This document shows, piece after piece, positions 1 through 64,000 of a stretch of 64,000 nt of DNA; the first letter of the stretch is position 1, and every line of letters starts with the position of its first letter. Position numbers and translations under genes: made by a program. The DNA is from Saliphagus infecundisoli. Lineage in GTDB: Archaea > Halobacteriota > Halobacteria > Halobacteriales > Natrialbaceae. Below the pieces are notes generated by a model that worked only from the letters and a program-made list of their open reading frames with translations, did not search any database and was not told where the DNA came from. The stretch covers positions 62,001-126,000 of the forward strand of contig NZ_JAIWHV010000008.1 of assembly GCF_020177375.1 (NCBI RefSeq). The letters run 5' to 3'.

Positions 1-1
1 C

Positions 2-934
2 GAGCAGGTAGACCGGGGCAGCGAGCGGGAGTTCGACCGGTGGGAGAAGGACTTCGCCCACACCGCCCAGAAGCTCCTGGAGGAGACCGTCCTTGAGATC
101 GCCGTCCAGGCGCTCGACGCCGTCGGCACCGATCGGCTCGCGCTCGCGGGCGGGGTCGCCCTGAACTGCAAGCTCAACAAACGGCTCCGGGAGTCGCCGG
201 CGGTCTCGGAATTGTTCGTCCAGCCGGTCGCCCACGACGCCGGACTCCCGCTGGGCGCCGGCTGGCTCGAGTCCCGGCCCGCCGACGTCCCCGAGATGAC
301 CGACGCCTACCTCGGGCCCGCCTACGACACCCGGGAGATCGATGCGCTGCTGGAGACGAACAAGATCGCCTACGATCGGCCGGAGGACCTCGAGGAATAC
401 GTCGCCTCCCGGCTCGCCGACGGCGCGCTGGTGGGCTGGTTCCAGGGGCGTCTCGAGATGGGGCCCCGGGCCCTGGGTGCCAGGAGCATCCTCGCCGATC
501 CCCGGACCGTCGAATCGAGGGATCGGGTCAACCGCTACGTCAAACACCGCGAGGAGTGGCGCCCCTTCGCGCCCTCGATGACCGAAGCGGCCGCCGAGGA
601 GTACCTCGTCGACGGCGGCCCCGCGCCGTTCATGATCAACGGCTACGACGCGAACCCGGATCGCGGCGAGGACCTGGAGGCCGTACTCCATCCCGGCGAC
701 GACACGACCCGGCCCCAGACCGTTCGCGAGGACCAACACCCCCGCTACCACCGGCTCATCTCGGCGTTCGGCGATCTGACGGGGGTGCCGGTCGTGCTCA
801 ACACCTCCTTTAACGACCACGGCGAGCCGATCGTCAACACGCCCACCGAGGCGATCAAGGACTTCTACGGGATGGGCCTGGACGTGCTGGCCATCGAGGA
901 CGTCGTCGTCGAGAAACACGCCCTCGAGGCCTGA
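2..934 (+). CDS. Carbamoyltransferase of the NodU/CmcH family, C-terminal part (cut by window start)
   Basis: The reading frame is open from base 2, so only the last ~310 residues are seen. The segment LAGGVALNCKLN near residue 50 is the conserved glycine-rich motif of the NodU/CmcH family. A second block around GRLEMGPRALGARSIL, followed by REEWRPFAPS, is the family's C-terminal domain. These enzymes transfer a carbamoyl group from carbamoyl phosphate to a hydroxyl of a sugar, antibiotic or polysaccharide. The substrate cannot be read from the fragment. It is followed by a 150-bp gap and the ribosomal block, so it is probably transcriptionally separate. Confidence 0.9.
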   Translation, partial: EQVDRGSEREFDRWEKDFAHTAQKLLEETVLEIAVQALDAVGTDRLALAGGVALNCKLNKRLRESPAVSELFVQPVAHDAGLPLGAGWLESRPADVPEMTDAYLGPAYDTREIDALLETNKIAYDRPEDLEEYVASRLADGALVGWFQGRLEMGPRALGARSILADPRTVESRDRVNRYVKHREEWRPFAPSMTEAAAEEYLVDGGPAPFMINGYDANPDRGEDLEAVLHPGDDTTRPQTVREDQHPRYHRLISAFGDLTGVPVVLNTSFNDHGEPIVNTPTEAIKDFYGMGLDVLAIEDVVVEKHALEA

Positions 935-1040
935 TCCGCGGCCGGTCGGACCACCGGGGGACTGCCCGGACGGCCGCGGCGAACGTCCCGGAATCCCGAT
1001 GACCGCCGGCCGACCGGCAGGCGGGCGGGCGAAAAACCAA

Positions 1041-1052
1041 ACGGGTTTTAAG
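1041..1052 (+). promoter_or_regulatory. Probable TATA element of the rpl44e operon
   Basis: The A/T-rich core GGGTTTTAAGC lies about 35-40 bp before the ATG at 1085. This is the spacing expected of a haloarchaeal TATA box with a very short leader. The surrounding sequence is GC-rich, so the element stands out. Confidence 0.5.
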
Positions 1053-1084
1053 CGGGCACGACCAACTCCGGCCAAGAACTACCC

Positions 1085-1366
1085 ATGCAGATGCCACGCC
1101 GGTTCAATACGTACTGTCCGCACTGTCACGAACACCACGAACACGAAGTAGAGAAGTCCCGCACCGGCCGCTCGAGCGGGATGAAGTGGGACACCCGCCG
1201 CTCGCGGCGGGCGTCGAGTTCGATCGGGAACAGCGGCCGGTTCTCGAAGGTCCCGGTCGGCGAGAAGCCGACCAAGCGCACGGACCTGAAGTACCGCTGC
1301 AACGAGTGTGGGAAGGCCCACCTCCGGAAGGGATGGCGCGCGGGCCGTCTCGAGTTCCAGGAGTAA
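1085..1366 (+). CDS. rpl44e: 50S ribosomal protein L44e (eL42)
   Basis: A 93-residue basic protein beginning [14 protein letters not shown]. Two CxxC pairs (Cys11/Cys14 and Cys72/Cys75) form the zinc site of archaeal eL42. Length and N-terminus match the family. It sits 2 bp before rps27e and starts the conserved rpl44e-rps27e-eif2a-nop10 translation operon. Confidence 0.97.
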
Positions 1367-1368
1367 TC

Positions 1369-1581
1369 ATGGCTGGAAACTTCTATCTCGTCCGCTGTGG
1401 GGACTGCGAGAACGAACAGGTCGTCTTCGGAAAGGCCTCCTCGGACGTGGCGTGTGCGGTCTGTGGGACGACGCTCGCCCGTCCCACCGGCGGTAACGCC
1501 GAGATCGACCACGAGGTAATAGAGACCGTCGAGCGGCGCTCGGCGGGGAGCCCGACCGACGGGGAGACCGTCGAACAATGA
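1369..1581 (+). CDS. rps27e: 30S ribosomal protein S27e (eS27)
   Basis: A 70-residue protein starting [13 protein letters not shown]. Cys10/Cys13 and Cys29/Cys32 form the zinc ribbon of eS27. The ATG at 1369 follows the eL42 stop by 2 bp, and its own stop overlaps the aIF2-alpha start (ATGA), which indicates translational coupling. An in-frame extension upstream lies entirely inside the eL42 gene and is discarded. Confidence 0.96.
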
Positions 1582-2378
1582 AGTACAGTGGATGGCCCGA
1601 CGCCGGCGAACTCGTCGTCGGCAAGATCGACGAGATCGAGGACTTCGGTGTCTTCGTCGACTTAGAGGAGTACCGGGACAAACGCGGGCTGATCCACATC
1701 TCGGAGGTCGCAAACGGCTGGATCAAGAACGTCCGCGACCACGTCCGCGAGGGCCAGATCGCCGTCTGCAAGGTCCTGGACGTCGACGAGGAACACGAAC
1801 AGATCGACCTCTCCCTGAAGGACGTCAACGACCACCAGCGCTCCGATAAGATCCAGGAGTGGAAGAACGAACAGAAGGCCGACAACTGGATGGGGATCGC
1901 CTTCGGCGAGGACGTCCCCGACGAGCGCTACGTCGAGGTCGCGGACGAACTCCTCGCTGCTCACGGCTCGCTGTACGAGGGCTTTTCCGAGGCGGCGATC
2001 CACGGACGGGAGGCCCTCGAGGGAACCGACCTCGCCGAGGACGACCGCGAGGCGATCGTCGAGACCGCCCGCGAGAACGTCTCGGTGCCCTACGTCGACG
2101 TCAGCGGCTACGTCGACCTCGAGAACCCCTCTGCATCGGGCGTCGACGGCGTCCGCGAGGCCCTGAAGGCCGCCGAGGGCAACGGCGAGGTCCCCGAGGG
2201 CGTCGAACTCTCGGTGGGCTACGTCGGCGCCCCCGAGTACCGGATCACCGTCCGGGCGCCCAACTACAAGACCGCCGAGGACGCCCTAGAGGAGAGCGCC
2301 TCCCGAGCGGTGTCGGCGATCGAGGCCGAGGGCGGCAGCGGCGAGTTCCACCGTGAGCGGCGCACCGACGAGGAGTAA
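1578..2378 (+). CDS. eif2a: Translation initiation factor aIF2 subunit alpha
   Basis: A 266-residue protein starting [17 protein letters not shown]. Residues ~8-85 are an S1 RNA-binding domain (VDLEEY, LIHISEV, DLSLKDV). A helical domain and a C-terminal alpha/beta domain follow, the usual aIF2-alpha layout and length. With the beta and gamma subunits it carries initiator Met-tRNA to the ribosome. The start overlaps the rps27e stop by 4 bp. Confidence 0.97.
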
Positions 2379-2382
2379 CGCC

Positions 2383-2571
2383 GTGAAGTCGGACGTTCGG
2401 GTGTGTTCGGCCTGGCGCGAGGCCCACGACCGGCCGATCTACACCCTCGCGGAGCGCTGCCCGGAGTGTGGCGCAGACGCCGAAAACAGTGCGCCAGCAC
2501 CGTTTTCCCCCGCGGACCCCCACGGCGAGTACCGACGTTCTCTTAAGTACGGCGGCCCCGAAGGGAGGTAG
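2383..2571 (+). CDS. nop10: rRNA pseudouridylation / H/ACA protein Nop10
   Basis: A 62-residue protein read from a GTG at 2383 as MKSDVRVCSAWREAHDRP. Cys8 and the CPEC pair at 26-29 belong to the small zinc-binding fold of archaeal Nop10, and the tail HGEYRRSLK is typical. The GTG lies 5 bp after the aIF2-alpha stop, whereas an upstream ATG at 2353 would overlap that gene. Nop10 joins Cbf5, Gar1 and L7Ae in box H/ACA particles. Confidence 0.93.
   Translation: MKSDVRVCSAWREAHDRPIYTLAERCPECGADAENSAPAPFSPADPHGEYRRSLKYGGPEGR
2541..2550 (+). promoter_or_regulatory. Possible internal TATA element before the PAC2 gene
   Basis: TCTTAAGTAC lies inside the 3' end of nop10, about 28 bp before the ATG at 2573. 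That spacing suits a leaderless internal promoter. It is a sequence resemblance only. Confidence 0.3.
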
Positions 2572-2572
2572 G

Positions 2573-3343
2573 ATGGACGATCTCGAGATCGACGCGGTCG
2601 CCGAGGCCGACGTAGAGGAGCCGGTCCTGATCGAGGGGCTGCCCGGCGTCGGCCACGTCGGGACGCTGGCCGCCGAACACCTCGTGGAGGAACTCGACGC
2701 CGAGACGACGCTGGTCCGGCGGCTCTACTCCCGGGAGTTTCCCCCGCAGGTGAGCGTCGAGGAGGGGGTCGCCGAGCTCACGTGTGCGAAGCTCCACGCG
2801 ATCTCTCCCGAGGCGGGCCGGGACATGCTGGTGCTGACCGGCGACCACCAGGCCCAGAGCAACGCCGGCCACTACGCGCTGACCGAGGCCTTCCTCGACG
2901 TCGCCGAGGAGTTCGACGTGAGCGAGATCTACGCGCTCGGGGGCGTCCCGACCGGTGAACTCATCGAGGAGTACGACGTCATCGGCGCCGTAAGCGACGC
3001 CGACCTGCGCGAGGAGTTAGAGGAACTCGGCGTCGAGTTCCGCGAGGACGAGCCCGCGGGCGGGATCGTCGGCGTCAGCGGCCTCCTGCTGGGTCTGGGC
3101 GGTCGGCGCGGGTTCGACGCCGCCTGCCTGATGGGCGAGACCAGCGGCTATCTCGTCGATCCGAAAAGCGCCCGGGCGATCCTCGAACTCCTCGAGGACC
3201 GCCTCGACCTCGAGGTCGGCTACGACTCGCTCGACGAGCGCGCCGAGGAGATGGAGGAGGTCATCGGGAAGATCCAGGAGATGGAGCAACAACAGCAGTC
3301 GATGGAGCTACCGAGCGACGACGACCTGCGGTACATCGGGTAA
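2573..3343 (+). CDS. PAC2 family proteasome-assembly-chaperone-like protein
   Basis: A 256-residue protein starting MDDLEIDAVAEADVEEPVLI. The motif EGLPGVGHVGTLAAEHL near residues 20-35 is the hallmark of archaeal PAC2 proteins, which are related to eukaryotic proteasome assembly chaperones. The C-terminus (about 220-256) is charged and Gln-rich with coiled-coil character (KIQEMEQQQQSMEL). It follows nop10 by 1 bp, the usual archaeal arrangement. The biochemical role in archaea is not settled. Confidence 0.9.
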   Translation: MDDLEIDAVAEADVEEPVLIEGLPGVGHVGTLAAEHLVEELDAETTLVRRLYSREFPPQVSVEEGVAELTCAKLHAISPEAGRDMLVLTGDHQAQSNAGHYALTEAFLDVAEEFDVSEIYALGGVPTGELIEEYDVIGAVSDADLREELEELGVEFREDEPAGGIVGVSGLLLGLGGRRGFDAACLMGETSGYLVDPKSARAILELLEDRLDLEVGYDSLDERAEEMEEVIGKIQEMEQQQQSMELPSDDDLRYIG

Positions 3344-3410
3344 GCGAGACCCTCGACCTCTCCCGGTCCGCGACGAGCGATTCTTTACCCGTCGTTTCCT
3401 ACCTCTCCCC

Positions 3411-4037
3411 GTGCCAGGACGCGTCGTCGAGGGGCTTGAGACGATCCCGCCGGCGGTACTCGCGGGACTCGCCCTCGGGGCCGCCTTCGCGGCCGTCGCC
3501 GCGATCCTCTTCGTCCTCGGCGAGCGGTGGTTTCCGACCCGCCGGGCGAGCGAGCCGCGGTACTCGGGCGAGGGTCGACGGCGGCGGGAGATCCGGGAGT
3601 ATCTGGGCGAGATCGGCGAGCGGTACGCCGAGGACCACCCGATCGCGGGCCATCCGGTCGCGTTCTACCTGCCCGAACGTGACGTCGCGATCACGTTCGA
3701 CGCCCACGCGTTCTTCCGGCTTCGGAACACGACCGGGACGGCGGTGGTCCTCGTCGAACACGAGATGCCGGTCGCCCACCTCGGCGCGAGACTCCCCTTC
3801 GAGACGCCCGACCCGTCGCCGGAGCCGGCGAGATCCGCGTTCGCCGAGCGGGTCGGAAACGCATACGGCACGCTGGGACTGCCGACGACCGCGAGTTCGG
3901 GGGAGGTCAGGTCGGCCTACCGCGAGCGAGTAAAGGAGGTCCACCCCGACCACGGCGGCGACGAGGCGGCGTTCCGGGAACTCCGGGAGGCGTACGCGAC
4001 GGCCAGGGACCACGCCGACGGCCGCGGGGGCGACTGA
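3411..4037 (+). CDS. Membrane-anchored J-domain protein
   Basis: A 208-residue protein read from GTG 3411. Residues ~16-36 form one hydrophobic segment. The middle (about 80-130) resembles a small beta-rich domain of unknown role. The last ~60 residues are a J domain with the HPD tripeptide at 178-180 (KEVHPDHGGDEAAF). J domains stimulate the DnaK ATPase. This placement suggests recruitment of Hsp70 at the membrane, but the client is unknown. Confidence 0.85.
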   Translation: MPGRVVEGLETIPPAVLAGLALGAAFAAVAAILFVLGERWFPTRRASEPRYSGEGRRRREIREYLGEIGERYAEDHPIAGHPVAFYLPERDVAITFDAHAFFRLRNTTGTAVVLVEHEMPVAHLGARLPFETPDPSPEPARSAFAERVGNAYGTLGLPTTASSGEVRSAYRERVKEVHPDHGGDEAAFRELREAYATARDHADGRGGD

Positions 4038-4159
4038 TACGGTCGGATCTGACTATTCACCGACCGATCGTCTTGCCGTACGGCGATCGACGGTGCACTG
4101 ATTCGTCTCCAACCCAGAGAGCAATCGGATCGGAGCGTTACCGACTTCCGCGGCCGTCC
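4038..4159. other. Intergenic stretch with one copy of a short dispersed repeat
   Basis: No gene is seen here. Bases 4083-4106 match 15091-15114 at 22 of 24 positions (core GCGATCGACGGT, then CACTGA). This suggests a small dispersed element or a relic of one. Confidence 0.5.
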
Positions 4160-4579
4160 CTATCCGGGAGGCTGGAGCCAATTCGTCGCCACGGCCCACA
4201 GCACGGCCACGGCGAGGATCATCGGCAGCAGTTTCGTGGCGCCGAAAAAGCCCGCCATCAAGGTGAGCGACAGGACGGCTCCGCCCCCGGCTAGGAACCG
4301 CCACCAGCCGAACGGGACCCCGATCTCTACCGCCGCCAAGGCGCCACAGACGAACAGCGTCGCCGAAGTCATCGCGAGGAACAACCCGGCGAGGGGCAGG
4401 TCCCCGCCCACCGCGAGTTGGCCCATCAGCCCGCCGTCACCGTCGCTCCAGGGCCAGAGCCACGCCAGGAGGCCGCCGAACTCCTCCTGGGCCTCGCCGT
4501 CCAGCGGAACGAGGTACGAGGCCGCAAAGTGGCCCTGGAGCACCAACAGGGCCGCAAAAACCCAGTTTGCCGTCGTCAT
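4160..4579 (-). CDS. Small integral membrane protein, unknown function
   Basis: A 139-residue protein, MTTANWVFAALLVLQGHFAA, with about four hydrophobic segments (near 5-20, 58-80, 88-108 and 112-132). It has no recognisable catalytic motif. The start ATG is followed by codon use like its neighbours. It is convergent with the J-domain gene. I do not recognise a family with confidence. Confidence 0.75.
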   Translation of the reverse strand: MTTANWVFAALLVLQGHFAASYLVPLDGEAQEEFGGLLAWLWPWSDGDGGLMGQLAVGGDLPLAGLFLAMTSATLFVCGALAAVEIGVPFGWWRFLAGGGAVLSLTLMAGFFGATKLLPMILAVAVLWAVATNWLQPPG

Positions 4580-4687
4580 ATCTCCTGTAGGCTCCCCTGC
4601 AGTAAAGTCCTATCCGCGACGCGCGACACTGTCACCGCGACGAACGGATCGAACTGCTGGCTGTGGTTCGACGACCCGCTTCGGTCG

Positions 4688-5470
4688 TTACTGGCTTTCT
4701 CGGACCTCGTAGGCGACCTCGCCGTCCCGGAGCACGTCGGTCACCCGGCCGACGGCGTCGGTCGTCGCGAGGACGACGACGGAGAGCCCCCGTTCGGCCG
4801 CGGCGGCGGCGACCTCGCCGGCGGCGACCGTGACCGCGGGCTCGACGCCCGCCTCCCGGAGCGCGACGACTGCCTCGATCCCCGCCGCGGCCACCAGATC
4901 CGCCCCCTCGCAGGCGTCGGCGACCGCCTCCGGGTCGGCCGCCCGGCTCCCGCCCGAGCGCACCGAGGGGATCTGGACGACGGTCACGGAGCCGGCCTCG
5001 AGGTCGATGACGCCCTCGAAGCCGGTGACGCCGACGTCGGTGCCCGCGGCGGCGTCGGTCGTCGCGGTTCCGGTCGCCGGCCCCGCATCCCCGGAGGTCG
5101 CATGGAGGAGGCCGTCCTCGATCGAAAGCGTCACGGTCTCGCCTTCCTCGATGCCGTCGGCCGCGATCGCGGCGTCCTCGCTCATCGCCTCGAGGACGTC
5201 CTCGGTGACGTGCTCGGCGAAGCGGCTGACGTCCTCGGCGGCGCCGAACAGCCAGTCGACGCCCTCGTTGGTGACCCGGTAGCGCGAGCGACCCTCCTTC
5301 TCGACCAACCCGTCGTCGACGAGCGCGCGGGCGTACTCGCTTACGGCCTGGCTGGTGACGCCGACCTCCTCGGCGATCTCGCCCTGGCTGACCGCCGGCT
5401 GGCGCTTTGCGATCTCGACCAGGATCCGGAACCGCGTCGCGGTCCGCTTGTCGTCGAGGACGTCGACCAT
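4688..5470 (-). CDS. Winged-helix transcriptional regulator (haloarchaeal, TrmB/MarR-like HTH)
   Basis: About 260 residues from ATG 5470 (MVDVLDDKRTATRFRILVEI). Residues ~8-75 are a winged helix (PAVSQGEIAEEVGVTSQAVSEYARALVDDG split over two helices). The rest is an alpha/beta domain rich in Ala, Val and Glu, possibly a sensor. A start nine codons upstream (5497) is possible, but MVDVLDD is the more natural N-terminus. It is divergent from the phosphoesterase at 5613, so the two may share a control region. Confidence 0.8.
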   Translation of the reverse strand: MVDVLDDKRTATRFRILVEIAKRQPAVSQGEIAEEVGVTSQAVSEYARALVDDGLVEKEGRSRYRVTNEGVDWLFGAAEDVSRFAEHVTEDVLEAMSEDAAIAADGIEEGETVTLSIEDGLLHATSGDAGPATGTATTDAAAGTDVGVTGFEGVIDLEAGSVTVVQIPSVRSGGSRAADPEAVADACEGADLVAAAGIEAVVALREAGVEPAVTVAAGEVAAAAAERGLSVVVLATTDAVGRVTDVLRDGEVAYEVRESQ

Positions 5471-5612
5471 GCCCCCCGATTCGCCCGAGTCCGGCAAAAA
5501 GGTAGGCCTCCGGGAGAAGCTTGATCCCCCGCGAGCGCCTCCCGCCGTCAGTGACGCCCACCCAGTCTCTCCCGGCGATCGCCGCCCGCCGAACAGCCCG
5601 TGGAGTCGGCCC

Positions 5613-6314
5613 GTGACCGATCCCGACGGCCTGTCGACCGTCGGACGGGCCGTCTACGTTCCCGATAGCGAGACGCTCGTGATCGCCGACGTCCATCTCG
5701 GTCGGGACGTCGCCTCCCGGGTGGAGGCTCCCCTCGACGGGGGCCGGGACGCCATCGACCGGCTCGAAGCGCTCCTCGAGGGGACCGACCTCGCCGAGGT
5801 CGTCGTCGCCGGCGACCTCCTCCACTCCTTTTCGCGGGTTCCGCGGGGCGTCGAGAGGGATCTCGTCGCCTTCCTCGAGACGATCGAGGACGGAGGCGCC
5901 CGGCCCGTCGTCGTCAGCGGAAACCACGACACGATGCTTTCCGGAGTCTACGACGGCGAGATCCACGCCGAGTACCGCCTCGCCGACGGCGAGACCGTGG
6001 TCGCCCACGGCCACGAGGTCCCCGAGCTACCCGCAAAACGGTACGTCGTCGGCCACGACCACCCCGCCATCGAGATTGAGGGGCGGAAACAGCCCTGCTT
6101 TCTCTACGGACCCGGTGCCCTCGACGGCGCGGACGTACTGATGCTGCCCGCGTTCACCCGGCTCGCACCCGGGAGCACGATAAACGGGATGTCAGGGAGC
6201 GATTTCCAGTCGCCGCTCGTCGCCGACGCCGGGGGCTGGCATCCGGGCGTCGGCGACGGGGAGGGCGAGACGCTCTGGTTTCCCCCTCTCGCCGAGTGTC
6301 GCCGGCTGCTCTAA
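5613..6314 (+). CDS. Metallophosphoesterase
   Basis: About 233 residues from a GTG at 5613 (MTDPDGLSTVGRAVYVPD). The calcineurin-like motifs are in order: ADVHLG (Asp26, His28), AGDLLHS, SGNHD, then VVAHGHE and VVGHDHP. The fold is that of archaeal MJ0037-type phosphoesterases. The reading frame is open well upstream but has no better start, and the region before 5613 is the divergent promoter. Its stop codon overlaps the stop of the convergent oxidoreductase. Confidence 0.87.
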   Translation: MTDPDGLSTVGRAVYVPDSETLVIADVHLGRDVASRVEAPLDGGRDAIDRLEALLEGTDLAEVVVAGDLLHSFSRVPRGVERDLVAFLETIEDGGARPVVVSGNHDTMLSGVYDGEIHAEYRLADGETVVAHGHEVPELPAKRYVVGHDHPAIEIEGRKQPCFLYGPGALDGADVLMLPAFTRLAPGSTINGMSGSDFQSPLVADAGGWHPGVGDGEGETLWFPPLAECRRLL

Positions 6315-7579
6315 CGGTCGGCGACGACCGCCCGGGCCGCCTCCCGTCCGCTCTCCATGGCGCCCTGGATCGACGACCAGCGGGTGTAGTCGCCGGCGAG
6401 GTAGACCGGTCCGTCGGGCGTGCGGGGGCCGGGAAGCCCCTCGCGGAATCCCGGCGGCTGGTCGAACTGCGCGAACGGGACCCGGACGGTCGAGCGGAGG
6501 TCGAAGCCGTCGAACCGGCGGGCGGGAAACCACGATTCGAGGGCTCGTCGCCCTCGCTCGGCGAGTTCCTCGTCGCTTGCTTCGGGTTCGCCGAGGAAGG
6601 TCGCACTCACCATCGTCGTCTCACCGGGAGCGTACTCGGGGGCGACCGCCGTCGTCGGCGCGACGTGGTTCGGTCCCTCCGCCTCGAGATTGACCACCAG
6701 CCGGCGCCCGGTGTCGAGGTCGGCGCCGAGTTCGTAGTACTGGGTGACCGAGGAGCGTGCCTCGGTCGGGATCGATCTCACTCCGGTCAACGAGCGGGCC
6801 GTCGGGGGATCGGTCGCCACGACGACCGCGTCGGCCCCGACGTCGTCGCCGTCGGCCGTCGTGATCCTCGCGCCCTCCCCGTCGGACGAGACAGCCGTGA
6901 CCTCGCGTCCGATCTCGATTTCGCACCCAGCCTCCCGGGCGCGTTCGGCGAGCTGCTCGGGAATCGCGCCCATCCCCGCGGCGGGAACCGCGATCGACCC
7001 CGCCGAGAGCGCCTTGAACGTGTACTCGAAGACGTGTCCGGAGGTCGAGAGCGAGCGATCGAGGGTGATCCCGCCGTAGAAGGGCGCGACGAAGTTCTCG
7101 AGAAAACGCTCGGAAAAGCCCCGATCGCGGAGGCTCTCGGCGATCGATCGATCGGGACCCGAAAACAGCTCGTCGAACTCCGTCCGCGCGAGCCGCGATC
7201 GAAGGGCGAGCACCCGGAGCTTGTCGCCGACGGTCACCTCGGTGTTGAACAGCGTTGCCGGGAACCGTTTCGGCGACCTGAGCGGGTCGGCGAGCGTCGA
7301 GCGCTGCCCGGGGCGGGCGAGGGTCGCGCCGGGGGAGAACCGTCGGAGGTCGAGGGCCGCGAGGTCGAGTTCGCGTTGTACGGCGGGGTACGCCGTGAAC
7401 AGCACCTGGAAGCCCCGATCGAAGCGATAGCCCTCGCGTGTTTCGGTGCGGACGCGGCCACCGACCCGGTCTGCACGCTCGTAACAGGTGACGTCACCGC
7501 CGGCGGCCGCGAGGTGGCGGGCGGCGACGAGGCCGGCGAGGCCGCCGCCGACGACGGCGACCTGGGGCGGGTTGCTCAT
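6311..7579 (-). CDS. FAD-dependent amine/phytoene-type oxidoreductase
   Basis: A 422-residue protein. The N-terminus QVAVVGGGLAGLVAARHL (Gly11, Gly13, Gly16) is the FAD-binding Rossmann motif, followed by YERADRVGGRVRT, the second motif of the amine oxidase/protoporphyrinogen oxidase/phytoene desaturase family. The C-terminus GPVYLAGDYTRWSSIQGAME is the closing FAD motif. The substrate is not determinable. Carotenoid or porphyrin chemistry is possible, but there is no supporting neighbour. Confidence 0.87.
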   Translation of the reverse strand: MSNPPQVAVVGGGLAGLVAARHLAAAGGDVTCYERADRVGGRVRTETREGYRFDRGFQVLFTAYPAVQRELDLAALDLRRFSPGATLARPGQRSTLADPLRSPKRFPATLFNTEVTVGDKLRVLALRSRLARTEFDELFSGPDRSIAESLRDRGFSERFLENFVAPFYGGITLDRSLSTSGHVFEYTFKALSAGSIAVPAAGMGAIPEQLAERAREAGCEIEIGREVTAVSSDGEGARITTADGDDVGADAVVVATDPPTARSLTGVRSIPTEARSSVTQYYELGADLDTGRRLVVNLEAEGPNHVAPTTAVAPEYAPGETTMVSATFLGEPEASDEELAERGRRALESWFPARRFDGFDLRSTVRVPFAQFDQPPGFREGLPGPRTPDGPVYLAGDYTRWSSIQGAMESGREAARAVVADR

Positions 7580-7630
7580 GGCCCCAGTTCGGGGCCCGGG
7601 CCCAAGGGCCGTTCCCTCGCGGCAACCCGG

Positions 7631-7894
7631 TCAGTCGCCGCCGGCGTCCGAGCCGATGGTCGCCTTCAGCGTGAAGCCGTCGTAGGCGACGGGAAGCTCG
7701 AGGAGGTCGCCGTTCTCGAAGGCGTAGACGTGACTCCGGTCGCTCGCCCGGCGTCCGCGCTCGGTCCGTGGGGTCGTTCGTCTCGAACAGCCGCGGTCGG
7801 GATCGTCACCCCTAGTGCCCACTCGTTCGGAGGGCGTGATGAGATTTGATATGGTAATTCCCTGTGGATGCGTGCCCCCCCCCTCCGAGATCAC
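7631..7894 (-). CDS. Possible small or remnant gene
   Basis: An 87-codon frame. Only the last ~35 residues (SHVYAFENGDLLELPVAY and GFTLKATIGSD) look like protein. The upstream half is Arg/Thr-rich, like a frame read through non-coding DNA. It may be the decayed C-terminus of a lost gene. I do not recognise it. The whole 7580-7961 stretch holds nothing else except an A/T-rich patch (GATTTGATATGG, ~7842) that could serve as promoter for the next gene. Confidence 0.3.
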   Translation of the reverse strand: MISEGGGTHPQGITISNLITPSERVGTRGDDPDRGCSRRTTPRTERGRRASDRSHVYAFENGDLLELPVAYDGFTLKATIGSDAGGD

Positions 7895-7961
7895 AATACT
7901 CCCGGCGCGAGCGCCGTCCGGGGATGGACAGCGATTAGTCGCCGCCGCCCGGACGGCCGGT

Positions 7962-9146
7962 ATGGAGACGACCGAGGCGTTTTCCGGCCTCGCCTGCCTC
8001 GACTGCGGGGAGGAAGTCGGGCCGGAAGCGGGCCGATGTCCGGCGTGTGGGGGCGTGCTCGATCCGCGCTACGACTACGACGCGATCGGCGTCGAGCCGG
8101 CCGCCCTCGACTCGCGTCGCACGAACGGCCAGTGGCGCTACGAGGACCTGCTCCCCCTCCCGCGCGAGCGGGCGGTGACGGCCGACGAGGGCGGAACCCC
8201 CCTGGTCGACTGTGGAAAACTCGCCGACGAACTCGGGATCGAGCGCGTGTTCGTCAAGGACGAGGGGCGGAATCCGTCGGGGTCGATCGCCGACCGGGGC
8301 GCCTACCTGGGCGCTTCGATGGCTCGCGAGGCCGGAGTGGAGGCGGTCGGCCTCGCTTCGACGGGCACCGACGGTCAGGCCGTCGCCGCGGCCGCGGGCC
8401 GGGCCGACCTCGCGGCGAACGTCTTCGTTCCCGCCCGCTCGGGGTTTACCGCGAAGGCGATGACGAACGTCCACGGCGGCGAGATGACCGTCGCGGGGGG
8501 GCGGATCAGGGAGGCCGAGGAAGCGTACGCCGACGCGAGCGAGGGCGAGGAGTGGTACCCGATGGGCGCCTTCGAGACACCCTACCGCCACGAGGGCGTC
8601 AAGACCGTCGCCTACGAGATCGCCGAATCTCTGGAGTGGGAGTCCCCCGACGCCGTCGTCGTCCCGACCGGTGACGGTGCCGGCGTAGTCGGCATCGAGA
8701 AGGGGTTTCGAGAACTCGTGGAACTGGACTTCGTCGATCGGGTTCCCTCGATCTACGCCGCCCAGGCGTCGGGCTGTGCACCGATCGCGGAGGCCGTCGC
8801 CACGGGCGCGGACGAACCCGAGCCCGTCGAACACCCCGACACGATCTGTGGCGACATCGAGATCCCCGACCCGACGGCGGGAGCCCACGTCATCGATGCG
8901 CTTTCCCGATCGGGAGGCGGCGGGGTCGCGACCGACGACGAGGAGATCCTCGAGGCCGCGATCGCGGTCGCGAAAGGGGAGGGCCTGGAGTTCTCGCCCA
9001 GCGCCGCGAGCGCCGCGAGCGGGGCCTGGGAACTCGCCGAGCAGGGAACCTGGAACGGGGACGAAACGGTCGTGATCGTCAACACCGCCTCGGCGAACAA
9101 GGAGGCGGACGTCCTCCGGAGCCACCTGATGGGCAAGGGAATTTAG
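7962..9146 (+). CDS. Threonine-synthase-like protein lacking the PLP lysine
   Basis: 394 residues from ATG 7962. Cys12/Cys15 and Cys26/Cys29 form the N-terminal zinc ribbon usual in archaeal ThrC. The fold-type II PLP core follows: NPSGSIADRG at 104-113, GTDGQAVAAAAGRAD, and PTGDGAG. Active threonine synthases have GSFKDR, in which Lys binds PLP. Here the codons read Ser-Ile-Ala-Asp-Arg, so Ala110 replaces the lysine. It may be a non-catalytic paralogue, or may use PLP differently or not at all. A canonical ThrC-like protein with the lysine is encoded at 23688-24794. Confidence 0.82.
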   Translation: METTEAFSGLACLDCGEEVGPEAGRCPACGGVLDPRYDYDAIGVEPAALDSRRTNGQWRYEDLLPLPRERAVTADEGGTPLVDCGKLADELGIERVFVKDEGRNPSGSIADRGAYLGASMAREAGVEAVGLASTGTDGQAVAAAAGRADLAANVFVPARSGFTAKAMTNVHGGEMTVAGGRIREAEEAYADASEGEEWYPMGAFETPYRHEGVKTVAYEIAESLEWESPDAVVVPTGDGAGVVGIEKGFRELVELDFVDRVPSIYAAQASGCAPIAEAVATGADEPEPVEHPDTICGDIEIPDPTAGAHVIDALSRSGGGGVATDDEEILEAAIAVAKGEGLEFSPSAASAASGAWELAEQGTWNGDETVVIVNTASANKEADVLRSHLMGKGI

Positions 9147-9769
9147 CCCTCTCGGATTTCGAGATCGAAGCCCCAGTCGAAATCCTCGATCTCCTCGAAG
9201 ATGCGCGTGGACTCGAACCGGTACCCGCCGGACGGAACACAGCCCTTGACCGACGGATCGTCGGCGACGACGTACTCGTCAGTGACCGCCTCGCCCGACT
9301 CGAGGTCGTGGTGGACCCCCTCCTCCGTAGTGAAGTCGATCGCCTCCTGGGTCGGTTCGGGGTCGTCGATACACTCCGGCCGGTAGTCCTCGCCCGGACT
9401 ATCGGCAGCCTCGAGCGAGTAAAGGACGATTCCGGCAGGGCCGTCGGTCCCGCTTCGGCCCTTGTAGTACGGTGATACCGTCCGGTCGCAATCGCCGACG
9501 TTCATCGTCTCGAGTTCCAGCAGCGCCGCCCCGTCGGCCGCCACCCGTTCCTCGAGAACGCGAAGGTCGAACGCGATCGGTGCTCGATCCGGGAGGTCGC
9601 CAGTGTCCGCGATCGAGACGACGCGCTCGAAGTCATCCGCGGTGTCGTTTTCGTTGGCGTCGTCCGTCCCGTCGTCATCCCCGTTCTTGGAGCCGGTGCC
9701 GACTCCCCCGAGACATCCCGGAAGGACGATCGCGGGTCCGACACCGGCGAGGAAACGACGCCGATGCAT
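9143..9769 (-). CDS. Tat-exported lipoprotein, unknown function
   Basis: 208 residues from ATG 9769. MHRRRFLAGVG is a twin-arginine signal, with a lipobox ending PGCLGG near residue 19. An acidic linker (GDDDGTDDANENDTADD) and a folded domain of ~150 residues with several Cys follow. This is the usual build of haloarchaeal cell-surface lipoproteins. The stop overlaps the convergent threonine-synthase-like gene by 4 bp. Confidence 0.8.
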   Translation of the reverse strand: MHRRRFLAGVGPAIVLPGCLGGVGTGSKNGDDDGTDDANENDTADDFERVVSIADTGDLPDRAPIAFDLRVLEERVAADGAALLELETMNVGDCDRTVSPYYKGRSGTDGPAGIVLYSLEAADSPGEDYRPECIDDPEPTQEAIDFTTEEGVHHDLESGEAVTDEYVVADDPSVKGCVPSGGYRFESTRIFEEIEDFDWGFDLEIREG

Positions 9770-9834
9770 GATCCGTTCTCGTCGCCGATGGAGGATAACC
9801 GTTCGGGACGGTGAAACGTCCGTTTGAGCGTCGG

Positions 9835-10722
9835 TTACTCCCGATACTCCTCGATCGCCGCGCGATACCCCTCGCGGAACGTCGGATATGCGAATTCGTA
9901 CCCTAACTCGCGGAGCTTCGCGTTCGAACACCGCTTGCTGGTCAGGATCCGCCGCCGTGCGGGTTCCGAGAGGTCGCCCTCCGCCAACCGTTCCTCCTTC
10001 GACTGCTTCTCGGGTCGTTCGACTCCGCACTCGTCGGCGAGCCAGTCGGCGAAGGCGTGTTTCGAGACGGGTTCGTCGTCTACGACCTGGACGACCTCGC
10101 CGCGGGCGAGATTCTCGGCGAGCAGGTATCGAACCGCACCGGCGGCGTCCTCCTGATGAACCATGTTGAGGTAGCCCTCAGTCACTGGACCGTCGAGATA
10201 CCGCTCGAGGCGGTAGCGGTCGGGGCCGTAGAGGCCGGCGTAGCGGGCGACGGTGCCAGCGATCCCGTACCCGGCAGACTCCTCGATGGCGATCTGTTCG
10301 GCCTCGGCGAGCACCCGCGTTTTCTCGGTCGTCGGCTCGATCGGGGTCTCCTCGTCCACCCAGTCGCCGCCGTGGTCGCCGTAGACGCCCGTCGAGGAGG
10401 TGTAGACGAGTCGGTCGGGCGGCGAGTCGCGCTCGCCGAACGCCTCGATCGCCGTCCGGAGGCCCTCGACGTAGATCTCACGGGCGGCGTCGGCGCCGCG
10501 GCCGCCGCTGCTGGCCGCGAAGACGACCGAGTCGGCGTCGGGTACCCGCTCGAGATCCCCGCGATCGGTGACGTCCGCGCGGACGGCCTCGAGTCCGGCG
10601 TCCTCTATTCGCTCAATCCCCTCCGGGGAGCGCCGGACGCCGATCGGCTCGTGGCCGGCGTCTCGCAACTGTCTCCCGAGTTCGATCCCGACGTAGCCAC
10701 AGCCGAGGAGAGCGACGCGCAT
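9835..10722 (-). CDS. NAD(P)-dependent epimerase/dehydratase-like SDR
   Basis: 295 residues from ATG 10722. MRVALLGCGYVGIELGRQL is the N-terminal Rossmann Gly motif. YTSSTGVYGDHGG carries the Ser/Thr and Tyr of the extended SDR site. GLYGPDRYRLERYL and VHQEDAAGAVRYLL are typical of the NAD-dependent epimerase/dehydratase family (YeeZ-like). The substrate is not determinable. It stands alone. Confidence 0.85.
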   Translation of the reverse strand: MRVALLGCGYVGIELGRQLRDAGHEPIGVRRSPEGIERIEDAGLEAVRADVTDRGDLERVPDADSVVFAASSGGRGADAAREIYVEGLRTAIEAFGERDSPPDRLVYTSSTGVYGDHGGDWVDEETPIEPTTEKTRVLAEAEQIAIEESAGYGIAGTVARYAGLYGPDRYRLERYLDGPVTEGYLNMVHQEDAAGAVRYLLAENLARGEVVQVVDDEPVSKHAFADWLADECGVERPEKQSKEERLAEGDLSEPARRRILTSKRCSNAKLRELGYEFAYPTFREGYRAAIEEYRE

Positions 10723-10792
10723 GGTGGAGATGGGGTCGCGGCGGTCTAACGGCTTTCGGCTCCCGGGAACGATCGTAAAAAGACGGGGAGAA

Positions 10793-10930
10793 TCAGTACG
10801 TGATGATCTCGTAGCCGTCCGAAACCAGCGAGTGGAGGCTCGGGTGGCCCTCGAACTCGTCGCGGCTGTCGGCGTCGCTCTCCTCAATCTCCTCGGCGAC
10901 GTCGTACGCCTGCGAGCAGTAGTCACAGGC
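10793..10930 (-). pseudogene. Truncated DsrE/F-like sulfur-relay family protein, C-terminal 45 residues
   Basis: The minus strand reads ACDYCSQAYDVAEEIEES, then FEGHPSLHSLVSDGYEIITY and a stop. The CDYC motif and the ending match the C-terminal half of DsrE-family proteins. The frame is lost exactly where the IS1341-type terminal sequence GTAAACTACCCC begins (10931), and no start codon remains. It is therefore the 3' remnant of a gene cut by element insertion and deletion. Confidence 0.6.
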
Positions 10931-11412
10931 GTAAACTACCCCGCCCTACTCGCTCCCTCCCGCCTTGCGGCGGTCGGTCACTCCTTGAGGGCGGGGCTTT
11001 ACCGCAACGACATTGTACCCCGCGACCCCATGCAAGGGCGCGGCCCGGCTTCCTCTTACCGTCCACGGGCGGACGGCGGGTCGGAGTTGTTGCTGCGACC
11101 CGCCTACCGGATCCGTTCCGTGGATTGTCCCGCCGATTTAATTCCCGGTGTTCTCTCACTCTACCCCAACACTGGGGACGGGGATCGAACCCGTTCGCGG
11201 TCGTCGTTCCCGAGTATAGGGTGCGACGGCCACGCCGTCACACCACGGGAGCCAGTTTACTCGTGGCTCCTACCGACCCCGGCTTGTGCGAGGACGGCAG
11301 TATCTCACATAACGGGCGGAGACGGCCTAAGCCTTGCGGTTTCGTCCAGCTTCGCAACGCGATTCCTCTCCACCCTACTCGCTCCCGTCGGTCGCTCGTT
11401 GAGGAAGGAGGC
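10931..11412 (-). mobile_element. tnpB-less IS1341-type (IS200/IS605 family) remnant or MITE
   Basis: The low end is a terminal hairpin: GTAAACTACCCC, then a 9-bp stem (10939-10947 with 10988-10996) around a GC-rich inner hairpin. This matches base for base in arrangement the end at 34391. The other boundary has a second hairpin (11365-11412) sharing CCCTACTCG and CTCGTTGAGGA with the one upstream of tnpB (36921-36984). No intact tnpB lies between. The simplest reading is an internally deleted copy of the same family. Both ends also look like each other, so a solo end plus a separate relic is possible. Confidence 0.55.
11160..11272. other. Highly structured non-coding stretch with a tRNA T-arm-like segment
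   Basis: On the minus strand ACGGGTTCGATCCCCGT is a perfect 5-bp stem with a TTCGATC loop, like a tRNA T-arm. A long hairpin (GGTGTGACGGC / GCCGTCGCACC, loop GTG, around 11219-11244) and GGAGCCA/TGGCTCC (11248-11254 with 11264-11270) lie beside it. I could not close a cloverleaf: the acceptor and anticodon stems do not pair. It could be a tRNA fragment, an ex-attachment site or scaffold RNA of the surrounding element. The remainder of 10931-11621 holds no gene. Confidence 0.35.
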
Positions 11413-11621
11413 TCCTCGCTACCGTTTGCTGAACGACTCCGGCCGTCCGAACACGAGGGAGCGAGAGATCCGAGCGAGACTCGTCCTTGCGGTTCCGAAC
11501 CCCACGAAACGGCTCCCGAACGGCAACCGAAACGGGCAGGAACGACCATCGCAGGCAGATCCCATCGCGGGCACCTCCGCTGGCAGGAAGCACGGATCGA
11601 GCAGTCGGAGGAACCCGAGCG

Positions 11622-12239
11622 ATGAGTTGGCTCGAGATCCTCCCCCTCGTGTTCGTGATGGTTGCGGGGCCACAGATCCTCACCCCGATCTTCCTCGCGA
11701 CGACCGAGCACTGGCGCGCAAACTCCGCCGCGTACGTCGCCGGTGCATCGCTCTCGATCACCCTCGTCGTCACGCTCGCATACGTGTTCGGTGTTGGCGC
11801 AGTCGGTCAGGGCGCGTCGAATACGACCCTCAGCGCGATCATCCTGGGCGTGCTCTTGCTCGCAATGGGACACACCTACCGGACCAGAAACGAGTCGGAG
11901 CCACCACGATGGATGGGGAAACTGGGAGCCGCAACGCCGCGGTTTTCGTTCAGACTGGGGTTTCTCCTCCTCGGATTCTTCCCGACCGACGTTCTCACGT
12001 CGGCCGCCGTCGGCTCCTATCTCGCAGCGAACGACGCGCCGTGGGCGGACGCAGTCCCCTTTGTTCTGCTGACGCTGTTCGTCCTTGCTCTCCCGTCGCT
12101 CGTCCTGGTCGGGTTCGGCGAGCGCGCGGAATCGTTCCTTCCGAAGGCGCGAGACTGGATGAACGAGAACTCGTGGATCGTAAACGAGGTGGTGATCGTG
12201 TTTTTCATCGGACTGGCCCTCAACAACCTCCTGGGCTGA
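11622..12239 (+). CDS. GAP-family (Sap/LysE-like) membrane protein
   Basis: 205 residues from ATG 11622, starting MSWLEILPLVFVMVAGPQIL. Six hydrophobic segments run across the length (about 5-25, 38-62, 70-88, 112-130, 142-163 and 182-204). The layout resembles the GAP/Sap family linked in bacteria to lipid or small-molecule export. The substrate is unknown. It stands alone just beyond the IS remnant. Confidence 0.65.
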   Translation: MSWLEILPLVFVMVAGPQILTPIFLATTEHWRANSAAYVAGASLSITLVVTLAYVFGVGAVGQGASNTTLSAIILGVLLLAMGHTYRTRNESEPPRWMGKLGAATPRFSFRLGFLLLGFFPTDVLTSAAVGSYLAANDAPWADAVPFVLLTLFVLALPSLVLVGFGERAESFLPKARDWMNENSWIVNEVVIVFFIGLALNNLLG

Positions 12240-12466
12240 TACCGCTGACCGTCCCTGGCTGACGGTTCTCGATGCCCGCCCCGCCAAGAACCGTGACCCA
12301 CCGCGTTGCCACCCGTCTCTTCGTTCGAGAGCAGCCCCTACCCGGACCGGACGTCGCCACGGACGCCGTTCCCACGGACTGGGAATCCGCCGTTCGTTCA
12401 TGCCCCCGCTTGAAAGAGAACAGCACACGATCAGAGGCACACCGCACTCTGGCGCCACCACCTTCC

Positions 12467-13447
12467 ATGACCGAGACACGCGTGACGACCGAGACACGAG
12501 AGTCAACACGACACGGGACGGAAACGACGTCCTCGAGCCGATCGCAGACGAGATGTCCCGAGTGTGATGGACGGATCGCCTACGACGAGGAACACGGCGA
12601 ACGAGCCTGTGAGGAGTGTGGCTTGATCCTCGAGGAGGACGAGATCGATCGTGGTCCGGAGTGGCGGTCTTTCGATGGCGCCGACGGCGAGGATCGAAGC
12701 CGTGTGGGCGCCCCGGCCTCCGAGCTCATGCACGACAGGGGACTCAGTACGACGATCGGGTGGCAGGACAAGGACGCGTACGGGAACTCCCTCTCGTCGC
12801 GAAAGCGCGCGCAGATACAGCGGTTACGAACGTGGGACGAACGCTTTCGGACGAAAGACGCCCAGGAACGGAACCTGCGGCAGGCGTTCGGAGAGATCGA
12901 GCGGATGGCCTCGGCGCTCGGTCTTCCCCAGTCGTGTCGCGAAACGGCGAGCGTGCTCTACCGGCGTGCCGTCGACGAGGAGTTGCTCCCGGGCCGATCG
13001 ATCGAGGCGATGACGACTGCCAGCCTGTATGCAGCCGCCAGGCAACATGACACCCCACGCACGTTGGATACCGTCGCGTCCGTCAGCCGGGTGGACAGAC
13101 TCCCGATCCAGCGAGGATATCGGTACCTCGCTACGGAGCTCGGCCTCGAGATGAAACCGGCGGATCCCACACAGTACCTCCGCCAGTACGCCTCGAAACT
13201 CGACGTAAGCGACGAGGCCGAGCGTGTCGCACGGGAGATCCTCGACACCGCGAAGGCTCGCGGCGCCCACAGCGGGAAAAGCCCCGCCGGGATCGCCGCC
13301 GCTGCGATCTACGCCGCTGCACGCCTGACGAACGAGCGACTCACACAGGAGACGGTCAGTGAAGTCTCGAGCGTGAGCGAAGTCACGGTTCGAAACCGTT
13401 ACCAGGAACTCCTCGAGATCTACGGGGAACACGGTGATGATGGATGA
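12467..13447 (+). CDS. tfb: Transcription initiation factor TFB (TFIIB homologue)
   Basis: 326 residues from ATG 12467. The zinc ribbon CPECDG...CEECG spans ~30-52. A B-reader-like segment DRGPEWRSFD follows, then two cyclin repeats (about 120-215 and 225-315) with SPAGIAAAAIYAAARL in the second. TFB recruits RNA polymerase to TATA/TBP. Haloarchaea carry several TFB paralogues, and this one sits in an accessory stretch next to an IS remnant, so it may be an alternative rather than the housekeeping copy. Its stop overlaps the next gene. Confidence 0.93.
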   Translation: MTETRVTTETRESTRHGTETTSSSRSQTRCPECDGRIAYDEEHGERACEECGLILEEDEIDRGPEWRSFDGADGEDRSRVGAPASELMHDRGLSTTIGWQDKDAYGNSLSSRKRAQIQRLRTWDERFRTKDAQERNLRQAFGEIERMASALGLPQSCRETASVLYRRAVDEELLPGRSIEAMTTASLYAAARQHDTPRTLDTVASVSRVDRLPIQRGYRYLATELGLEMKPADPTQYLRQYASKLDVSDEAERVAREILDTAKARGAHSGKSPAGIAAAAIYAAARLTNERLTQETVSEVSSVSEVTVRNRYQELLEIYGEHGDDG

Positions 13448-13674
13448 ATCAGAGGGACCTAGATGTCGCCGTTCTCCACGCACTGGGCGAGAGTACGCCG
13501 ACTCACGTGCTGAATCTCGCCGAGCGGCTCGGGGAACATCCCGTCGCGATCGACCACGCCTGTGCTCGCCTGCATGGAAACGGATATATCGAGTCGACCA
13601 CGCGTGGAACGTACGACATCACTGATCGCGGACAGCGGCGACTCGGCGGACCAGTGGCCGATGTGGAACGGTAG
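13444..13674 (+). CDS. Small winged-helix protein
   Basis: A 76-residue protein, MNQRDLDVAVLHALGESTPT, then HVLNLAERLGEHPVAIDHAC and GNGYIESTTRGTYDITDRGQ. It has a complete winged-helix layout (three helices and a wing) as in small haloarchaeal PhiH1-repressor-like proteins. The ATG overlaps the TFB stop by 4 bp, so it is probably co-translated with tfb. Confidence 0.7.
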   Translation: MNQRDLDVAVLHALGESTPTHVLNLAERLGEHPVAIDHACARLHGNGYIESTTRGTYDITDRGQRRLGGPVADVER

Positions 13675-13738
13675 GTCGCCGTGTACGGGTCCGATCGCCA
13701 CACCAGTGGACGCTCCTTGCGCGACGGTCCGCCCAGCC

Positions 13739-14116
13739 ATGGTACGTGATCTCCCCTCCACAGAAGGACCGCCCGCGCTGCAAACCGTCCTCGATGCGCT
13801 GGGCGATCCCGAGTGCCGGGCGATTCTGAGCGAAGCCACCGAGCCGATGACCGCAACCGAACTCGCTGAGACGTGTGACATCTCCCAGTCGACGGTCTAC
13901 CGAAAGCTCGACCTCCTGACGGAGGCATCGCTCGTCGACGAACGCACCGGCGTCGGCTCGGAGGGGGGTCGGATTTCACAGTACGAGCGGGATATGACCG
14001 ATGTCTCGGTTTCGATCGACGAGACCGGCGAGTTCTCGATCGAACTCGATCGACCGTCGAGACATGCGGACGAGCGCCTCGCGGAGATGTGGTCGGAGAT
14101 GGGGGACGAGCTATGA
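13739..14116 (+). CDS. ArsR-like HTH regulator
   Basis: 125 residues from ATG 13739. LQTVLDALGDPECRAILSEA, then MTATELAETCDISQSTVYRK, is a canonical winged helix. The C-terminal part (YERDMTDVSVSIDETGEFSI) is typical of haloarchaeal DUF7342-type regulators. It overlaps the following membrane protein by 4 bp, a recurrent regulator/membrane-protein pair in haloarchaea. Confidence 0.8.
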   Translation: MVRDLPSTEGPPALQTVLDALGDPECRAILSEATEPMTATELAETCDISQSTVYRKLDLLTEASLVDERTGVGSEGGRISQYERDMTDVSVSIDETGEFSIELDRPSRHADERLAEMWSEMGDEL

Positions 14117-14394
14117 GCGCGATAGTCGACACCGCCATCATCGCTCTCAAGACGATCATCCTCCTGCTGGGAGGCGGGGTGACGTATATCGCGTACAAAG
14201 CGCATCGCCGGACCGGTGCCACGTCGCTTCGATTGTTGGCGATCGGGTTCGGAACGATCACGCTCGGCGCGCTTCTCGCGGGAATCGCGAATCAGTTCCT
14301 CGGGGTCACCCTCGAGCAGGGAGTCCTCATCAACAGCCTCCTCGTCGCGATCGGTCTCGCGATAGTCATGTACTCGCTGTATCTCGACCACTGA
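14113..14394 (+). CDS. Small membrane protein (DUF7521-type)
   Basis: 93 residues from ATG 14113 with three hydrophobic segments (near 8-28, 42-62 and 68-88). It is coupled to the preceding HTH gene by ATGA. The constant pairing suggests that the membrane protein modulates or is controlled by the regulator. This is inference. Confidence 0.72.
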   Translation: MSAIVDTAIIALKTIILLLGGGVTYIAYKAHRRTGATSLRLLAIGFGTITLGALLAGIANQFLGVTLEQGVLINSLLVAIGLAIVMYSLYLDH

Positions 14395-14715
14395 CCATCG
14401 GTGTCGCCACCATAAGGTCGGCTAAAGATCTCGACCGACCCTCTGATCCAGCCATCGGGTCGTTGTTCGTCCTGGTGAGCGTCCTGCTGTGGAATCTCTG
14501 GGTTATCGTTCGGTGGGGCGTACTCGCCAGGCCCATCGAACTCTACCTGCAGTTGATCCATGTCCACCTCCTGAAAGTGGCCGACGAGGAAACGATCGAC
14601 TGCGACCGGTGTCGGGGTCGCACAGCTCAGTGATCGGGTCGATGCGCTGGCAACCGCCACTGATGAACTGGTCGAAACAGGGGAGCGACTCACCACGTCC
14701 GGAGAGAGGGAGTGA
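14395..14715 (+). pseudogene. Frameshifted remnant, possibly a transposase C-terminus
   Basis: No intact gene fits. One frame reads SLFVLVSVLLWNLWVIVRWG then LARPIELYLQLIHVHLLKV (about 14460-14580), resembling the hydrophobic C-terminal helix of haloarchaeal ISH transposases. A second frame, opening at 14575, reads VGVAQLSDRVDALATATDEL then VETGERLTTSGERE and a stop (14713-14715), a coiled-coil-like tail. Neither has a start. The two may be pieces of unrelated decayed genes. Confidence 0.3.
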
Positions 14716-14762
14716 GCAAAGTAATCAACAAAGCGATAACACACCCGCCCGTAGAATCGGAC

Positions 14763-15041
14763 ATGGACGAGGACCTCACATCTGGCGATCAGGTCGAAAT
14801 CGAATACGAGTCGACGCGCTCGGGGAACGTCGTCTCACGAACGGGGGGCGTCGTCCAAGCCCCCGGAGAGAACGGCCGGGCCGTTCTCTTCGTCGAAACG
14901 GACGACAACCAGCTCACTGGCGTCGTCTCCGACCATGTGTTCAGTATTTCGACCAGCGATGATGATACCCGCTCTGATGGCGACCCTCGAATCCAACGAA
15001 CCGTTTCCCTCGGGCCGCTCGTCTCCGTGAGAAGTCGATAG
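14763..15041 (+). CDS. Small acidic protein, unknown function
   Basis: 92 residues from ATG 14763, MDEDLTSGDQVEIEYESTRS. The first ~65 residues are a compact beta-rich domain (KTG-like beta strands: VVSRTGGVVQAPG, AVLFVETDDNQLTGVVSDHV). A disordered tail follows. Similar short beta-barrel proteins are common in haloarchaea without assigned function. Confidence 0.55.
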   Translation: MDEDLTSGDQVEIEYESTRSGNVVSRTGGVVQAPGENGRAVLFVETDDNQLTGVVSDHVFSISTSDDDTRSDGDPRIQRTVSLGPLVSVRSR

Positions 15042-15090
15042 CTCGGAGGGTCGGTTACAACGATTTCCCGTTCGATCGCGCCATCGTGTT

Positions 15091-15114
15091 GCGATCGACG
15101 GTCCACTGACTCGT
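15091..15114. repeat. Second copy of a short dispersed repeat
   Basis: This matches 4083-4106 at 22 of 24 bases (core GCGATCGACGGT). Nothing else is seen in 15042-15305 beyond some A/T-rich sequence near 15200. Confidence 0.5.
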
Positions 15115-15305
15115 AACCGACCTATCGACCTCGAGCTGGATGACTACAGCGATCACCACCGGGGCCAGCGTTACGTACACACGCTCGACCTAACGCAGGA
15201 TTCGATCTGATTCTATAGAGTTTATCTCTGGCCACGTGGCAGCTGAGAACGCTCTCGGGCGGACGTGGTTTCACGCCGTTACCCGCCCACCGTTTGTGAC
15301 CACCG

Positions 15306-16676
15306 TCAGTCGTCGGCGACCGTCGGCCGCTCCTCGGGAAGCAGCGGACTCCCGTCGGCCTGTGGTCCGAGTCGCGGGCCAAAAGGCGGGTCGTCGGGGT
15401 CAATGACGCGGCGGGTCCCGTAGTCCGTCGAGCGTTCGACGGGAATCCGGCCGATCGAGGAGATCATCTCGACGTAGTCGCCAAAGGACCGGAACTCGCC
15501 GTGTTCGCCGCCCGCGCGGGTCGTGATCTCCTCCGAGAGGATCGTCCCCATGTAGTCGTCGGCACCGCAGTTCAGCATCTTCAGCCCGCCCTCGTCGCCG
15601 TACTTGACCCAGGAGGACTGGACGTGGTCGACGTTGTCGAGGAAGAGCCGCGAGACGGCGATCATCAGCTCGTCCTCCGCGGGGGAGGCGCCGCCGGAGA
15701 CGACGTCGTGCTCGTAGAGGGGGGTGTTCTGGTGGACGAAGGAGAGGGGAACGAACTCGCTGATCGCGCCGTCGACCCGTTGCTGGAGCTCGCGGACGCG
15801 CTCCAAGTGGAGGGCGCGGTGGGCCTCGTTCTCGACGTGGCCGTACATGATCGTCGCGGTCAGACCCAATCCGACGGAGGCCGCAGCCTCCATCGCCTCC
15901 ATCCACTCGTCGGCGCCGATCTTGCCCGGACAGATCACGTCTCTGACCTCGTCTACTAGGATCTCGGCGGCAGTGCCCGGAACGGTGTCGAGGCCGGCAT
16001 CCTTCAGCCGGCCGTAGACCTCCTCGTAGGACCAGTCGGTCCCCCGGCGGGCGTGGTAGCCCTCTTCGGGGGTCATCGAGTGGACGTGGACGCCGCCGAC
16101 GTCCATCGCCGAGATCTGTTCGGTGTACGTGCCGGGATCGACATCGTAGGTTTCGGGGGGTTTGAAGTTGACCTCCTTCGGTTCGGGATGCGCCCGGAGG
16201 ATCTCCAGGTGCTCGTCGTCGAGCGCGAACGCGGGGTGGAGCCCCGAGACCGAACAGACCTCGTAGATCCCCTTCTCGACGGCGTCGGCGACGACCTCGC
16301 GGGACTCCGCGGGCGTCTTGGTGAAGCCGGCGAACTCGCCCTCGTAGCTCTCCTCGAAGGTGTGGGCGGCGTCCTTGAAGTTACAGAACAGACAACCGAC
16401 GTTACAGGCCGTCGTCACGTTGTTGTTCAGGTTCGCGACGAAGGTGACCTCCTCGCCGACGACCTCCGCCCGGCGGCGGTCCGCGGCTTCCAACACCTGC
16501 TCTTTGCGCCGCGGGTCGATCCCCTCGCTCTCGGAGCCGGTCGTCAGCAGTTCGATCGCGTCCGCGACCGAGAGCCGATCGCCCGCCCGCGCCTTCGCGA
16601 GTGCGTTCTCGAAGGACTGGTCGGTCTCGGGTCGGGCGTCGAACGCGAGGTCGGCCTCGGTCACCGGTCGGTTCAT
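15306..16676 (-). CDS. cofH: FO synthase subunit 2 (CofH), F420 biosynthesis
   Basis: 456 residues from ATG 16676. The radical SAM motif is Cys91-x3-Cys95-x2-Cys98 (CNVGCLFC). KPPETYDVDPGTYTEQ, EILVDEVRDVICPGKI and GHVENEAHR are signatures of CofH, which with CofG makes the deazaflavin FO of coenzyme F420. Length is normal after discarding a long Arg-rich upstream frame that lies over purC. Its presence shows that the cell makes F420, relevant to the LLM enzymes at 50-56 kb. It is divergent from purC. Confidence 0.95.
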   Translation of the reverse strand: MNRPVTEADLAFDARPETDQSFENALAKARAGDRLSVADAIELLTTGSESEGIDPRRKEQVLEAADRRRAEVVGEEVTFVANLNNNVTTACNVGCLFCNFKDAAHTFEESYEGEFAGFTKTPAESREVVADAVEKGIYEVCSVSGLHPAFALDDEHLEILRAHPEPKEVNFKPPETYDVDPGTYTEQISAMDVGGVHVHSMTPEEGYHARRGTDWSYEEVYGRLKDAGLDTVPGTAAEILVDEVRDVICPGKIGADEWMEAMEAAASVGLGLTATIMYGHVENEAHRALHLERVRELQQRVDGAISEFVPLSFVHQNTPLYEHDVVSGGASPAEDELMIAVSRLFLDNVDHVQSSWVKYGDEGGLKMLNCGADDYMGTILSEEITTRAGGEHGEFRSFGDYVEMISSIGRIPVERSTDYGTRRVIDPDDPPFGPRLGPQADGSPLLPEERPTVADD

Positions 16677-16799
16677 CGTCGACACGATGCGCGCACGGGG
16701 CCAAAAACGTGATGGAACGCGCGGCCGAGATTGAAACCTTCTTGGGCCCCGCCCGAGGAGTGCCGGTATGGACCGCGCGGCCTTTGCGGGGTGGCAGGG

Positions 16800-17819
16800 A
16801 TGACGAGCGTCAAGGAGTTCCGAATCGAGGAGCCGGCGACCGACGATTCGCTTGGCCGGGGAACCTTCGTCTTCACCGACGACTACTCGGTCTTCGACTG
16901 GGGGAAGATGCCCGACCGGATCCCCGAAAAGGGCGCCTCCCTCTGTACGATGGGCGCGTTCAACTTCGAACTTCTCGAGCGCGAGGGCGTCCCGACCCAC
17001 TACCGGGGCGTCGTCGAGAACGGCGACGTCCGACCCCTCGCGGAGACCACGCGCCCGCCCTGGGAGATGGCGATCGACCTCACCACCGTCCCGGACCTCC
17101 CCCACGAGGGCCGCAGCTACGACTACGACGCCTACCACGGCGCCGCCGGCGACAACTACCTGATCCCTCTCGAGGTCGTCTTCCGAAACCGGGTCCCGAT
17201 CGGCTCGAGCCTCCGGCGGCGCACTCGACCCGCCGATCACGGCCTCGACCGCGAGGAGTGGCCAGACGAAGCCGTCGATCTCGCCGAGCCGATCGTCGAG
17301 TTCTCGACGAAGTTCGAGGCCGGCGACCGCTACCTCTCGCGGACGGAGGCCGCCACGATCGCCGGCGCCGCCGACATCGACGCACTCGAGGACGTCGCTC
17401 GCGAGGTCAACCGGATCGTCACCGAGCGCGCCGAGAGGGCGGGGTTGACCCACGAGGACGGCAAGATCGAGTGTCTCTCCGACGGCGGCGAGATCCGGGT
17501 CGCCGACGTCGTCGGCACCTTCGACGAGAACCGCTTCGCCTACGAGGGGACCCAGCTCTCGAAGGAGGTCCTCCGCCAGTACCACAAGCGGACCCAGCCG
17601 GGCTGGGTCGAGGCCGTCCGCGAGGCGAAAGAACGAGCCGAACGCGAGGACGTCGCCGACTGGCGGACGCTCTGTGACCGAAAGCCCGAGCCCCTGGACG
17701 ACCGGGTGATCGAGATCGCACGGAACGTCTACTGTTCGGGGACCAACGCCTATACCGACACCGCCGTCTTCGACGCGCCGCCGCTTTCGAGCGCGGTCGG
17801 CTCCGTCCAGGGACTGTAG
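16800..17819 (+). CDS. purC: SAICAR synthetase
   Basis: 339 residues from ATG 16800. GRGTFVFTDDYSVFDWGKMP, VEFSTKFEAGDRYLS and DGKIECLSDGGEIRVADVVG match the ATP- and substrate-binding motifs of phosphoribosylaminoimidazole-succinocarboxamide synthase. It catalyses the aspartate-adding step of purine synthesis. An earlier in-frame ATG at 16731 would overlap the cofH promoter and is less likely. Confidence 0.93.
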   Translation: MTSVKEFRIEEPATDDSLGRGTFVFTDDYSVFDWGKMPDRIPEKGASLCTMGAFNFELLEREGVPTHYRGVVENGDVRPLAETTRPPWEMAIDLTTVPDLPHEGRSYDYDAYHGAAGDNYLIPLEVVFRNRVPIGSSLRRRTRPADHGLDREEWPDEAVDLAEPIVEFSTKFEAGDRYLSRTEAATIAGAADIDALEDVAREVNRIVTERAERAGLTHEDGKIECLSDGGEIRVADVVGTFDENRFAYEGTQLSKEVLRQYHKRTQPGWVEAVREAKERAEREDVADWRTLCDRKPEPLDDRVIEIARNVYCSGTNAYTDTAVFDAPPLSSAVGSVQGL

Positions 17820-17861
17820 AAGACGAACACGCGCCCGAAGAACTCCGAACCGAAAACCGGA

Positions 17862-18593
17862 CTACTCGGCCTCGATCTCCCGCGCTTCCTGGAGCCGCGA
17901 CTCGGCCTCGTCGCGGTCCTCGGGGTAGCCGACGTCGATCCGCCAGCCCTCGAGCTTGATCGCGTCGATCGTCCGCCCCGAGCGGATCAGCAGGTCGATC
18001 GCCTCGCTGATCTCGTACTCGCCGCGATTCGATGGCTGGACGAGCTCGCAGGCCGGGAAGATCGCCGGCGTAAAGGTGTAGAAGCCGGTCATCACGAGGT
18101 TCGTCGGCGGCTCGTCGGGCTTCTCGATGACCTCGGTGATCTCGCCGTAGTCGTTCGTGTCGGTGACGCCGTATCTCGACGCTTCCTCCCAGGGCACCTC
18201 CTCGACGAGGAAGGCGGCGTCGGCGCGGTCCTCGCGCTGGCGCCGGACGACGTCCTTGAGGTTGGCGTTGAAGATGTTGTCCCCGAGCATCAACATGAAG
18301 TCGTCGTCGACGTGTTCGCGAACCGAGAGCAGGGCGTGGGCTAGTCCGTTCTGTTCGCGCTGGTGGGTGTAGGTGATCGGCACGCCCTTGAACGCGTCGC
18401 CGTAGTGTTCGATGATCTTCTCTTTCTCGTAGCCGACGACGACGACGAACTCCTCGGCGCCGAGTTCGACCAGCTGTTCGAAACAGTGGCTCAGGATCGG
18501 CTTGCCGTCTATCTCGACCATGCCTTTGGGTTTCTCGTCGGTCAGCGGTCGGAGTCGGGTACCCTTCCCCGCCGCGAGGACGACTGCTTGCAT
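17862..18593 (-). CDS. Sugar-1-phosphate nucleotidyltransferase (AglF-like)
   Basis: A 243-residue protein. MQAVVLAAGKGTRLRPLT is the nucleotide-binding signature, KPKGMVEIDGKPIL and MLGDNIFNAN are sugar-binding motifs, and VIEKPDEPPTN is the catalytic loop. It activates a hexose-1-phosphate with UTP or dTTP. The closest functional match in haloarchaea is the N-glycosylation enzyme AglF. There is no glycosylation cluster beside it, so the exact sugar is uncertain. Confidence 0.87.
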   Translation of the reverse strand: MQAVVLAAGKGTRLRPLTDEKPKGMVEIDGKPILSHCFEQLVELGAEEFVVVVGYEKEKIIEHYGDAFKGVPITYTHQREQNGLAHALLSVREHVDDDFMLMLGDNIFNANLKDVVRRQREDRADAAFLVEEVPWEEASRYGVTDTNDYGEITEVIEKPDEPPTNLVMTGFYTFTPAIFPACELVQPSNRGEYEISEAIDLLIRSGRTIDAIKLEGWRIDVGYPEDRDEAESRLQEAREIEAE

Positions 18594-18829
18594 GGACCTA
18601 CAACGACCGCCCCCGATTATACGTATTTCGGTTGATGCGTTCTGCCCAAAGAGAGAGCCCGTGACCGCTTGAGCCGGGCCGATGCGGCCGTCCCGCGTAC
18701 TTATCTCCCGTCCTGACGTTCAGCAGAAACCGATTATTACAAATGGGATGACCGTAATTGCATGCGACAAACAAATATGTCTAGTATTAAGTGCACCCGG
18801 TCCGGTCCGGTTATTACCGACCGATAACC
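18594..18829 (+). promoter_or_regulatory. A/T-rich control region before the secreted two-gene module
   Basis: Between the divergent nucleotidyltransferase and the gene at 18830. Bases 18730-18793 are unusually A/T-rich for this genome (GATTATTACAAATG, ACAAACAAATATGTC, AGTATTAAG). AGTATTAAG lies 40-48 bp before the ATG. Promoter elements are likely, but the exact TATA cannot be chosen. Confidence 0.4.
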
Positions 18830-19552
18830 ATGGGCGACAATAGACAGACGAACGACGCTGCCGACGATCACGTCGGGCTCTCGAGGCGGACGACGCTCAG
18901 TCTGATGGGCCACAGCGGACTCCTGTTGGGTTCGCAGTCCGCGACCGCGGCCACGGGGACCGACCCCGGTCCGGGTCCCACCGGTACCCAGGAACACGAC
19001 GTCGACTTCCGGGGCCACAGCCTCGCCAACGTGGGCTCGCTGTCGATGGCTGCCCGTTCTCAACCGATCACCGACTTCGCGGGCCGAAATCTCTCGATCG
19101 GTTCCGACGGCGTCCTCCACGCCACGAGCACGTCGCCGTTCGACGGCGCGCTCGTCCCGATCCAGAACTACGAGGTCGGCGTCTTCTCCCCCCACGAAAC
19201 CCACTTTACCCGCCAACACGCGCCCGACCCGGTGACGATCCCCTTCGACCAGCTCGACGAGGGGTTCTCGAACTGTTTCGTCTCGCTGTCTGGCGCCGCC
19301 GTCGCCTCCGAACCCGACTCGACGCTCTCCGTTCGGCTCGTCGATCTCACCTCCGGGGACCCGCTGGCCGATTCCGAGGTCCAGGAGACGGTTTCGGAAA
19401 CTCGTCCGACCCGGGTTCCCGTCGTCGGCCCACAAGTGGCCTACGACCCCGAACGCAACGCCGTCCTCGGTTTCGAGGCGAAAGTCGGTGGCGGGGACGA
19501 ACAGGTCGCCCTCGAGGGGGCGACCGTTCAGCTGTGGGGTGAGGTGAGATGA
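18830..19552 (+). CDS. Tat-exported surface protein, first gene of the beta-helix module
   Basis: 240 residues from ATG 18830. Arg19-Arg20 in LSRRTTLSLMG, then a hydrophobic stretch and an Ala-rich cleavage region, form a Tat signal. The short repeat-like segment VDFRGHSLANVGSL resembles LDLGGNDITDVGTL in the next protein, a motif common in tail-fibre-like proteins. The remaining ~150 residues look like a beta-sandwich. The stop overlaps the next start (ATGA), so the pair is translationally coupled. Confidence 0.72.
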   Translation: MGDNRQTNDAADDHVGLSRRTTLSLMGHSGLLLGSQSATAATGTDPGPGPTGTQEHDVDFRGHSLANVGSLSMAARSQPITDFAGRNLSIGSDGVLHATSTSPFDGALVPIQNYEVGVFSPHETHFTRQHAPDPVTIPFDQLDEGFSNCFVSLSGAAVASEPDSTLSVRLVDLTSGDPLADSEVQETVSETRPTRVPVVGPQVAYDPERNAVLGFEAKVGGGDEQVALEGATVQLWGEVR

Positions 19553-22500
19553 GCGGAACGAGAGCGCATTTGTCCGGGGATCAGTATATTGCCGCGGACG
19601 AAATGACTACCGTTCAATTCGATCAGACGACTTATGACGACTTTGATGCGCTCGACTCCGAGGACCATACGATTGAGATCCCACAGGACGGACGATACGC
19701 GTTCAAATCCACTGTAAGGGTAACAGGAATCAGTAATGAGGATAACGTCCAAACTGTCGTACGCAAGAACGGATCCTGGATAATCCAGTCAGACGAACGG
19801 AACGGCCCCTATGGGAGTGCGATTTCCTATGACGAGTTCGACGCGAGCGCCGGTGATCGTATAAGCGTTGGTGTCCGTCTCCGGACGGACGAAGGCGGTA
19901 CCGTCCGAGGGAATTCGCGCGAAACTAACCTTCTCGTCTCCCCAGTCTCCTCTACCAGCTTCCCTCGAGAAGCGAACTTGGACCTCGGAGGTAACGACAT
20001 CACGGACGTCGGCACGCTCGCTGCCGAGACGATCGACGCGGAGAACCTCGGCTTCGACGGTTTCGAGGTCGATCAGGTGGTAACCGACGTGCTAGACTCG
20101 GAGGCCACCGCCGCGGGAGCACTCCAGAGCGACTCGCTGTCGGTCGAGGGATGGAACGTCATCGACGCCTCGAACTACGGCTATCCGGGGGATCGGTCTG
20201 GCGGGGACATCATGGAGCTGTTCCGGGAGTTCCCCAACAGCGTCTTCGTCCTGCCCGAAGGGGAGTACTCGGTCCAGTCGGAGCTCAACTGGACCTCGCC
20301 GAACGACGGCTACGACCAGCTCCAGGTGATCGGCAAGCCCCATGCCCGGCTGGTCGTCGACGATCAGAACGTCGATCACTTCGCGTGGCTCGGCAATAGC
20401 CGCGGTGGGGCGTTCGATCGGCTTTCCCTGCAGAACCTGACGCTCGTGGTCGACGGTCGAAACGGATACGACGCGGGTTGGGGCCGGTTCTGGGTCGACG
20501 ACACGGTTCAGAATAGAAACCTGAAACTCGAGGGCCAACGGGCCCACCGCCTCGAGGAGGGTGGCAAGTTCGGCTACTTCTGTTGTATGACCGATCCCGC
20601 TGGGATGGGGATCCACCAGAACATCGATATGCCCGACGGCGACATTCCCTCGGTCCAGTCGGACAACACCGCGATCGGGATCGGTGCCGAGCCTTCTCAC
20701 GTCGGGACGAACCTCTGGCTCGGCTGTTATCTCGAGAACTGGTGGGGCAACGGCTACTACGTGAAAGACGGTACCGGGCGGAACGTCCTCGTCGGGTGTG
20801 AGGCCAGGAACTGTGGGAACGCGAACATCCGGATCGGCTACAGCGACGTCGTGATCGCCTGTCGGAGCGTCTGGGACGACCCACGTGGCGTCGACGAGAT
20901 ACGACAGGGGGTCTGTTTCGACGCCGACGAGGCGAACGGGACCGCCGTCGTTGGACTGCGGATAATCAAAGAGACGGGGGAAAACGCGACGGCCCGGATG
21001 CGAGCGGAGGCCCGCAGCGCGACCTACCGCGACGTCTATATCGAAAACCAGACCGACCAGCGCTCGCTCCAGGTCACCGGTACGGGCTCGAACCCCGAAC
21101 AGGGAATCCTCGCGCTCGACGGCGTCCGGATCATCGACGGCGGCGACGGCTCGATCAATACGGCCGCACTCCGCATCGACCGCGAGAACGTCCACCTCTC
21201 GAACGTCTCGATCGACTGCATCAACGAGGACTCCTATCGAGCGGCTCTCCAGATCCAGAGCGGTTCGGCACGGATCACGAACTCCCGGCTCGCGGCACAC
21301 GGCCCAAGTTACGCGGTGATCCTCGGTACCCAGAGCGGACGGGCCGAGATCGACCGGGCGACGTTCAACGACACGGAAGTCACCCAGGGATTCTACCTCT
21401 ACGGCAACGACGACCAGATCGACTCCCTGGAGATCCGGGACTGTGACCTCCGGGAGGTCGGGGACGTCTTCCCGGCCTACAGCCCGGACGACGACGCCGT
21501 CAACCTCACGCGGGGCGTCTGGCGGGACAATCTCGGCTACCTCGGCGAAACGGAGTGGGGAAGCGGGGGAGCAAGCGCACAGTCGATGAATGTCGCTCCG
21601 TCCTCGACCGGCGGATCGTGGGCCAACGTGGCCGACTACGGCGCGGTCGGCGACGGCGAGGCCGACGACACGGACGCGTTCCGGCGGGCGCTCGCCGATT
21701 CGAGGCGGGTGTTCGTCCCCGAACCCGAGGCGGGCTACTACCTGACCGACACCCTCGAGCTCGACGGCCACGTCCTCGCAGGGGAGTCGGCGGAGTCGGT
21801 CACCCTCGGCTTCGACCTCGGGGAGGCGTCGAAGCCGGTCGGGATCGAGGTCGTGGACACGTCGACGGTGCGGGATCTCGGGGTGATGAGCGGGCGTTCG
21901 CGGTGGAACCTCGGGGCGCCCTGGAGCGGCCTCCGAGCCAACGGCGCTCACGAGGTGACGACCGAACGCCTGGCCGTCCGGGGCTTCGAGTACGGCCTCC
22001 ACCTTCTTGCCAGAGAGGAGGCCATCGAGAACGGCCAGTACGGGATCGCGAACGTCGTCGACTGCGTCGAAGGGGTCCGGCTGGAGGCGACGGAGGGGGG
22101 CCGGGTCGACGGCAACGCCTTCTCGGGCGGCCGGATCGGGATCTCCTCGGCGCGAGCCAGCGAGGCAGACGCCCTGGATCGGGAGACCTACGGCGTCAAC
22201 TTCCACAACGAGACGTGGTCGGCGATGACCGACAACACGTTCGTCACTCCCGCGATCGACGGCGTCGAGGTCGGCGCCCGGTGTACGGGCCGGTACAACA
22301 CGTTCGTGGGTGCGCGGTGTTCGGACATGCGCGGGGAGGAACTCGGGATCGTCTTCGACGACGACGGCCCCTCCCAGCCCCGGTACAACAACGTCTTCGG
22401 CTACGACGACGACGGCGAGGAGCCCGCCCGGATCCGCTACCGCGGCGAGGACGGCATCGGCGAGGACCTCCGGGGGAACTTCGCCGTCGCCAACGGCGTC

Positions 22501-22707
22501 CCCCTGGAGACCGGGCGGATCAACCTCCACGAGGAGGGCCACCACGGCGCGTTCGTCTCCTTCGACGCCGAGAGCCGGGAGTTCGTTTTCGAGTCCGAGG
22601 GGACAGTCGTCGGTCGACTCGACGCCGAGAACGGCGACCTCCGGATCGCGGGGACCATAGAGGAGAACGCCGACCTCCGTTCAGGGGCCGGCAATCGAAC
22701 CCACTAA
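19549..22707 (+). CDS. Tail-spike-like double beta-helix protein with C1q-like N-terminus
   Basis: A 1052-residue protein. Residues ~1-130 resemble a C1q/TNF-like trimeric head (TVQFDQTTYDDFDAL, IEIPQDGRYAFKSTVRV). LDLGGNDITDVGTLAAETI at ~145 is a fibre-type repeat. Two pectate-lyase-3/tail-spike beta-helices follow, one from ~200 (WNVIDASNYGYPGD, FVLPEGEYSV) and one from ~690 (NVADYGAVGDGEADDTDAFR). The C-terminal fifty residues (FVSFDAESREFVFESEG, GRLDAENGDLRIAG) resemble fibre tips. No signal peptide is seen although the fold is extracellular. The first ~400 bp are clearly more A/T-rich than the rest. It is likely a surface adhesin or polysaccharide-degrading enzyme, with no proven activity. 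Confidence 0.75.
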   Translation: MSGTRAHLSGDQYIAADEMTTVQFDQTTYDDFDALDSEDHTIEIPQDGRYAFKSTVRVTGISNEDNVQTVVRKNGSWIIQSDERNGPYGSAISYDEFDASAGDRISVGVRLRTDEGGTVRGNSRETNLLVSPVSSTSFPREANLDLGGNDITDVGTLAAETIDAENLGFDGFEVDQVVTDVLDSEATAAGALQSDSLSVEGWNVIDASNYGYPGDRSGGDIMELFREFPNSVFVLPEGEYSVQSELNWTSPNDGYDQLQVIGKPHARLVVDDQNVDHFAWLGNSRGGAFDRLSLQNLTLVVDGRNGYDAGWGRFWVDDTVQNRNLKLEGQRAHRLEEGGKFGYFCCMTDPAGMGIHQNIDMPDGDIPSVQSDNTAIGIGAEPSHVGTNLWLGCYLENWWGNGYYVKDGTGRNVLVGCEARNCGNANIRIGYSDVVIACRSVWDDPRGVDEIRQGVCFDADEANGTAVVGLRIIKETGENATARMRAEARSATYRDVYIENQTDQRSLQVTGTGSNPEQGILALDGVRIIDGGDGSINTAALRIDRENVHLSNVSIDCINEDSYRAALQIQSGSARITNSRLAAHGPSYAVILGTQSGRAEIDRATFNDTEVTQGFYLYGNDDQIDSLEIRDCDLREVGDVFPAYSPDDDAVNLTRGVWRDNLGYLGETEWGSGGASAQSMNVAPSSTGGSWANVADYGAVGDGEADDTDAFRRALADSRRVFVPEPEAGYYLTDTLELDGHVLAGESAESVTLGFDLGEASKPVGIEVVDTSTVRDLGVMSGRSRWNLGAPWSGLRANGAHEVTTERLAVRGFEYGLHLLAREEAIENGQYGIANVVDCVEGVRLEATEGGRVDGNAFSGGRIGISSARASEADALDRETYGVNFHNETWSAMTDNTFVTPAIDGVEVGARCTGRYNTFVGARCSDMRGEELGIVFDDDGPSQPRYNNVFGYDDDGEEPARIRYRGEDGIGEDLRGNFAVANGVPLETGRINLHEEGHHGAFVSFDAESREFVFESEGTVVGRLDAENGDLRIAGTIEENADLRSGAGNRTH

Positions 22708-22731
22708 GTCGAGCGGGTCCATGATCCGGGT

Positions 22732-23688
22732 ATGACGACGTTCGGAACGGCCGAGGCCGCGCCCGGCGAGACGGCGACGGGGCGCCTCGAGGTGGGGGAG
22801 ACCCGAGACGGGGCCGCCTTCGGCCTCCCGGTCGCCGTGATAAACGGCGCCGAGGACGGGAAGACCCTCTACGTGCAGGCCGTCAGCGACGGTGACGAGT
22901 TGAACGGGGTGGGGGTACTCCGGCGAGTCGTTCCGCGGCTCGATCCAGCGGAGATCTCGGGGACGATCCTGGTGACGGCGATCGTCAACTACCACGCCTT
23001 CCAGGTCGCCCGCCACCGGAACCCGATCGACGACACGAAAATGAATCGGGCGTATCCCGGCGACGCGGAGGGGACGTCCAGCGAGCGCATCGCCCACGCG
23101 ACCTTCGAGGCGGCCTCCCGGGCGGATCTGATCGTCGACCTCCACCAGGGCTCGACGAGCCGGATGATCGACGAGGTCCGGGTGCGGTGTGGCCGCCGCC
23201 ACCGCCTTCACGAGGAGTGTCTCGAGCTGGCGAAGGTCTTTGGCGCGGGCTACGTCTTAGACCAGAAAGGTCCCGACGGCCAGCTCGCTCGAGCCGGGCC
23301 CGACGAGGGGGTACCGACGATCGATCCCGAGCTCGGGGGGTCGGTCGGCTGGGACGAGGCGAGCGTACAGACGGGCGTCGACGGCCTCTACAACGTCCTC
23401 GCTCACTACGGCTTTCTCCCCGGGGACGCAAACTACGGCGACCAGACGCGGGCGGCCGGCTTCGACCAGTACGGCGCGCCGCGGGGCGGGCTCGTCGAGT
23501 TCGCGGCCGACCTCGGCGACCGGGTCCAGTCCGGAGACCCGCTGTTCGAGGTCACGACCCCCTTCGGCGAGCGGAAAGCGGAGGTGACCGCCGAGGAGAA
23601 CGGCATCCTCTGGCGGAGCCGTCGGCTACCACAGGTCGCGACGGGCGAGTACGTCTGTTCGATCGGCGTCGACGTCGACACCTACTGA
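22732..23688 (+). CDS. Succinylglutamate desuccinylase/aspartoacylase family protein
   Basis: A 318-residue protein. The zinc carboxypeptidase-like core includes DDTKMNRAYPGDAEG and ADLIVDLHQGSTSR (His of the metal site). The C-terminal beta-domain (AAGFDQYGAPRGGLVEFAAD) is as in AstE/AspA relatives. The acyl-amino-acid substrate is unknown. The stop shares one base with the start of the threonine synthase gene, so they form an operon. Confidence 0.85.
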   Translation: MTTFGTAEAAPGETATGRLEVGETRDGAAFGLPVAVINGAEDGKTLYVQAVSDGDELNGVGVLRRVVPRLDPAEISGTILVTAIVNYHAFQVARHRNPIDDTKMNRAYPGDAEGTSSERIAHATFEAASRADLIVDLHQGSTSRMIDEVRVRCGRRHRLHEECLELAKVFGAGYVLDQKGPDGQLARAGPDEGVPTIDPELGGSVGWDEASVQTGVDGLYNVLAHYGFLPGDANYGDQTRAAGFDQYGAPRGGLVEFAADLGDRVQSGDPLFEVTTPFGERKAEVTAEENGILWRSRRLPQVATGEYVCSIGVDVDTY

Positions 23689-24794
23689 TGGCGTCACCCC
23701 TCTCCTGTCCGGCCTGTGGCGCCGAGTACGCTCCCGGACCGGACGAACCCTGGCGGTGTTCGTGTGGCGCGCCCCTCGAGCTCGCCGCGGATCCTCCCCC
23801 GAACTCCCCGCAAGGGCGGACAGTCGATCCCGGGGAGGGGCTGTGGACGTTCGAGGAGTGGCTTCCCGTCAGGCGGCGGGTCAGCCTCGGGGAGGGATTC
23901 ACGCCGCTGGTTTCGGCGGGCGAGCGATGGGGCGAGGCAGTGGGGTTCAAGCTCGAGTACGTCTTCCCGACGGGGTCGTTCAAGGACCGAGGGGCGACGA
24001 CGACGCTCTCGCGGGCCGCCGAACTCGGCGTCAAGCGAGTGATCGAGGACTCCTCGGGCAACGCGGGCGCGGCGATCGCGACCTACGCCGCGCGGGCGGG
24101 GATCGACGCGGAGATCTACGTGCCCGCGGGGGTCAAAGCCTCGAAGCTTTCGGCGATCGAACGCGCCGGCGCGCGCCCGGTCCGCGTCGAGGGCGGCCGG
24201 GCGGCCGTCACGGAGGCCTGCCTCGAGGCCGTAGAACGCGGCGAAGGCTGGTACGCGAGTCACGCCTGGAACCCCGCCTTTTACGCCGGAACCTCGACGT
24301 TCGCCTTCGAAATTGCGGCCCAGCGCGGCTGGTCGGTTCCCGACGCCGTCGTCTGTCCGGTCGGCCATGGCACCCTGTTTCTGGGGGCGTATCGTGGCTT
24401 TCGTGCGCTCTACAACGCGGGAATCACCGACCGGCTCCCGCGGCTGCTGGGTGTCCAGTCGGAGGCGGCGGCACCGATCGCGGAGGCGATCGGCGGCGAT
24501 GAGAGAGACCAGAGCGCCGACGCGACGACGGTCGCCGACGGCATCAGGATCGAAGCGCCCGCTCGACACGCCGAGATCGTAGAGGCGGTCGAGGTCACGA
24601 ACGGGGACGCGACCGCCCTCGATGACGGGCGGATCGAGGCGGCTCTCGACCGGCTCCACCGCGGCGGGTTCTACGTCGAGCCGACGTCGGCGGTCGCGCC
24701 CGCGGCCGTAGAACGGTATCGAGAACTGGGGGTCGTAGAGCCCGGCGCGGACGTGGTCGTTCCCCTCACCGGCAGCGGCCTCAAGGGGGAGTGA
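23688..24794 (+). CDS. thrC: Threonine synthase (PLP-dependent)
   Basis: 368 residues from ATG 23688. The N-terminal zinc ribbon has CPAC (7-10) and CSC (24-26). PTGSFKDRGA places the PLP lysine at 99. EDSSGNAGAAIATYAARAG is the phosphate-binding loop. It converts O-phosphohomoserine to threonine. Unlike the paralogue at 7962-9146, all key residues are intact. The desuccinylase precedes it and a Nudix gene follows after 1 bp. Confidence 0.87.
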   Translation: MASPLSCPACGAEYAPGPDEPWRCSCGAPLELAADPPPNSPQGRTVDPGEGLWTFEEWLPVRRRVSLGEGFTPLVSAGERWGEAVGFKLEYVFPTGSFKDRGATTTLSRAAELGVKRVIEDSSGNAGAAIATYAARAGIDAEIYVPAGVKASKLSAIERAGARPVRVEGGRAAVTEACLEAVERGEGWYASHAWNPAFYAGTSTFAFEIAAQRGWSVPDAVVCPVGHGTLFLGAYRGFRALYNAGITDRLPRLLGVQSEAAAPIAEAIGGDERDQSADATTVADGIRIEAPARHAEIVEAVEVTNGDATALDDGRIEAALDRLHRGGFYVEPTSAVAPAAVERYRELGVVEPGADVVVPLTGSGLKGE

Positions 24795-24795
24795 G

Positions 24796-25335
24796 ATGGT
24801 CAACTATCCACCGGAATTCTGTCCGTACTGTGGGACCGAACTCGGGAGCACGACGCTCGAGGGAGAGGCCCGACGATACTGCGGGGACTGCGACCGGATC
24901 GTCTGGCACAACCCCGTTCCCGGCGCCGGCGTCGCGGTCGTCGACCATCGCGAGGGGGAAAACGCCGTCTGCTGTGTCGAGCGCGCGATCCCGCCCGGGG
25001 TCGGCGAGTGGACGCTTCCCGCCGGCTACATCGACGCCGCCCGCGAGGAGGAGCCGGCGGAGGCGGCCGCCCGCGAACTCGGGGAGGAGACGGGACTCGT
25101 CGTCGATCCGGACGCGCTCGAACTCTACGACGCGACCGCGCTTCCGCCGCGGGAGGGACTCCAGGTGCTCTCGCTCCAGTACGTCGTCGATCGCAGGGAG
25201 ACCTCGGGGGAGCCGGCGGCCGGCTCGGACGCCGCGGCCGCCCGTTTTCTCACGCCCGCGGAGTTCGACCGGCTGGACGAGCGGTTCCGCCCGATCCACG
25301 AGGAACGGTTCCGTGCGGTCGCACGAGAAAAGTAG
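24796..25335 (+). CDS. Nudix hydrolase with N-terminal zinc ribbon
   Basis: A 179-residue protein. CPYCGTE and CGDCDR form a zinc ribbon like that of NADH pyrophosphatase-type and archaeal Nudix proteins. The Nudix box ends in RELGEETGL. Its loop GYIDAAREEEPAEAAARE is two residues longer than the usual G-x5-E-x7-R spacing. It hydrolyses nucleoside diphosphate derivatives, substrate unknown. It starts 1 bp after thrC. Confidence 0.87.
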   Translation: MVNYPPEFCPYCGTELGSTTLEGEARRYCGDCDRIVWHNPVPGAGVAVVDHREGENAVCCVERAIPPGVGEWTLPAGYIDAAREEEPAEAAARELGEETGLVVDPDALELYDATALPPREGLQVLSLQYVVDRRETSGEPAAGSDAAAARFLTPAEFDRLDERFRPIHEERFRAVAREK

Positions 25336-25350
25336 GGAAAACGGGCCGGC

Positions 25351-25635
25351 TCAGCGGCCGAAAAAGAGGCCTTCCTCGAGTTTGGTGTAGATCTCCTTCT
25401 GCTGGAGATAGCTCGCGGCGCCCAGCAGGGTCGGCGCCCAGAGGCCGACGAAGATCCCGGCCGCCTCGTCGCCCTTTACGTAGAAGTTGTACCACGAGTA
25501 GACCACCGAAAACGCCGCGGCTGCGGTGATCGGGTCGCCCGCCGATAGCGGGGTTCCCTCGGCGATCTCCTCGGCTCGTTCGGCCGCGTCGGAACTCGAC
25601 GGCTCCGAATCGTCCGTCTCTTGGAACAGCGTCAT
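25351..25635 (-). CDS. Small membrane-associated protein, unknown
   Basis: 94 residues from ATG 25635. An acidic N-terminus ([20 protein letters not shown]) is followed by two hydrophobic segments near 36-52 and 60-77. There is no recognisable motif. It is convergent with the Nudix gene and divergent from argS. Confidence 0.65.
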
Positions 25636-25764
25636 GCACTCGGTCGCGGGGAGGTGACGGTATCGCGCTGGTGCCGTATCACGAAAGCCGTTGATACGTT
25701 CCGACGCCGGCGAGCGCCGGTCGAACCCGATATCCCTTTACTGGCGGCTCGAATACGCTCTCGC

Positions 25765-27534
25765 ATGTTCCTTTCGCTGCGCGCAGAGGTCGAGTCTGCC
25801 CTCCGGGAGACGCTAGCCGACCTCGATCTTCCGTCGGACGACCTCGGGATCGAAGAACCCCCCGAGGACGTCGAGAGCGTCCTCGCCTCGAGCGTCGCCT
25901 TCCGGCTGGCCGGCGAGGCCGGCGCCCCGCCGCCGGAGATCGCGGCGACCGTTGCCGACGCGATCGACGCCGACCATCTGGAGTTCGTCTCCCGCGTCGA
26001 GACCCAGGGCCCCTATCTGAACTTCCTGCCGAGCGAGGCGTACTTCGGGGAGACCCTCGAGGCGGCGGTCGATCCGGACTACGGCCGTCTGGCGGATCGC
26101 GAGGAGTCGGTCGTCGTCGAGCACACGAGCGCGAATCCGACGGGGCCGGTCCACGTCGGGCGCGCCCGGAACCCGATCGTCGGCGACGCCGTCGCGAACG
26201 TCCTCGCGTATGCGGGCTACGACGTCGCCCGCCACTACTACGTCAACGACGCCGGCCGCCAGATGGCCGTCTTCACCTGGGCCTACGAGACCTTCGACGA
26301 GGAGGACCTCGAGAGCGAACCCGCCCGCGACCGCGTCGAGTACGATCTCGTGCGCTACTACCGGAAGGGAAACGCCTTCCTCGAGAACGCAGACGACGAC
26401 GCCGTCGAAGCGGCCGAGGCCGAGATCGAGTCGATCATGCAGGGCTTAGAGGCGGGCGACGAGGCGACCTACGAGCGCGTCAGCGAGGTCGTCGATCGCG
26501 TCCTCGGCGGGATGCGCGAGTGTCTCGCGCGCCTGCCAGCGGAGTTCGACGAGTTCGTCAAGGAGACCCGGTTCATGTTCGACGGGCAGACGGACGACGT
26601 CGTCGCGCGGTTGAAAGAACTCGACGGTGCGATATACGAGGAGGAGGCTTGGCAACTCGACCTGAGCGCACAGGGCATCGAGAAGAACATGGTCTTTCTC
26701 CGTTCGGACGGCACCTCGCTGTACCCCACTCGGGATCTGGCCCACCACGAGTGGAAGTTAGAGAACTTCGACCGGGCGGTGACGGTGCTGGGCGAGGACC
26801 ACAAGCTCCAGGCCGAACAGATCAGGACCTCGCTCGACCTGCTCGGAAACGATGCGGACCGGCTCCGCCAGGTGATCTACTCCTACGTCAACCTCCCGGA
26901 GGGGAAGATGAGCACGCGGCGGGGGACGGGCGTCCAACTCGACGACCTGCTTGACGAGGCCATCTCGCGTGCCCGCGAGGAGGTCGAGGATCGCCTCGAC
27001 GACCGGATCCGCGACGACGATCTGGGCGAGGAGGACATCGAACGGATCGCCCACCAGGTCGGGATCGGCGCCGTCCGCTACGACATCGTCGCCAAACAGC
27101 CGGCGAAGGCGATCACCTTCGAGTGGGATCAAGCACTTGACTTCGAGGCCCAGTCGGCACCCTACGTCCAGTACGTCCACGCGCGCTGTTGTGGGATTCT
27201 GGAAGAAGCCGGAATAGCCGTCGAGAGCGAGGTCGAGACCGCCTTCGATCCCTCGCTGCTCGAGACCGAGGCCGAACGCGACCTCCTGGAGACCATCGCG
27301 CGGTTCCCGGCGGTCGTCGAGGAGGCCGCCGACGACTTGGAGCCCCACCGGGTCGCGACCTACACCCGCGAGTTCGCCGAGGCGTTCAACGCCTTCTACC
27401 GGGAGTGTCCCGTCCTCGCTTCCGACGTGGACGAGGATCTCCGGGACGCCCGGCTCGCGCTCGTGGCGGCCTCGCGGCACACGATGGCCAACGCGCTCTC
27501 GATCCTCGGGGTCGCGGCGCCACGGTCGATGTAG
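25765..27534 (+). CDS. argS: Arginyl-tRNA synthetase
   Basis: 589 residues from ATG 25765. [14 protein letters not shown] carries the HIGH signature (HVGR), and [12 protein letters not shown] carries the KMSKS-like motif. The N-terminal Add-1 domain and C-terminal DALR anticodon-binding domain ([13 protein letters not shown] at its start) are complete. Length is normal. A frame extending upstream to 25621 has non-coding character. Confidence 0.96.
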
Positions 27535-27548
27535 CAGGTGGGGTGCAA

Positions 27549-27558
27549 AGGATACTTA
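27549..27558 (+). promoter_or_regulatory. Probable TATA element of prf1
   Basis: GGATACTTAG lies ~28 bp before the ATG at 27584, the spacing of a haloarchaeal TATA box with a nearly leaderless transcript. Confidence 0.5.
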
Positions 27559-27583
27559 GCGCCGGCACTGCTTCGTAGAGACA

Positions 27584-28843
27584 ATGAGCCAGGAGGGCGC
27601 GACCGAACAGTCCGACCGAAAGAAGTACGAGTTCCGGAGAGTCATCGAGGAGCTCAAGGAGTTCGAAGGGTCGGGAACCCAACTCGTGACGATCTACGTC
27701 CCCGAGGACCGCCAGGTCAGCGACGTCGTCGCCCACGTCACCCAAGAACACTCCGAGGCGGCGAACATCAAATCGAAGCAGACCCGGACCAACGTCCAGG
27801 ACGCCCTGACGAGCATCAAAGACCGGCTTCGCTACTACGACACCTACCCCCCCGAAAACGGGATGGTGCTCTTTTCCGGTGCCGTCAACTCGGGCGGCGG
27901 CCAGACCGAGATGATCACCCGGACCCTCGAGAGTCCGCCCCAGCCCGTCGAGTCCTTCCGGTATCACTGCGACTCCGATTTCCTCACCGAGCCCTTGGAG
28001 CACATGCTCGCCGACCAGGGGCTCTACGGCCTGATCGTCCTCGATCGGCGGGAGGCAAACGTCGGCTGGCTGCGGGGTAAGCGGGTCGAACCCGTCAAAA
28101 GCGCCTCCTCGCTGGTCCCCGGCAAACAACGGAAAGGGGGGCAGTCCGCCCAGCGGTTCGCCCGTCTGCGGCTCGAGGCGATCGACAACTTCTACCAGGA
28201 GGTCGCGGGGATGGCCAACGACCTGTTCGTCCCCGAGCGCCACGACTTAGAGGGCGTTCTGGTCGGCGGCCCCTCGCCGACCAAAGACGAGTTCCTTGAC
28301 GGCGACTACCTCCACCACGAGCTTCAGGACAAGGTCCTCGGAAAGTTCGACGTTGCATACACCGACGAGTCGGGCCTGCGCGACCTCGTGGACAACGCCG
28401 AGGACGCCCTCGCGGACGCCGAGGTGATGAAGGACAAGCGGGAGATGGAGGAGTTCTTCGAGGAACTCAACGCGGGCGAACGCGCTACCTACGGCTTCGC
28501 CCAGACCCGCCGGAACCTGATGATGGGCGCGGTCGATCGCCTCCTGATCAGCGAGGACCTCCGGGCGGAGGCGATCACCTTCGACTGTCCGGAGTGTGCT
28601 AACACCGACTACGAGATGATCGACCAGCGCGCGTCGATCCCCGACCACACCTGCAGTGACTGTGGCGCAGACGTCCTCGCGAGCGACGAGGACCGCGAGG
28701 ACGCCATCGACCACCTGATCGAACTCGCCGAACAACGCGGCACCGAGACCAAGTTCATCTCGACGGACTTCGAGAAGGGCGACCAGCTCCTCAACGCCTT
28801 CGGCGGCGTCGCGGGCATTCTGCGGTACTCGACGGGGATCTAA
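27584..28843 (+). CDS. prf1: Peptide chain release factor aRF1
   Basis: A 419-residue protein. The stop-codon-recognition motif NIKS (AANIKSKQTR) is in domain 1, and the peptidyl-hydrolysis GGQ loop is GKQRKGGQSAQRF. The C-terminal domain has a zinc-type minidomain (CPECANTDYE, CSDCGADVL). All domains are complete. It releases finished proteins at all three stop codons. Confidence 0.97.
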   Translation: MSQEGATEQSDRKKYEFRRVIEELKEFEGSGTQLVTIYVPEDRQVSDVVAHVTQEHSEAANIKSKQTRTNVQDALTSIKDRLRYYDTYPPENGMVLFSGAVNSGGGQTEMITRTLESPPQPVESFRYHCDSDFLTEPLEHMLADQGLYGLIVLDRREANVGWLRGKRVEPVKSASSLVPGKQRKGGQSAQRFARLRLEAIDNFYQEVAGMANDLFVPERHDLEGVLVGGPSPTKDEFLDGDYLHHELQDKVLGKFDVAYTDESGLRDLVDNAEDALADAEVMKDKREMEEFFEELNAGERATYGFAQTRRNLMMGAVDRLLISEDLRAEAITFDCPECANTDYEMIDQRASIPDHTCSDCGADVLASDEDREDAIDHLIELAEQRGTETKFISTDFEKGDQLLNAFGGVAGILRYSTGI

Positions 28844-28853
28844 GCCTAAGCCG

Positions 28854-29264
28854 TTAGTACAGTAACTGCTCGACCTGGTGGCGACGACGCGCCAGATCGA
28901 TCGCCGGCTCGACCCCTGGATCGTCGAGCAGCCGGTCCATCGCGAGCAACGGATCCGTCCCGGCCCGTTCGACGTCCTCGAGGAGGGTAGCGATCGCCTC
29001 CCGATTGGCCGCGAGCGACGAACAGAGCCCCAGCGCGAGCGCGAACGGAATCGCCGCCTCCCCGGTCGGAAACGCGTCGCTGATCCGTGAGAAGTCGGGT
29101 TCGTCGTCGGCGTCGCCCGGTGTGGGCCACTCGAGGGTCAGACAGCGCGGACAGAGGGTGGCGACCGGCTCCGTTTCGCGAGGGCGGTCGGGGAGGGTGT
29201 CGCGATGGGACGCCGGAACCCGGAAGGCGATCGGGTCCGTGTCGGCGTCACAGCAGGCGGCCAC
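28854..29264 (-). CDS. DUF6276-like haloarchaeal protein
   Basis: 136 residues from a GTG at 29264, MAACCDADTDPIAFRVPASH. An N-terminal treble-clef-like Cys set (Cys4, Cys5 and LCPRCLTLEW) and a helical C-terminal half are visible. It starts 7 bp after the atpD stop on the same strand, so it is probably co-transcribed with atpD. Function unknown. Confidence 0.75.
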   Translation of the reverse strand: MAACCDADTDPIAFRVPASHRDTLPDRPRETEPVATLCPRCLTLEWPTPGDADDEPDFSRISDAFPTGEAAIPFALALGLCSSLAANREAIATLLEDVERAGTDPLLAMDRLLDDPGVEPAIDLARRRHQVEQLLY

Positions 29265-29271
29265 GGGACGG

Positions 29272-29994
29272 TCAGTCGCCGCCGGGGACGCCGCCCGCGG
29301 TGGCCTGTTCTGCGTCTACCTCGCCGGTCGAGCCGGTGTCGGCTTCGGCCTGGCGGGCCTCCTTTTCTTCCTGTTCTTTCTTCTCTTTGATCTTCTTCAG
29401 CCGGAAGATCTCCTCGCGCTCCTGTTCTTCTAACTTCTGTTCGATGTAGTCCTGGTTCTCGTAGAGCTCCGGCAGGAGTTTGAACTCGAGGGCGTTGACC
29501 CGGCGTTTGGTGGTCTCGATCTCGGTGAGCATCTTCTTCATCGCCGTCTCGACCTCGGCGGCGAGGATGATGCTCTCAAGGAGGTCCTCGTAGGCTTCCG
29601 CGGCCTCGTCGATCCGGGCGGAGGTGCCCATGATTCCATATCCTCGCTGGCCGAGGTCCTTCGAGACCCGCGAGGACTCGATCTGGGGGACGACGACGCC
29701 CATGATGTTCTTGGACTCGGTGGTGATCTCGGGGTGTTCCTGGAGGGCCGCGGCGGCCCCGCGGACGGCGACGTCGCCCTCCATCGCGCGGGCCATGTTG
29801 ATCTTCGTCTGGGCGGCCTCGTAGTCGTCGGCCAGGTCGCCACGAACGTCCTGGGCCTTGTCCAGGATGTCCATGAACTCCATGATGAGCCCGTCGCGTT
29901 TCTTCTCTAAGGTGCCGTGGCCCCGCTCGGAGAGCTCGATGCGGTCCTCGATCTGCATCAGCTCCTTGCGTGTCGGTTTGACGTCCTTGGCCAT
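29272..29994 (-). CDS. atpD: A/V-type ATP synthase subunit D
   Basis: 240 residues from ATG 29994 ([20 protein letters not shown]). Long heptad-rich helices at both ends (to ~70 and from ~150, [20 protein letters not shown]) flank a short glycine-rich middle. This is the central-stalk rotor subunit D. The C-terminal tail after ~205 is a charged, low-complexity halophilic extension. The other ATPase subunits are not in this window. Confidence 0.95.
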
Positions 29995-30111
29995 TATCGG
30001 CCCCTTGCGCCCACAGCCGGATAACTGTTTACGGTTTTCCCGACGGGGCTCCGACGGAGTACCCAATTATGTCGAGTGGTTTAACCGTCGGGCGATCATC
30101 CAGCCGGACGA

Positions 30112-32370
30112 ATGGACAGGCGGCGTTATCTCGGCGCGATCGGTGCGGCGGCGGTGGCTTCGACGGCGGGCTGTCTCGGTCGCGATTCGCTTCCGGAACC
30201 CCAGGACATCGAGAGCCGGGTTACGAGCGGCAGTTTCCGGACGCGACGCGAGGGCGAGGAGTGGCGGGACCTCCCGGTCCACGGGGTGAATCTCGGCATG
30301 GCCAAACCCGGACGATTCCCGGGGGAGGCAGCGATCACGAAAGCGGAGTACGCCCGGTGGCTCGAGGGGATCTCGGAGATGAACGCTAACGTCATTCGGA
30401 TGTACACGCTCCATCCCCCGGGGTTTTACGAGGCGCTGGCCGAGCACAACGAAGAGCGCGAAGAGCCCCTCTTCGTCCTCCACGGCAACTGGATCGCCGA
30501 GCCAGCACTGGCAGAGGCCGGCGACGCCTTCGACGACTCCGTCGTCGAGATCCACCGCCAGGGGATCGAGGAAATCGTCGACGCCGTCCACGGCGACCTC
30601 TCGGTCTCCGAGCGGGTCGGCCAGGCCGACGGGACCTATCGCGCGGACGTCTCGCCGTACGTCCTGGGCTACGTCATCGGCATCGAGTGGCCCCCGGAGG
30701 TCATCGAGGAGACCGACGACGCGAACGAGGGGATCGGCGACTACGACGGCGAGTACGTTCGAACCGAGGACGCGACGCCGTTCGAGCACTGGCTCGCAAA
30801 GCGGCTGGACGAGGTCACAGCGTACGAGGACGAGCAGTACGACGAAACCCGTCCGCTGAGCTTCACGAACTGGCCGACCGCGGACCATCTCGAGCATCCC
30901 GCCGAACCCCTCGAGGAGGAGGACCTCGTCAGCGTCACCGCCAACCACCACCGGACGACCGACGCCTTCGACCGCGGGCTGTTCGCGACCTACCACGTCT
31001 ACCCCTACTACCCCGACTTCCTCAACTACGAGGAGGAGTACGTCGAGTACGTCGCCGAGGACGGCGAGCGGAGCAGCTATCGGGGGTATCTCGAGGACCT
31101 CGTTGACGCCAATGACCACCCGGTACTCGTCGGCGAGTTCGGCGTCCCGGCCTCGCGGGGGAAGACCCACAGCCACGTCTACGGCTTCGACCAGGGCGGC
31201 CACACCGAACGCCAGCAAGGCGAGATGAACGTCGAACTCTACGAGCACATCGTCGGCGCCGACACGCTGGGCGGCCTCGTCTTCACCTGGCAGGACGAGT
31301 GGTTCAAACGCACCTGGAACACGATGGACTACATGAACCCCGACCGGCGGCCGTTCTGGTCGGACGTCCAGACCTGCGAGCAGATGTTCGGGGTGCTCGG
31401 CTTCGACCCCGGCGACGAGCCCGGCTTCACCCTCTCGGGATCTCCCGACGAGTGGGACGCGGCAACCCGACTCGACGACGACCCCGGTCCCTCGCCGCTG
31501 GTTGCCCTGGAGGACGGTCACGACGGCGCACGGACCCTGACCGGGCTCGAGGCCGGGGCCGACGAGCGCTACCTCCATCTCCGGGTTTCCTTCGACGACC
31601 TCGCCGACCTCGACTGGAATCGAGCGAACACCCTCCTCGCGCTCGATCTGGCCCCCGGACAGGGCAACACCTCGCTGCCGTTCGAGACGGGCCTGGGGAC
31701 CGACCGGGGCGTCGATTTCGTCGTCCACCTCGCCGGCCCCGGGAGTTCGCGGGTCGTCGTCGACAGCTACTACGACGTCTTCTACTACCTCTACGCCGAG
31801 CTCCTCGAGTCGATCCCGACCGTCGAGTACGCCGGGGAGAGAGACAGCGGCGAGTTCCACCCGATCGAACTCGCGCTCAATCGGGAGCTCCGCATCCCGA
31901 GCCAGGACCGGACGATCGGGTTCGAGAGCCACGAGACCGGGCGGCTTCGCTTCGGCAACGGCGATCCCGAGAGCCCGGAGTACGACTCGCTGTCCGACGT
32001 CCACGTCGCCCCCGCCGAGGACACGATCGAGGTTCGGCTCCCCTGGCTCCTGATCAACCTCAGGGATCCGAGTCGCCACGAGACCGTCGCCGACCTCTGG
32101 GAGGACGGCATCGAAGGCCGGACAGCCGACGGGGTCTCGGTCGCGGCGGCCACGTTCGCACCCGAGGATCCGGACGCCGAGCCCGAGCTGTCGGCGGGCG
32201 ACGGCGAGGCGACCGTCACCGACGCGATCGGCGACCTCTCGGGGAGCCGACTCGAGTTCGGTCCCGAGTCGACGTTCGAGTGGGAGGGCTGGGAGGAGCC
32301 CAGCTACCACGAGCGGCGCAAGGAGTCCTACGAGGTCATCCGGGAGGCGTTCGCCGGAGCGAATCGATAG
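30112..32370 (+). CDS. Tat lipoprotein with a glycoside-hydrolase-like TIM barrel
   Basis: A 752-residue protein. MDRRRYLGAIG is a Tat signal with lipobox ending AGCLG. The N-terminal half reads like a clan GH-A barrel: HGVNLGMAKPGRFPGE, NVIRMYTLHPPGFYEAL, YVIGIEWPP (Glu192, candidate acid/base) and VLVGEFGVPASRG (Glu342, candidate nucleophile), with GLVFTWQDEWFKRTW closing the barrel. From ~440 there is a beta-rich domain. It is probably a cell-surface polysaccharide hydrolase or transferase. The family could not be fixed. It is divergent from atpD. Confidence 0.75.
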   Translation: MDRRRYLGAIGAAAVASTAGCLGRDSLPEPQDIESRVTSGSFRTRREGEEWRDLPVHGVNLGMAKPGRFPGEAAITKAEYARWLEGISEMNANVIRMYTLHPPGFYEALAEHNEEREEPLFVLHGNWIAEPALAEAGDAFDDSVVEIHRQGIEEIVDAVHGDLSVSERVGQADGTYRADVSPYVLGYVIGIEWPPEVIEETDDANEGIGDYDGEYVRTEDATPFEHWLAKRLDEVTAYEDEQYDETRPLSFTNWPTADHLEHPAEPLEEEDLVSVTANHHRTTDAFDRGLFATYHVYPYYPDFLNYEEEYVEYVAEDGERSSYRGYLEDLVDANDHPVLVGEFGVPASRGKTHSHVYGFDQGGHTERQQGEMNVELYEHIVGADTLGGLVFTWQDEWFKRTWNTMDYMNPDRRPFWSDVQTCEQMFGVLGFDPGDEPGFTLSGSPDEWDAATRLDDDPGPSPLVALEDGHDGARTLTGLEAGADERYLHLRVSFDDLADLDWNRANTLLALDLAPGQGNTSLPFETGLGTDRGVDFVVHLAGPGSSRVVVDSYYDVFYYLYAELLESIPTVEYAGERDSGEFHPIELALNRELRIPSQDRTIGFESHETGRLRFGNGDPESPEYDSLSDVHVAPAEDTIEVRLPWLLINLRDPSRHETVADLWEDGIEGRTADGVSVAAATFAPEDPDAEPELSAGDGEATVTDAIGDLSGSRLEFGPESTFEWEGWEEPSYHERRKESYEVIREAFAGANR

Positions 32371-32417
32371 CCCCTGCCCGCGTCGGATTTATACCCCGTT
32401 CGCCCCTACCCCGTTCC

Positions 32418-34394
32418 GTGAGCACGCGAACGAGTGCGCTCGACGACACCGTCTTCGGCGTCGACGTCCAGAGCGGGGACGTCCGTGGGGATTCGCCCTC
32501 CTACGCGCTCGTCGCCTACGACGGCGAGGGAGTCGAGCGCGACGTCGTCTCCGGCCGGAAGCTGCGCCGGCTGATCGAGGAGCGCGAGCCGGCGATCGTT
32601 GCGACCGACAATATGTACGAGCTGGCCGAGGACAAGGACCGACTGGTCCACTTCCTGGGCGCTCTCCCGGCGGGAACGAAGCTCGTCCAGGTCACCGGCG
32701 ACGAACGCCCGGAACCCCTCTCGCGGGTCGCCAAGCGCCACGGGGTCCCCTACGCCAAGGAGCCGATGGCGGAAGCCGAGGCGGCGGCCCGCCTGGCCGC
32801 CCACAACGTCGGCTACGAGGTCTCGGCGTTCACCGACCGGACGGAGGTGAAGGTCTCGCGCGGGCGCTCGACGGGCGGGGGCGGCTGGAGCGAGGACCGC
32901 TACACCCGCCGGATCCACGGCTCGGTCAGGAAACGGGCCCGGGAGGTCGAATCCGATCTCGAAGGAGCAAACCTGGAGTACGAGGTCGATATCACCGAGA
33001 AGTACGGCGGCTACTCGAACGCCGTCTTCTCCGTCGAGGCCCGCCCGGAGGAGATCCCGGTCTCGGCCCACCGCTCGGGCGACGTCAGGGTCGAGATCGA
33101 ACGCGTCCGCCGGGACGGCATCGAGTTTCGCCCGCTCGCGAAACGCCGCGACCACGTCCTCGTCGGGATCGACCCCGGGACGACGACCGCGGTCGCCATC
33201 GTCTCGCTCTCGGGGGAAGTCCTCGACGTCCGGAGCTCGCGGACCGGCGACCACGCCGACGTCATCGAGTGGATCGTCGAGCGGGGCCGGCCGGTCGTCG
33301 TCGCCGCCGACGTGACGCCGATGCCCGAGACCGTCGAGAAGATCCGCCGGAGCTTCGACGCTGCGGCCTGGACGCCCGACAGCGACCTCCCGATCGACGA
33401 GAAACAACACCGGACGCGCGATGAGGCCTACGAGAACGACCACCAGCGCGACGCGATGGCCGCGGCGCTGTTCGCCGTAGACGACCACGCGGACCAGTTC
33501 GAGCGGATCGCGCGCAAGGTCCCGCCCGGCCTCGACCGCGGGGCGGTCACCGCCCGCGTCGTCGCCGGCGGCGAGAGCGTCGAAGCCGTCCTCCGGGATC
33601 TCGACGACGACGACGAGGAGGCCGAGGACGAGGCCACGGACCACGAGCCCCGGGAACTCACCGAGGAGGAACGACGGATCAAGGACCTCGAAGCCCAAGT
33701 CGATCGACTCGACTCCCACGTCGACCGCCTCCAGAACCGGCTCCAGCAGCGCGACGAGCGCATCGAGGAACTCGAGGGAAAACTCGCGGAGAGCCGCAGC
33801 GAGGAGCGCCGCGAGGTCCGGAGAAACCGGGAGGTGACCCGCCTCGAGCGCAGAGTGAACGCCGTCGAGGACGAACGCGACGAGGCCCGCGAGGAGGTCG
33901 AGGCGTTGGAACGGAAGGTCGAGCGGATGAAGGAACTCTGGAAGCTCGATCACTCGAACTTCGCGGACGTCTCCGAGGAGCGTGCGGGCCTCGTCCCGGT
34001 GAAGGTCGTCGAGAAGTTCACCAACGAGGCGATCCGGGCCGCGGACGAGGCGTACGGCATCGCCTCCGACGACGTGGTCTACCTACGGGACGCCAGTGGC
34101 GCCGGGCGCTCGACCGCCGAACTCCTCGCGGAGTTCGATCCCCGAATCGTGCTGAAGGAGGGCGGGCTCTCGGAGATAGCCGACGCCATCCTCTTCGACC
34201 GGGAGGTGCCGGTCGCCCCCGCCGACGACGTCGCGATGCAGGAGGTCGACGAACTCGCCGTCGCCCGCGAGGAGGAAGTCGAGGCGGCGATCGAGGAGTG
34301 GCGCGATCGGGCCGAGGACAGGGAGAAAGCACGGAAGGCCTCGATGGTCGATCGGCTCATCAGCGAACACCGCGCGGGCGACAACGAGGCGTAA
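32418..34394 (+). CDS. DUF460 family predicted RNase H-fold nuclease
   Basis: 658 residues from GTG 32418. VGIDPGTTTAVAIVSLSGEV near 250 is an RNase H/RuvC-like first strand with its Asp. VVAADVTPMPETVEKIRR follows, and ENDHQRDAMAAALFA carries a second acidic cluster. A long coiled coil spans ~405-500. The protein is a conserved archaeal family of unproven function. The stop TAA is bases 2-4 of the adjacent IS1341 terminal sequence (GTAAACTACCCC), so the native C-terminus may have been replaced. Confidence 0.87.
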   Translation: MSTRTSALDDTVFGVDVQSGDVRGDSPSYALVAYDGEGVERDVVSGRKLRRLIEEREPAIVATDNMYELAEDKDRLVHFLGALPAGTKLVQVTGDERPEPLSRVAKRHGVPYAKEPMAEAEAAARLAAHNVGYEVSAFTDRTEVKVSRGRSTGGGGWSEDRYTRRIHGSVRKRAREVESDLEGANLEYEVDITEKYGGYSNAVFSVEARPEEIPVSAHRSGDVRVEIERVRRDGIEFRPLAKRRDHVLVGIDPGTTTAVAIVSLSGEVLDVRSSRTGDHADVIEWIVERGRPVVVAADVTPMPETVEKIRRSFDAAAWTPDSDLPIDEKQHRTRDEAYENDHQRDAMAAALFAVDDHADQFERIARKVPPGLDRGAVTARVVAGGESVEAVLRDLDDDDEEAEDEATDHEPRELTEEERRIKDLEAQVDRLDSHVDRLQNRLQQRDERIEELEGKLAESRSEERREVRRNREVTRLERRVNAVEDERDEAREEVEALERKVERMKELWKLDHSNFADVSEERAGLVPVKVVEKFTNEAIRAADEAYGIASDDVVYLRDASGAGRSTAELLAEFDPRIVLKEGGLSEIADAILFDREVPVAPADDVAMQEVDELAVAREEEVEAAIEEWRDRAEDREKARKASMVDRLISEHRAGDNEA

Positions 34395-34450
34395 ACTACC
34401 CCACCCTACTCCCTCGGCGCTCCGCGCCTCGGTCCTTGAGGGTGGGGTTT
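34391..34450 (-). repeat. Right-end hairpin of the IS1341-type element / omega-RNA 3' end
   Basis: Outer arms CCCCACCCT (34399-34407) and AGGGTGGGG (34439-34447) pair perfectly, with an inner 5-bp stem. The sequence between shares TACTC and CCTTGAGGG with the hairpin at 10939-10996. In TnpB elements this end forms the 3' scaffold of the guide RNA. The bases beyond it, toward 34390, would be the guide and here come from the DUF460 gene's 3' end. Confidence 0.65.
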
Positions 34451-34474
34451 TGATGTGGACTCCCGGCACTCATA

Positions 34475-35543
34475 GGGATCGGCTGACTAGTTCATATCTC
34501 TTGGACGCGTAGAGAGACTCATGACGACGTGGGGCGGGAAGTTGGATGGTGTCGATGAGGAGCAGTTGCGCCAGCAACTGCGCACGGAGACGGATGCGAA
34601 AGCGGTCAAACGCCTCACGAGTGCTCTGCTGTATCGACAGGGAAAGTCACCGGCAGAGATCGAACAGCTGCTCGGATTCCCCGAACAAACAGTCTACGAT
34701 TGGCTCGACACTGTCGCCAAGCGCGACCCAACCGCGCTCGGCGACCTCCCTCGTCCCGGCCAACCCGCCCGCCTCACCGACGACCAGTGGACAGAACTGA
34801 CGGCGACGCTGGCGGCGTCGCCGTCGGAAGCAGGCTACGATCAACCGACGTGGACACCAGCTCTCGTCCGTGAGTACGTCGCTGAGACGTTCGACGTCGA
34901 GTACTCGCTGGCGCACATGTATCGTGTGATGAAGCGGGCGGGCCTGTCTTACCAGACAGCCCGCCCGCATCACTACAAAGCAGATCCCGCTGAACAACGG
35001 CGCTGGCGTGAGGAGTTCAAAAAAAGTGGCCGACGCTGAAGGCAAAAGGCCGCCGAATCGTCGTCATCGATCAGCACACCCAGGTGATCAAGACCACGCA
35101 AAAACGCGCATGGTTTCCGGTGAACTCCCGCCCGAGACTGCCGGTCTCGGGCGGTCGAGCCTCGGTTAATCTGTTAGGCGCGGTCACCGACGACGGTGAC
35201 CACTTCATCTCATTCGTCGACGGCTCGTTCACTGGAAAAGTAGCCGCGCACTTTCTCCGAGCACTCCAAGAAGAGTTCGGAGAGAAGTTGGTGATCGTCC
35301 TAGACAACGCGCCGTATTTCATCGCGAAGTACCTCAAGAAGCAGGCCGCGAAAGCGGGCCTGCTTCTTGAATATCTCCCACCGTATGCACCGGAAATGAA
35401 TCCACTCGAACAGTGCTGGCGTCAATTGAACGAGGGACGTGCCAACAAACTCTATCGAACGCTTCCAGAGCTGAAAGCGTATCTCACGAGTACACTTCCG
35501 ACCCTCAGCTCACCGAGAATCTATGAATATCTCTGCTGATCCC
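34475..35543 (+). mobile_element. IS630-family insertion sequence with TA target duplication
   Basis: The ends are GGGATCGGC (34475) and the inverted GCTGATCCC (ending 35543), flanked by TA at 34473-34474 and 35544-35545, the family's target duplication. It contains one transposase split over two frames. The right end abuts the stop codon of tnpB (35546-35548). Confidence 0.85.
34521..35539 (+). CDS. IS630 transposase, two overlapping frames joined by probable -1 frameshift
   Basis: The first frame (34521-35039, 172 aa) has an HTH domain (LLYRQGKSPAEIEQLLGFPE, QTVYDWLD) and a linker. The second frame continues after the run of seven A at 35019-35025, reading KKWPTLKAKGRRIVVIDQHT. It holds the DDE residues: Asp in VVIDQHT, Asp in VIVLDNAPYF and Glu in NPLEQCW. 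Slipping back one base at the A-run restores a continuous protein of ~339 residues. This could be programmed frameshifting, transcript slippage or a mutation. Confidence 0.82.
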
Positions 35544-35545
35544 TA

Positions 35546-36838
35546 TCAGTCCCCGGCAATAGGCCTGTAACTCTCGCCGTTCATTGTCCCACCATTCACA
35601 CGCACGTCTACTGGTGTCGAAGGAAATCGGAGATTTTCTGACCATTGGAAAGCTCCGCTTTCCAAGACGTCTCCGTCCCCCGACGTGGGCGAGGAACGGA
35701 GTCTGTGTGTTCGCTTCCGGGCATAGCGTAGCCCGATGTTTTTCGCGCCATTGTAGTCCGCGTTGACCTCGTAGCCGCATTTCTGGCAGTGAAAGTGCTC
35801 GCCGTCGCGGTTGTGCTCGTGCGTGAACCCACAGTCCATCCGAGAACAGCGGTGGGACGTGTGGTTCGGTGCAACCTGTTCGACGGAGACGCCGCGTTCG
35901 GGTGCCTTGTACTCGACCAGCCGGCGGAACGCCCAGACGTGGTGCCACTCCGCAAACGGCAACCGCTCGCGGATGCCGTCCAACTTCTCGAACGCGATTA
36001 CGTCGCACCCGTTCTCAGCGGCTTCGGTGACGATCTCGTTTGCGACGGTGTGAATGTACTGTTTTCACCACGCTTCTTCGCGCTTTCCGAGCCGAAGAAG
36101 CGCGTTGTGTGCGGCTTGTGTCCCGCGCTGTTGCAGCTTCCCACGCCGCTTCTCGAACTCGCCAGACCAGTGATCGTAGTCGTCGCCCTGCCAGAACGTG
36201 CCGGTCGAAGCGACAGCGAGACTAGTGACGCCGAGGTCGATACCGAGGACCGTCTGGTGCTCGGTATCTGCCGAAACCTCGACATGGTTGCCGTCCGATT
36301 CGCACCGCCGAGTCGAGAGGTGCAGGTAAAACTCGTCGGTTACCGCGTCGTACCTGAGCGTACTCTCGCGGAACTCGTAGTCCTCGGAGAGAACGTACCG
36401 TTCGTAGGGCGTCGGGCTGTCCGACGGCAACACGAACGGAAGTTCGATGCGACCATCGACCGTTGCAAGCGACGCTTTGTTGCGGGAGAACGTCGCGCTT
36501 CGCGTGTCGTAGTCGATGGTCTCGGCAGTGAACGTGGGACGGGAGACGCGCCGCCCGTTCTTCCAGCGTTCGACAACGCCCTTGACGGCTTCGACGCCGC
36601 GACGAATGGCGGCTTGGACGAGTTGTGCCTGCAAGTCCGTCTCCTCGCGGAGGTCGGCGTACAATGCGTCCCGAACCTCCCGTTTGTTGGTCTTGCACTC
36701 GGTGAACGAGGTATCCAACCAACAGAACGCGGCGGTTCGATTCGCACAGTGCAGATACTGTGTGGCAGTTCGGTGGAAAGCGTCGCGGTGCTCGTCGGAA
36801 ACGGCGAGTTTCACGACGGCAGTTCGACGCACTTTCAT
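35546..36838 (-). pseudogene. tnpB: TnpB (IS1341-type RNA-guided nuclease) with in-frame TGA
   Basis: A 430-codon frame from ATG 36838, continuous except for TGA at 36065-36067 (codon 258), between REEAW and [14 protein letters not shown]-to-TGA transition would explain it. RuvC Asp201 (LGIDLGVTSL) lies before the stop. RuvC-II Glu (VIAFEKLDG), the zinc finger (CSRMDCG, CQKCGY) and RuvC-III Asp ([10 protein letters not shown]) lie after it. A restart at the next ATG (35983) would lose the RuvC-II Glu. The other sequence is well preserved, so the nonsense change is recent or read through. Confidence 0.85.
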
Positions 36839-36920
36839 ACCTCAGATAAAACCCAACGGTACGTAAACGTCCGGGAGTCGGCCTGCCACTGTCGTGTGGG
36901 TTCGGTAGTCCGCGATCGGC

Positions 36921-36984
36921 TCCTCCCCTCCCTACTCGCGCCTCCGTGCGACAGAGCGTCGCACTTCCGGCGCTCGTTGAGGAT
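36921..36984. repeat. Hairpin upstream of tnpB, related to the element-end hairpins
   Basis: An inner stem GTGCGAC (36946-36952) pairs with GTCGCAC (36958-36964), extended by GCGCC/GGCGC. The flanks CCCTACTCG and GCTCGTTGAGGA are shared with 11365-11412. It lies ~85 bp before the tnpB start and probably belongs to the element's left end. Confidence 0.5.
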
Positions 36985-37068
36985 AGCGCGGGACTCCGTC
37001 CCCCAGACCATGCGAACGGCGAAGCCGTGAGCAGAAGGGGGCTCCGCCTTGCAATTAAGCTGACCTGC

Positions 37069-37248
37069 TTACTGCATTCCCCAGGCTCCAAGCAGCGAGT
37101 TGAGCAGTCCCTTCACGACGAGGCCCAGCCCCGCGATGGCGAGCGCGATCCCCGCCGCGACGATCAGGTTCGCGTAGGCAACGAGCGCGATCCCGACGAG
37201 GACGAGCGCCAGCCCGGCGATCCCGACGGCCCCGAGTTTGTCGAACAT
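37069..37248 (-). CDS. Small two-helix membrane protein (DUF7470-like)
   Basis: 59 residues from ATG 37248, MFDKLGAVGIAGLALVLVGI, with two hydrophobic segments (7-28 and 30-48). An in-frame ATG at 37275 would give 68 residues. Short hydrophobic proteins of this pattern are common in haloarchaea and have no known role. Confidence 0.65.
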   Translation of the reverse strand: MFDKLGAVGIAGLALVLVGIALVAYANLIVAAGIALAIAGLGLVVKGLLNSLLGAWGMQ

Positions 37249-37303
37249 GTCCCTGGAAACCCCCCTCCGATCCATCAACCTTACGACATGGCGGCCTCGG
37301 GGC

Positions 37304-38200
37304 TCAGAACTCGATCCCGATGTCGCCATCGCCGGAGTCGTTATCATCGTCCCCGTCACTCGAGAGGCCATCGCCGCCGTCATCGCTCCCGTCGGCCGGT
37401 CCCCCGTCGTTCTCGTTTCGACCGTCGCCCGCTCCGTTCCCCTGGCTTCCGGGACCGGCCCCGTCGCCGGCCGTGGGTCCGTCCTCGTCGTCCGCTTCGC
37501 CGTCGTCCGCGTCGTCGAACAGGGACCCGAGGTCGTCGTCCGCTCCGCTGTCGTCCGTTCCGCCGTCGCCTGCCTCGCCGTCACCGTCCTCGCCGTCGCT
37601 TGAGGGATCGCTCGCCGGGGTCCCGTCGCCGTCCTCGTCGCCGAACGACTCGTCGTCGCTGCTGTCGGTCGCGTCGTCCGCACCTGCGTCCTCGTCGTTC
37701 GCCTCGCTCCCGTCGCCCTCCCCGTCAGCGCCGTCGGCCGACCGACCGTCCGCGGGCCGGTCGGCTCCGTCGTCTCCGGGTTCGTCGTCCTGGCTCTCGC
37801 CCTCGTCGGTCGGCGTGTCGCCTCCCGTCCCCTCCCCAGTCCCCTCGGAGTCGGCGTTGCCCGACTCCTCTCCGTCATCCGCGGTCTCCGGGGAGCCGTC
37901 GCTCCCCGCGTCGGCCCCGTTCGCGCCACCCCCATCGTCGGTGGCCGTTGCCGGCTCCCCGCCCTCGAGTTCCGGGCCACTCCCCGCCGGGTCGTCGTCG
38001 GAGCCGACGAGGGCGTCCACTACGAGCGGGCCGCCGACCGTGAGGATCGTACCGAGGACGAAGACGCCGATTCCGGCGGCGACGAGCCCCGACTGGAGGT
38101 CGAGGTCCCGAACCTCCTCCCAGGGCGGGCGCGAAGCGTCCCCGGGGTCCGGTCGCTCCCGGTCGTGGCTCGATCCGTCCTCTCCGTCGGTCCCGTTCAT
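37304..38200 (-). CDS. Single-pass membrane protein with long acidic low-complexity tail
   Basis: 298 residues from ATG 38200. The first ~35 residues are polar, followed by one transmembrane segment (about 37-62, SGLVAAGIGVFVLGTILTVG). About 230 residues made almost wholly of Gly, Asp, Ser, Glu and Ala follow and are probably disordered. The C-terminal end is SGDGDIGIEF. The opposite strand is also open over this repeat-like stretch, but its product has no protein-like features. Function unknown. Confidence 0.6.
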   Translation of the reverse strand: MNGTDGEDGSSHDRERPDPGDASRPPWEEVRDLDLQSGLVAAGIGVFVLGTILTVGGPLVVDALVGSDDDPAGSGPELEGGEPATATDDGGGANGADAGSDGSPETADDGEESGNADSEGTGEGTGGDTPTDEGESQDDEPGDDGADRPADGRSADGADGEGDGSEANDEDAGADDATDSSDDESFGDEDGDGTPASDPSSDGEDGDGEAGDGGTDDSGADDDLGSLFDDADDGEADDEDGPTAGDGAGPGSQGNGAGDGRNENDGGPADGSDDGGDGLSSDGDDDNDSGDGDIGIEF

Positions 38201-38414
38201 CGTGGGTCGGAGTCCGCTTCCCGCCGATCGCCGGCGTAGCGGTCGTTGGCCCAAGTACGGGGTCCGTGGGTTATTATACTGGCGCTAAACGCCCGCTTCG
38301 TCCGTCGTGCCCGGGAACGGCGACGGTGTCGGCAGCGAGGGAACGACGCCCGAACCCCGCGGGAAGGATCTCCGGGAGGGAACCGGGAGACTCCGTTCCG
38401 CCGGTTAGCCCCCA

Positions 38415-38447
38415 CATAAATTCCATACGATAGGGAATGTATTTATG
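38415..38447 (+). promoter_or_regulatory. Inverted repeat overlapping the promoter of the PadR-like gene
   Basis: CATAAAT (38415-38421) and ATTTATG (38441-38447) are perfect inverted arms 19 bp apart, with the second ending 23 bp before the ATG at 38471. The A/T-rich arms would overlap the TATA box. Such placement suits autoregulation by the encoded winged-helix protein. Confidence 0.5.
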
Positions 38448-38470
38448 CAGGGAGCCTCGAACGGGGAACC

Positions 38471-38773
38471 ATGTTGGCCGAGTTGACCGGCTTCCAGCGA
38501 GATTTGTTGTTCGTCCTCTGTGGGATGGACACGCCGAGCGGAAGCGAGATCATGCGCGAGGTCGAACAGTCCCAGGATCGGTCGGTGCTCCACGGCCGGC
38601 TCTACTCGAACCTGGACGAACTCGTCGAGGCGGGGTTCGTCGAGAAGGGGGAACTCGACGGGCGGACGAACTACTACTCGCTGACCGAGGCGGGCTACGA
38701 GCGGCTCCGGGCCCGCCACGAGTGGGAAGGGGGATACCTCGAGGCGCGCTCGGGGGAGACGGACGCCGAGTAG
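38471..38773 (+). CDS. PadR-family winged-helix regulator
   Basis: A 100-residue protein, MLAELTGFQRDLLFVLCGMD, then PSGSEIMREVEQ and LYSNLDELVEAGFVEKGELD. The layout is that of short archaeal PadR regulators, ending in NYYSLTEAGYERLRAR. It probably represses its own promoter and perhaps neighbours. The target is unknown. Confidence 0.82.
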   Translation: MLAELTGFQRDLLFVLCGMDTPSGSEIMREVEQSQDRSVLHGRLYSNLDELVEAGFVEKGELDGRTNYYSLTEAGYERLRARHEWEGGYLEARSGETDAE

Positions 38774-38776
38774 CTC

Positions 38777-39397
38777 CTACCCCTCAGTCCGCACCGCGAC
38801 CTCCGACTCGCTGGCCTCCCACTCCTCGCGGGAGACGGTGTAGCGGTGGCAGTCTTCGGGCTCGCCGTCGATGACGACGAAGTTCCGTACCAGTCCCTCG
38901 CGGCGGCCACCGTGGGCCTCGACGTACTTCTCGATGGCGCGGTTCGAGCGGTCGTTGTCCGCGTCCGCGGTGACCGCCACGCAGTCGAGGTCGAGGCGGT
39001 CGAACGCCACCGCCATGAACGCGGCGGCGCGCTCGCCGGAGTACCCCCGGCCCCAGAACCGTTTCCGGAGCCAGGTGCCGAGCGTCATCGTCCGCCGATC
39101 CCAGTCGACGCCGAAGCCGGCCATCCCGGCGATCTCGCCGGTGCCCTCCTCGCCCTCGCGGGGGTAGACCATGTAGGACGCCCGCTCGTCCTCCTCGCGG
39201 CCCTCGGCGACGCGCTCCAGAAAGTCGACGGTCTCCTTTGGCGTACTGTGGGGCTCCCAGGTGACGTACTCGGTGACCTCGTCTATCCCCGGGTCCGACG
39301 AACAGATCTCGTAGAACTCGAGGACGTCGACCGTCTCGGGGCCGGCGGCCTCGAGGCGCAGTCGGTCGGTCTCGATCGTCTCGGGGAACAGATCCAT
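38777..39397 (-). CDS. GNAT N-acetyltransferase (RimJ/RimL type)
   Basis: 206 residues from ATG 39397. It begins IETDRLRLEAAGPETVD. GTWLRKRFWGRGYSGERA is the acetyl-CoA-binding loop (R/Q-x-x-G-x-G/A) and DNDRSNRAIEKY is the C-terminal motif of the RimJ/RimL subfamily. The acceptor is unknown. It is convergent with the PadR gene. Confidence 0.83.
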   Translation of the reverse strand: MDLFPETIETDRLRLEAAGPETVDVLEFYEICSSDPGIDEVTEYVTWEPHSTPKETVDFLERVAEGREEDERASYMVYPREGEEGTGEIAGMAGFGVDWDRRTMTLGTWLRKRFWGRGYSGERAAAFMAVAFDRLDLDCVAVTADADNDRSNRAIEKYVEAHGGRREGLVRNFVVIDGEPEDCHRYTVSREEWEASESEVAVRTEG

Positions 39398-39459
39398 AGA
39401 ACGTCCGACGGACGGTCGCACAAAAGCGTTGTCGCGGGTGTGTGAAGCGTGGCCGTAGG

Positions 39460-39921
39460 TCACTCGCGCTCGGCGACCGCGCGTTTCAGCGAGAGGACGG
39501 TTCGCTCGAACCCACAGACCAGTTCGTCGTCGCCGTTGAACGCCTCGACGCGCATCGTGACGACCCCGCGCTCGCCGTCGCTGGTCTCGCGCTTGTCGGT
39601 GACCGTCGAGCGCGCGTGGATCGTGTCGCCGTGGAACACGGGGTTTGGGTGTTCGACGCCGTCGTACGAGAGGTTCGCGACGATCGTCCCGTCGGTGGTC
39701 TCGGGGATCGAGAGCCCGACGGCCAGGCTCATCGTGTAGAGGCCGTTGACGACCCGCTCGCCGAACTCGGTGTCGGCGGCGAACTCCCGATCCAGGTGCA
39801 GGGGCTGCTGGTTCATCGTCATGTCACAGAACCGCTGGTTGTCGCCCTCGCTTACCGTTCGGCGTTTCTCGTGGTCGATCGTCTCGCCGACGGTGAACTC
39901 CTCGAAGTAGCGTCCGGCCAT
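39460..39921 (-). CDS. MaoC-family (R)-specific enoyl-CoA hydratase-like protein
   Basis: 153 residues from ATG 39921, starting MAGRYFEEFTVGETIDHEKR. QRFCDMTMNQQPLHLDREFA carries the hydratase-2 motif with catalytic Asp/His positions, and RVVNGLYTMSLAVGL follows. It is a single hot-dog domain. It is divergent from the CitE-like gene over ~80 bp, so a joint role in acyl-CoA metabolism is plausible. Confidence 0.85.
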   Translation of the reverse strand: MAGRYFEEFTVGETIDHEKRRTVSEGDNQRFCDMTMNQQPLHLDREFAADTEFGERVVNGLYTMSLAVGLSIPETTDGTIVANLSYDGVEHPNPVFHGDTIHARSTVTDKRETSDGERGVVTMRVEAFNGDDELVCGFERTVLSLKRAVAERE

Positions 39922-40000
39922 ATCCGGTGTAGCACCACGACCCCCAAAAACGCTCGCCGCTGGCCCCACGATTGACGGTGCCCCGGAGAGCAGTGGGGGT

Positions 40001-40825
40001 ATGGCCCGACGAAGCCTGCTCTTTACCCCCGGCGACCGTCCCGAGATGATGCGAACGGCCCTCGAGTCGGGGGCCGACGCCGTGATCTTCGACCTGGAGG
40101 ACGCGGTCTCGCCCGACGGAAAGACCGCCGCGCGCGAGGCGGTGGGCGACCTGCTGGCCGACGCCGCAGATGCCGAAAGCGAGGTCTGCGTCCGCGTCGA
40201 GTCCGGGCGGGCGGCCGAGGATCTCGACGCGGTCCTCGGTCCGAACGCACGCCTCGACACGCTCGTCCTCCCGAAGGTCGCGGCGGCCGAGGACGTCGAG
40301 GCGGTCGCGGCGCTCCTGACGAACCGCGACTCGGCGGCGGGCGTGTTCGCGCTGATCGAGAGCGCCCGGGGAGTGCTTTCCGCCCACGAGATCGCCGCCC
40401 ACGACCGGACGGAGGCGCTGATCTTCGGCGCCGAGGACCTCGCGGCCGACCTCGGGGCCTCCCGGAGCCGAGAGGGGACGGAGGTCCTCTATGCCCGCCA
40501 GCGGGTCGTGCTCGCCGCCGCCGCCTACGACCGGGACGCGATCGACACCGTCTTCACGGAGTTCGGGGACAGCGAGGGGCTTCGCACGGAGACGGCACGG
40601 GCCCGCCGGCTGGGCTACGACGGAAAGCTCGCGATCCACCCCGACCAGATCGAGCCGATCCACGACGCCTTCCGGCCCGACCCCGAGGAAATCGAGTGGG
40701 CCGAGCGCGTCCTCGCGGCCGAACGGGAGGCCAAGGGAGGGGTGTTCGAGGCCGACGGCGAGATGATCGACGCGCCGCTTCTCTCCCGCGCCGAGCGGAT
40801 CCTCGAGCTGGCGAGCGCGGAGTGA
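40001..40825 (+). CDS. CitE-like CoA-ester lyase (HpcH/HpaI family)
   Basis: A 274-residue protein. MARRSLLFTPGDRPEMM and IFDLEDAVSPDGKTAAR are the phosphate/CoA-binding and acidic metal motifs. LVLPKVAAAEDVEAV and ALIESARGVLSAHEIA carry the catalytic Glu region, and YDGKLAIHPDQIEPIH is the C-terminal motif. Candidates are malyl-CoA or beta-methylmalyl-CoA lyase. Adjacency to MaoC and glutamate dehydrogenase suggests acyl-CoA/glutamate metabolism. Confidence 0.87.
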   Translation: MARRSLLFTPGDRPEMMRTALESGADAVIFDLEDAVSPDGKTAAREAVGDLLADAADAESEVCVRVESGRAAEDLDAVLGPNARLDTLVLPKVAAAEDVEAVAALLTNRDSAAGVFALIESARGVLSAHEIAAHDRTEALIFGAEDLAADLGASRSREGTEVLYARQRVVLAAAAYDRDAIDTVFTEFGDSEGLRTETARARRLGYDGKLAIHPDQIEPIHDAFRPDPEEIEWAERVLAAEREAKGGVFEADGEMIDAPLLSRAERILELASAE

Positions 40826-40868
40826 CTCCGGCCCACGCCCGTCCACTCCTTTAGGGCGATTATATGCC

Positions 40869-40917
40869 GTTCGGGCACGAACCCCATGATTTACGGTGAT
40901 GTTCGCCACACTTATCC
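40869..40917 (+). promoter_or_regulatory. Promoter region of glutamate dehydrogenase with inverted repeat
   Basis: GTTCGGGCACGAAC (40869-40882) is an inverted repeat. CACTTATCCC (from ~40908) lies about 28 bp before the ATG at 40941 and is a likely TATA element. Two GTTCGCC copies flank it. A regulator site is possible. Confidence 0.35.
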
Positions 40918-40940
40918 CACGTTCGCCGAATCCACTAGGC

Positions 40941-42203
40941 ATGTCTGCCGACGTGAACCCCTTCGAGAGCCTCCAGTCCCAGATCGACGAGGCCGCGGCC
41001 CACATGGACGTCGCCGACGACGTCGTCGAGCGGCTCAAACACCCCGAGCGGGTCCTCGAGACGAACCTGACCGTAGAGCGCGACGACGGTACCCTGGAGC
41101 GGTTCAAGGCCTTCCGCTCGCAGTTCAACGGCGACCGCGGCCCCTACAAGGGGGGCATCCGCTATCACCCACACGTCAGCCGCGAGGAGGTCAAGGCCCT
41201 CTCGGGGTGGATGGTCTACAAGTGTGCGATCGTGGACATCCCCTACGGCGGGGGGAAGGGTGGGATCGCGATCGACCCCGCGGAGTACAGCGAGACCGAA
41301 CTCGAGCGCGTCACGCGCGCGTTCGCGGCCGAACTCCGCCCGCTGATCGGCGAGGACCGGGACGTGCCCGCACCCGACGTCAACACGGGCCAACGGGAGA
41401 TGAACTGGATCAAGGACACCTACGAGACCCTCGAGAACACGACGGCGCCGGGAGTCGTCACCGGGAAGTCGCTCTCGAGTGGCGGCAGCGAGGGCCGCGT
41501 CGAGGCGACCGGCCGCTCGACGGTGATCGCCGCACACGAGGCCCTGGAGTACCTCGGCCGGGAGATCGAGGGCGCGACGGTCGCCGTCCAGGGTTACGGC
41601 AACGCGGGCTCGATCGCCGCCCGACTGGCCGACGAACGGGGCGCGCGCGTGGTCGCCGTCTCGGACTCCAGCGGCGGGATCCGAAGCGACGACCGCCTCG
41701 ACCCGCGGGCCGTCAAGTCCCACAAGGAGGAAACCGGCAGCGTCGTCGGCTACCCCGACGCCGACAGCGAACTCACCAACGAGGAACTCCTCACGGCCGA
41801 CGTCGACGTCCTGATCCCCGCGGCCCTGGAGAACGCCATCGACGGCGACCTCGCCGAGGACGTGGAGGCCGACCTGATCGTCGAGGCCGCCAACGGGCCG
41901 CTGACGCCGCGGGCCGACGACGTCCTTGCCGAGAGCGAGGTGACGGTCGTTCCCGACATCCTCGCGAACTCGGGCGGCGTCACCGTCTCCTACTTCGAGT
42001 GGGTCCAGAACCGCCAACGTTTCCACTGGTCCGAAGAGCGTGTCAACGACGAGCTCGAGACGATGGTCGTCGACGCCTTCGACGCCCTGACCGACGCCTA
42101 CGAGAACCACGGCGCCGAGGACTTCCGGACCGCGGCCTACGTCGTCGCCGTCCAGCGGGTTGTAGACGCCTACGAGGAGTCCGGTACCTTCCCCGGCGCG
42201 TAG
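40941..42203 (+). CDS. gdh: Glutamate dehydrogenase
   Basis: 420 residues from ATG 40941. [11 protein letters not shown] and [11 protein letters not shown] are the substrate-binding and catalytic lysine regions, VPAPDVNTG the active-site aspartate region, and [17 protein letters not shown] the NAD(P) Rossmann motif. It interconverts glutamate with 2-oxoglutarate and ammonium. Cofactor preference cannot be read with certainty. The upstream in-frame codons to 40896 lie in the promoter. Confidence 0.94.
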
Positions 42204-42255
42204 CGACCGGGCGACAGCCTTTTGTTCCGGCGGGGAATCCCGGAGAGCGTCGTCA

Positions 42256-42765
42256 ATGCTCCTCGAACGGCTCTCCGTCTACCGCGACCGCGTCCGGAGA
42301 GCGTTCACGGCCGCCCTGGAGGAAGAACACACCGACCGGGAGATCGCCGCGAGCTTCGCCCTCGGAACCTTCATCACCGCGATGCCAACCGGCGGGCTCG
42401 GCCTCGGACTGTTCGTCGTTCTCGCCTATTACCTCGAGTGGGTCAGCAAGACCGCCATCTTCGCCTCCGCAGTCGTCCTCAACCCCCTGGTCAAGCCGGT
42501 GGTTTACGTCGCCAGCTACCAGCTCGGTGCCCTCGCCTTCGGCACCGAACCGGTCGCCGTCTTCGACCGGCCGCTCGCCGACGCCGCGGTGACCGCCGTC
42601 CAGCTTCTCGTGCTGGGCAACCTCGTGATCGCCCTCGTCCTCGCGGCCGCGGGCTACGCCCTCTCCCTGCGGATCGCCCGCGAACACCGCCGTCGCCGGG
42701 AGACGGGACGACCGCTCTCCCCGGCCGCGGCGGTTTCCTCGTTCGTGGATCGGCTACGGCGGTAG
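42256..42765 (+). CDS. DUF2062 membrane protein
   Basis: A 169-residue protein with a basic/acidic N-terminus and three hydrophobic segments (about 35-60, 68-90 and 112-135). FALGTFITAMPTGGLGLGLF and VVLNPLVKPVVY match DUF2062. Function unknown. It ends one base before the convergent acyl-CoA dehydrogenase stop. Confidence 0.8.
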   Translation: MLLERLSVYRDRVRRAFTAALEEEHTDREIAASFALGTFITAMPTGGLGLGLFVVLAYYLEWVSKTAIFASAVVLNPLVKPVVYVASYQLGALAFGTEPVAVFDRPLADAAVTAVQLLVLGNLVIALVLAAAGYALSLRIAREHRRRRETGRPLSPAAAVSSFVDRLRR

Positions 42766-43905
42766 TTAGAGCCCGAGTTCCCGCCCGATGACGAGGTGCT
42801 GGATCTCGCTGGTTCCCTCGCCGATCTCCATCAGCTTCGCGTCGCGGTAGAACCGCTGGGGCGCGAAGTCGGTGGTGTAGCCGTACCCACCCAGGACCTG
42901 GACGGCGTCCTCTGCGACCTCGCGGGCCGCCTCGCTGGCGTCGAGTTTCGCCAGCGCTGACTCGCGAGTAACGGGGTCGCCCTGGTCGTAGCGCCAGGCC
43001 GCCCGATGGGTCAAGAGGCGCGCGCGCTCGGTCTTTCGATGCATGTCCACGACCATGTCCCGGACGGCGTCGAACTCCGAGATCGGCTGGCCGAACTGCT
43101 CGCGCTCGGTGCTGTAGTCGCGGGCGGCCTCGTAGGCACCCTGGGCGAGCCCCGTCGAGAGCGCCGCGATCGAGATCCGCCCGCCGTCGAGAGTTCGCTT
43201 GGTCTGCTCCCAGCCCTCACCCTCTTCGCCGAGCAGTCGGTTCTCGGGGAGCCGGACCCCGTCGAGCTGGATCTCACAGGTCGGCGAGGCGTTAAGCCCC
43301 ATCTTCTCCCAGATCGTCGTGACCTCGAAGCCGTCGTCGTCGGGATCGACGATGAACGTCGAGATCCCATCGTAGCCCGCCTCGGGGTCCGTGACGGCCT
43401 TCACCAGTATCGATCCGGCCTCGGAGGCGTTCGTGATGAACTGCTTTGTACCATTCAGCACCCACTCGTCGCCCTCCTGTCGGGCAGTCGTGGACATGTT
43501 CGAGGCGTCGGACCCGCTCTCGGGTTCGGTCAGCGCCCAGCCGCCCACGTACTCGCCCTCGGCGAGCGGCCGGAGCCACTCCTCTTTCTGCTCTCGCGTC
43601 CCGAAGAGCTCGATCGGTTTCGAGGCCAGCGAGACGTGGGCGGCGTAGGAGAGCCCGATCGAGCCCGATACCCGGCCGAGTTCCTCGGTGATGACGGCGT
43701 ACATGAGCTGGTCGCCGCCCAACCCCCCGAACTCCTCGCTTACCGGGACGCCCATCACGTCGAGGTCGGCGAGCTGGTCGAAGACCTCCTCGGGGTAGCG
43801 GTGGTCGTCCTCGATCTCCTGGGCGATCGGGGCGATCTCGGCCTCACAGAACTCCCGGACGGTCTCCCGGATCATCCGGTGTTCGTCGGGCACGTCGAAG
43901 TCCAT
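42766..43905 (-). CDS. Acyl-CoA dehydrogenase
   Basis: A 379-residue protein. MDFDVPDEHRMIRETVREFC and GGWALTEPESGSDASNM are the FAD-site signature, ITNASEA and WEKMGLNASPT the substrate side. AVQVLGGYGYTTDFAPQRFY and IGEGTSEIQHLV carry the catalytic Glu near the C-terminus. It oxidises acyl-CoA in fatty-acid or branched-chain degradation, and chain length is not determinable. Confidence 0.92.
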   Translation of the reverse strand: MDFDVPDEHRMIRETVREFCEAEIAPIAQEIEDDHRYPEEVFDQLADLDVMGVPVSEEFGGLGGDQLMYAVITEELGRVSGSIGLSYAAHVSLASKPIELFGTREQKEEWLRPLAEGEYVGGWALTEPESGSDASNMSTTARQEGDEWVLNGTKQFITNASEAGSILVKAVTDPEAGYDGISTFIVDPDDDGFEVTTIWEKMGLNASPTCEIQLDGVRLPENRLLGEEGEGWEQTKRTLDGGRISIAALSTGLAQGAYEAARDYSTEREQFGQPISEFDAVRDMVVDMHRKTERARLLTHRAAWRYDQGDPVTRESALAKLDASEAAREVAEDAVQVLGGYGYTTDFAPQRFYRDAKLMEIGEGTSEIQHLVIGRELGL

Positions 43906-44071
43906 GGTCGTTCGTTACCGACGAGGGGAATAAACGCACCGTCCTGTCGCTGGCGGGTTGCCGTCGTGGTGCCGTCGGGATCAATGCCCCAGAAGTTCAC
44001 CAGCCATCCGGCAGACTGTCCGCTCGTCCAGTCCGGGACACATTTACCGCGTGGTTGCTAGGCGTCTACAC

Positions 44072-44878
44072 ATGGACCTCCGCCAGCTCGCCCGGGGCAC
44101 CGTCGAGTGGGGCCGGATCGAGCGGGTGGTCCGAACTCTCGCCGAGCGCTACGGCCGCGAGGAGGTCCGCGTCGAGTTCGTAGAGAGCGACAACTGGCTC
44201 TCGACGCCGCTGGTGATCGACGAGGAGTGGTTCGTCAAGATCGTCTCCCGCCAGAACGCCCTCGTCCACGGCCTGCTCACTACGGGGCGGAACGTCGGCG
44301 CCTTCTCGTCGGGGACGGAGGGCTTCTTCGACCGGTTCGACACCCCACTCCAGATGGTCGAACACGAGCACGAGGCCACCGAGCGGATGCGCGAGATCGG
44401 ACTCAACGCGCCCCGGCCCGTCGACGCCTTCGAGGTCAACGGGCTCGGGGTCCTCGTCCTCGAGTACCTCCCCGCCTTCGAGACGTTCGATGACCTTCCC
44501 GACGACGAGGTCCGCGAGCGCGCGCCCGACCTCTTTTCGATGCTCGCCGCGCTCCACGACCACGGCCTCGCCCACGGCGATCTCCGCGCGGAGAACGTCC
44601 TGATCCGCGACGACGAGATCTACTTCATCGACGCGACCCGCCTCCAGGCGGGCCGGGCCAGAGAGACGCGGGCCTACGACCTCGCGTGTGCCCTCGCGGT
44701 GCTCGAGCCCCGACTGGGCGCCCGGGAGGCGGTCGCGGTCGCCTACGGGACCTACGGGTCCGAGGACTTACTCGCCGCCCGGGAGTTCCTCGATTTCGTC
44801 CGGCTGCGCCCCGACCACGAGTTCGACTCGACGCGGCTCCGCAGCGAACTCGAGAAGGTCGCCGACCTCGGCGAGTAA
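44072..44878 (+). CDS. RIO/Bud32-like protein kinase
   Basis: 268 residues from ATG 44072. The N-terminal ~80 residues are a winged-helix-like region (ERVVRTLAERYGREEVRVEF). The kinase core has EHEHEATERMREIGLNAPRP, AHGDLRAENVLIRDD (catalytic Asp, Asn) and IYFIDATR (metal Asp). This is the minimal RIO-type arrangement without an activation segment. Substrate unknown. Confidence 0.77.
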   Translation: MDLRQLARGTVEWGRIERVVRTLAERYGREEVRVEFVESDNWLSTPLVIDEEWFVKIVSRQNALVHGLLTTGRNVGAFSSGTEGFFDRFDTPLQMVEHEHEATERMREIGLNAPRPVDAFEVNGLGVLVLEYLPAFETFDDLPDDEVRERAPDLFSMLAALHDHGLAHGDLRAENVLIRDDEIYFIDATRLQAGRARETRAYDLACALAVLEPRLGAREAVAVAYGTYGSEDLLAAREFLDFVRLRPDHEFDSTRLRSELEKVADLGE

Positions 44879-44929
44879 CCTCCGGCGCATAGCAGGCTTT
44901 TTCACGGCGCCCGGCGAGTATTGCCAGTA

Positions 44930-46465
44930 ATGAGCGATCAGGGTTACGGCCACTACGTCGACGGCGAGTGGGTCGAGGGCGACGGCGAGAGCTTCGAGAG
45001 CAGGAATCCGGCGACCGGTGAGACGCTGGCGACGTTCGCCAGAGGCGACGAGAGCGAGGTCGACCGGGCGCTTTCGGCCGCCGACGACGCCTTCGCGGAG
45101 TGGCGCCGGCTGTCGTACATCGACCGCGCGGAGTACCTCTGGGAGATCTACCACGAGCTCCGGGACCGCCACGACGAACTCGGCGAGATCGTTACCAAGG
45201 AGTGCGGGAAGGAACTCTCGGAGGGGAAAGCCGACGTCGCCGAGGCCTGGCACATGGTCGAGTGGGCGGCTGGCAACGCCCGCCACCCCCACGGCGATGT
45301 CGTCCCCAGCGAGGTCGGTGCCAAGGACGCCTACATGCGCCGCAAGCCCCGGGGCGTCGTCGGCTGTATCACCCCCTGGAACTTCCCGGTCGCGATCCCC
45401 TTCTGGCACATGGCGATCTCGCTGGTCGAGGGCAACACCGTCGTCTGGAAGCCCGCCGAGCAGACCCCCTGGTGCGGTCAGATCATCGCCGAGATGTTCG
45501 AGGAGAGCGGGATTCCCGACGGCGTGTTCAACATGGTCCAGGGCTTCGGCGACGCCGGCGCGTCGATCGTCGAGGACGACCGCGTCGATACCGTCCTCTT
45601 TACCGGCTCGGCGGAGGTCGGCCAGGAGATCGCGAGTTCGGTCGGCGGCGAACCCGGCAAGCTCGCGGCCTGCGAGATGGGCGGCAAAAACGGGATCGTC
45701 ATTACCGAAAAGGCCGACCTCGATATCGCCGTCCACTCGGCGATCATGTCCAGCTTCAAGACGACCGGCCAGCGCTGCGTTTCGAGCGAGCGCCTGATCG
45801 TTCACACCGACGTCTACGACGAGTTCAAAGAACGGTTCGTGGATCTCGCCGCCGACGTCACCGTCGGCGATCCCCTTACTGAGGAGTCGTTCATGGGCCC
45901 CGCGATCGAGGCCGACCACGTCGAGAAGATCGGTCGGCACAACGAGGTCGCCCGCGAGGAAGGTGCAGAGGTACTGGTCGATCGGTTCGACCTGGAGGGC
46001 GAGGACCTCGCCGGCGACGCCGATCGGGAGGAGGGCCACTGGGTCGGTCCGTTCGTCTACGAGATCGGCTACGATCCCGAACTTCGATGTCTCAAAGAGG
46101 AGTGTTTCGGTCCCCACGTCGCCCTGGTCGAGTACGAGGGGGACATCGAGCGGGCCGTCGAGATCCACAACGACACGCCCTACGGGCTGGCGGGCGCGAT
46201 CATTAGCGAGGACTACCGCCAGATCAACCACTTCCGGGACTACGCCGAGGTCGGCCTCTCATACGGCAACCTCCCCTGTATCGGCGCGGAGGTCCAGCTT
46301 CCCTTCGGCGGCGTCAAGAACTCGGGCAACGGCTATCCGAGCGCCCGGGAGGCGATCGAAGCAGTAACGGAACGGACCGCCTGGACGCTCAACAACTCGA
46401 AGGAGATCGAGATGGCCCAGGGGCTGTCGGCGGACATCAGGACGGGCGGGACCGACGAGGACTGA
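44930..46465 (+). CDS. NAD(P)-dependent aldehyde dehydrogenase
   Basis: 511 residues from ATG 44930. ITPWNFPVAIPFWHM, VLFTGSAEVGQEI and LAACEMGGKNG (catalytic Glu) are present, and TTGQRCVSSERL holds the catalytic Cys. The C-terminal GVKNSGNGYPSAREAIEAVT resembles semialdehyde-type ALDHs. The gene opens the catabolic stretch that continues to 57 kb and is followed by an Lrp regulator on the other strand, so its substrate may be an amino-acid-derived semialdehyde. Confidence 0.9.
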   Translation: MSDQGYGHYVDGEWVEGDGESFESRNPATGETLATFARGDESEVDRALSAADDAFAEWRRLSYIDRAEYLWEIYHELRDRHDELGEIVTKECGKELSEGKADVAEAWHMVEWAAGNARHPHGDVVPSEVGAKDAYMRRKPRGVVGCITPWNFPVAIPFWHMAISLVEGNTVVWKPAEQTPWCGQIIAEMFEESGIPDGVFNMVQGFGDAGASIVEDDRVDTVLFTGSAEVGQEIASSVGGEPGKLAACEMGGKNGIVITEKADLDIAVHSAIMSSFKTTGQRCVSSERLIVHTDVYDEFKERFVDLAADVTVGDPLTEESFMGPAIEADHVEKIGRHNEVAREEGAEVLVDRFDLEGEDLAGDADREEGHWVGPFVYEIGYDPELRCLKEECFGPHVALVEYEGDIERAVEIHNDTPYGLAGAIISEDYRQINHFRDYAEVGLSYGNLPCIGAEVQLPFGGVKNSGNGYPSAREAIEAVTERTAWTLNNSKEIEMAQGLSADIRTGGTDED

Positions 46466-46526
46466 GACGGCGCCGCTCGATCAGCGGACGCCGAGAGGAC
46501 TCGAGCGGTCGCACTCGACGGGCCGA

Positions 46527-47054
46527 CTACGACGACCCGTCCCCGTCGAGCACCGCCTCCCTCGCCTCTGAAGTGAGGTTCGACGACACCGCACGGTCGT
46601 TCTCGAACTCCCCGAGGACGAACTTCGAGGACGTCTCGTTGACGCCGTCGATCGCGACGATCCGGTCGATGAGGTCATTCAACTGATCGCGCGTCTGGAC
46701 GCGGCTCACGGCGACGAAATCGACGTCGCCCATGGTGTAGTAGACCTGCTCGACGCCGGAGAGCGCGAGCAGGTTCTCGCCGATGTCCTCGGAGTACCCC
46801 CGTTCGTGGGCCACCATGACGTCGGTGATCGCGGTCAGTTCCAGTCCGAGCGCCAGGGGATCGACGTCGGCCGTGATCCCCTGGATGACACCCTCCTCTT
46901 TGAGCTTGTTCAGCCGGTAGTGGACCGCGGACTTCGAGAGGTCGAGCTCGTCGGCGATCGTCTCCAAATTGACGTCGAAGTCGGCTTCAACCTGCTCGAG
47001 CAGCGCGAGGTCCGTCTCGTCGAGATCGGGGGCCGTGCGACGGGAATCGCTCAT
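46527..47054 (-). CDS. Lrp/AsnC family transcriptional regulator
   Basis: 175 residues from ATG 47054. LDETDLALLEQVEADFDVNL, then IADELDLSKSAVHYRLNKLK, is the AsnC-type HTH. DPLALGLELTAITDVMVAHE begins the RAM ligand-binding domain. It lies between the aldehyde dehydrogenase and the aminotransferase, so it is the best candidate regulator of both. The ligand is probably an amino acid, which could be beta-alanine. This is inference. Confidence 0.88.
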   Translation of the reverse strand: MSDSRRTAPDLDETDLALLEQVEADFDVNLETIADELDLSKSAVHYRLNKLKEEGVIQGITADVDPLALGLELTAITDVMVAHERGYSEDIGENLLALSGVEQVYYTMGDVDFVAVSRVQTRDQLNDLIDRIVAIDGVNETSSKFVLGEFENDRAVSSNLTSEAREAVLDGDGSS

Positions 47055-47130
47055 GGCCCCTAGTCGAGGGTACCGGACCATGAACCACTCGGCTCTCACC
47101 GTCGGCGCTCCCCGATGGCGATCGGCCCGT

Positions 47131-48468
47131 TCAGTCGTCCATCGCGTCGTCGGAGACGTCGAGACCTGCGTCGAGGGCCTCGACGGCCTCGTCGACGTCG
47201 TCCTCGGTGATCGAAAGCGGCGGAGCGAGGATCAGCGTGTTGATCATGTTCGCGACGTAGGTGCCGTGGTCGCCCGCGGTCGCGGCCACCTCGTCGACGA
47301 CGGTGGTACCGGGGGAGATCTTGTCCTCGCGTTCGCCGAAGGGGACGCGCTCGTCGGCGCGTTTCGTGAGTTCGATCCCCCGGAACAGGCCGACCCCGCG
47401 CGTCTCGCCCACGCTCGGGTGAGCCTCGTCGAGTTCGTCGAGTCGGTCGCCGAGGTAGGCACCGATCTCGCCGGCCCGCTCGATCAGGTTCTCCTCGCGG
47501 TAGGTCTCGATCGCCGCGAGGCCAGCCGCGACCGCGACCGGGTGGCCCGAGTAGGTGTGGCCGTGACAGAACATCTCCTCCTCGAAGTGGTCGGCGATCT
47601 CGGGGGTGACGATCGTCGCGCCCAGGGGCTGGTAGGCTCCCGTGAGTCCCTTCGCCATCGTCATGATGTCGGGGGTGACCCCGAAGACGTCACAGCCGAA
47701 CCACTCGCCCGTGCGCCCGAACCCGCTCATCACCTCGTCACAGATCAGGAGCGCGCCGTGGTCGTGGGCGATCTCCTTGAGTCGGGGCAAGTACTCGTCC
47801 GGCGGCACCAGAATGCCGTTCGAGCCAACGATCGGCTCGACGACCACCGCGGCGACCGTATCGCCCTCGAGGGTGAGCATCTCGTCGATGTACTCGAGGC
47901 TCTCCATGGGGTCGAGCGTCGAGCCGTAGGCGTAGGGATCGGGGGCCTTGATCGTTCCCGGCACCCCCGGCTCGGCCATCAGCCGCCGGGGGTCGCCGGT
48001 GACGCTGATCGACCCGTGGGTCGCGCCGTGGTAGGAGCGATAGCGCGAGATGATCTTCTGTTTGCCCGTGTAGAATCGTGCGATCTTGACCGCGGCCTCG
48101 ACGGCCTCGGTGCCGCTGGTCGAGAAGAACGTCTTCGTGAGATCGCCCGGCGTGATCTCGGCGAGTTCGCGCCCCAGTTCCGACCGCGCCTCGGTGGTGT
48201 ACCCCGGCGAGACGAAGGGGACGTCCCGGATCTGTTCGGCGACCCGGTCGGCGACCCGATCTGCGGAGTGGCCCAGGTTCGAGCACATGAGCTGGCCCGA
48301 GAGGTCGATGTACTCCTCCCCGTCGGCAGTCGTGAACCTGACGCCGCTGGCGTCGACGACCTGCGTGGGATCGACTTCCTTCTGATAGGACCACGTGCCG
48401 AAGACGTGCTCGCGGTCGGTCCGCTCTACCTCGTTGGCGCCCTCCGTGGCTGATTCCTGGTCGCTCAT
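47131..48468 (-). CDS. Class III aminotransferase (beta-alanine/GABA type candidate)
   Basis: A 445-residue protein. FFSTSGTEAVEAAVKIARFY, YRSYHGATHGSISVTGDPRR and ICDEVMSGFGRTGEWFG (PLP Asp) are class III signatures, and MTMAKGLTGAYQPLGA carries the PLP lysine. The family includes beta-alanine, GABA and taurine transaminases. It is divergent from a methylmalonate-semialdehyde dehydrogenase across ~150 bp, which supports beta-alanine to malonate semialdehyde as the reaction. Confidence 0.9.
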   Translation of the reverse strand: MSDQESATEGANEVERTDREHVFGTWSYQKEVDPTQVVDASGVRFTTADGEEYIDLSGQLMCSNLGHSADRVADRVAEQIRDVPFVSPGYTTEARSELGRELAEITPGDLTKTFFSTSGTEAVEAAVKIARFYTGKQKIISRYRSYHGATHGSISVTGDPRRLMAEPGVPGTIKAPDPYAYGSTLDPMESLEYIDEMLTLEGDTVAAVVVEPIVGSNGILVPPDEYLPRLKEIAHDHGALLICDEVMSGFGRTGEWFGCDVFGVTPDIMTMAKGLTGAYQPLGATIVTPEIADHFEEEMFCHGHTYSGHPVAVAAGLAAIETYREENLIERAGEIGAYLGDRLDELDEAHPSVGETRGVGLFRGIELTKRADERVPFGEREDKISPGTTVVDEVAATAGDHGTYVANMINTLILAPPLSITEDDVDEAVEALDAGLDVSDDAMDD

Positions 48469-48636
48469 ACGTCCCCCCTACTCAGCACTCTCTGATTAGT
48501 CTTTGGCTCAAATCCGGAAGTGGCGGACGAAGGACGACCGCCAGCGGAATAACGGAACAGAAGTCGACGATTCGGACGTTTAGATGAATTTCGTCGCAAA
48601 GACTTAAGGCCGAGAGCACGCATGCACGGGTATCGC
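48469..48636. promoter_or_regulatory. Divergent promoter region, aminotransferase / MMSDH
   Basis: CTTAAGG (48603-48609) lies ~30 bp before the ATG at 48637 and is the likely TATA for the rightward gene. CTGATTAGTCTTTGG (~48492-48506) may serve the leftward gene. There is no clear palindrome. Confidence 0.45.
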
Positions 48637-50112
48637 ATGCAACTCGATACGACCCCGCCGTGGGACGACGTACGGAACTACATCGACGGCGACTGGCGCG
48701 CGCCCTCCGAGGAGGGGCTCGACGTCGTCAACCCGACGACCGGCGAGACGATCTCCTACGTCGGCTTCAGCTCCGACGAGGAGGTCGACGAGGCCGTCCG
48801 GGCCGGACAGGCGGCGTTCGAGGAGTGGCGGAAGACACCCGTCGAGGAGCGGATCCAGCCGCTGTTCGCGCTCAAGGAGCTCCTCGAGGAACACCACGAC
48901 GACCTCGCGCGGGTTCTCGTCCAGGAGCACGGCAAGACGCTCGCCGAGGCCAGGGGCGAACTCCGGCGCGGGATCGAGAACGTCGAGGTCGCCTGCGGGA
49001 TCCCCTCGATGATGCAGGCGGGCCACCTTCCCAACGCCGCTCCCGAGATCGACGAGACCGCGGTCCGGAAACCGCTGGGCGTGTTCGCGGCGATCACCCC
49101 CTTCAACTTCCCCGGAATGATCCCGCTGTGGTTCCTTCCTTACGCCGTCGCGACGGGCAACTCCTTCGTCCTCAAACCCAGCGAACAGGACCCCGTGGTG
49201 GCCCAGCGACTGTTCGAGCTCATGGAGGAAGCCGGGTTCCCGGACGGCGTGGTTCAGCTCGTCAACGGCGGCGTCGACACCGTCAACGCCCTGCTCGACC
49301 ACGAGGGGATCGAGGGGGCTTCCTTCGTCGGCTCGACGCCCGTCGCACGCACCATCTACGAGCGGGCGGCCAAAAGCGGCAAGCGCGTCCAGGCTCAAGG
49401 TGGAGCGAAGAACCACGTCATCGTGACCGAGAGCGCCGATCTCGACTTTGCCGCCGAGAAGACGGTCTCCTCGGCGTGTGCGTGTGCGGGCGAGCGGTGT
49501 CTCGCGAACGACGTCGTCGTCGTCGACGAATCGGTCTACGACGAGTTCGCCCAGCGGGTCGTGGACGTAGCGAAGAACCAGACGGTCGGCGACGGACTCG
49601 ACGAGGACACTGACATCGGCGCGCTGATCAGCGCCGACCACGAGTCGAACGTCCGCGACATGATCGCGACGGGCGTCGACGAGGGGGCCGAACTCCTCGT
49701 CGACGGCCGCGACGTCGAGGTCGAGGAGCGTCCCGACGGCAACTTCCTCGGCCCGACCGTCTTCGGCGACCTCGACCCCGAGATGACCCTCGCGCGCGAG
49801 GAGACGTTCGGCCCGGTGCTCGGCCTCCTGCCGGTCGCCGACGTCGAGGAGGCCATCGACGTCTTGAACCGGAGCGACTTCGGCAACGCCGCGAGCCTGT
49901 TTACGGCGAGCGGTGCGGATGCCCGGAAGGTCCGCCACGAGGCCGACGTCGGTAACCTGGGGGTCAACGCCGGCACCGCCGCCCCGATGGCGTTCTTCCA
50001 CTTCGGCGGCTGGAAGGATTCCTTCTTCGGGGACCTCCACGCCCAGGGCGACGACATGATCCGGTTCTACACGGACGAGATGGTCTACATCGAGCGCTGG
50101 CCCGACGCCTGA
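48637..50112 (+). CDS. mmsA: Methylmalonate/malonate-semialdehyde dehydrogenase (CoA-acylating)
   Basis: 491 residues from ATG 48637 (MQLDTTPPWDDVRNYIDGDW). An ATG five codons earlier (48622) is too close to the TATA element. ITPFNFPGMIPLWFLPYAVA, SFVGSTPVARTIYERAAKSG and ACACAGERCLAND (catalytic Cys) are MMSDH signatures. It converts methylmalonate semialdehyde to propionyl-CoA, or malonate semialdehyde to acetyl-CoA. In this setting it would finish beta-alanine or beta-aminoisobutyrate breakdown from uracil or thymine. Confidence 0.92.
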   Translation: MQLDTTPPWDDVRNYIDGDWRAPSEEGLDVVNPTTGETISYVGFSSDEEVDEAVRAGQAAFEEWRKTPVEERIQPLFALKELLEEHHDDLARVLVQEHGKTLAEARGELRRGIENVEVACGIPSMMQAGHLPNAAPEIDETAVRKPLGVFAAITPFNFPGMIPLWFLPYAVATGNSFVLKPSEQDPVVAQRLFELMEEAGFPDGVVQLVNGGVDTVNALLDHEGIEGASFVGSTPVARTIYERAAKSGKRVQAQGGAKNHVIVTESADLDFAAEKTVSSACACAGERCLANDVVVVDESVYDEFAQRVVDVAKNQTVGDGLDEDTDIGALISADHESNVRDMIATGVDEGAELLVDGRDVEVEERPDGNFLGPTVFGDLDPEMTLAREETFGPVLGLLPVADVEEAIDVLNRSDFGNAASLFTASGADARKVRHEADVGNLGVNAGTAAPMAFFHFGGWKDSFFGDLHAQGDDMIRFYTDEMVYIERWPDA

Positions 50113-50271
50113 GCCCGAACGGCCCGTTCGACCCGCCAGCACCGACCGGCCGACGTCGGTTCGAGCGGCGACTATCGAATTAATTCGAGTTATTCCGAAG
50201 AACAGTGAACGTTCGACCATCAATTAGCGGAACCGATAGACATATTGGGAACGGACGAGTCGTGTGGTCGT

Positions 50272-51333
50272 ATGCCACTCGAGGAGTTCGCGATCACGTT
50301 CAAAGGAGATATCTCGCCCGAGCGGACGGTGGCGCTCGCGGGGCTCGCGGAGGACGCGGGGTTCGACTACGGCTGGTTCTACGACTCGCACGTCCTCTGG
50401 AAGGATCCCTACCCACAGATGACACAGCTGCTGGAGAACACCGACCGGATGAAGACGGGGACGCTCGTCACCAATCCCAAAGTACGGGACGTCTCGGTGA
50501 CCGCGAGCTCCTTTGCGGGACTGAACCAGCTCTCGGGCGGCCGCGCGGAGCTGGGCATCGGCCGCGGCGACAGCTCGCTCCGGATGCTCGGCGAGGAGCC
50601 CGTGCCCTGGCACGAGTTCGAGGAGCAGGTGGACTACATCCGCGAGCTCCACCGTGGCGAGGCGATCGAGCACCCTGACACCGGCCGGGAGATCGAACTC
50701 ACGTGGACCGACACCGAGCTCGTGACCTGGGTGGCCGCCTACGGCCCGAAGATGCTCGAGCTCGCGGGCAGGATCGCCGACGGCGTGATCCTCCAGATCT
50801 CCGATCCCTATCTCGTGGGCTGGTTCGTCGACCAGATCCGCGAGGGCGCGCGCAAACACGGCCGGGACCCCGACGAGATCAGGGTGATGTCGTGTGCGCC
50901 GGTCTGGCTCAGCGAGGACGAAGAGGAGGCCCGCGACAGGCTCCGGTGGTTCCTCGCGATGGTCGGCAACCACGTCGCCGACCTCGTCGACACCCACCAC
51001 AAGGGCGACCAGCTCCCCGAGGAGCTGACGAACTACATCGAGGGCCGGAAAGGCGAGGGCGCCGAGGGCGGCTACGACTACACCGAACACGCAGAACAGG
51101 ACGCGGATCATTTAGAGTGGATCCCCGACCCGATGATCGACCGCTTCTGTGTCCTCGGTACGCCCGAGGAGCACGTCGCGAAGCTCGAAGAGCTCGAGGA
51201 TCGGGGCGTCGATCAGTTCAACGTCTATCTCATGTCGGGCGAGGAGGCCAGACACGTCGAGACCTACGGGCGGGAGGTGATCCCGGCGTTCACCGACGGG
51301 AAACAGTACGCCGAGGCGGGTATCGACTCGTAA
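50272..51333 (+). CDS. LLM-class (luciferase-like) flavin/F420 oxidoreductase, copy 1
   Basis: 353 residues from ATG 50272. It is a TIM-barrel oxidoreductase of the bacterial luciferase/F420-dependent reductase group: LAGLAEDAGFDYGWFYDSHV, KTGTLVTNPKVRDVSVTASS, GRAELGIGRGDSSLRMLGEE, VTWVAAYGPKMLELAG and MIDRFCVLGTPEEHVAKLEE. Members use FMN or F420, and cofH at 15.3 kb shows F420 is made. The position between MMSDH and an NCS2 permease makes it a candidate uracil/thymine-reducing enzyme. Alternatives are a RutA-like ring-opening oxygenase or an unrelated function. Confidence 0.83.
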   Translation: MPLEEFAITFKGDISPERTVALAGLAEDAGFDYGWFYDSHVLWKDPYPQMTQLLENTDRMKTGTLVTNPKVRDVSVTASSFAGLNQLSGGRAELGIGRGDSSLRMLGEEPVPWHEFEEQVDYIRELHRGEAIEHPDTGREIELTWTDTELVTWVAAYGPKMLELAGRIADGVILQISDPYLVGWFVDQIREGARKHGRDPDEIRVMSCAPVWLSEDEEEARDRLRWFLAMVGNHVADLVDTHHKGDQLPEELTNYIEGRKGEGAEGGYDYTEHAEQDADHLEWIPDPMIDRFCVLGTPEEHVAKLEELEDRGVDQFNVYLMSGEEARHVETYGREVIPAFTDGKQYAEAGIDS

Positions 51334-51496
51334 GCGGTGGGCACGGGTCCGCGCTCGTCGCCGACAGCGAGGTTCCGCGTCCGCGCCCCGGTAGGAGTCC
51401 GCCCGGAATCCGATACCGGACGCTCGCGCCGCCCCGGTGTGCATAGATCCAACTACGTTCCAAAAAACGGGCCGAACATCGAAACAATCTTCGTAT

Positions 51497-51530
51497 AGAT
51501 TTCGGAATGTCGAAAACAACCCGAACATCT
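51497..51530 (+). promoter_or_regulatory. Inverted repeat upstream of the permease gene
   Basis: AGATTTCGG (51497-51505) and CCGAACATCT (51521-51530) are near-inverted arms around an A-rich centre (GTCGAAAACAAC). They lie ~85 bp before the ATG at 51614. GAACATCGAAAC nearby (~51473) repeats part of it. The site may bind the cluster's regulator. The rest of 51334-51613 holds no gene. Confidence 0.3.
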
Positions 51531-51613
51531 AAGTCAGTCTCCCGACGTTGTTCACAGCGTAATGTTCGCACACCGACTGACTGACGTTTCATCCGACCGA
51601 TCGGGGCCCGCCC

Positions 51614-53155
51614 ATGGCTGAGGGCGGCGATGCACCCGCCGGGTCGGCCGACGACGAGAGCATGGTGCTGTACGGGGTCGACGACAAGCCACCGCTGGGG
51701 CAGTCGATCCTGCTCGGCGTCCAACACTGGATGACGATGGTCGGCTCGACGATCGCGATCCCGCTTGTGCTCTCGGGGTCGCTCGGGTTCGACGCCGCCC
51801 AGACCGCACAGCTCGTCGGGACCTTCTTCGTGGTCTCGGGGGTCGCCACGCTCGCACAGACCACGGTCGGAAACCGGTATCCGATCGTCCAGGGCGGGAC
51901 GTTCTCGATGCTCGGGCCGGCGATCGCCATCATCGGCGTACTCGCGACCAGCGACGCTTCGTCGACGGTGATGATGCGCGAGCTCCAGGGGGCGATCATC
52001 GTCGCCGGGCTCGTCGAGGTCGCCATCGGCTACTTCGGGCTCTTCGGCCGCCTGAAGAAGTACATGGGGCCGATCGTGATCGCGGTCGTGATCAGTCTCA
52101 TCGGGCTGGCGCTGCTCAGCGTCGGACAGATCACCTCCGCGACCCAGAACTGGTATCTCGCGGGGCTGACCCTCGCGTTGATCGTGTTGTTCTCCCAGTA
52201 CCTCAACGCGCGCTCGAAGGTGTTCAAGCTGTTTCCCGTGCTCCTCGGACTTGGGGCCGCCTACCTGATCGCGGTCGTGGTTTCGGTGGCCGGCATCGCG
52301 AACGTCGTCGACCTGAGTCCGGTGGCGTCGGCACCCCCGGTCCGCGGGATCGTCCCCTTCCAGTGGGGGATGCCGCTGTTCACCGGATCGTTCATCGTCG
52401 GGATGCTCGCCGGCATGCTCGCCTCGGCGATCGAGAGCTTCGGCGACTACCACTCGGTCGCCCGGATGGCCGGAGAGGGTGCTCCGAACAAGAAGCGGAT
52501 CAACCACGGCCTCGGGATGGAGGGGATCGGCAACGTCTTCGCCGGGATCATGGGTACCGGCAACGGCTCGACCTCGTATACCGAGAACGTCGGCGCGATC
52601 GGAATTACGGGCGTGGCCTCGCGCTACGTCGTCCAGATCGGTGCCGTCGTCATGATCATCGTCGGCTACGTGGGCTACTTCGGGGCGTTCGTGACGACGA
52701 TCCCCGACCCGATCGTCGGCGGACTGTTCCTCGCGATGTTCGCCCAGATCGTCGGCGTCGGCCTCTCACAGCTCCAGCACGTCGACATGAACCAAAACCG
52801 GAACGTGTTCGTCGTCGGCTTCGGGCTGTTCGCCGGCCTCTCGATTCCCCAGTACGTCGCGAACGTCCAGGCTTCCGACGTCTCCTTCGAGGCCGGGCTC
52901 GCGGGCGTTCCGGTGTTGGGGTCCGTTCTCGGCATCCCCGAGGTCGCGAGCACCATCTCGATCGTGCTGGGAACCGAGATCGCCGTCGGCGGCATCGCGG
53001 CGTTCGTCCTCGACAACACGATCCCCGGGACCAAAGAGGAACGCGGCCTCACCGCCTGGGAGGAGATCACCGAGGACGAGACCGCCTTCGAGCCGTTCCA
53101 CGAACGGTACCTCTCGGACGACGGCTCCGCCGACAGGACCGTGGGTGACGACTGA
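51614..53155 (+). CDS. NCS2-family nucleobase permease
   Basis: 513 residues with about 12-14 hydrophobic segments. QHWMTMVGSTIAIPLVLSGS, VQGGTFSMLGPAIAIIGV, ESFGDYHSVARMAGEGAP and GTGNGSTSYTENVGAIGITG are NAT/NCS2 signatures. These proteins import uracil, xanthine or related bases. The motif resembles the eukaryote-type branch more than bacterial UraA. Its position among dihydropyrimidinase and carbamoyl hydrolase genes favours uracil or thymine. Confidence 0.88.
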   Translation: MAEGGDAPAGSADDESMVLYGVDDKPPLGQSILLGVQHWMTMVGSTIAIPLVLSGSLGFDAAQTAQLVGTFFVVSGVATLAQTTVGNRYPIVQGGTFSMLGPAIAIIGVLATSDASSTVMMRELQGAIIVAGLVEVAIGYFGLFGRLKKYMGPIVIAVVISLIGLALLSVGQITSATQNWYLAGLTLALIVLFSQYLNARSKVFKLFPVLLGLGAAYLIAVVVSVAGIANVVDLSPVASAPPVRGIVPFQWGMPLFTGSFIVGMLAGMLASAIESFGDYHSVARMAGEGAPNKKRINHGLGMEGIGNVFAGIMGTGNGSTSYTENVGAIGITGVASRYVVQIGAVVMIIVGYVGYFGAFVTTIPDPIVGGLFLAMFAQIVGVGLSQLQHVDMNQNRNVFVVGFGLFAGLSIPQYVANVQASDVSFEAGLAGVPVLGSVLGIPEVASTISIVLGTEIAVGGIAAFVLDNTIPGTKEERGLTAWEEITEDETAFEPFHERYLSDDGSADRTVGDD

Positions 53156-53586
53156 TGGCCCACGCCCGCGAGGCGACGACAGCGGCCGGATCGCCGCCGA
53201 GTTCGGGGGGCGACGCCGGAACCTCGATCACGAAGACGTCGCTGCGGACGGGGGGATGGCTCGGGTACGACGAGGACGCCCTCTACGTCGCCCGCGACGA
53301 TCGGATCAAACTCCGCGGGGAGGACGTCACGCGGATCACGCTTCGAGTCGTCGAGTGGGACCTGGTGGTGATGAGCCTCCTGCTCGTCGGCGTCGGCGGC
53401 TACGTCTCGATGACGGGCAACACCCTTGTGGGGATCGGGTTCGCCGTCGTCGGGGCACTGAGCCTCTATCGGACCTACCGCAAGCGCTACGAGCTCGAGA
53501 TCCGCGTCGAGGGCGGGAAGTCGGTGACGGTCTACCCCGCCCATCCGAAGCGGTGTCACGAACGCCTCGCCGGACACCTCGACTGA
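53155..53586 (+). CDS. Two-segment membrane protein with PH-like N-terminal domain
   Basis: 143 residues from ATG 53155, sharing one base with the permease stop. A disordered N-terminus, GWLGYDEDALYVARDDRIKL (PH-like), and two hydrophobic segments (about 68-86 and 90-106) are visible. It is translationally coupled to the permease, so it may assist or regulate transport. Function unknown. Confidence 0.6.
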   Translation: MAHAREATTAAGSPPSSGGDAGTSITKTSLRTGGWLGYDEDALYVARDDRIKLRGEDVTRITLRVVEWDLVVMSLLLVGVGGYVSMTGNTLVGIGFAVVGALSLYRTYRKRYELEIRVEGGKSVTVYPAHPKRCHERLAGHLD

Positions 53587-53725
53587 CCGTCCCCTGTTCG
53601 GCCGAGGGGGTCACCGCGCGATCCCGCTGGATAATCGACTGGAAATAAACGGTAAATACGGGCGTTTCATCGGACATCGTTCGATGTAGTGTGAATAACG
53701 GGCCAATCAGTTCTACACTCTGGAC

Positions 53726-53736
53726 AAAACTTAAGA
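53726..53736 (+). promoter_or_regulatory. Probable TATA element of the carbamoyl-hydrolase operon
   Basis: AAAACTTAAGA lies ~27 bp before the ATG at 53759. This is classical spacing for a leaderless haloarchaeal promoter. Confidence 0.5.
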
Positions 53737-53758
53737 CACTGGTGTCCGTCGTACGGTC

Positions 53759-54994
53759 ATGCGACTCGAGGTCGACGAGGAGCGCCTCATCGAGACGATG
53801 GAAGAACAGGCCGAGATCGGCGCCACCGACGACGGCGGTCTCCACCGACTGACGCTGTCGGACGACGACGAGCGGATCAGAGACTGGCTCCGCGAGGAGA
53901 TGGAGGAGTTGGGTCTCGACGTTCGGGTCGACGCGTTCGGGAATATGTTCGGTCGGCGCGAGGGCACCGAGGACCTCGATACCGTCCTCCTGGGCTCGCA
54001 TCTGGACTCCCAGCCCTACGGCGGGATCTACGACGGCGCGCTCGGCGTCGTCGCCGCACTCGAGTTCGTCCGCGGGCTCGAGGAGGAGGGCATCGAGACC
54101 GCCCACCCCGTGGAGGTCGTCAACTGGACCAACGAGGAGGGCTCGCGCTACCAGCCCGCGATGCAGGGAAGCGGCGTCTGGGCAGGCGTCCACGACATCG
54201 ACGAACAGTACGACCAGACCGACGAGGACGGCAACAGGTTCGAGGACGAACTCGAGCGCATCGGCTACAAGGGCGACGTTCCCGCGGAACCGACCGAGGA
54301 GTACGAGGCGTATCTCGAACTCCACATCGAGCAGGGACCGTATCTGGAGGAGGGCGACCACGACGTCGGCGTCGTCACCGGGATCGTCGGCTTCACCTGG
54401 GGCGCGATCACGTACCACGGCGAGGCAGACCACACGGGGCCGACGCCGATGGAGTATCGAAGCGACGCGTTAGTCGCCGCCGCCGACGTCATCACCCAGA
54501 TCCGGCGGATTCCGGGCACGCTCGGCGAGCGGACCGTCGGCTCGACGGGCTACATCGACGCGAAGCCGAACTCGATCAACATCATCCCCGGCGAGGTCAC
54601 GTTCACGTGGGGCTTTCGGGACCCCGACGACGAGATCGTCGAGGAGGCCTACCAGCGGGTGCTCGCCGAGGCGGAGGCCGCCGCCGAGCGCGAGGGCGTC
54701 GACTGGGAGTGGGAGGAACGGATGCGTGCGCCCGCCGTCGAGTTCGCCGATCAGTGTGTCGAGGCGGTCGCGGGTGCGGCCGACGACGCGGGCTACGACG
54801 CCAGACGGATCTTCAGCGGCGCGGGCCACGACGCGACCCACATGACCGAACACATGGACACCGGGATGGTGTTCGCGGTCAGCGAGAACGGCAAGAGCCA
54901 CAGCGAGTCCGAATACACGAGCTGGGAGGACTGCCACGCCGCCGTCACCACCTACGTCAACGCGGCCTACGAGCTCGCGACGGAGGACCGATGA
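53759..54994 (+). CDS. M20-family N-carbamoyl-amino-acid hydrolase (beta-ureidopropionase candidate)
   Basis: A 411-residue protein. LLGSHLDSQPYGGIYDGALG carries the first His and Asp metal ligands, VNWTNEEGSRYQPAM the Glu pair, LELHIEQGPYLEEG a further Glu, GEADHTGPTPM a His and FSGAGHDATHMTEHM a C-terminal His. This is the allantoate amidohydrolase/N-carbamoyl-beta-alanine amidohydrolase/L-carbamoylase group. Next to dihydropyrimidinase, the expected substrate is N-carbamoyl-beta-alanine. It overlaps the next gene by 4 bp. Confidence 0.88.
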   Translation: MRLEVDEERLIETMEEQAEIGATDDGGLHRLTLSDDDERIRDWLREEMEELGLDVRVDAFGNMFGRREGTEDLDTVLLGSHLDSQPYGGIYDGALGVVAALEFVRGLEEEGIETAHPVEVVNWTNEEGSRYQPAMQGSGVWAGVHDIDEQYDQTDEDGNRFEDELERIGYKGDVPAEPTEEYEAYLELHIEQGPYLEEGDHDVGVVTGIVGFTWGAITYHGEADHTGPTPMEYRSDALVAAADVITQIRRIPGTLGERTVGSTGYIDAKPNSINIIPGEVTFTWGFRDPDDEIVEEAYQRVLAEAEAAAEREGVDWEWEERMRAPAVEFADQCVEAVAGAADDAGYDARRIFSGAGHDATHMTEHMDTGMVFAVSENGKSHSESEYTSWEDCHAAVTTYVNAAYELATEDR

Positions 54995-56022
54995 CGACGT
55001 TCGACCGCGTCGGGATCTGGAACTGGGAGCGTCCCGACATCGAGGAGGAACTCCACTATGCCCAGTACGCAGAGGAGCAGGGTCTGGACTCCGTCTGGCA
55101 GGGCGAGTCCCGGCTCGTGCGCGACGCGATGACCGTGATGGGCGCCTACACCCAGGTCACCGACGAGATCGACATCGCGCCGGGCGTGACGAACTGCTAC
55201 ACCAGAAACGTCGCTCTGATGGCCCAGACGTTCTCGACGCTCGACGAGCTTTCCGGAGGGCGGATGAAACTCGGGATCGGCGCGTGGTGGGACCCGCTCG
55301 CGAGCAACGTCGGGATCGAGAGGGAGAAACCCCTCCGGCGGATGTGGGAGTACTGCACCGTCGTCAAGCGCCTGCTCGACCTCGAGAACGTCACCTACGA
55401 GGGCGAGACGCTCTCGGTCTCCGACATCGAACTCGACCTGGTGCGCTCGAACGCCGACGCCCGCGACGTCCCGATCTACGTCGGCGCGACCGGACCGACG
55501 ATGCACGAACTCACGGGCGAACTCGTCGGCCTCGGGATCTGTGGCGGGGTGTTCATGAACTACCTCATTCCCCCGGAGCACAACGAGGAAGGCGTCGAGC
55601 GCCTCGAGCGGGGCGTCGAGAAACAGGGCGGCACCCTCGCGGACGTCGACCGGCCACAGCTCATCGCGGTCTCGATGGACGAGGACTACGAGACCGCCGT
55701 CGACAACGCTCGCCACCTCGTCACCCAGTACATCGGCCAGCAGCCCCACATCCGGAAGGCCTGTGGTATCGACCCCGAACGCGGCGAGGAGATCAAGGAG
55801 GAACTCGGAAGCTGGCCGGCGAGCGAAGCGGACATCGAGCGGGCATCGCGGCTCGTCGACGACGAGATCGTGACGAACGTCGTCGCAGCGGGCACCCCCG
55901 AGGACGTCGTCTCCCGCGTCGGCGACTACTGCGAGGCGGGCTGTACGGAGCCGGTCGTCTACTCGCTCGGCGACAACGTCGAGGAGGTCATCGACGTCTT
56001 CGCGGCCCACAAGGCGTCCTGA
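54991..56022 (+). CDS. LLM-class flavin/F420 oxidoreductase, copy 2
   Basis: 343 residues from ATG 54991. MTTFDRVGIWNWERPDIEEE, LHYAQYAEEQGLDSVWQGES, TQVTDEIDIAPGVTNCYTRN, GRMKLGIGAWWDPLASNVGI and VPIYVGATGPTMHELTGEL follow the methylene-H4MPT-reductase-like pattern. It is translationally coupled to the carbamoyl hydrolase (ATGA overlap), which ties it to the same pathway. With copy 1 it is a candidate for the ring-reducing step. The exact reaction is unproven. Confidence 0.83.
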   Translation: MTTFDRVGIWNWERPDIEEELHYAQYAEEQGLDSVWQGESRLVRDAMTVMGAYTQVTDEIDIAPGVTNCYTRNVALMAQTFSTLDELSGGRMKLGIGAWWDPLASNVGIEREKPLRRMWEYCTVVKRLLDLENVTYEGETLSVSDIELDLVRSNADARDVPIYVGATGPTMHELTGELVGLGICGGVFMNYLIPPEHNEEGVERLERGVEKQGGTLADVDRPQLIAVSMDEDYETAVDNARHLVTQYIGQQPHIRKACGIDPERGEEIKEELGSWPASEADIERASRLVDDEIVTNVVAAGTPEDVVSRVGDYCEAGCTEPVVYSLGDNVEEVIDVFAAHKAS

Positions 56023-56048
56023 GACGGTCAGCTCTCGGTACCCGGCAA

Positions 56049-57452
56049 CTATTCGGCGGTCCGCGTGTGGCCAGCCGGCCCCCACTCGGGGACCTCGCGG
56101 GAGACGAACTCGCCGTGGCCGGATTCGCCGACGATCTCGCCGTCCGCTGCGACCAACTCGCCTCTGACGAACGTCTTCGTCACCTTCCCCTGGAGTTCGC
56201 GACCCTCGTAGATCGAGAACTCCGAGACGGAGTGGTTGTCGGCGGGGTCGATCGTGTAGGTCTCCTCGGGGTCGAAGAGGACGACGTCGGCGTCGGTGCC
56301 GGGCTCGAGCGTCCCCTTCCCTTCGAGACCGAACGTCCGTGCTGGGTTCGTACACATCACTTCGACGACGAGCGCGGGATCGAGGCCGCGGCGGTTGACG
56401 GCCTCGTCGTAGAACACCGGCAAACTGACCTGGAGGGCGTTCGCGCCGAAGGCGCTGTCCCACCAGTTGTCGACCTCCTTCTGGTCGAGACGGTAGCCAC
56501 AGTGGTCCGTCGAGACCACGTCGAGGGTTCCCGAGCGGATGTACTCGAACATCGCCTCGATGTCGTCGGGTTTCCTGATCGGCGGCGCGATCATCGGGAG
56601 GTTCCCCATCTCCTCGAAGACGCTGTCGTCGAGCGTACAGTAGTGCGTACAGGTCTCGGCTCTGATCTGACTGCCGTCCTCGCGGTAGGAGTCGATCACG
56701 TCGGCGGCCGCCCGACTCGAGGTGTGGATGCCGTAGTACTGGAGCCCCGTTTCTTTGGCCATCCGGACCGCGTCGTCGGCGGCCATCGCCTCGACGTAAT
56801 CCGGCCGCGACTTCGGATACCACTCGGGGTCGCCCTTCCCTTCCTCCTTGAACCGGGCGGTGAGTTCCTCGACGACGGAGTCGTCCTCGGTGTGGAAGAC
56901 GCCGACGGCGCCCTCCTCGGCGATGTGCTCCATCGCCCGGCGCATGAAGCCGTTCGAGAGACCGTGTTCGTAGGTCGTGAACATCTTGAACGAGGTGACG
57001 CCTGCATCGATCACGTCCGCGAGTTCGTCGAACACCGCCGGGTCCTCGCGGGTGATCGCGCCGTGGAGCCCGTAGTCGACGAGGGCATCGGCGCCCTTCT
57101 CGCGCTTTCGCTCGACGCCCTCGAGGAGCGTTCCCGGCTCGTCCCAGAGGCTCAGGTCGCCGTCCCAGGCCTGCCACGCGAAGTCGATGTACGTGGTCGT
57201 TCCGCCGGCGGCGGCGGCGCCCGTCGCCGTCTCGTAGCTATCAACCGAGAACATGTCGTCGACGTGGACGTGGACGTCGACCGCGCCTGGAATGACGAAC
57301 TGGCCGGTCGCGTCGACGGTCTCCTCGGCGTCGGGGAGGTTTTCTGCGTCCCCGACGGCGACGATGCGTCCGTCGTCGATGGCAATGGCTCCCGACGCGG
57401 ATCCCTCGGCCGTGACCAACGTCCCACCGGTAATGATGCGGTCGACTACCAT
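56049..57452 (-). CDS. Dihydropyrimidinase / D-hydantoinase
   Basis: 467 residues from ATG 57452. VDVHVHVDD gives His61 and His63, GVTSFKMFTTYE gives the carboxylated Lys156 and substrate Tyr161 at the canonical five-residue spacing, GVFHTEDD and YGIHTSSRAAA give further His ligands, and STDHCGYRLD the catalytic Asp. It opens dihydrouracil to N-carbamoyl-beta-alanine. It is convergent with the LLM gene, 26 bp apart. Confidence 0.93.
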   Translation of the reverse strand: MVVDRIITGGTLVTAEGSASGAIAIDDGRIVAVGDAENLPDAEETVDATGQFVIPGAVDVHVHVDDMFSVDSYETATGAAAAGGTTTYIDFAWQAWDGDLSLWDEPGTLLEGVERKREKGADALVDYGLHGAITREDPAVFDELADVIDAGVTSFKMFTTYEHGLSNGFMRRAMEHIAEEGAVGVFHTEDDSVVEELTARFKEEGKGDPEWYPKSRPDYVEAMAADDAVRMAKETGLQYYGIHTSSRAAADVIDSYREDGSQIRAETCTHYCTLDDSVFEEMGNLPMIAPPIRKPDDIEAMFEYIRSGTLDVVSTDHCGYRLDQKEVDNWWDSAFGANALQVSLPVFYDEAVNRRGLDPALVVEVMCTNPARTFGLEGKGTLEPGTDADVVLFDPEETYTIDPADNHSVSEFSIYEGRELQGKVTKTFVRGELVAADGEIVGESGHGEFVSREVPEWGPAGHTRTAE

Positions 57453-57673
57453 GTTCAGTGAGCACGCGGCGGCCGCATAAGGATTGTGATTGGCGTACCC
57501 TCGGAGAGTAATCACTCCCGATCGGAGCCGAACGGGCCACGAGACACCAGTATCGTAACGGCCCGACCGATCGAACTTCCGATCTTCGAGAACGGCCGGC
57601 GGACGCGACGACCGGCGTCCGGTCGCGCTGCCTGCCCGACGGGATGACGACACGAACCTCCCCCGTCCCGGCG

Positions 57674-58024
57674 CTACAGGTCCAACTCTTCGCCGAACCG
57701 CCCGTCGAACGCGATCGACTCGAGGGGCTCGCGCTCCTTTCGGCCCTCGAGCTCCCGTGTGAGGTAGCCGAAGCCGAGGACGGCCGTCAGTTCGTACTCT
57801 CCGGGCACCGCGAGCACGTCGACGGCGTCCTCGCCGGTGGTGTACAGACACGAGCCAACCCACCTCCCGGGCGACCAGTTGCATGTGTGTCGCCGTGCGG
57901 CCGGCGTCGATCCCGTTGTAGGGATAGGTGGGATCGGTACAAATGGCGACCGCGAAGTCCCCGTTTCGACCGGCTCGTCGGCGAACTCCCAAAAGGGCGT
58001 TCGTGCCGCGGGAGCGAGGCACAC
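57674..58024 (-). pseudogene. Decayed nitroreductase, N-terminally truncated and frameshifted
   Basis: Minus-strand pieces in two frames assemble to a nitroreductase C-terminal half: PFWEFADEPVETG (one frame), then DFAVAICTDPTYPYNGIDAG and HMQLVAREVG (second frame), then GSCLYTTGEDAVDVLAVPGE, YELTAVLGFGYLTREL and a stop (first frame). At least two frameshifts and loss of the N-terminal FMN region are needed. The rest of 57453-57673 holds no gene. Confidence 0.6.
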
Positions 58025-58056
58025 TGCCTAAGGCCCCGGCAGGAGAAGGGGCGGCC

Positions 58057-58347
58057 ATGACCGACGACTCCGAGACGGGGACGATCGGCTCGATCGACGT
58101 AGACCATCCCGAGCGCGTCGGCGTCGGCGTCACCCGCGGCGAAACCGAACGCTCGATCGGCCGCCCACGGGACTATCCCGACCGGGCCGACCTCTCGGTC
58201 GGGACGGTCGAGGGCAGGATCGGGCTGACGGTCGACACGATGGCCGGCGACCACGGCACGGGCCACGCCGACGTCGAACTCACCGTCGGGGAAGCCCGCG
58301 AACTCCGGGAGCTACTCGAGGAAGCCCTCGAGTCGGTCGAGGAGTGA
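58057..58347 (+). CDS. Small conserved haloarchaeal protein (DUF6360-like)
   Basis: 96 residues from ATG 58057, MTDDSETGTIGSIDVDHPER. A beta-rich middle (LSVGTVEGRIGLTVDTMAGD) and a C-terminal helix (EARELRELLEEALESVEE) are visible. The protein looks complete and compact. Function unknown. Confidence 0.65.
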   Translation: MTDDSETGTIGSIDVDHPERVGVGVTRGETERSIGRPRDYPDRADLSVGTVEGRIGLTVDTMAGDHGTGHADVELTVGEARELRELLEEALESVEE

Positions 58348-58350
58348 GCG

Positions 58351-59814
58351 CTAGTGGCCCTCCCGGCGCATCCGCCAGAGTTCGTCGAGGGTGATGACCT
58401 CGACGCCGTCGGTGCCGTCGATATGCTCGAGGAGCTGGTCGTACTCGTCGCGGTCGACGGTGTTGTCGAGATCGAAGTCGTGGAAGTTGAGGACCGTACA
58501 CTGGCCGTACGCGGCCGCGTGATCGACACACTGCCGGCAGATCTCGAGGTCGTAACCGATCGTCCGGGGGAGGACGAGAGGGTCGAAGCCGTGGACGGCG
58601 GTGAGGTTGACGTTCCCGGCCTGGTTGTAGCCGCCGGCGTAGTAGTAGTCCGAAACGATATCGAGGACGGTCGCGTCGAAGCTGTTGTGGGGGAAGGTGA
58701 TGAAGTTCGCGCCCTCGAAACCGCTGTTGACCGCCCACTGTTTGTCCGTCTCGAGGGCCTCCCGGAGGTCGCCGGGGTCCATCTCGGCGAAGCGGGCGTG
58801 GGTGCCGTGGGCGACGATCTGGTCGCCCGCTTGCTGGCGCTCTAAGAGTGCCCCGCGGGTCATCACGTCCTCGCGGGCGTTGCTCGTCCACTGGCGGACG
58901 ACCGACTGGACGGCGTCGACGCCGTACTCGTCGTGCAGGGGGGCGACCTCCTCGTAGTAGGTCCGCAGGCCGTCGTCCCAGCCGAGGACGACGTACCCCG
59001 AGTCGGGCTTCCCGTGGGTCCGGATGTCGTCGACCCAGACCTCGGCGCCCTCGCCCGTGTGGTGAACCCGCACCTCGAGGCGGGCGAGGGAATCCATCTC
59101 GGGGGGATACTCGTCCTCCTCGAAGACGCCCGGAGCCGTCCGGAACCAGCCAACGTCGCGGGTTCGGTAGGCGATCGAGGGAAGCTGGTAGATCCGGCTG
59201 CTGCCGTAGATATCGACGAATCGGAGCTCGACGGCGATGTTCTCGGGCGTCGGCGTCCGGACGGCCATCGAGACGTCACGGTCGGTCAGGTCGGGGTTGT
59301 CGCCCTCGAGGTCGCGCTCGATGACCATGTTCGCGCCCTCCTCTTCCGTGTACAGCCGGACGCTCTGGGAGCCGGCGAAGACGACCTCGTCGTCGACCTC
59401 GGCCTCTCCCTCCGTGATCGACCACGAAGAGAGGTCCTCGAAGTCGTCGAAGGAGTCGCCGGGCCGGGCGTACTCCTCGCGGCTGTTGTACTCCGTCTCG
59501 AGGGCGAGTTCCAGATCCGCTACGTCCTCGTCCGTTTCGTTCCCACCCTCGTCGGTTCCGTTTTCCGCGCCGTTCCCGTCCGTTTCGTTTTCCTCCGTCT
59601 CGGTTTCCGTCCTGTTTCCGGTCTCGTCGCCGTCGGTCTCCGTGCCCTCGCTTGCGTTCGTCTCCGTCGTCCCTTCATCGGATTCATCGTCAGTCGGTTC
59701 GGTCCCGTTCCCGTTACCGTCCCCTCCGTCGCCGGCACAGCCCGCAATCGCGGTTACGGCCGTCGCTCCCCCGAACCCGAGCAGCCGGCGTCTGGTGGTC
59801 GATGGGTCGGCCAT
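58351..59814 (-). CDS. Tat lipoprotein with polysaccharide deacetylase domain
   Basis: A 487-residue protein. TTRRRLLGFGG is a Tat signal with lipobox ending IAGC. Residues ~28-100 are an acidic Thr/Glu/Asn linker. A beta-sandwich of ~130 residues (DFEDLSSWSITEGEAEV onward) is carbohydrate-binding-like. The NodB-type domain starts at VVLGWDDGLRTYYEEVAPLH, and IVAHGTHARF supplies a His-x-x-His metal pair. The usual FDDG is WDDG here. It probably removes acetyl groups from surface polysaccharide. Confidence 0.82.
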   Translation of the reverse strand: MADPSTTRRRLLGFGGATAVTAIAGCAGDGGDGNGNGTEPTDDESDEGTTETNASEGTETDGDETGNRTETETEENETDGNGAENGTDEGGNETDEDVADLELALETEYNSREEYARPGDSFDDFEDLSSWSITEGEAEVDDEVVFAGSQSVRLYTEEEGANMVIERDLEGDNPDLTDRDVSMAVRTPTPENIAVELRFVDIYGSSRIYQLPSIAYRTRDVGWFRTAPGVFEEDEYPPEMDSLARLEVRVHHTGEGAEVWVDDIRTHGKPDSGYVVLGWDDGLRTYYEEVAPLHDEYGVDAVQSVVRQWTSNAREDVMTRGALLERQQAGDQIVAHGTHARFAEMDPGDLREALETDKQWAVNSGFEGANFITFPHNSFDATVLDIVSDYYYAGGYNQAGNVNLTAVHGFDPLVLPRTIGYDLEICRQCVDHAAAYGQCTVLNFHDFDLDNTVDRDEYDQLLEHIDGTDGVEVITLDELWRMRREGH

Positions 59815-60045
59815 CGGTCACACTATACACGCGAACCGTTATCACGATACCGGCGACACCGACGGCTCGAGGGAAGCCGAAAACGGAGAGGAGACGGCAG
59901 TGGTGTCGGGACGGACGGGTCGGCACCGCTTCCGGAGAGCGGTGCCGGGCCGGAGCGGGCGTTGTGTGCCGGTTGCGACGTGAAAAGCGTCGGGTTCCGG
60001 CAGCCGTCGGTTCGGCCGCGAGCCCCAAAAGGCCCCCGGTTCCGG

Positions 60046-60888
60046 TCAGTACCGTCGGTCGGACAGCGCGGGGAACTCCCCTCTGACCTCCCGGACGCGA
60101 CCGGGGTCGAGATCGGCGACGACCGTCGTCGGCTCGTCGCCGCTTGCGGCGACGGGCGTCCCCCAGGGGTCGTAGACGGTCGACTCGCCGACCAGCCGCT
60201 CGCCGCCGAAGCTTCCGCTGCCGTTGGCCGTCGCGAGGTACCACTGGTTCTCGATCGCCCGCGCCCGCGAGAGGGTCCGCCAGTGGTCGAGCCGGGGGTA
60301 GGGCCACGCGCTCGGGACGACAACGAGCGTCGCGCCCCGCTCGACGAGCCGGCGGTAGAGTTCGGGAAATCGGAGGTCGTAGCAGGTCGTCACGCCGACG
60401 GTAAAGGGGCCGATCTCCGCGGTCTCGAGGCGTTCCCCGGGGACGAGCAGCTCGCTTTCGGCGGACTCGTAGCCGAAGAGGTGGTGTTTGCGGTAGACGA
60501 GCCGGCGCTCGCCGTCGGAATCGAAGAGCACGGCGGTGTTCGCGAGCCCCTCGTCGGCGGGGGTCTCCACGTCGGGTTCCGCGTCGGCGGTCGCCGCGAG
60601 GTCCTCGACGACCGTCCCCGCGAGCACCGCGACCCCCCGGTCGGCCGCGAGCTCGCCGATCCGGGTCAGGGTCTCGCCGTCCAGCCCCTCGGCGGTCTCC
60701 TCGTAGCGATCGAACGCGAAGTAGCCCGCGGTGAACAGCTCCGGAAGCGCGACCAGGTCCGCGCCCCGGTCGGCCGCCCGCCCGACGGCCTCCATGGCCC
60801 GACGACGGTTGCCGGCGACGTCGCCGCCCTCGATCCGGAGCTGGGCGAGCACGAGGCGATACCCTCCGTCGCCGTCCTCGTCGATCAT
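60046..60888 (-). CDS. Nitrilase-superfamily amidohydrolase
   Basis: A 280-residue protein. Catalytic triad: Glu50 (VALPELFTAGYF), Lys (LVYRKHHLFG) and Cys (GVTTCYDLRFPELYRRL). The branch (omega-amidase, carbamoylase or other) is not clear. Because beta-ureidopropionases also belong here, it is a second candidate for N-carbamoyl-beta-alanine cleavage. It is overlapped by 4 bp with the SRPBCC gene rather than the pyrimidine genes, which argues for another role. Confidence 0.88.
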   Translation of the reverse strand: MIDEDGDGGYRLVLAQLRIEGGDVAGNRRRAMEAVGRAADRGADLVALPELFTAGYFAFDRYEETAEGLDGETLTRIGELAADRGVAVLAGTVVEDLAATADAEPDVETPADEGLANTAVLFDSDGERRLVYRKHHLFGYESAESELLVPGERLETAEIGPFTVGVTTCYDLRFPELYRRLVERGATLVVVPSAWPYPRLDHWRTLSRARAIENQWYLATANGSGSFGGERLVGESTVYDPWGTPVAASGDEPTTVVADLDPGRVREVRGEFPALSDRRY

Positions 60889-61319
60889 CCCTGCTCGCCC
60901 TCGAGGTAGGCCTCCAGATGGGTCCGGAGGTTCTCGAGTTCGCCGTCGAGGTTGCGCTCGAAGAACGTCTCGACGCCAGGCAGCCGGCCGTCGACGACGA
61001 ACGTGTTCTCGAGGCGACAGCCCTCGTCGGTCGGCACGATCTCGTGTTCGCCGGTCACCGTCATGGCCTTCGACTCCCCGCGGAACTTCACGTACTCGGG
61101 CTCCCTGCGAGTCACGTCCTCGGTCTCGATCGGCACCGTCTTGCTCACGAACGGAATCGGGAGTTCGACATGCCAGGTGGCTCGTCGCCCGTCCGCGTTG
61201 ACGGAGTAGTCCTCGACGACGCTGATCGCCCGCGCACGGTTCTCGGGATCGACGATGAACTCCCAGACGCGCTCGGGCGAGGCCGTCACTTCGAACGTCC
61301 GTGTTACCCGCACGGTCAT
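60885..61319 (-). CDS. SRPBCC (CoxG/START-like) family protein
   Basis: A 144-residue protein, MTVRVTRTFEVTASPERVWE, then FIVDPENRARAISVVEDYSV. The helix-grip fold pattern with a long C-terminal helix (FFERNLDGELENLRTHLEAY) is clear. These proteins bind lipids or small hydrophobic molecules. It overlaps the nitrilase gene (ATGA) and precedes it. Confidence 0.83.
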   Translation of the reverse strand: MTVRVTRTFEVTASPERVWEFIVDPENRARAISVVEDYSVNADGRRATWHVELPIPFVSKTVPIETEDVTRREPEYVKFRGESKAMTVTGEHEIVPTDEGCRLENTFVVDGRLPGVETFFERNLDGELENLRTHLEAYLEGEQG

Positions 61320-61368
61320 GGGACTCTCTCCGGGAGACGGGGGTAAAAAGACCGTGACTGCACTCGCT

Positions 61369-61593
61369 TTAGCTCTCCGTCACTCGCCAGGTCGTCGAGC
61401 GGGCACGGCCCCACTTCTCGATCTCGACCTCCTCGCTTTTCTCCGCGAGGTGGGGGAGGCGCGCGCCGACCTGTTTCGAGGAGAGCCCGATGGCGTCAGC
61501 GATGTTCTTCGCCCGGAAGTACTGTTCGCCCCGGGCTGCACTCTCGCGGAGGTACGAGAGGATTCGCCGTTCGTCGTCGGAATAGTCGGTCAT
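61369..61593 (-). CDS. Small winged-helix protein (DUF7123-like)
   Basis: A 74-residue protein, MTDYSDDERRILSYLRESAA, with FRAKNIADAIGLSSKQVGAR as the recognition helix region and a basic C-terminus (EKWGRARSTTWRV). It is a conserved haloarchaeal DNA-binding-type protein, target unknown. Confidence 0.78.
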   Translation of the reverse strand: MTDYSDDERRILSYLRESAARGEQYFRAKNIADAIGLSSKQVGARLPHLAEKSEEVEIEKWGRARSTTWRVTES

Positions 61594-61680
61594 CCTTTCG
61601 GTGTAATAGGGTCGTGGTCGTCTTAACTCTTGGCAGGCGATATTGGCCGCTGTGACCGATGGCGTCTGCCGACCGACGGC

Positions 61681-61866
61681 TCACTCCCAGAGATGGATGC
61701 CGACGACCGCGATCGAGCCGAACGCGACCGCCGCGGCAAAGGCCAACCCCGCGTCGGGCGAGGGCGCAAGCACCGCCATCCCGACGGCACCCAGAGCCGC
61801 CAGGACGCCGAAGACCACCGCGAGTCCCGTCCCCTTGTCGGTCGTCGTCTCCGTTGGTACAGCCAT
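61681..61866 (-). CDS. Small two-helix membrane protein (DUF7525-like)
   Basis: 61 residues from ATG 61866, MAVPTETTTDKGTGLAVVFG, with two hydrophobic segments (14-32 and 38-58). A start further upstream adds only an Arg-rich stretch and is rejected. Function unknown. Confidence 0.65.
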   Translation of the reverse strand: MAVPTETTTDKGTGLAVVFGVLAALGAVGMAVLAPSPDAGLAFAAAVAFGSIAVVGIHLWE

Positions 61867-61971
61867 GCGCCGGCGTTGTCGGGCCGATCTCTTAAACGCA
61901 CGCATTCCACCCCGCCGACCTGTCGGTTGCCGGCAGCGAAGCTACAAGCCCCTCGCTTCCCTACGCACCCC

Positions 61972-62226
61972 ATGCAATCGGTCAAACTCGGTCGCGTCGA
62001 AACCGTCCTCGAGGACCTCCCCTACCCGATCTCCCGCTCGGACGCCGGGAACCGCCTCGCGGGGACCACGCTCCTGTTCGCCGACGGCGAGGCCGACCTC
62101 GGCGGGCTCGTCGCCGAGATGGGCGTCGAACGGTTCGAGTCGGCGGGAGACCTCGAGGCCGAACTCCACACCGTCCTCCCGCGGGAGGCCGTCGGCGAGC
62201 CCTACCAGTCCGAGGGCGAGGGATAG
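61972..62226 (+). CDS. Small conserved haloarchaeal protein (DUF5789-like)
   Basis: 84 residues from ATG 61972, MQSVKLGRVETVLEDLPYPI, then LLFADGEADLGGLVAEMGVE. It is a compact alpha/beta protein found across haloarchaea without known role. It sits 43 bp before tfs. Confidence 0.7.
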   Translation: MQSVKLGRVETVLEDLPYPISRSDAGNRLAGTTLLFADGEADLGGLVAEMGVERFESAGDLEAELHTVLPREAVGEPYQSEGEG

Positions 62227-62269
62227 CGAACGTGTGGCTTAAGGCGGGCGAACCGCCTACTCCGATGCG

Positions 62270-62578
62270 ATGGAATTCTGTGACGACTGCGGTTCGATGA
62301 TGAAAGCCGACGACGGCGAGTGGGTCTGTGGGAGCTGTGGCTTTACGAAACCGAGAGGCAGCGCCGAGTCCTACACCGTCACCGAGGACCAGGAGGCCTC
62401 CGAGATCATCGAGTCCTCCGGCGAGAACTCCCTGCCCGAGACCGACGCCACATGCCCCGAATGCGGCAACGACCGGGCGTACTGGTACATGCAACAGATC
62501 CGCTCGGCCGACGAGTCCGAGACCCGTTTCTTCGTCTGTACCGAGTGCGAACACAAGTGGCGCGAGGACGACAACTGA
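62270..62578 (+). CDS. tfs: Transcription factor S (TFIIS/RPB9-like)
   Basis: A 102-residue protein. The N-terminal zinc ribbon has CDDCGS and CGSCGF. The C-terminal TFIIS-type ribbon has CPECGN and CTECEHKW, with the acidic hairpin RSADESETRFF (Asp-Glu pair) that stimulates RNA cleavage by RNA polymerase. It is full length and rescues arrested transcription. Confidence 0.93.
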   Translation: MEFCDDCGSMMKADDGEWVCGSCGFTKPRGSAESYTVTEDQEASEIIESSGENSLPETDATCPECGNDRAYWYMQQIRSADESETRFFVCTECEHKWREDDN

Positions 62579-62641
62579 CGGACCGATCGTTCTTCCGTTC
62601 GGGCCGGCCTTCAGCCGACCGCTCGCGCGAAAAACGTCGAT

Positions 62642-62789
62642 GAAAAAGCCCGAGCGCGGCCGCCGGCCGCGCTCAGGAACCCGCTCGCTTCGTTCGCGGT
62701 AGACGGTACCGCTTCGGCACCCACCGGTTCTACACCGGACCATTTCTCCGCTACAACCCCGTACCGCCCCGCCTCAGCGTTCCACTCCG
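62642..62789 (-). terminator. Structured 3' region ending in an intrinsic-terminator-like hairpin
   Basis: On the minus strand, downstream of the methyltransferase stop, several hairpins occur (around 62739, 62710 and 62690). The last is a perfect 10-bp stem, GAGCGCGGCC/GGCCGCGCTC (62652-62674), followed by GGGC and five T (62643-62647). It would end the nac-methyltransferase transcript. The preceding hairpins could also be a small structured RNA. Confidence 0.45.
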
Positions 62790-63527
62790 CTATCCGTTCC
62801 GTCCGATCGTGAGATAGCCGGTGTGACCCACCGGCGCGGTCGAGGGTCGCGAGCCCCGCTCGTCGAACTGCATCTCGCGCTGGATCGTCTCGTGGGTCCG
62901 AACGCCCGAAAGCCCGACCTCGCGGGCCGTCCCGGCGACCGCTCGAGTGGACTCGATAAAGGGGCTGTAGACGGCGACGAAACCGCCGTCTACGAGCAGG
63001 TCGGGCGCCCGCTCGACGACCGACGGGGCGTCCTCGGTGTCGAGCGTGAGCACGTCGAAGGGGGCTTCGAACGTCCCCGCTTCGACCGCCTCGAGGACGT
63101 CGCCGGTCCGGACCTCGACGGCATCGGAGACGTTCGCCAGCGCCATGTTCTCGCGTGCGACCTCGGCGAACTCGGGGTCGCGTTCGTAGGTCAGTATCGA
63201 GGCGCCAGCCCGCGCCATCGAGGCCGCGAGCACGCCCGTTCCGGTGCCCGCGTCTAACACCCGGTCATCCACCGACACGCCGGTCTCGCCGATGACGAGC
63301 CCCACGTCCCGGGGGATCATCGGCGCCCCGGTCCGCTCGAAGTGATGGAAGAGATCGGGTCCCCGGAGTCGTCTGACGCGGAACGCCGTGCCGAGATGGG
63401 TCTCGATTACAGCCCCTGGCTCGACGCCCTCGGGCACCTCCAGAACGCCGAGATCGGTACCGAACTCCTCTCCGGGTTCGACGAGGAACTCCCGGTCTTC
63501 GTCCTCGGCGATCACCAGGACCGTCAC
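62790..63527 (-). CDS. trmI: tRNA (adenine-N1) methyltransferase (TrmI family)
   Basis: 245 residues from a GTG at 63527 (MTVLVIAEDEDREFLVEPGE). The N-terminal beta domain is followed by PRDVGLVIGETGVSVDDRVL and DAGTGTGVLAASMARAGASI, the SAM-binding motif I, YERDPEFAEVARENM and LTLDTEDAPSVVERAPDLLV. It methylates A57/A58 in the T-loop of tRNA. There is no ATG in a suitable place, so the exact start is uncertain. It lies 67 bp after nac. Confidence 0.87.
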   Translation of the reverse strand: MTVLVIAEDEDREFLVEPGEEFGTDLGVLEVPEGVEPGAVIETHLGTAFRVRRLRGPDLFHHFERTGAPMIPRDVGLVIGETGVSVDDRVLDAGTGTGVLAASMARAGASILTYERDPEFAEVARENMALANVSDAVEVRTGDVLEAVEAGTFEAPFDVLTLDTEDAPSVVERAPDLLVDGGFVAVYSPFIESTRAVAGTAREVGLSGVRTHETIQREMQFDERGSRPSTAPVGHTGYLTIGRNG

Positions 63528-63594
63528 GGCCGGCGCTCGCGTGCGCGTCCAGTCGTCGCTCCGGCCTCGATCCGTCGCGTCGCCCGATCCGCGA

Positions 63595-63978
63595 TCACTC
63601 GAGGTACTCGACGGCCGCCGCGAGGTCGCCGTCGTGGCGCTCCAGGGCCGCGCGGGCCTCGCTCTCGGTGGCACCGGTCCGGGTCGCGACGATCTCGACG
63701 TCGTCGTCGGGGATCGCGTCCTCGCCGCCCTCGAGGGCGGGCTCCCCGCTCTCCTCGCCGGCACCCCGCTCGCGCTCCTCGGGCGAGCCGATGACCTGGT
63801 AGGTCTCCTGGCCCCGGGCGTCCATCCTGGTGACGTCCGGGCTCGAGAAGACGAGCTCGGTGTCCTCGGTCCGGATGATCACCTCCTCGGCGTCGAGCTC
63901 GTCGACGTCGATCCCCATCTGTTTCATCATCTGTTCCATCTTCTGTGGGTTGAACCCCCCGCCGCCTCCTCCGAACAT
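63595..63978 (-). CDS. nac: Nascent polypeptide-associated complex protein (archaeal NAC)
   Basis: A 127-residue protein. [20 protein letters not shown], then [20 protein letters not shown], is the NAC domain that forms the homodimer. The C-terminal ~40 residues ([36 protein letters not shown]) are a UBA domain. An acidic linker joins them. It binds nascent chains at the ribosome. The frame is complete just inside the window end. Confidence 0.93.
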
Positions 63979-64000
63979 GCTCGACCCGTCGGCGGCCGCG

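Follow-up and report, generated by a model that had tools for sequence, protein, structure and literature searches.

In haloarchaea, the Tat route carries 39–55% of secreted proteins (PMC2945643), and in Escherichia coli signal-less partners are known to be exported by Tat hitchhiking (PMC4273604). In the spores of Bacillus, BxpB/ExsFA is a trimeric jelly roll that holds the BclA fiber by its N-terminus (PMC10470788). Here we describe a haloarchaeal gene pair in which a Tat-exported jelly-roll protein is directly followed by a giant signal-less protein whose head, stalk motif, and first beta-helix have the affinity of tailed-virus fibers.

The gene pair and its surroundings

The window, a stretch of 64,000 nt (G000:C75:62001-126000), is part of a 4.53 Mb haloarchaeal draft, the only genome of its genus in the sample. 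A sequence-only reading had proposed a two-gene module in which a gene with a Tat signal (ORF1) overlaps by four bases the gene of a giant protein (ORF2). When the sequence was re-read, both frames and the ATGA overlap were found where they had been placed (Table 1). The overlap suggests that ORF1 and ORF2 are translationally coupled.

Table 1. Positions of the two genes and their parts in the window
Feature	Position	Strand	Remarks
ORF1, Tat-exported small protein	18830..19552	+	240 aa from ATG; 253 aa from GTG 18791 (longest start)
ORF1 twin-arginine signal region	18830..18958	+	RR at residues 19-20; aligned with the Tat signals of L024-L029 and L049
ORF1 module DVDxxGHxLxxLGSL...DFAGxNLxVxxDGVLxA	18998..19132	+	residues 57-101
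ORF1 TNF/C1q-like jelly roll, ends at the stop codon	19145..19549	+	residues 106-240, predicted model
ORF2, without export signal	19549..22707	+	1052 aa
ATGA overlap, ORF2 start/ORF1 stop	19549..19552	+	
ORF2 C1q-like head, low-GC3 cassette	19549..19959	+	residues 1-137
ORF2 stalk motif LDLGGNDITDVGTL and linker	19975..20148	+	residues 143-200; GC3 back to genome level
ORF2 beta-helix 1, signal-less virus-type clade	20149..21561	+	residues 201-671
ORF2 beta-helix 2 (pectate-lyase/RHGA-epimerase type) and C-terminal tail	21589..22704	+	residues 681-1052

Upstream of the pair are a PF01259 SAICAR-synthetase-like (purC-type) gene and an NTP transferase (sugar nucleotidyltransferase), and downstream are AstE/AspA, a threonine synthase (recognized by eye), and NUDIX. 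The annotated or otherwise recognizable neighbors, part of the genes of the window being annotated, are cellular, and the pair does not lie in a tail gene cluster as expected of a tailed-virus (Caudoviricetes) fiber; no other tail genes were present among the genes read around the locus, and no tRNA adjoins the module. Promoter and terminator predictions of the sigma-70 type were uninformative at the locus, as expected for an archaeon. The order AstE/AspA to threonine synthase (window 22732–24794) is kept in nearly all the fetched relatives, and the side upstream of AstE/AspA, on which ORF2 sits, is not. Because purC and the nucleotidyltransferase were not found in the 1.5 kb upstream of AstE-ThrC in these relatives, they provide no clean empty site. 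Elsewhere in the window, a 568-aa ORF at 40886–42592 has a GC3 of 0.49, against 0.89–0.91 in the other window genes sampled, and is possibly an acquired gene or a wrong frame. The pair was not encountered a second time; 2 of 392 genomes have the ORF1 domain, and 6 of 293 have the ORF2 head.

ORF1 carries the twin-arginine signal LSRRTTLSLMGHSGLLLGSQSATAATG, confirming the Tat signal that had been read in the preceding gene; of the two proteins, only this one has the signal of a Tat substrate. The signal is followed by the N-terminal module that also comes after the Tat signals of single-gene beta-helix proteins. According to the predicted model (pLDDT 58.9 overall, about 80 over residues 106–240), the mature, exported half of ORF1 is a TNF/C1q-like jelly roll. 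The best VIA-align matches of this head model were BxpB (Z 9.7), the TNF-like lectin PLTL (9.5), and BC2L-C (9.3), which count as tied since they lie within 1 of each other; the matches of this model (Z 8–10) are to a fold that is common. The jelly roll has a single relative in 392 genomes, a 213-aa Tat protein of G256 (L049; L071:8881-9522), a stand-alone protein whose end coincides with that of ORF1; tblastn of ORF1 against phages returned nothing. Tat-exported ORF1 is complete in itself and separate from ORF2. After the stop codon of the G256 gene there is a short coiled-coil-like reading frame (L071), perhaps a fiber remnant.

The short repeats of the two ORFs, FRGHSLANVGSL and LGGNDITDVGTL, had been taken to be related. 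This kinship was not borne out, as their Smith-Waterman score of 37 was reached by 229 of 300 shuffled pairs, and a profile of the ORF1 module finds ORF2 only at an i-E of 6. Each is a real motif, and they are members of two different recurring sets.

Domains of ORF2 and their relatives

The frame of ORF2 is closed by a TGA at 19540–19542, two codons ahead of its ATG. Therefore, no longer start and no signal peptide are hidden upstream, and the description of ORF2 as a giant protein lacking a signal peptide holds. Its order is a C1q-like head, a stalk with the LDLGGNDI motif, and beta-helices 1 and 2. The whole protein, scanned against genome contigs and viral contigs, gave no relative, and among viruses nothing close to it was found, either over its full length or in the exact order of its domains. 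By tblastn against phages, ORF2 gave only weak helix-2 matches in bacterial phages, and for the head there were likewise only weak bacterial-phage matches.

The C1q-like nature of the head was substantiated both by profile (PDB C1q-like, 3e-7) and by model, residues 1–137 having the C1q jelly-roll fold in each. The head alignment comprised these residues and five relatives, several members being matched by Pfam C1q and BclA_C, and the structure model of ORF2 covers the head only, the best of five models having a pLDDT of 89.8 (range 89.8 to 46.0). In Foldseek, the head matched a virion component of HSTV-1 (TM 0.88, rmsd 1.5, 26% identity), and also Halorubrum virus CGphi46, other virus C1q proteins, and the central spike knob of phi812. 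The head differs from its surroundings in codon usage: GC3 is 0.59 in codons 1–137, against 0.81–0.91 in the rest of ORF2, ORF1, and AstE, and climbs between codons 140 and 160. The GC profile of the window dips at the ORF2 start, and the C1q regions of three relatives (L050, L044, and L047) have a GC3 of 0.52–0.60. The head is thus a cassette, with the GC3 switch exactly at the head/stalk border (codons 140–150). The C1q domain is C-terminal in the aligned relatives and N-terminal in ORF2, which we infer arose by fusion of the head of one fiber with the stalk and helix of another.

Relatives of helix 1 were found in 75 of 125 genomes. Some are single genes that carry a Tat signal, and the others lack a signal and start with either a BppU-type base or a stretch resembling a coiled coil. 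The best matches to ORF2 in this search (in G130, G131, G097, and G098) are signal-less, and the closest match of helix 1 is a decayed paralog in its own genome. In the tree of helix 1, ORF2 pairs with the signal-less paralog of its own genome, L016 (96/93), a short row on a long branch, which limits its reliability. The group made up of ORF2 and eight signal-less proteins is supported at 92/86, which does not reach the starred level, and a 98/97 branch parts the ORF2 side from all the Tat-signal relatives but two (L090 and L094), which lie just outside the signal-less group. A signal-less protein of the G001 provirus (L021) falls on the Tat side. Inside the group of ORF2 are BppU-headed tail genes of an IMG/VR virus contig and of proviruses. 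Because the members of this clade are all signal-less, the missing signal of ORF2 is the rule of the clade and not damage. Homologs with a signal of their own, which had been named as evidence against the proposed module, do exist in a sister clade, but the nearest relatives have none.

The own genome contains, at L051:8776-9510 (G000:C44, about 65775–66509), a truncated and frameshifted signal-less paralog of helix 1, which begins with a coiled-coil-like stretch and lies near HTH and HalOD1-like genes. Seven further loci (L079-L085, in G126, G129, G029, G127, G002, G128, and G125) encode long proteins with GSDDEGQSW... repeats that end in a beta-helix of the helix-1 family, their N-termini lying beyond the fetched stretch.

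Two pectate-lyase-type beta-helices had been proposed for ORF2. For helix 2 this was found directly, PF12708 matching residues 691–751 with 30.7 bits (Pfam cut-off 27), a score that places it in the superfamily; weaker Pfam matches (Beta_helix and NosD) lie beside it, and PHROG tail-spike families match ORF2 at the same place. For helix 1 the support comes only through relatives, two of which match PF13229 above the cut-off. Relatives of helix 2 are distant, and some of them are encoded among polysaccharide genes in G004 and G011, not in viruses. BppU_N had no Pfam match in ORF2 or elsewhere in its genome, with a model that likewise fails to detect the BppU-like head in L050.

Parts of ORF2 recur in virus and provirus loci. 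In an IMG/VR contig (L141), a BppU-headed helix-1 fiber occurs together with tail genes and a gene resembling a tape measure, and the same layout is found in G073 (L137); PF10651 is above its cut-off in both. A provirus tail gene next to the latter fiber gene (L137_4390) encodes SPLDLGGNDISGIGS, 57% identical to ORF2 144–164 over 21 residues. In G001, the provirus gene L050_13738 has at its end a C1q head like ORF2 2–133 (E 3e-5), its start being BppU-like by eye, without a Pfam call. In G130 a phage integrase adjoins the fiber gene, and tblastn of the helix of this relative (L132) against phages gave nothing. In G190, an apparent tail gene cluster (L056:4024-12785) has, by eye, a signal-less C1q gene at 9097–9783. 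This gene has a one-base overlap with the next gene, a layout resembling that of ORF1 and ORF2. In G097, a helix-1 fiber gene is broken into two frames (L136:6331-7859); its locus also encodes short fiber-type proteins and has an integrase-like gene.

Origin and possible export of the pair

Like a tailed-virus fiber, ORF2 has a receptor-binding type of head and a beta-helix related to virion proteins. Its head, stalk motif, and helix 1 have virus-fiber affinity. A virus-derived fiber, one of the possibilities raised from the sequence, is now well supported, since all three parts occur in tail genes of tailed viruses or proviruses, the tree places helix 1 among them, and the GC3 of the head is virus-like. 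We therefore consider it quite probable that ORF2 is a virus-derived mosaic fiber, now orphaned, and that ORF1 is a separate, complete Tat-exported jelly-roll protein translationally coupled to it. ORF2 would be a mosaic of tail fibers of haloarchaeal tailed viruses, in which a C1q-like receptor-binding head was fused ahead of the GGNDI stalk and two beta-helices, and would now be an orphan among housekeeping genes.

An alternative raised by the sequence-only reading is that one ancestral Tat-exported fiber gene was recently split at the junction by a frameshift or a sequencing error. Proteins combining Tat signal, motif, and beta-helix in a single gene are indeed common in the family, and ORF1 and ORF2 are in different frames with a four-base overlap. 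Nevertheless, the stop at 19540–19542 confines any shift to about 10 nt, and a split is unlikely because the error must fall within this interval. Moreover, the ends of the domains are the ends of the genes: the ORF1 domain finishes at its own stop, like its stand-alone relative L049 in G256, which stops at the same place, and ORF2 opens with a whole C1q domain. The fused single gene sought among homologs, with the ORF1 domain joined to a fiber, was not found in 392 genomes. ORF1 and ORF2 are two complete genes with intact domain ends, and the split is highly improbable.

The family does show decay, with the truncated, frameshifted paralog of helix 1 in the same genome (L051), the frameshifted relatives in G097 (L136), and no other tail genes seen among those read around ORF2. 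It could thus be argued that ORF2 is the functionless leftover of a decayed provirus, placed behind a Tat gene by accident. We regard this as unlikely, although a serious contender: ORF2 is intact across 1052 codons with a genome-like GC3 over most of its length, no intergenic space separates it from ORF1, and its domain order is new, with a head added. It is improbable that the genes are an ordinary, non-viral secreted polysaccharide lyase pair in which ORF2, a cellular pectate-lyase-like enzyme, has lost its signal. The PF12708/PF13229 domains of ORF2 and its family, the glycosyltransferase-like or sugar-epimerase-like genes (by eye) near the helix-2 relatives in G011 and G004, and the sugar nucleotidyltransferase upstream of the pair would agree with such an enzyme, but helix 1 groups with virus-type fibers, the head matches virion proteins, and the GGNDI stalk has a match in a tail gene of a provirus.

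Predicted models place a TNF/C1q-type jelly-roll domain on each side of the ORF1/ORF2 border, and although both are jelly rolls, no sequence relation between the heads was detectable (hhalign probability 0.3). Both heads probably trimerize, and since at the junction each protein has a jelly-roll head of a kind that forms trimers, Tat hitchhiking becomes somewhat more plausible. The two heads could form a complex that is then exported folded. That ORF1 associates with ORF2 and that the folded pair leaves through Tat on the ORF1 signal is a tentative reading, somewhat short of an even chance, and a role as a surface adhesin that binds or cuts glycans comes close to one. The complete scheme, an archaeal two-gene surface system in which a domesticated virus fiber that lacks its own signal is put together in the cytoplasm by the pairing of TNF/C1q-like heads and exported whole through Tat on the signal of its partner, is doubtful as a whole. 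Were ORF2 not exported, it would be a retained virus fiber, released by lysis only or never.

The pair suggests the adoption of a virus attachment device as a cell-surface tool. In it, tail-fiber parts of haloarchaeal viruses appear to have been joined by recombination into a cellular gene that stands on its own and is coupled to a partner exported by Tat, and the borders of the head cassette can be read from codon usage. Should the pair be exported, a large beta-helix fiber would be hitchhiking through Tat, and the reuse of virus attachment devices by archaea could be tested on it directly.

Comparison with known systems

The closest likenesses to ORF2 are in the BppU-headed fibers of haloarchaeal viruses and proviruses (L137 in G073, L141 in IMG/VR, and L050 in G001), which share the GGNDI stalk, the helix family, the C1q head, and the lack of a signal, these features being spread over the three genes and not united in one. 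Those fibers have a BppU_N or BppU-like start, lie in tail gene clusters, and carry the C1q head at the C-terminus, whereas ORF2 opens with the C1q head, has a second beta-helix and no detected BppU domain, and is encoded at an isolated locus. The gp42 fiber of Haloferax tailed virus 1 shares with ORF2 a building plan of beta-helix, stalk, and head (PMC12494034); compared by plan and not by sequence, its order of base, helix, stalk, and head is unlike that of ORF2 (PMC12494034). The Tat-exported single-gene beta-helix proteins (L002, L006-L009, L014, L019, and L023-L042) have either the beta-helix family of ORF2 or the Tat signal and GHSL module of ORF1, but unlike the pair they combine signal and helix within a single gene, and they are not members of the ORF2 clade.

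The likeness of BxpB/ExsFA to the ORF1 head model (Z 9.7) is at the level of fold only, and this protein may serve as a works-like precedent for a jelly-roll fiber anchor. The E. coli PaoABC hitchhiker (PMC4273604) offers a works-like model in which signal-less partners are exported folded on the Tat signal of one partner; PaoABC is a redox enzyme, its proteins are unrelated to ORF1 and ORF2, and the export of ORF2 is putative.
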